Assembly: GCA_003485905.1 (NCBI GenBank)
Contig: DNHK01000046.1
Location: forward strand, 1-7,314
Reading direction: 5' to 3'
Source: Gammaproteobacteria bacterium
Lineage (GTDB): Bacteria > Pseudomonadota > Gammaproteobacteria > Arenicellales > Arenicellaceae
Length of the DNA: 7,314 nt
Below the pieces are notes generated by a model. The model was given only the letters and a program-made list of their open reading frames with translations. It did not search any database and was not told the origin of the DNA. Of this stretch, positions 1 through 7,314 are shown one piece after another; the stretch's first letter is position 1; each line of letters begins with the position of its first letter. The position numbers were made by a program, and so were the translations under genes.

Positions 1-189
1 ATCGTTGCTGTCCACGGCAAGACCTGTAACTCCACCCATCTTCCAATTGTTTGGCAGATCCTTCGGCCAAGTCGGGTCAAAACTATAACTAGTTCCAGTT
101 TGTGCCTGTACTTGACCATTAGTCAGCAGCACTGCCGATGCTAAAATCGCCAGCAACCTTACTACTGCAAAGAATTTTCGATATCCCAT
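1..189 (-). CDS. Exported NHL/six-bladed beta-propeller-like protein (5' part only)
   Basis: The reading frame is open from an ATG at 187-189 to the left window edge, giving 63 N-terminal residues; the rest lies outside. The N-terminus is a Sec-type signal peptide: basic start (MGYRKFF), hydrophobic stretch, then a likely cleavage after Q-A-Q near residue 31. The mature start reads FDPTWPKDLPNNWKMGGVTG followed by LAVDSND. This pattern, an FDP.WPK.LPN.W segment leading into a G.AVD strand, resembles the first blade of secreted NHL-repeat or six-bladed beta-propeller proteins. Such proteins are often annotated as peptidyl-hydroxyglycine lyase-like or hypothetical. The propeller call is from memory of the family and no full blade is visible. 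No convincing Shine-Dalgarno precedes the ATG. The gene lies downstream of the Tat-exported hydrolase on the same strand, but a probable terminator and about 200 bp separate them, so it probably has its own promoter. Confidence 0.6.
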   Translation of the reverse strand, partial: MGYRKFFAVVRLLAILASAVLLTNGQVQAQTGTSYSFDPTWPKDLPNNWKMGGVTGLAVDSND

Positions 190-330
190 GTTTTAATTAC
201 CCATTTTGTCATTAGTTGTTCAAAATAATAAAGCCTACTCTGCAGCAGGGCTGGTCAATTTGGCGTTTGAAATACGCTACCGCTACAAACACGTACAACG
301 ACTGCCTGAGAGGACCTGCCAGTTAACACA

Positions 331-378
331 AAATAGACAAACCAAAGGCTATCGGCACCTACATCTGCACCGATAACC
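331..378 (-). terminator. Rho-independent terminator of the Tat-exported hydrolase gene
   Basis: On the minus strand, 13 nt after the hydrolase stop codon, GGTTATCGG (rc of 370-378) can pair with CCGATAGCC (rc of 347-355). This makes a 9-bp stem with one G-U pair and a 14-nt loop. A T-rich stretch (TTTGGTTTGTCTATTTTG) follows immediately. The position and architecture fit an intrinsic terminator. The T tract is interrupted by G, so efficiency may be moderate. Confidence 0.6.
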
Positions 379-390
379 TAGTCAGCCAGC

Positions 391-1665
391 CTAAACGTTA
401 GCCTGCGTTACCGCCCCGAGCTGTACAGCAGCCCAATCTTGATCGGTTGGCAAACGCAAGGCCTTAGGACCTCCAGATTTCTCTTCGTGGTGCGGGTGAC
501 CAGCACCAGACCACATTTGGCGATCGGAGTTCACCGCTGCCTGGTAAAGTCGATATGCTCCCTCAGGATCCATAATTCGATCTGTCCGTCCGTAACCAAT
601 CAACATAGGACACTCAATATTCTTTGCAACATGTTCCACCGTGTAGTCCTTAAGTTTTCGCCGCGCATCGGCCAAATCATCAGCGCCTATAATCCAGCGT
701 ACACGATCCTGAATAGGCGTATAGAATTCAAATAAATCAGACAGAACATCATGGGAACCAGCAGTAGTCCAAACCGCCTTGATTCGACTATCGCCACTGG
801 CTGCTCTCGGTGCCGAGTACCCGCCCATGCTAACCCCACGCAACCCGATACGATCCGAATCCACATCCGAGCGTGTCTCCAAATAATCAATTAGCGGTGA
901 CACCAATCTTTCAGTATCTGGCGGCATGTAAAGGTTCTGCAGTCGTTTCGGCGCACCTTGACCGGGCAAATCTACCACCAGATACGCCATACCACGTGAG
1001 GTATATCCGCCGGCACCTAGAATTGTATTTTCAGCTAGTGAGTCAGCGCCTTGATAAGCAATTACCGTTGGGAATCGCGTTCCTTCGGGTCCACCTGGCT
1101 TGCGAAAATATCCGCCCAACTGATTGCCATCAACATTGATGGTAACTCGCTCAAATGGTGCGGGTACCATTTGGTAGGCCTTATCGAAAAATTCACGAAA
1201 TTTATTGTATCCCGCCATCATGGTGTCATCTGTATCTTCTTGATAAACGATGGACAATCGATGGAAACGGCTTGCACGTAGATAGAATCGATTTGCCGAT
1301 ACATTTAGGCCCTTTTCTTCATAGCCCTGAGCGATCTCCTCATTAATCTGTGCAACCCGATTCCATTCCTCATACCAAGACAAGGGGTCGAAAGGCCGCA
1401 TTCGCTGCGCAACTTCAAGCTCATGAGGATCATCGGTGTATATAGATTGATTCAGCCGGATCTCCATTTGACCACCGCCGACGATGGGATGTCCCGTATA
1501 AAGTCTTTCTGCGTCCCGACCTGCCACATCCCCCACGTAAAGATTTCCCGGCCCCAGGTCCTGAGCAAACGCACGTGATCCGAATGCCGCTGCTACAAGT
1601 GGTGCACCAGAGGACACCCCACCCCATTTCATAAGGCTACGACGAGTAAATTTGAATTCTGACAT
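391..1665 (-). CDS. Tat-exported FrsA-like alpha/beta hydrolase (esterase/C-C hydrolase type)
   Basis: 424 residues. The N-terminus carries a twin-arginine signal: T-R-R-S-L-M-K at 7-13, an alanine-rich core, and probable cleavage after A-F-A at 32-34. The protein is therefore expected to fold in the cytoplasm and act in the periplasm. Residues about 85-165 form a helical cap region (DPLSWYEEW near 93-101, NRFYLRASRFHRLS near 125-138), as in FrsA/DUF1100-like hydrolases and 2,6-dihydroxypseudooxynicotine hydrolase relatives. The catalytic alpha/beta fold follows. The nucleophile elbow is G-V-S-M-G with Ser279, the likely acid is Asp362 in GRTDRIMDP, and the likely base is His390 in GAGHPHH; His392 and His393 are alternatives. 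The ATG at 1663-1665 is preceded by AGGGAG at 7-nt spacing, which supports this start. Upstream lies a strong promoter, downstream a terminator, so it is probably monocistronic. The substrate cannot be read from the sequence; acetyl-ester, lactone or C-C bond hydrolysis are all possible for the fold. Confidence 0.85.
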   Translation of the reverse strand: MSEFKFTRRSLMKWGGVSSGAPLVAAAFGSRAFAQDLGPGNLYVGDVAGRDAERLYTGHPIVGGGQMEIRLNQSIYTDDPHELEVAQRMRPFDPLSWYEEWNRVAQINEEIAQGYEEKGLNVSANRFYLRASRFHRLSIVYQEDTDDTMMAGYNKFREFFDKAYQMVPAPFERVTINVDGNQLGGYFRKPGGPEGTRFPTVIAYQGADSLAENTILGAGGYTSRGMAYLVVDLPGQGAPKRLQNLYMPPDTERLVSPLIDYLETRSDVDSDRIGLRGVSMGGYSAPRAASGDSRIKAVWTTAGSHDVLSDLFEFYTPIQDRVRWIIGADDLADARRKLKDYTVEHVAKNIECPMLIGYGRTDRIMDPEGAYRLYQAAVNSDRQMWSGAGHPHHEEKSGGPKALRLPTDQDWAAVQLGAVTQANV

Positions 1666-1719
1666 TGTAAAACTCCCTGATTTTATTATGGTTTAACTAA
1701 AGCGCAAAACAACCAGCAA

Positions 1720-1748
1720 GTAATATCCAACTAAGCAACGTATGTCAA
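1720..1748 (-). promoter_or_regulatory. Sigma70 promoter of the Tat-exported hydrolase gene
   Basis: Read on the minus strand, a perfect -35 TTGACA (rc of 1743-1748) is followed by exactly 17 bp and then TATTAC (rc of 1720-1725), a 4/6 match to the -10 consensus. Transcription would start near 1713, giving a leader of about 48 nt that includes the AGGGAG ribosome binding site. The perfect -35 suggests sizeable basal expression. Confidence 0.6.
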
Positions 1749-1759
1749 TAAGCTAATTC

Positions 1760-1773
1760 ACAATAATTATTGT
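1760..1773. promoter_or_regulatory. 14-bp perfect palindrome, candidate operator
   Basis: ACAATAATTATTGT is identical to its own reverse complement. Its centre is about 53 bp upstream of the predicted hydrolase transcription start, just behind the -35 element, where activator sites commonly sit. AT-rich palindromes of this size also arise by chance, and the binding protein is unknown. Confidence 0.35.
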
Positions 1774-1782
1774 AAGCGTTGA

Positions 1783-1797
1783 ACTGCCGTAGGCAGT
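1783..1797. repeat. Inverted repeat ACTGCC-gta-GGCAGT
   Basis: Two perfect 6-bp arms (1783-1788 and 1792-1797) are separated by 3 bp. It lies between the divergently transcribed hydrolase and small membrane protein genes. There is no T tract, so it is not a typical terminator; it could be an operator dyad. Function is not determinable from sequence alone. Confidence 0.35.
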
Positions 1798-1865
1798 ACG
1801 TCGCACGATAAAACCGAATATTCGAATAAACCTATCTACCGGCATCATTCCTATCCAACCCAATC

Positions 1866-1879
1866 TTGATCCAGATCAA
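1866..1879 (+). promoter_or_regulatory. FNR/ANR binding box upstream of the small membrane protein
   Basis: TTGATCCAGATCAA matches the FNR/ANR consensus TTGAT-N4-ATCAA at every defined position. Downstream, TGC-TACGCT (extended -10, hexamer 1901-1906) or TATAGC (1906-1911) could serve as the -10. They put the transcription start near 1913-1918 and the box centre at about -40 to -46, the position of class II FNR-activated promoters. No good -35 hexamer is present, as expected for an activator-dependent promoter. Inference: the downstream gene at 1945 is switched on under oxygen limitation. Confidence 0.75.
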
Positions 1880-1931
1880 TTGTTGTTCAGAGCCGGTTGC
1901 TACGCTATAGCTTACTCAATGTCTCTCACCT

Positions 1932-1940
1932 TAAGGAGGT
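1932..1940 (+). promoter_or_regulatory. Near-ideal ribosome binding site of the 38-aa gene
   Basis: TAAGGAGGT is fully complementary to the 3' end of 16S rRNA, and its GGAGG core ends 5 nt before the ATG at 1945. No other gene in the window has as strong a site. This is the main reason for treating the short frame as a real, well-translated gene. Confidence 0.8.
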
Positions 1941-1944
1941 CCGC

Positions 1945-2061
1945 ATGGATCAAGTAATCTTCACTATCGCCGCCGCACTAGCCATCGTGTCAGTAGGCAG
2001 CATTATAGGAATATTGATTGCTATTGGTTCCGGCAAACTATACAACGGAATCCATGAATAG
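1945..2061 (+). CDS. 38-residue single-span membrane protein under FNR-box control
   Basis: The frame ATG...TAG encodes MDQVIFTIAAALAIVSVGSI followed by IGILIAIGSGKLYNGIHE. Residues about 4-28 form one uninterrupted hydrophobic helix. They include a small-residue packing pattern G18-x3-G22-x3-A26 of the kind that drives helix-helix association. The tail from K31 to E38 is short and polar. The gene has its own probable promoter with a perfect FNR/ANR box and a near-perfect ribosome binding site, and no gene overlaps it. I do not recognise the family. It has the size of small accessory subunits of terminal oxidases such as CydX or CcoM, but it does not look like the sequences I recall for either, and no oxidase gene is nearby. 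Plausible roles are a small subunit or modulator of a low-oxygen respiratory complex. It was probably missed by gene callers because of its length. Confidence 0.75.
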   Translation: MDQVIFTIAAALAIVSVGSIIGILIAIGSGKLYNGIHE

Positions 2062-2084
2062 CATGTAAATTAGACGACGCTTTC

Positions 2085-2142
2085 TTAGCGAGGTTTCTAC
2101 TAGCGATAGCGTAGTATTAGTAGAACTTACGGCTAGCGCTAA
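2085..2142. repeat. Nested inverted repeats between convergent genes
   Basis: Between the end of the 38-aa gene and the end of the convergent lipoprotein gene, TTAGCG (2085-2090) is complementary to CGCTAA (2137-2142). Inside this pair, TTCTACTA (2095-2102) is complementary to TAGTAGAA (2118-2125). The pentamer TAGCG occurs four times in this stretch. Such a folded element between convergent genes could end transcription from both sides, but neither side has a clear T tract. A different structural or protein-binding role is equally possible. Confidence 0.4.
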
Positions 2143-2162
2143 TTCCTCACCAACCTGTTAGT

Positions 2163-3047
2163 CTAATTAACAACCTTGCTAGATAAATCATCAAGAATAT
2201 CTGCGATGGCGATCATGCGAGTCTCAACAGATAACTTTTGATCGTCCGTCATACTGATTAATAGCTCATGCAACATGGATTCCAACCGGCTGACGTTATT
2301 CTCCCATTCCTCTGGCGTAAGCTCCTCCTCTAGTTGATAGCCAAGTGCTAGGTGCCTTTTAAGTACAGTCAGATTGGGCGACCCAGCTTGTTGATCTATC
2401 ATACTAAACAGCTCTTCTACCCAATTTCGCCAAAGTGCCCAATCTTCCCCCTGATCGTCATCACCGACAGCCCGCCCCTCAAAGCGATTTGTCATAATAG
2501 CGACTTGCTCAGAAGATAAGCGCCAACCTATCTGCTTAAAGATATTGGTCATCCGGTCCACTTGTCGCCGTACTCTAGCTTCAGGCGTTCGCTTATCTCG
2601 CCTTTCTTTAGCTTCGCGAAATATCTCATCAACATGATCCCTCGCTTGAGCCAACTGCTCCGGTGATACGGTTAACAGTATTTCTGGGGACTTGTTTAAC
2701 GGAAACTCGATATTAAAATCACGCCGGAAAGCCAACCCATCTCGAATCAATTGAGCGACCCCGGATCGGTCGGGCTCTTGGCTTTTTATCAATGGCACAA
2801 AGCTGGTTCGAACCCACTCACTGTATCTAGGTAATTCATTCCTACGGTGCCATAAATGGAAGGCGCTAACCTCCACATCCAACCAGAGCTCCTGCTCAGG
2901 CGTTAAATCAGCGTATTCACGAAAGGTTTTTTCGATCTCGTTATCGAGCCGTTCGTATAAAGCATCAATTACAAAACCATTCGCCCCGCAGGACAACAGC
3001 ACGACACTCACTGCAACAACAGCTAATTTCTTCACCCACCTTTCCAT
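2163..3047 (-). CDS. DUF6279-type lipoprotein
   Basis: 294 residues. The N-terminus is a lipoprotein signal: basic MERWVKK, a hydrophobic core, and a lipobox L17-L18-S19-C20. Lipidation at Cys20 is expected, and with Gly rather than Asp at +2 the default is outer-membrane sorting. The mature protein is helical and highly charged. The segment ALYERLDNEIEK...YADLTPEQELWLD...WHRRNELPRYSEW (about 29-83) matches the pattern I know from the gammaproteobacterial DUF6279 family: Y.R.D-type start, DLT.EQ..WLD, then W.R..ELPRY. The length of about 290 is also usual for that family. Two further TPEQ/SPEQ/TPEEW-type helix starts recur along the chain. No catalytic motif is visible and the family has no established function. 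The ATG at 3045-3047 is preceded by AAGGAG at a rather long 11-nt spacing. It is divergent from the DUF442-rimO unit and convergent with the 38-aa gene. Confidence 0.8.
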   Translation of the reverse strand: MERWVKKLAVVAVSVVLLSCGANGFVIDALYERLDNEIEKTFREYADLTPEQELWLDVEVSAFHLWHRRNELPRYSEWVRTSFVPLIKSQEPDRSGVAQLIRDGLAFRRDFNIEFPLNKSPEILLTVSPEQLAQARDHVDEIFREAKERRDKRTPEARVRRQVDRMTNIFKQIGWRLSSEQVAIMTNRFEGRAVGDDDQGEDWALWRNWVEELFSMIDQQAGSPNLTVLKRHLALGYQLEEELTPEEWENNVSRLESMLHELLISMTDDQKLSVETRMIAIADILDDLSSKVVN

Positions 3048-3178
3048 ACTCTCGAATACTCCTTTCGTTTAAACCCGCACTAGCTATATATAAAACAGTT
3101 TCGCTAGACTTCGTTTCGGTTTAGCGCAGCGAAGTGGCATAATCGCCCCGAAAACCTAGTCAGGCAAGAACCATTACC
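3048..3178. promoter_or_regulatory. Divergent promoter region between the lipoprotein and DUF442-rimO
   Basis: For the plus-strand unit, CATAAT at 3138-3143 is preceded by TG-g (3135-3137), an extended -10, with a poor -35 (TTTCGG or TTCGGT near 3114-3120). The start would be near 3150. For the minus-strand lipoprotein gene, a TATATATA tract at 3085-3092 could supply a -10, with no good -35. Competing 5-6 bp inverted repeats overlap the plus promoter: TTCGCT 3100-3105 with AGCGAA 3128-3133, ACTTCG 3108-3113 with CGAAGT 3130-3135, and CGCTA 3102-3106 with TAGCG 3122-3126. These may be operators or coincidence. Confidence 0.4.
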
Positions 3179-3610
3179 ATGCAGCAACTATTTCAAAACC
3201 TACTCGTCGCAGGCCAATTGCAGGCGGATGATTTTAAACTCGCAAAAGAAAAAGGCGTCACGGTTATCATAAACAACCGACCCGACGACGAACAAGTTGG
3301 GCAGTTGAGCTCGACAGAAGCTAAGGTGCTTTGCGACGAGCTCGGTATCGAATACCACTACCTACCTATGGAAAACGGCAAACCATTACCCGATGGTTTG
3401 GTCGAACAAGTCTCCTCAGTAATTGACAATGCCACCGGCACCGTACTTGCTCATTGCCGCAGCGGAATGAGAAGCACGATTTTGTGGGCTCTGGGTAAAG
3501 TAAGCCAGGGCAAATTAACGTCTGATGAAGCGTTTGCCTGTGCAAACAATGCAGGAATAAATCTGTCTAACGTAAAACCCATGCTCGATTCAATTCAACC
3601 CGAGACATAG
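3179..3610 (+). CDS. DUF442 / TIGR01244-family sulfurtransferase
   Basis: 143 residues, with no signal peptide, so cytoplasmic. The N-terminal half has the family hallmark INNRPDDE (31-38), and the C-terminal half a rhodanese-type active loop H-C-R-S-G-M-R-S with Cys93. The loop would hold a persulfide on Cys93, cradled by backbone amides and the arginines. Proteins of this family (also the N-terminal domain of Blh-type proteins) resemble dual-specificity phosphatases in fold. However, the spacing here is C-x4-R with a following S, as in rhodaneses, rather than the phosphatase C-x5-R, so sulfur transfer is the better reading. The full length fits the stand-alone form. The start ATG has only a weak AGGCAAG-like ribosome binding site. 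The gene ends 15 nt before rimO on the same strand with no terminator between, so the two are almost certainly co-transcribed. Confidence 0.85.
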   Translation: MQQLFQNLLVAGQLQADDFKLAKEKGVTVIINNRPDDEQVGQLSSTEAKVLCDELGIEYHYLPMENGKPLPDGLVEQVSSVIDNATGTVLAHCRSGMRSTILWALGKVSQGKLTSDEAFACANNAGINLSNVKPMLDSIQPET

Positions 3611-3625
3611 AAGCGTATCCGCCTT

Positions 3626-4951
3626 ATGCAAGAGAATGCTTCCCACAAAGTTGGATTTATTAGCCTCGGTTGCCCAAAAGCTTTAGTTGATTCCGAACGG
3701 ATATTGACAGAGCTAAAATCGGATGGCTATGATGTCGTGCCCACCTACGATCAAGCAGATTTAGTAATCGTTAATACATGTGGATTTATTGATGCCGCCA
3801 AGGCCGAATCCCTAGAAACCATTGGCGAAGCGCTTAATGAGAACGGCAAAGTTATTGTTACCGGGTGCATGGGTGCCAATGCTGAAGACATAACCATTCA
3901 TCATCCAAGTGTACTAAGCGTGACCGGACCACAAGCCTATGAAGAAGTGATGTCCGCCGTACATCAACACCTTCCCAAGCCGACGAATCATGCCCCTTTT
4001 GATCCACTTGTTCCTCCACAAGGGGTCAAACTAACCCCCCGGCACTATGCTTACCTTAAAATTTCTGAAGGTTGCAACCACCGTTGCAGCTTTTGCATCA
4101 TTCCATCCATGCGCGGCAATCTGGTTAGTCGCCCCGCCGACGCGGTGTTGGCGGAAGCGGAACGCCTGGTCGAATCTGGTGTACAAGAAATTTTGGTGAT
4201 ATCACAGGATACCAGCGCGTATGGCGTCGATTTAAAATATAAGACCACGTTTTGGAACGGTCGTCCGGTTAAAACCAACATGGTTGAACTGGCAAAAGCG
4301 TTGGGGTCTCTTGGTGTTTGGGTTCGTATGCACTATGTCTACCCCTACCCGCATGTTGATGATGTGATCCCATTAATGGCCGATAATATCGTATTGCCAT
4401 ACCTAGATATCCCATTCCAACATGGGAGCCCAAAAATTCTTAAGGCTATGAAGCGCCCCGGCCAAATTGAAAAAACTCTTGATCGGGTCCATGCCTGGCG
4501 CAAACAATGCCCAGATTTGACCATTCGAAGTACATTTATCGTCGGGTTTCCGGGCGAAACAGATGAAGATTTTCAAATGCTGTTGGATTTTCAGCGTGAA
4601 GCGCAACTCGATAGAGTTGGATGTTTTCAATACTCGCCTGTCGACGGTGCCAGCGCAAATAAACTAGCGGATCATGTACCTGAAGATGTTAAGCAAGAAC
4701 GACACGCCATATTCATGGAAGCACAAGCGGGTATTAGCACTCAAAGACTAAGCAGTAAAGTGGGGAAAAATATCGAGGTTCTAATCGACCAGATTGGCGA
4801 TGACGGAGCCATTGGACGAAGCTGGGCGGATGCCCCTGAAATTGACGGCCGAGTATTACTCGAAGATGAATTCGATCACAAACCTGGAGATCGGGTGCAA
4901 GCGGTTGTTGAAGAAGCCGATACGCATGATTTGTGGGCTCGCTCGATATAA
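3626..4951 (+). CDS. rimO: Ribosomal protein S12 methylthiotransferase RimO
   Basis: 441 residues, the usual RimO length. RimO is a radical-SAM enzyme that adds a methylthio group to the beta carbon of a conserved aspartate in ribosomal protein S12 (Asp88 in E. coli). The N-terminal methylthiotransferase domain carries the three cysteines of the auxiliary [4Fe-4S] cluster: Cys16 ([12 protein letters not shown]), Cys52 (NTCGFID) and Cys81 (TGCMGA). The radical-SAM CxxxCxxC motif is at Cys150, Cys154 and Cys157 ([17 protein letters not shown]). Further RimO signatures include [39 protein letters not shown] and [13 protein letters not shown]-terminal TRAM domain (about 375-441) follows, with [12 protein letters not shown]. 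Alignment to E. coli RimO from memory is close throughout. One small difference is MRGNLVSRP, where E. coli has MRGDLVSRP. There is no clear Shine-Dalgarno, so translation may be coupled to the upstream DUF442 gene, 15 nt away. It is convergent with the lipoprotein gene ending at 5026. Confidence 0.97.
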
Positions 4952-5025
4952 GCCCGATCAATACAAATTTCAACGCACCTATAACAACATCATACAACGA
5001 TATAGTAACGCCAAAACGCAAGCAA

Positions 5026-5472
5026 CTACTGACTATCAGACTCGCCACTTAAAGACGCTTCTTCATCATCCAAAGCGTCGGTAACCGGATTATCGTTTTG
5101 CACATTCGCTATGTTCTGCAGCGCTCCGCCAAAATCAATCTCACCAGATTGCACACTAGTCGACACGGGCTCTTCTGGGGCTGGCACTTTCGCTGCAGCA
5201 GCAGGGTTCTCTCGCTCGGCAAGTGCCGTATAGAATGTCGGGCATTGCAGACTGTTCCACATTTTTTGCGACATCTCGCTGGTCTCTAATGACGACAACA
5301 AATCATCGCAACGAGTCTTACGGGTATCTAATATTTTACTATTAGTCGCACGCACCTCATCAATTTGACTGGTATCTGGCGATTGACTTGTTGCAGGTTC
5401 AGAGTCGCAACCACTTAGCAACACCCCAAGCCACAGGATGGCCAGCGAATTGAATTTAATCAGCTGCCGCAT
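5026..5472 (-). CDS. Small lipoprotein encoded overlapping msrA
   Basis: 148 residues, family not recognised. The signal peptide is basic MRQLIK, a hydrophobic core, and a textbook lipobox L-S-G-C with Cys22. Asp23 at +2 would favour retention in the inner membrane by the E. coli Lol rule. The mature part has a low-complexity Ser/Thr/Pro-rich linker, then a short helical segment with two cysteines, Cys55 and Cys77, spaced so that they could form a disulfide in the periplasm. After that come an Ala/Pro/Glu-rich stretch and an acidic tail ([17 protein letters not shown]). The start codon lies inside the 3' end of msrA (17-nt overlap), which indicates a shared transcript and probable translational coupling. 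No catalytic motif is visible. The link to methionine sulfoxide repair is inferred from position only. Confidence 0.75.
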
Positions 5473-6094
5473 ACGTCACCCCGGTGCCACCTAACCCACA
5501 ATACCCCGCAGGATTCTTAGCTAAATACTGCTGATGATAGTCTTCAGCGTAATAAAACTCACCTGCAGCTTGTATTTCAGTAGTAATGTCCCCCATGTTC
5601 GCAGCACGCAGAACCTTTTGGTAATTCCGTTTACTTTCTTGCGCTAGGTTATATTGCTCCTCCGTACTTGTATAAATGCCTGATCGATACTGAGTACCTG
5701 CATCGTTACCCTGACGCATCCCTTGAGTTGGATTATGCCCCTCCCAAAATGTTTTAAGCAGTTCGTTAAAACCGATTTCTTGAGGACGATACACGACCAA
5801 AACAACCTCATTGTGCCCAGTCTGGCCGCTACAAACCTCTTGATAGGTAGGGTTTAAAGTAAAACCTGCTGAATAACCAACGGCCGTCGTCACCACTCCA
5901 GGCAACTGCCAAAACTTTTTTTCTGCCCCCCAAAAACAACCCATCCCAAAAATTACTGATAATGCTCCGTCTTCAAAAGGCTCTTTCAACGGCTCACCGC
6001 ATACGTAATGCGTGTGCGATGTTTCTATTGGATCAGGGCGGCCTGGCAACGCTTCCGCCTCAGATATGATATTTGTCTTGCTACTAGAAAACAT
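5456..6094 (-). CDS. msrA: Peptide methionine-(S)-S-oxide reductase MsrA, E. coli type
   Basis: 212 residues, the same length as E. coli MsrA. It reduces the S-epimer of methionine sulfoxide in proteins and has no signal peptide, so it is cytoplasmic. The catalytic motif is G-C-F-W-G with nucleophile Cys53. Other family signatures are CSGQTGHNE (Cys88), [17 protein letters not shown] and [12 protein letters not shown]. The resolving cysteine is Cys199 in [10 protein letters not shown], equivalent to E. coli Cys198. The second recycling cysteine (E. coli Cys206 in GVCLPP) is replaced by Thr207 in GVTYAAAD. The N-terminal extension (about 1-47, with ALPGRPDPI) is the kind seen in the E. coli branch. 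The ATG at 6092-6094 is preceded by CGAGG at a good 6-nt spacing. It is the first gene of a two-gene unit with the overlapping lipoprotein, and divergent from the SRPBCC gene. Confidence 0.96.
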
Positions 6095-6216
6095 TCCAAG
6101 CCTCGTTGACTAATTAATGAGCGTCGGATTTCAGGTACTTTAGTAGAGGCTACTACTGATCTACAATTTGTCCAGTTACTATAGCTACTCAATCGCGACT
6201 CAACAAACCATTTAAT
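6095..6216. promoter_or_regulatory. Divergent regulatory region between msrA and the SRPBCC gene, with a TAGTAG/CTACTA dyad
   Basis: The most distinct element is TAGTAG-agg-CTACTA at 6141-6155, two perfect 6-bp arms around a 3-bp centre. It sits between the two genes and could be a shared operator. For the plus strand, TACAAT at 6162-6167 is a plausible -10 without a good -35. Read on the minus strand, TACTAA/CTAAAG within and beside the dyad could act as a -10 for msrA, with TTGTAG upstream. Core promoter assignments here are weak. Confidence 0.35.
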
Positions 6217-6774
6217 ATGAAGTTCGTTCGAATCATACAACTTGTAATGATGTTACCCCTAATGTTGGTTGCCATTGGCTATACCTTGCCACCTAGCAGC
6301 CATGCCGAAAGTGAAATCGTCATTCACGCTGAACCAAAATCAATTTATAGCTTCCTAAACACCCCTGGGAATCACCCCTTATGGGCGCCGTGGGTATACA
6401 ACCCACAACAACCAGCGGAACTTGAAATTTCAGGTAGTGCTGAAGGTAAAGGGGCCAAACTGTATTGGCGAAACACCGACAATGGCCTGCTCAGTGACAA
6501 GATAACGAACGGAGAAACAACTATTACATCGAGTATTCCGTATAAATTTCTTACCGGTGACCTCGTATTTAACAATGTGCCTACGGCATCATACAAATTC
6601 ACCATCTACAATAATAAGGCGAATACCCAGGCACGCATACTATTTCAATATCAATCACTAGAGAAAGGGCCAATGAATAGGTTAAGTGCAGCCATGTTTG
6701 GTAACGATATAAAATCCGAACTCGATATGTCATTAAATCGGTTAAAGTCAATCGCGGAAACCGTAAGCGACTAG
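6217..6774 (+). CDS. Exported SRPBCC (START-like/polyketide-cyclase fold) protein
   Basis: 185 residues. The N-terminus (basic MKFVR, hydrophobic core to about residue 22, then S-H-A at 28-30) is a Sec signal peptide with probable cleavage after Ala30, so the domain is expected in the periplasm. The mature part begins ESEIVIHAEPKSIYSFLNTP followed by GNHPLWAPW. This is the first strand, the A-P..I-type helix and the tryptophan-rich segment of the SRPBCC ligand-binding fold. A C-terminal long helix (LSAAMFGNDIKSELDMSLNRLKSIAETV) closes the cavity in this fold and matches the family pattern. SRPBCC proteins bind hydrophobic ligands or act as cyclases; the ligand here is unknown. No Shine-Dalgarno precedes the ATG; ATG codons at residues 11 and 12 are less likely starts because they would shorten the signal peptide. 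It is divergent from msrA and 83 bp upstream of the second msrA. Confidence 0.7.
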   Translation: MKFVRIIQLVMMLPLMLVAIGYTLPPSSHAESEIVIHAEPKSIYSFLNTPGNHPLWAPWVYNPQQPAELEISGSAEGKGAKLYWRNTDNGLLSDKITNGETTITSSIPYKFLTGDLVFNNVPTASYKFTIYNNKANTQARILFQYQSLEKGPMNRLSAAMFGNDIKSELDMSLNRLKSIAETVSD

Positions 6775-6792
6775 ATTGCCAATTATTAAATT

Positions 6793-6821
6793 ATAGACTT
6801 GCTTTGATATAGCCAGTCTAT
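6793..6821. repeat. Imperfect inverted repeat upstream of the second msrA
   Basis: ATAGACT-t-GCT (6793-6803) pairs with AGC-c-AGTCTAT (6811-6821) around a 7-nt loop: 7 bp, one mismatch, 3 bp. It lies just after the SRPBCC gene and is followed by a T-rich but interrupted stretch (TGTAGTATTTAAC, then CCTTTTT). It may be a weak terminator for that gene. It also overlaps possible -35 elements (TTGCTT at 6799, TTGATA at 6804) for the following msrA, so an operator role is possible. Confidence 0.4.
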
Positions 6822-6857
6822 TGTAGTATTTAACAACCTTTTTACAGAGATCCGCAT

Positions 6858-7314
6858 ATGAACTTACTGCTCCCACAACTAAATATTCGCATTATTAGAA
6901 TGGCGACAATTTCAGTTGTTGCAATCATCCTATTACACACAAATAGTTCTGTTGTTGCTGCAGAGCCCGCTACCGCCGTATTCGCGGGCGGATGCTTTTG
7001 GTGTACCGAATCAGATTTTGAAAAACTGGCAGGCGTTATCGAAGCAGAGTCGGGATATACCGATGGCCATGTAGAGAACCCTAGCTACAAGCAAGTTTCC
7101 GCAGGGGGAACCGGCCATACTGAAGGCGTTCTAGTTACCTATGACCCCGATGTGGTTAGCTACGAGGAACTTGTCGAATACTTCTGGCCAACGATAGACC
7201 CGACCCAAGCCGATGCCCAATTTTGTGATCACGGATCGCAATACCGTAGTGCTATTTATTACGACTCCCCTGAAGAGAAATCAATCGTCGAGGCGTCGCT
7301 TGCCAAGTTACAAG
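6858..7314 (+). CDS. msrA: Exported GCFWC-type peptide methionine sulfoxide reductase MsrA (3' end cut by window)
   Basis: The frame runs open from ATG 6858 to the window end, 152 codons plus one base. A Sec signal peptide is visible: basic patch near 11-14, hydrophobic core, and probable cleavage after A-A at 34-35 (SVVAA|EPATA). The enzyme is thus expected in the periplasm. The catalytic motif is G-G-C-F-W-C with nucleophile Cys46 and a second cysteine, Cys49, three residues on. This GCFWC class differs from the GCFWG class encoded at 5456-6094. Further MsrA signatures are SGYTDGHVENPSYKQVSAGG, TGHTEGV, and HGSQYRSAIYY preceded by Cys (QFCDHG). Met15 is an alternative start but would remove part of the basic region. 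The ribosome binding site is modest (CAGAGA, 7 nt before the ATG). It protects exported proteins from methionine oxidation by analogy with periplasmic Msr systems; its electron donor is not visible here. Confidence 0.92.
   Translation, partial: MNLLLPQLNIRIIRMATISVVAIILLHTNSSVVAAEPATAVFAGGCFWCTESDFEKLAGVIEAESGYTDGHVENPSYKQVSAGGTGHTEGVLVTYDPDVVSYEELVEYFWPTIDPTQADAQFCDHGSQYRSAIYYDSPEEKSIVEASLAKLQ

Follow-up and report, generated by a model that had tools for sequence, protein, structure and literature searches.

Small gene and its setting

FNR and ANR activate genes of low-oxygen respiration, and a perfect box of this type stands ahead of a frame of 38 codons in a gammaproteobacterial DNA stretch of 7,314 bases with 46.6% G+C (the whole of this stretch is called the window). 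The locus raises the question of whether so short a frame is a gene, which regulator reads the box, and what its product may serve. The frame (1945–2061) sits between a divergent hydrolase gene, with a beta-propeller gene behind it, and a convergent DUF6279 gene; no respiratory gene adjoins it in the window. Two genomes are used for comparison below: G001, an Arenicellaceae metagenome-assembled genome (L001, JAQWNC010000009.1) encoding a DUF6279 protein 84% identical to that of the window, and its relative G002. The features are as follows.

391–1665, minus strand: alpha/beta hydrolase gene with a Tat-type signal, divergent from the small gene; position kept in G001 and G002
1796–1951, plus strand: stretch absent from G001, containing the box, promoter, ribosome site and start codon
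1866–1879, plus strand: FNR-type box TTGATCCAGATCAA, the sole perfect match to TTGATNNNNATCAA in the window
1897–1909, plus strand: predicted extended -10 region TTGCTACGCTATA, with TG-C-TACGCT at 1898–1906; identical in G002 at 13 of 13 bases
About 1913, plus strand: predicted transcription start, placed from the -10 position
1932–1940, plus strand: ribosome binding site TAAGGAGGT, 4 bases before the ATG at 1945
1945–2061, plus strand: 38-codon gene for a predicted single-helix membrane protein, TAG stop (2059–2061) included
1966–2037, plus strand: conserved core, residues 8–31, with eight invariant residues
2163–3047, minus strand: DUF6279 gene, convergent with the small gene

The perfect FNR/ANR box claimed in the earlier note was confirmed, with zero mismatches to the consensus; base composition predicts about 0.010 such boxes in 7,314 bases, and five more sites in the window match with 1–2 mismatches. 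The possible extended -10 region at class II distance, also claimed there, agrees with our prediction, in which the box centre lies about 40.5 bases before the start near 1913. In the available text of PMC3688515, E. coli FNR sites at activated promoters with a known start are centred at -41.5 (±4) in 19 of 23 cases. A generic sigma-70 scan of 1660–2250 returned 0 promoters, with a mean of 1.9 in shuffled sequences. Because class II activator promoters often have no -35 element, this null result neither supports nor refutes the prediction. The ribosome site that had been noticed before the ATG is likewise there, and is strong.

A relic in G001

G001, the nearest relative found, aligns to positions 2–1795 (92% identity), 1952–4951 (84%) and 5085–7313 (78%) of the window, so that everything expected to drive the small gene falls in a stretch it lacks. 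Its remaining frame begins at codon 4 and is shifted by the loss of one base near the end. Over 31 codons, 9 of 93 bases differ from the window, 6 of the changes being nonsynonymous and 3 synonymous; the mainly synonymous pattern that had been suggested as a check was thus not seen, and no purifying selection is visible. This is expected, because the G001 copy is, judging from its sequence, a relic of the gene. Disruption of the frame in a close relative, named beforehand as a refuting sign, did occur here; read together with G002, however, the state of G001 indicates loss of a gene and not the absence of one.

The noncoding stretch 2062–2162 between the small gene and the DUF6279 gene is 88% identical to G001, versus 89% for the frame itself. 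Synonymous divergence of the hydrolase gene from G001 is 0.245, versus 0.66–1.43 in six other genes, a pattern in the sequences as though this tract had been recently exchanged. About 5 kb separate rimO from the next gene in G001, where the window has almost nothing (4951–5026), and about 4.9 kb separate a phosphatase-like gene from rimO in G002, where the window again has almost nothing (3610–3626). One SRPBCC-like gene is flanked by a pair of peptide methionine sulfoxide reductase genes of opposite orientation (5456–6094, minus; 6858–7313, plus), an arrangement kept in both G001 and G002.

An orthologue in G002

When window positions 1790–2170 were searched as DNA against 194 relatives of G001, a 46-base match was found in G002 besides that in G001, together with short matches in 20 other genomes. 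The best of the latter, 36 bases in G158, was rejected, its box being broken and no small frame recognisable. On the G002 contig (L123), an orthologue of the hydrolase gene (88 and 93% identity in two pieces) is again divergent from the small gene, and gamma-glutamyltranspeptidase is the other neighbour; the far-side neighbour thus differs from that in the window and G001. The sequence TCTTGATCCAGATCAAT, box included, is identical over 17 bases; the predicted -10 region lies 24.5 bases from the box centre, as in the window; and AAGGAGGT of the ribosome site is kept at an equal distance from the start codon, which is TTG in place of the ATG of the window. Between box and ribosome site the leader has 3 bases more than in the window.

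The G002 orthologue has 31 residues, 13 of 30 aligned residues being identical (43%). The 39 nucleotide differences from the window fall on the three codon positions as 12, 10 and 17. When 39 differences were placed at random in 20,000 trials, the protein score was equalled or bettered in 0.23% and the identity in 2.6%, and a stop codon arose in 57%. The mirror antisense frame is also open in both the window and G002, with a similarity score of 57 versus 55 for the sense frame, so the choice of strand follows not from frame similarity alone but from the box, the promoter, the ribosome site and the start codon. The joint conservation of box, ribosome site and frame, which the earlier note had proposed to look for, is therefore seen in G002 and not in G001, where promoter and start are lost and the frame is shifted, and G002 is the one genome besides the window with a co-conserved box. 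With the -10 region also kept there, the claim of a stand-alone small-protein gene stands, and 1945–2061 is almost certainly a real gene and not a chance frame.

A one-base shift divides the G002 hydrolase orthologue (L123:3757–5021) into two frames, which could reflect decay or an assembly error. A tetranucleotide comparison of G002 contigs was noisy and neither proved nor disproved misbinning.

The protein and its family

The protein has a Kyte-Doolittle maximum of 2.61 over a 19-residue span, and AlphaFold2, given three sequences, predicted a single helix at residues 2–37 (mean pLDDT 87.1), in agreement with the single-helix protein claimed earlier. An acidic N-terminus and Lys31 suggest an N-out/C-in orientation.

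A single-sequence protein search with the small protein found nothing. The 38-residue query hit 20 of the 194 relatives at E up to 1 and missed the G002 orthologue; apart from the G001 relic, these hits were taken as noise. The small frames at L005, L007, L011, L017, L018 and L020 have no perfect box, and within 250 bases ahead of the match no box with under two mismatches was found, in a scan in which minus-strand loci were misoriented. Searching 374 relatives with a profile gave matches (E up to 1) in 144 genomes, headed by G001 (3.6e-18) and G002 (1.0e-14) with the next at 0.003, and the small gene was recognised in these two alone. Among the 30 loci returned (L157–L186; frames shorter than about 110 residues with 200 bases of upstream sequence, in both orientations), a perfect box precedes the match in G002 alone.

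More distant members were found with profiles. P0001 (34 residues, E 5.8e-5) came from the profile built on window, G002 and relic, and P0003 (31 residues, E 1.5e-6) and P0004 (34 residues, E 4e-4) from the one built on window, G002 and P0001. P0005 (E 0.039) and P0006 (E 0.065), also from the latter, which would have 31 and 34 residues if begun at an inner ATG, are weak matches, insignificant alone, that were retained because all eight invariant positions are present; since word-seeded searching favours such matches, the count of invariant positions is somewhat inflated. P0002 was dropped as a chance match (E 0.59) confined, by inspection, to a signal-like stretch. In the resulting set of seven (window, G002, P0001 and P0003–P0006; P0002 and the relic left out), A13, S16, V17, G18, I20, L24, I27 and K31 are invariant in 7/7. 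Of the angles tried, 100 degrees per residue gives the strongest periodicity of conservation over residues 8–31 (P 0.0175), so one helix face seems constrained. The G18-x3-G22-x3-A26 packing pattern pointed out in the earlier note is present in the sequence, but only its G18 is conserved, G22 and A26 being variable; the conserved stripe consists instead of A13, S16/V17, I20, L24, I27 and K31.

None of the seven members matched a Pfam family at E up to 1. Three NCBIfam families, none of them CydX, matched one member each (E 0.026–0.46), far below cut-off for both families whose cut-offs are shown. A tblastn search of plasmids gave no match; of two IMG/VR scans one was without match and the other gave 88 pattern matches, none confirmed at 1e-3, a limit that a short true member could fail. 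A limited literature search returned no report of the family, which does not prove its absence from print. The family is thus new to Pfam and NCBIfam, and small membrane proteins belonging to low-oxygen regulons, such as CcoM or CydX, are a kind already known.

The regulator reading the box

The promoter resembles FNR/ANR class II promoters in its perfect TTGATNNNNATCAA box and predicted centre near -40.5, both kept in G002, and departs from them in that no FNR-family regulator was found in G001 or G002. In neither genome was a Crp-type HTH found above cut-off, as it was in 50 of the 61 genomes searched, nor a cNMP domain. An FNR protein of G007 used as query found 72% identical proteins in G005 and G006, a chance match only in G003, and no match in G001, G002 or G004. 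An HTH match below cut-off in G001 proved on inspection to be an IclR-type protein. Missing contigs could explain the result for G002, but a failure in both genomes carries weight. Either an fnr-type gene lies in sequence that these assemblies lack, or a different regulator reads the box.

Perfect boxes were counted in stretches fetched around them, frames of 100 residues or more being taken as coding. In G002, 6 of 18 are intergenic against 12.4% noncoding sequence (p 0.018); the figures for G001 are 2 of 15 against 15.1% (p 0.69). The six intergenic G002 boxes adjoin the small gene, ctaB of the aa3-type oxidase cluster, and ompW-like, b561-like, NHL and DUF6152 genes. According to the accessible part of PMC4886647, E. 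coli ompW is under FNR control from sites at -81.5 and -126.5. The reversed box pattern occurs 7 times in G001 versus 15 boxes and once in G002 versus 18, a control given no weight because the dinucleotides differ. The boxes next to the NHL-repeat and DUF6152 genes of G002 are at L126:2396–2409 and L129:2469–2482, and in L001 a beta-propeller-like gene and, by inspection, a DUF6152-like gene follow the hydrolase. On the sequence features described, the small gene is probably controlled by an FNR-family activator.

Respiratory enzymes and similarity to known small proteins

Four COX1-family genes are present in G002, namely an aa3-type gene (best match ctaD), ccoN, a fused ccoN/O/P-like gene and norB, with ccoN and norB both cut by contig ends. 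G001 has one, of the ctaD (aa3-type) kind, which like its G002 counterpart scores just under the model cut-off. A perfect box lies 137 bases before ctaB in the aa3-type oxidase cluster of G002; no box within one mismatch was found in the 14-kb stretch around the oxidase cluster of G001. The gene, the boxes and the low-oxygen enzymes thus occur together in G002 and are jointly missing in G001, a hint from two genomes only.

Some respiratory subunits of 30–40 residues were long overlooked. One of them, CcoM, a subunit of 36 residues in the cbb3 oxidase of Pseudomonas stutzeri, is alike in length; it consists of one helix and is encoded apart from its own oxidase. A ccoN fragment is present in G002. 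Profiles A6 and A7, however, gave no match above chance to any PDB chain (best E 0.23 and 0.66), CcoM presumably being among the chains searched. As stated in the available text of PMC10433244, CcoM is essential for low-oxygen adaptation. CydX/YbgT, the 37-residue subunit of cytochrome bd, is also similar in length and is described in the accessible parts of PMC4325964 and PMC6005532 as a hydrophobic single helix; it differs in that none of the 7 members has a Pfam match and that the small gene has no neighbouring cydAB in the window, its neighbours being the hydrolase and DUF6279 genes. YohP of E. coli (27 residues) is comparable as a tiny membrane protein of adverse conditions; it differs in that, according to PMC12719787, those conditions are starvation and stationary phase.

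Possible function and alternatives

In the mechanism proposed here, an FNR-family activator would switch on the small gene at low oxygen, by class II activation from a box centred about 40.5 bases before the start, and the single membrane helix would dock on a respiratory complex via the stripe A13-S16/V17-I20-L24-I27-K31. This combination, an FNR-type low-oxygen switch and a helix that docks against one face of a membrane-bound respiratory complex, is tentative, at slightly under an even chance. The same measure applies to the respiratory partner in itself, which is a guess worth testing; a haem-copper oxidase of the cbb3 or aa3 type or an NO reductase would be the first guess.

The protein might have no fixed partner and act on the bilayer itself, being made at low oxygen and lowering membrane potential or fluidity as a stress-type protein like YohP, which the available text of PMC12719787 reports to reduce both. 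Size, single helix and the lack of an adjoining respiratory gene in the window fit such a function, which is nevertheless unlikely: eight invariant residues and a preferred face exceed the apparent need of a bilayer-only helix, and loss of the gene in G001 accompanies a smaller oxidase set. Still less probable is that the protein assists the divergent Tat-exported hydrolase and the product of the beta-propeller gene behind it, the genes having moved together as a single module. The arrangement persists in all three genomes known to have a close hydrolase orthologue (window, G001 with its relic, and G002; distant relatives in G005 and G076 share 32–33% identity), G001 and G002 are the only ones among the 374 relatives in which the small gene was recognised, and two more G002 boxes adjoin NHL or DUF6152 genes. 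The G001 hydrolase, however, is intact (98% identity) beside a dead small gene, and in G002 an intact small gene stands next to a hydrolase frame that a shift interrupts (possibly an assembly error); owing to this double dissociation the hydrolase is a poor candidate partner.

Two other explanations concern the box. The gene may be real and its box read by a regulator other than FNR, with no oxygen control, which is compatible with either a bilayer function or a hydrolase helper. The FNR-family protein not found in G001 or G002 and the conservation of CCAG at the box centre, beyond what the FNR consensus demands, speak for this; the G002 boxes ahead of ctaB, ompW-like and b561-like genes, which are plausible low-oxygen targets, and a spacing that suits class II make it improbable. 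A small regulatory RNA with an incidental frame would have a model in E. coli fnrS, which FNR drives from -42.5 according to the part of PMC3688515 available. Such an RNA is very hard to reconcile with the ribosome site, start and frame kept in G002; moreover, no terminator-like site occurs at 1660–2250, the 3' stretch 2062–2162 folds only slightly better than shuffled sequences (z -1.36), and the single Rfam match in the window (E up to 1) lies elsewhere and is due to chance.

A respiratory helper under FNR-type control is thus the preferred reading. By a bolder extension, to which we give only a small chance, the protein would be the first representative of a family, not yet modelled, of oxygen-controlled helper subunits whose genes lie apart from those of the terminal oxidase or NO reductase that they serve, and which are lost along with the low-oxygen enzymes once a lineage becomes strictly aerobic. 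If the protein is a respiratory subunit or modulator, the contrast between G001 and G002 would provide a directly testable link to the low-oxygen enzymes, and the family signature A-x2-SVG[GS]I-x3-L-x2-I-x3-K would, should the respiratory role prove true, give a sequence handle for finding such parts.
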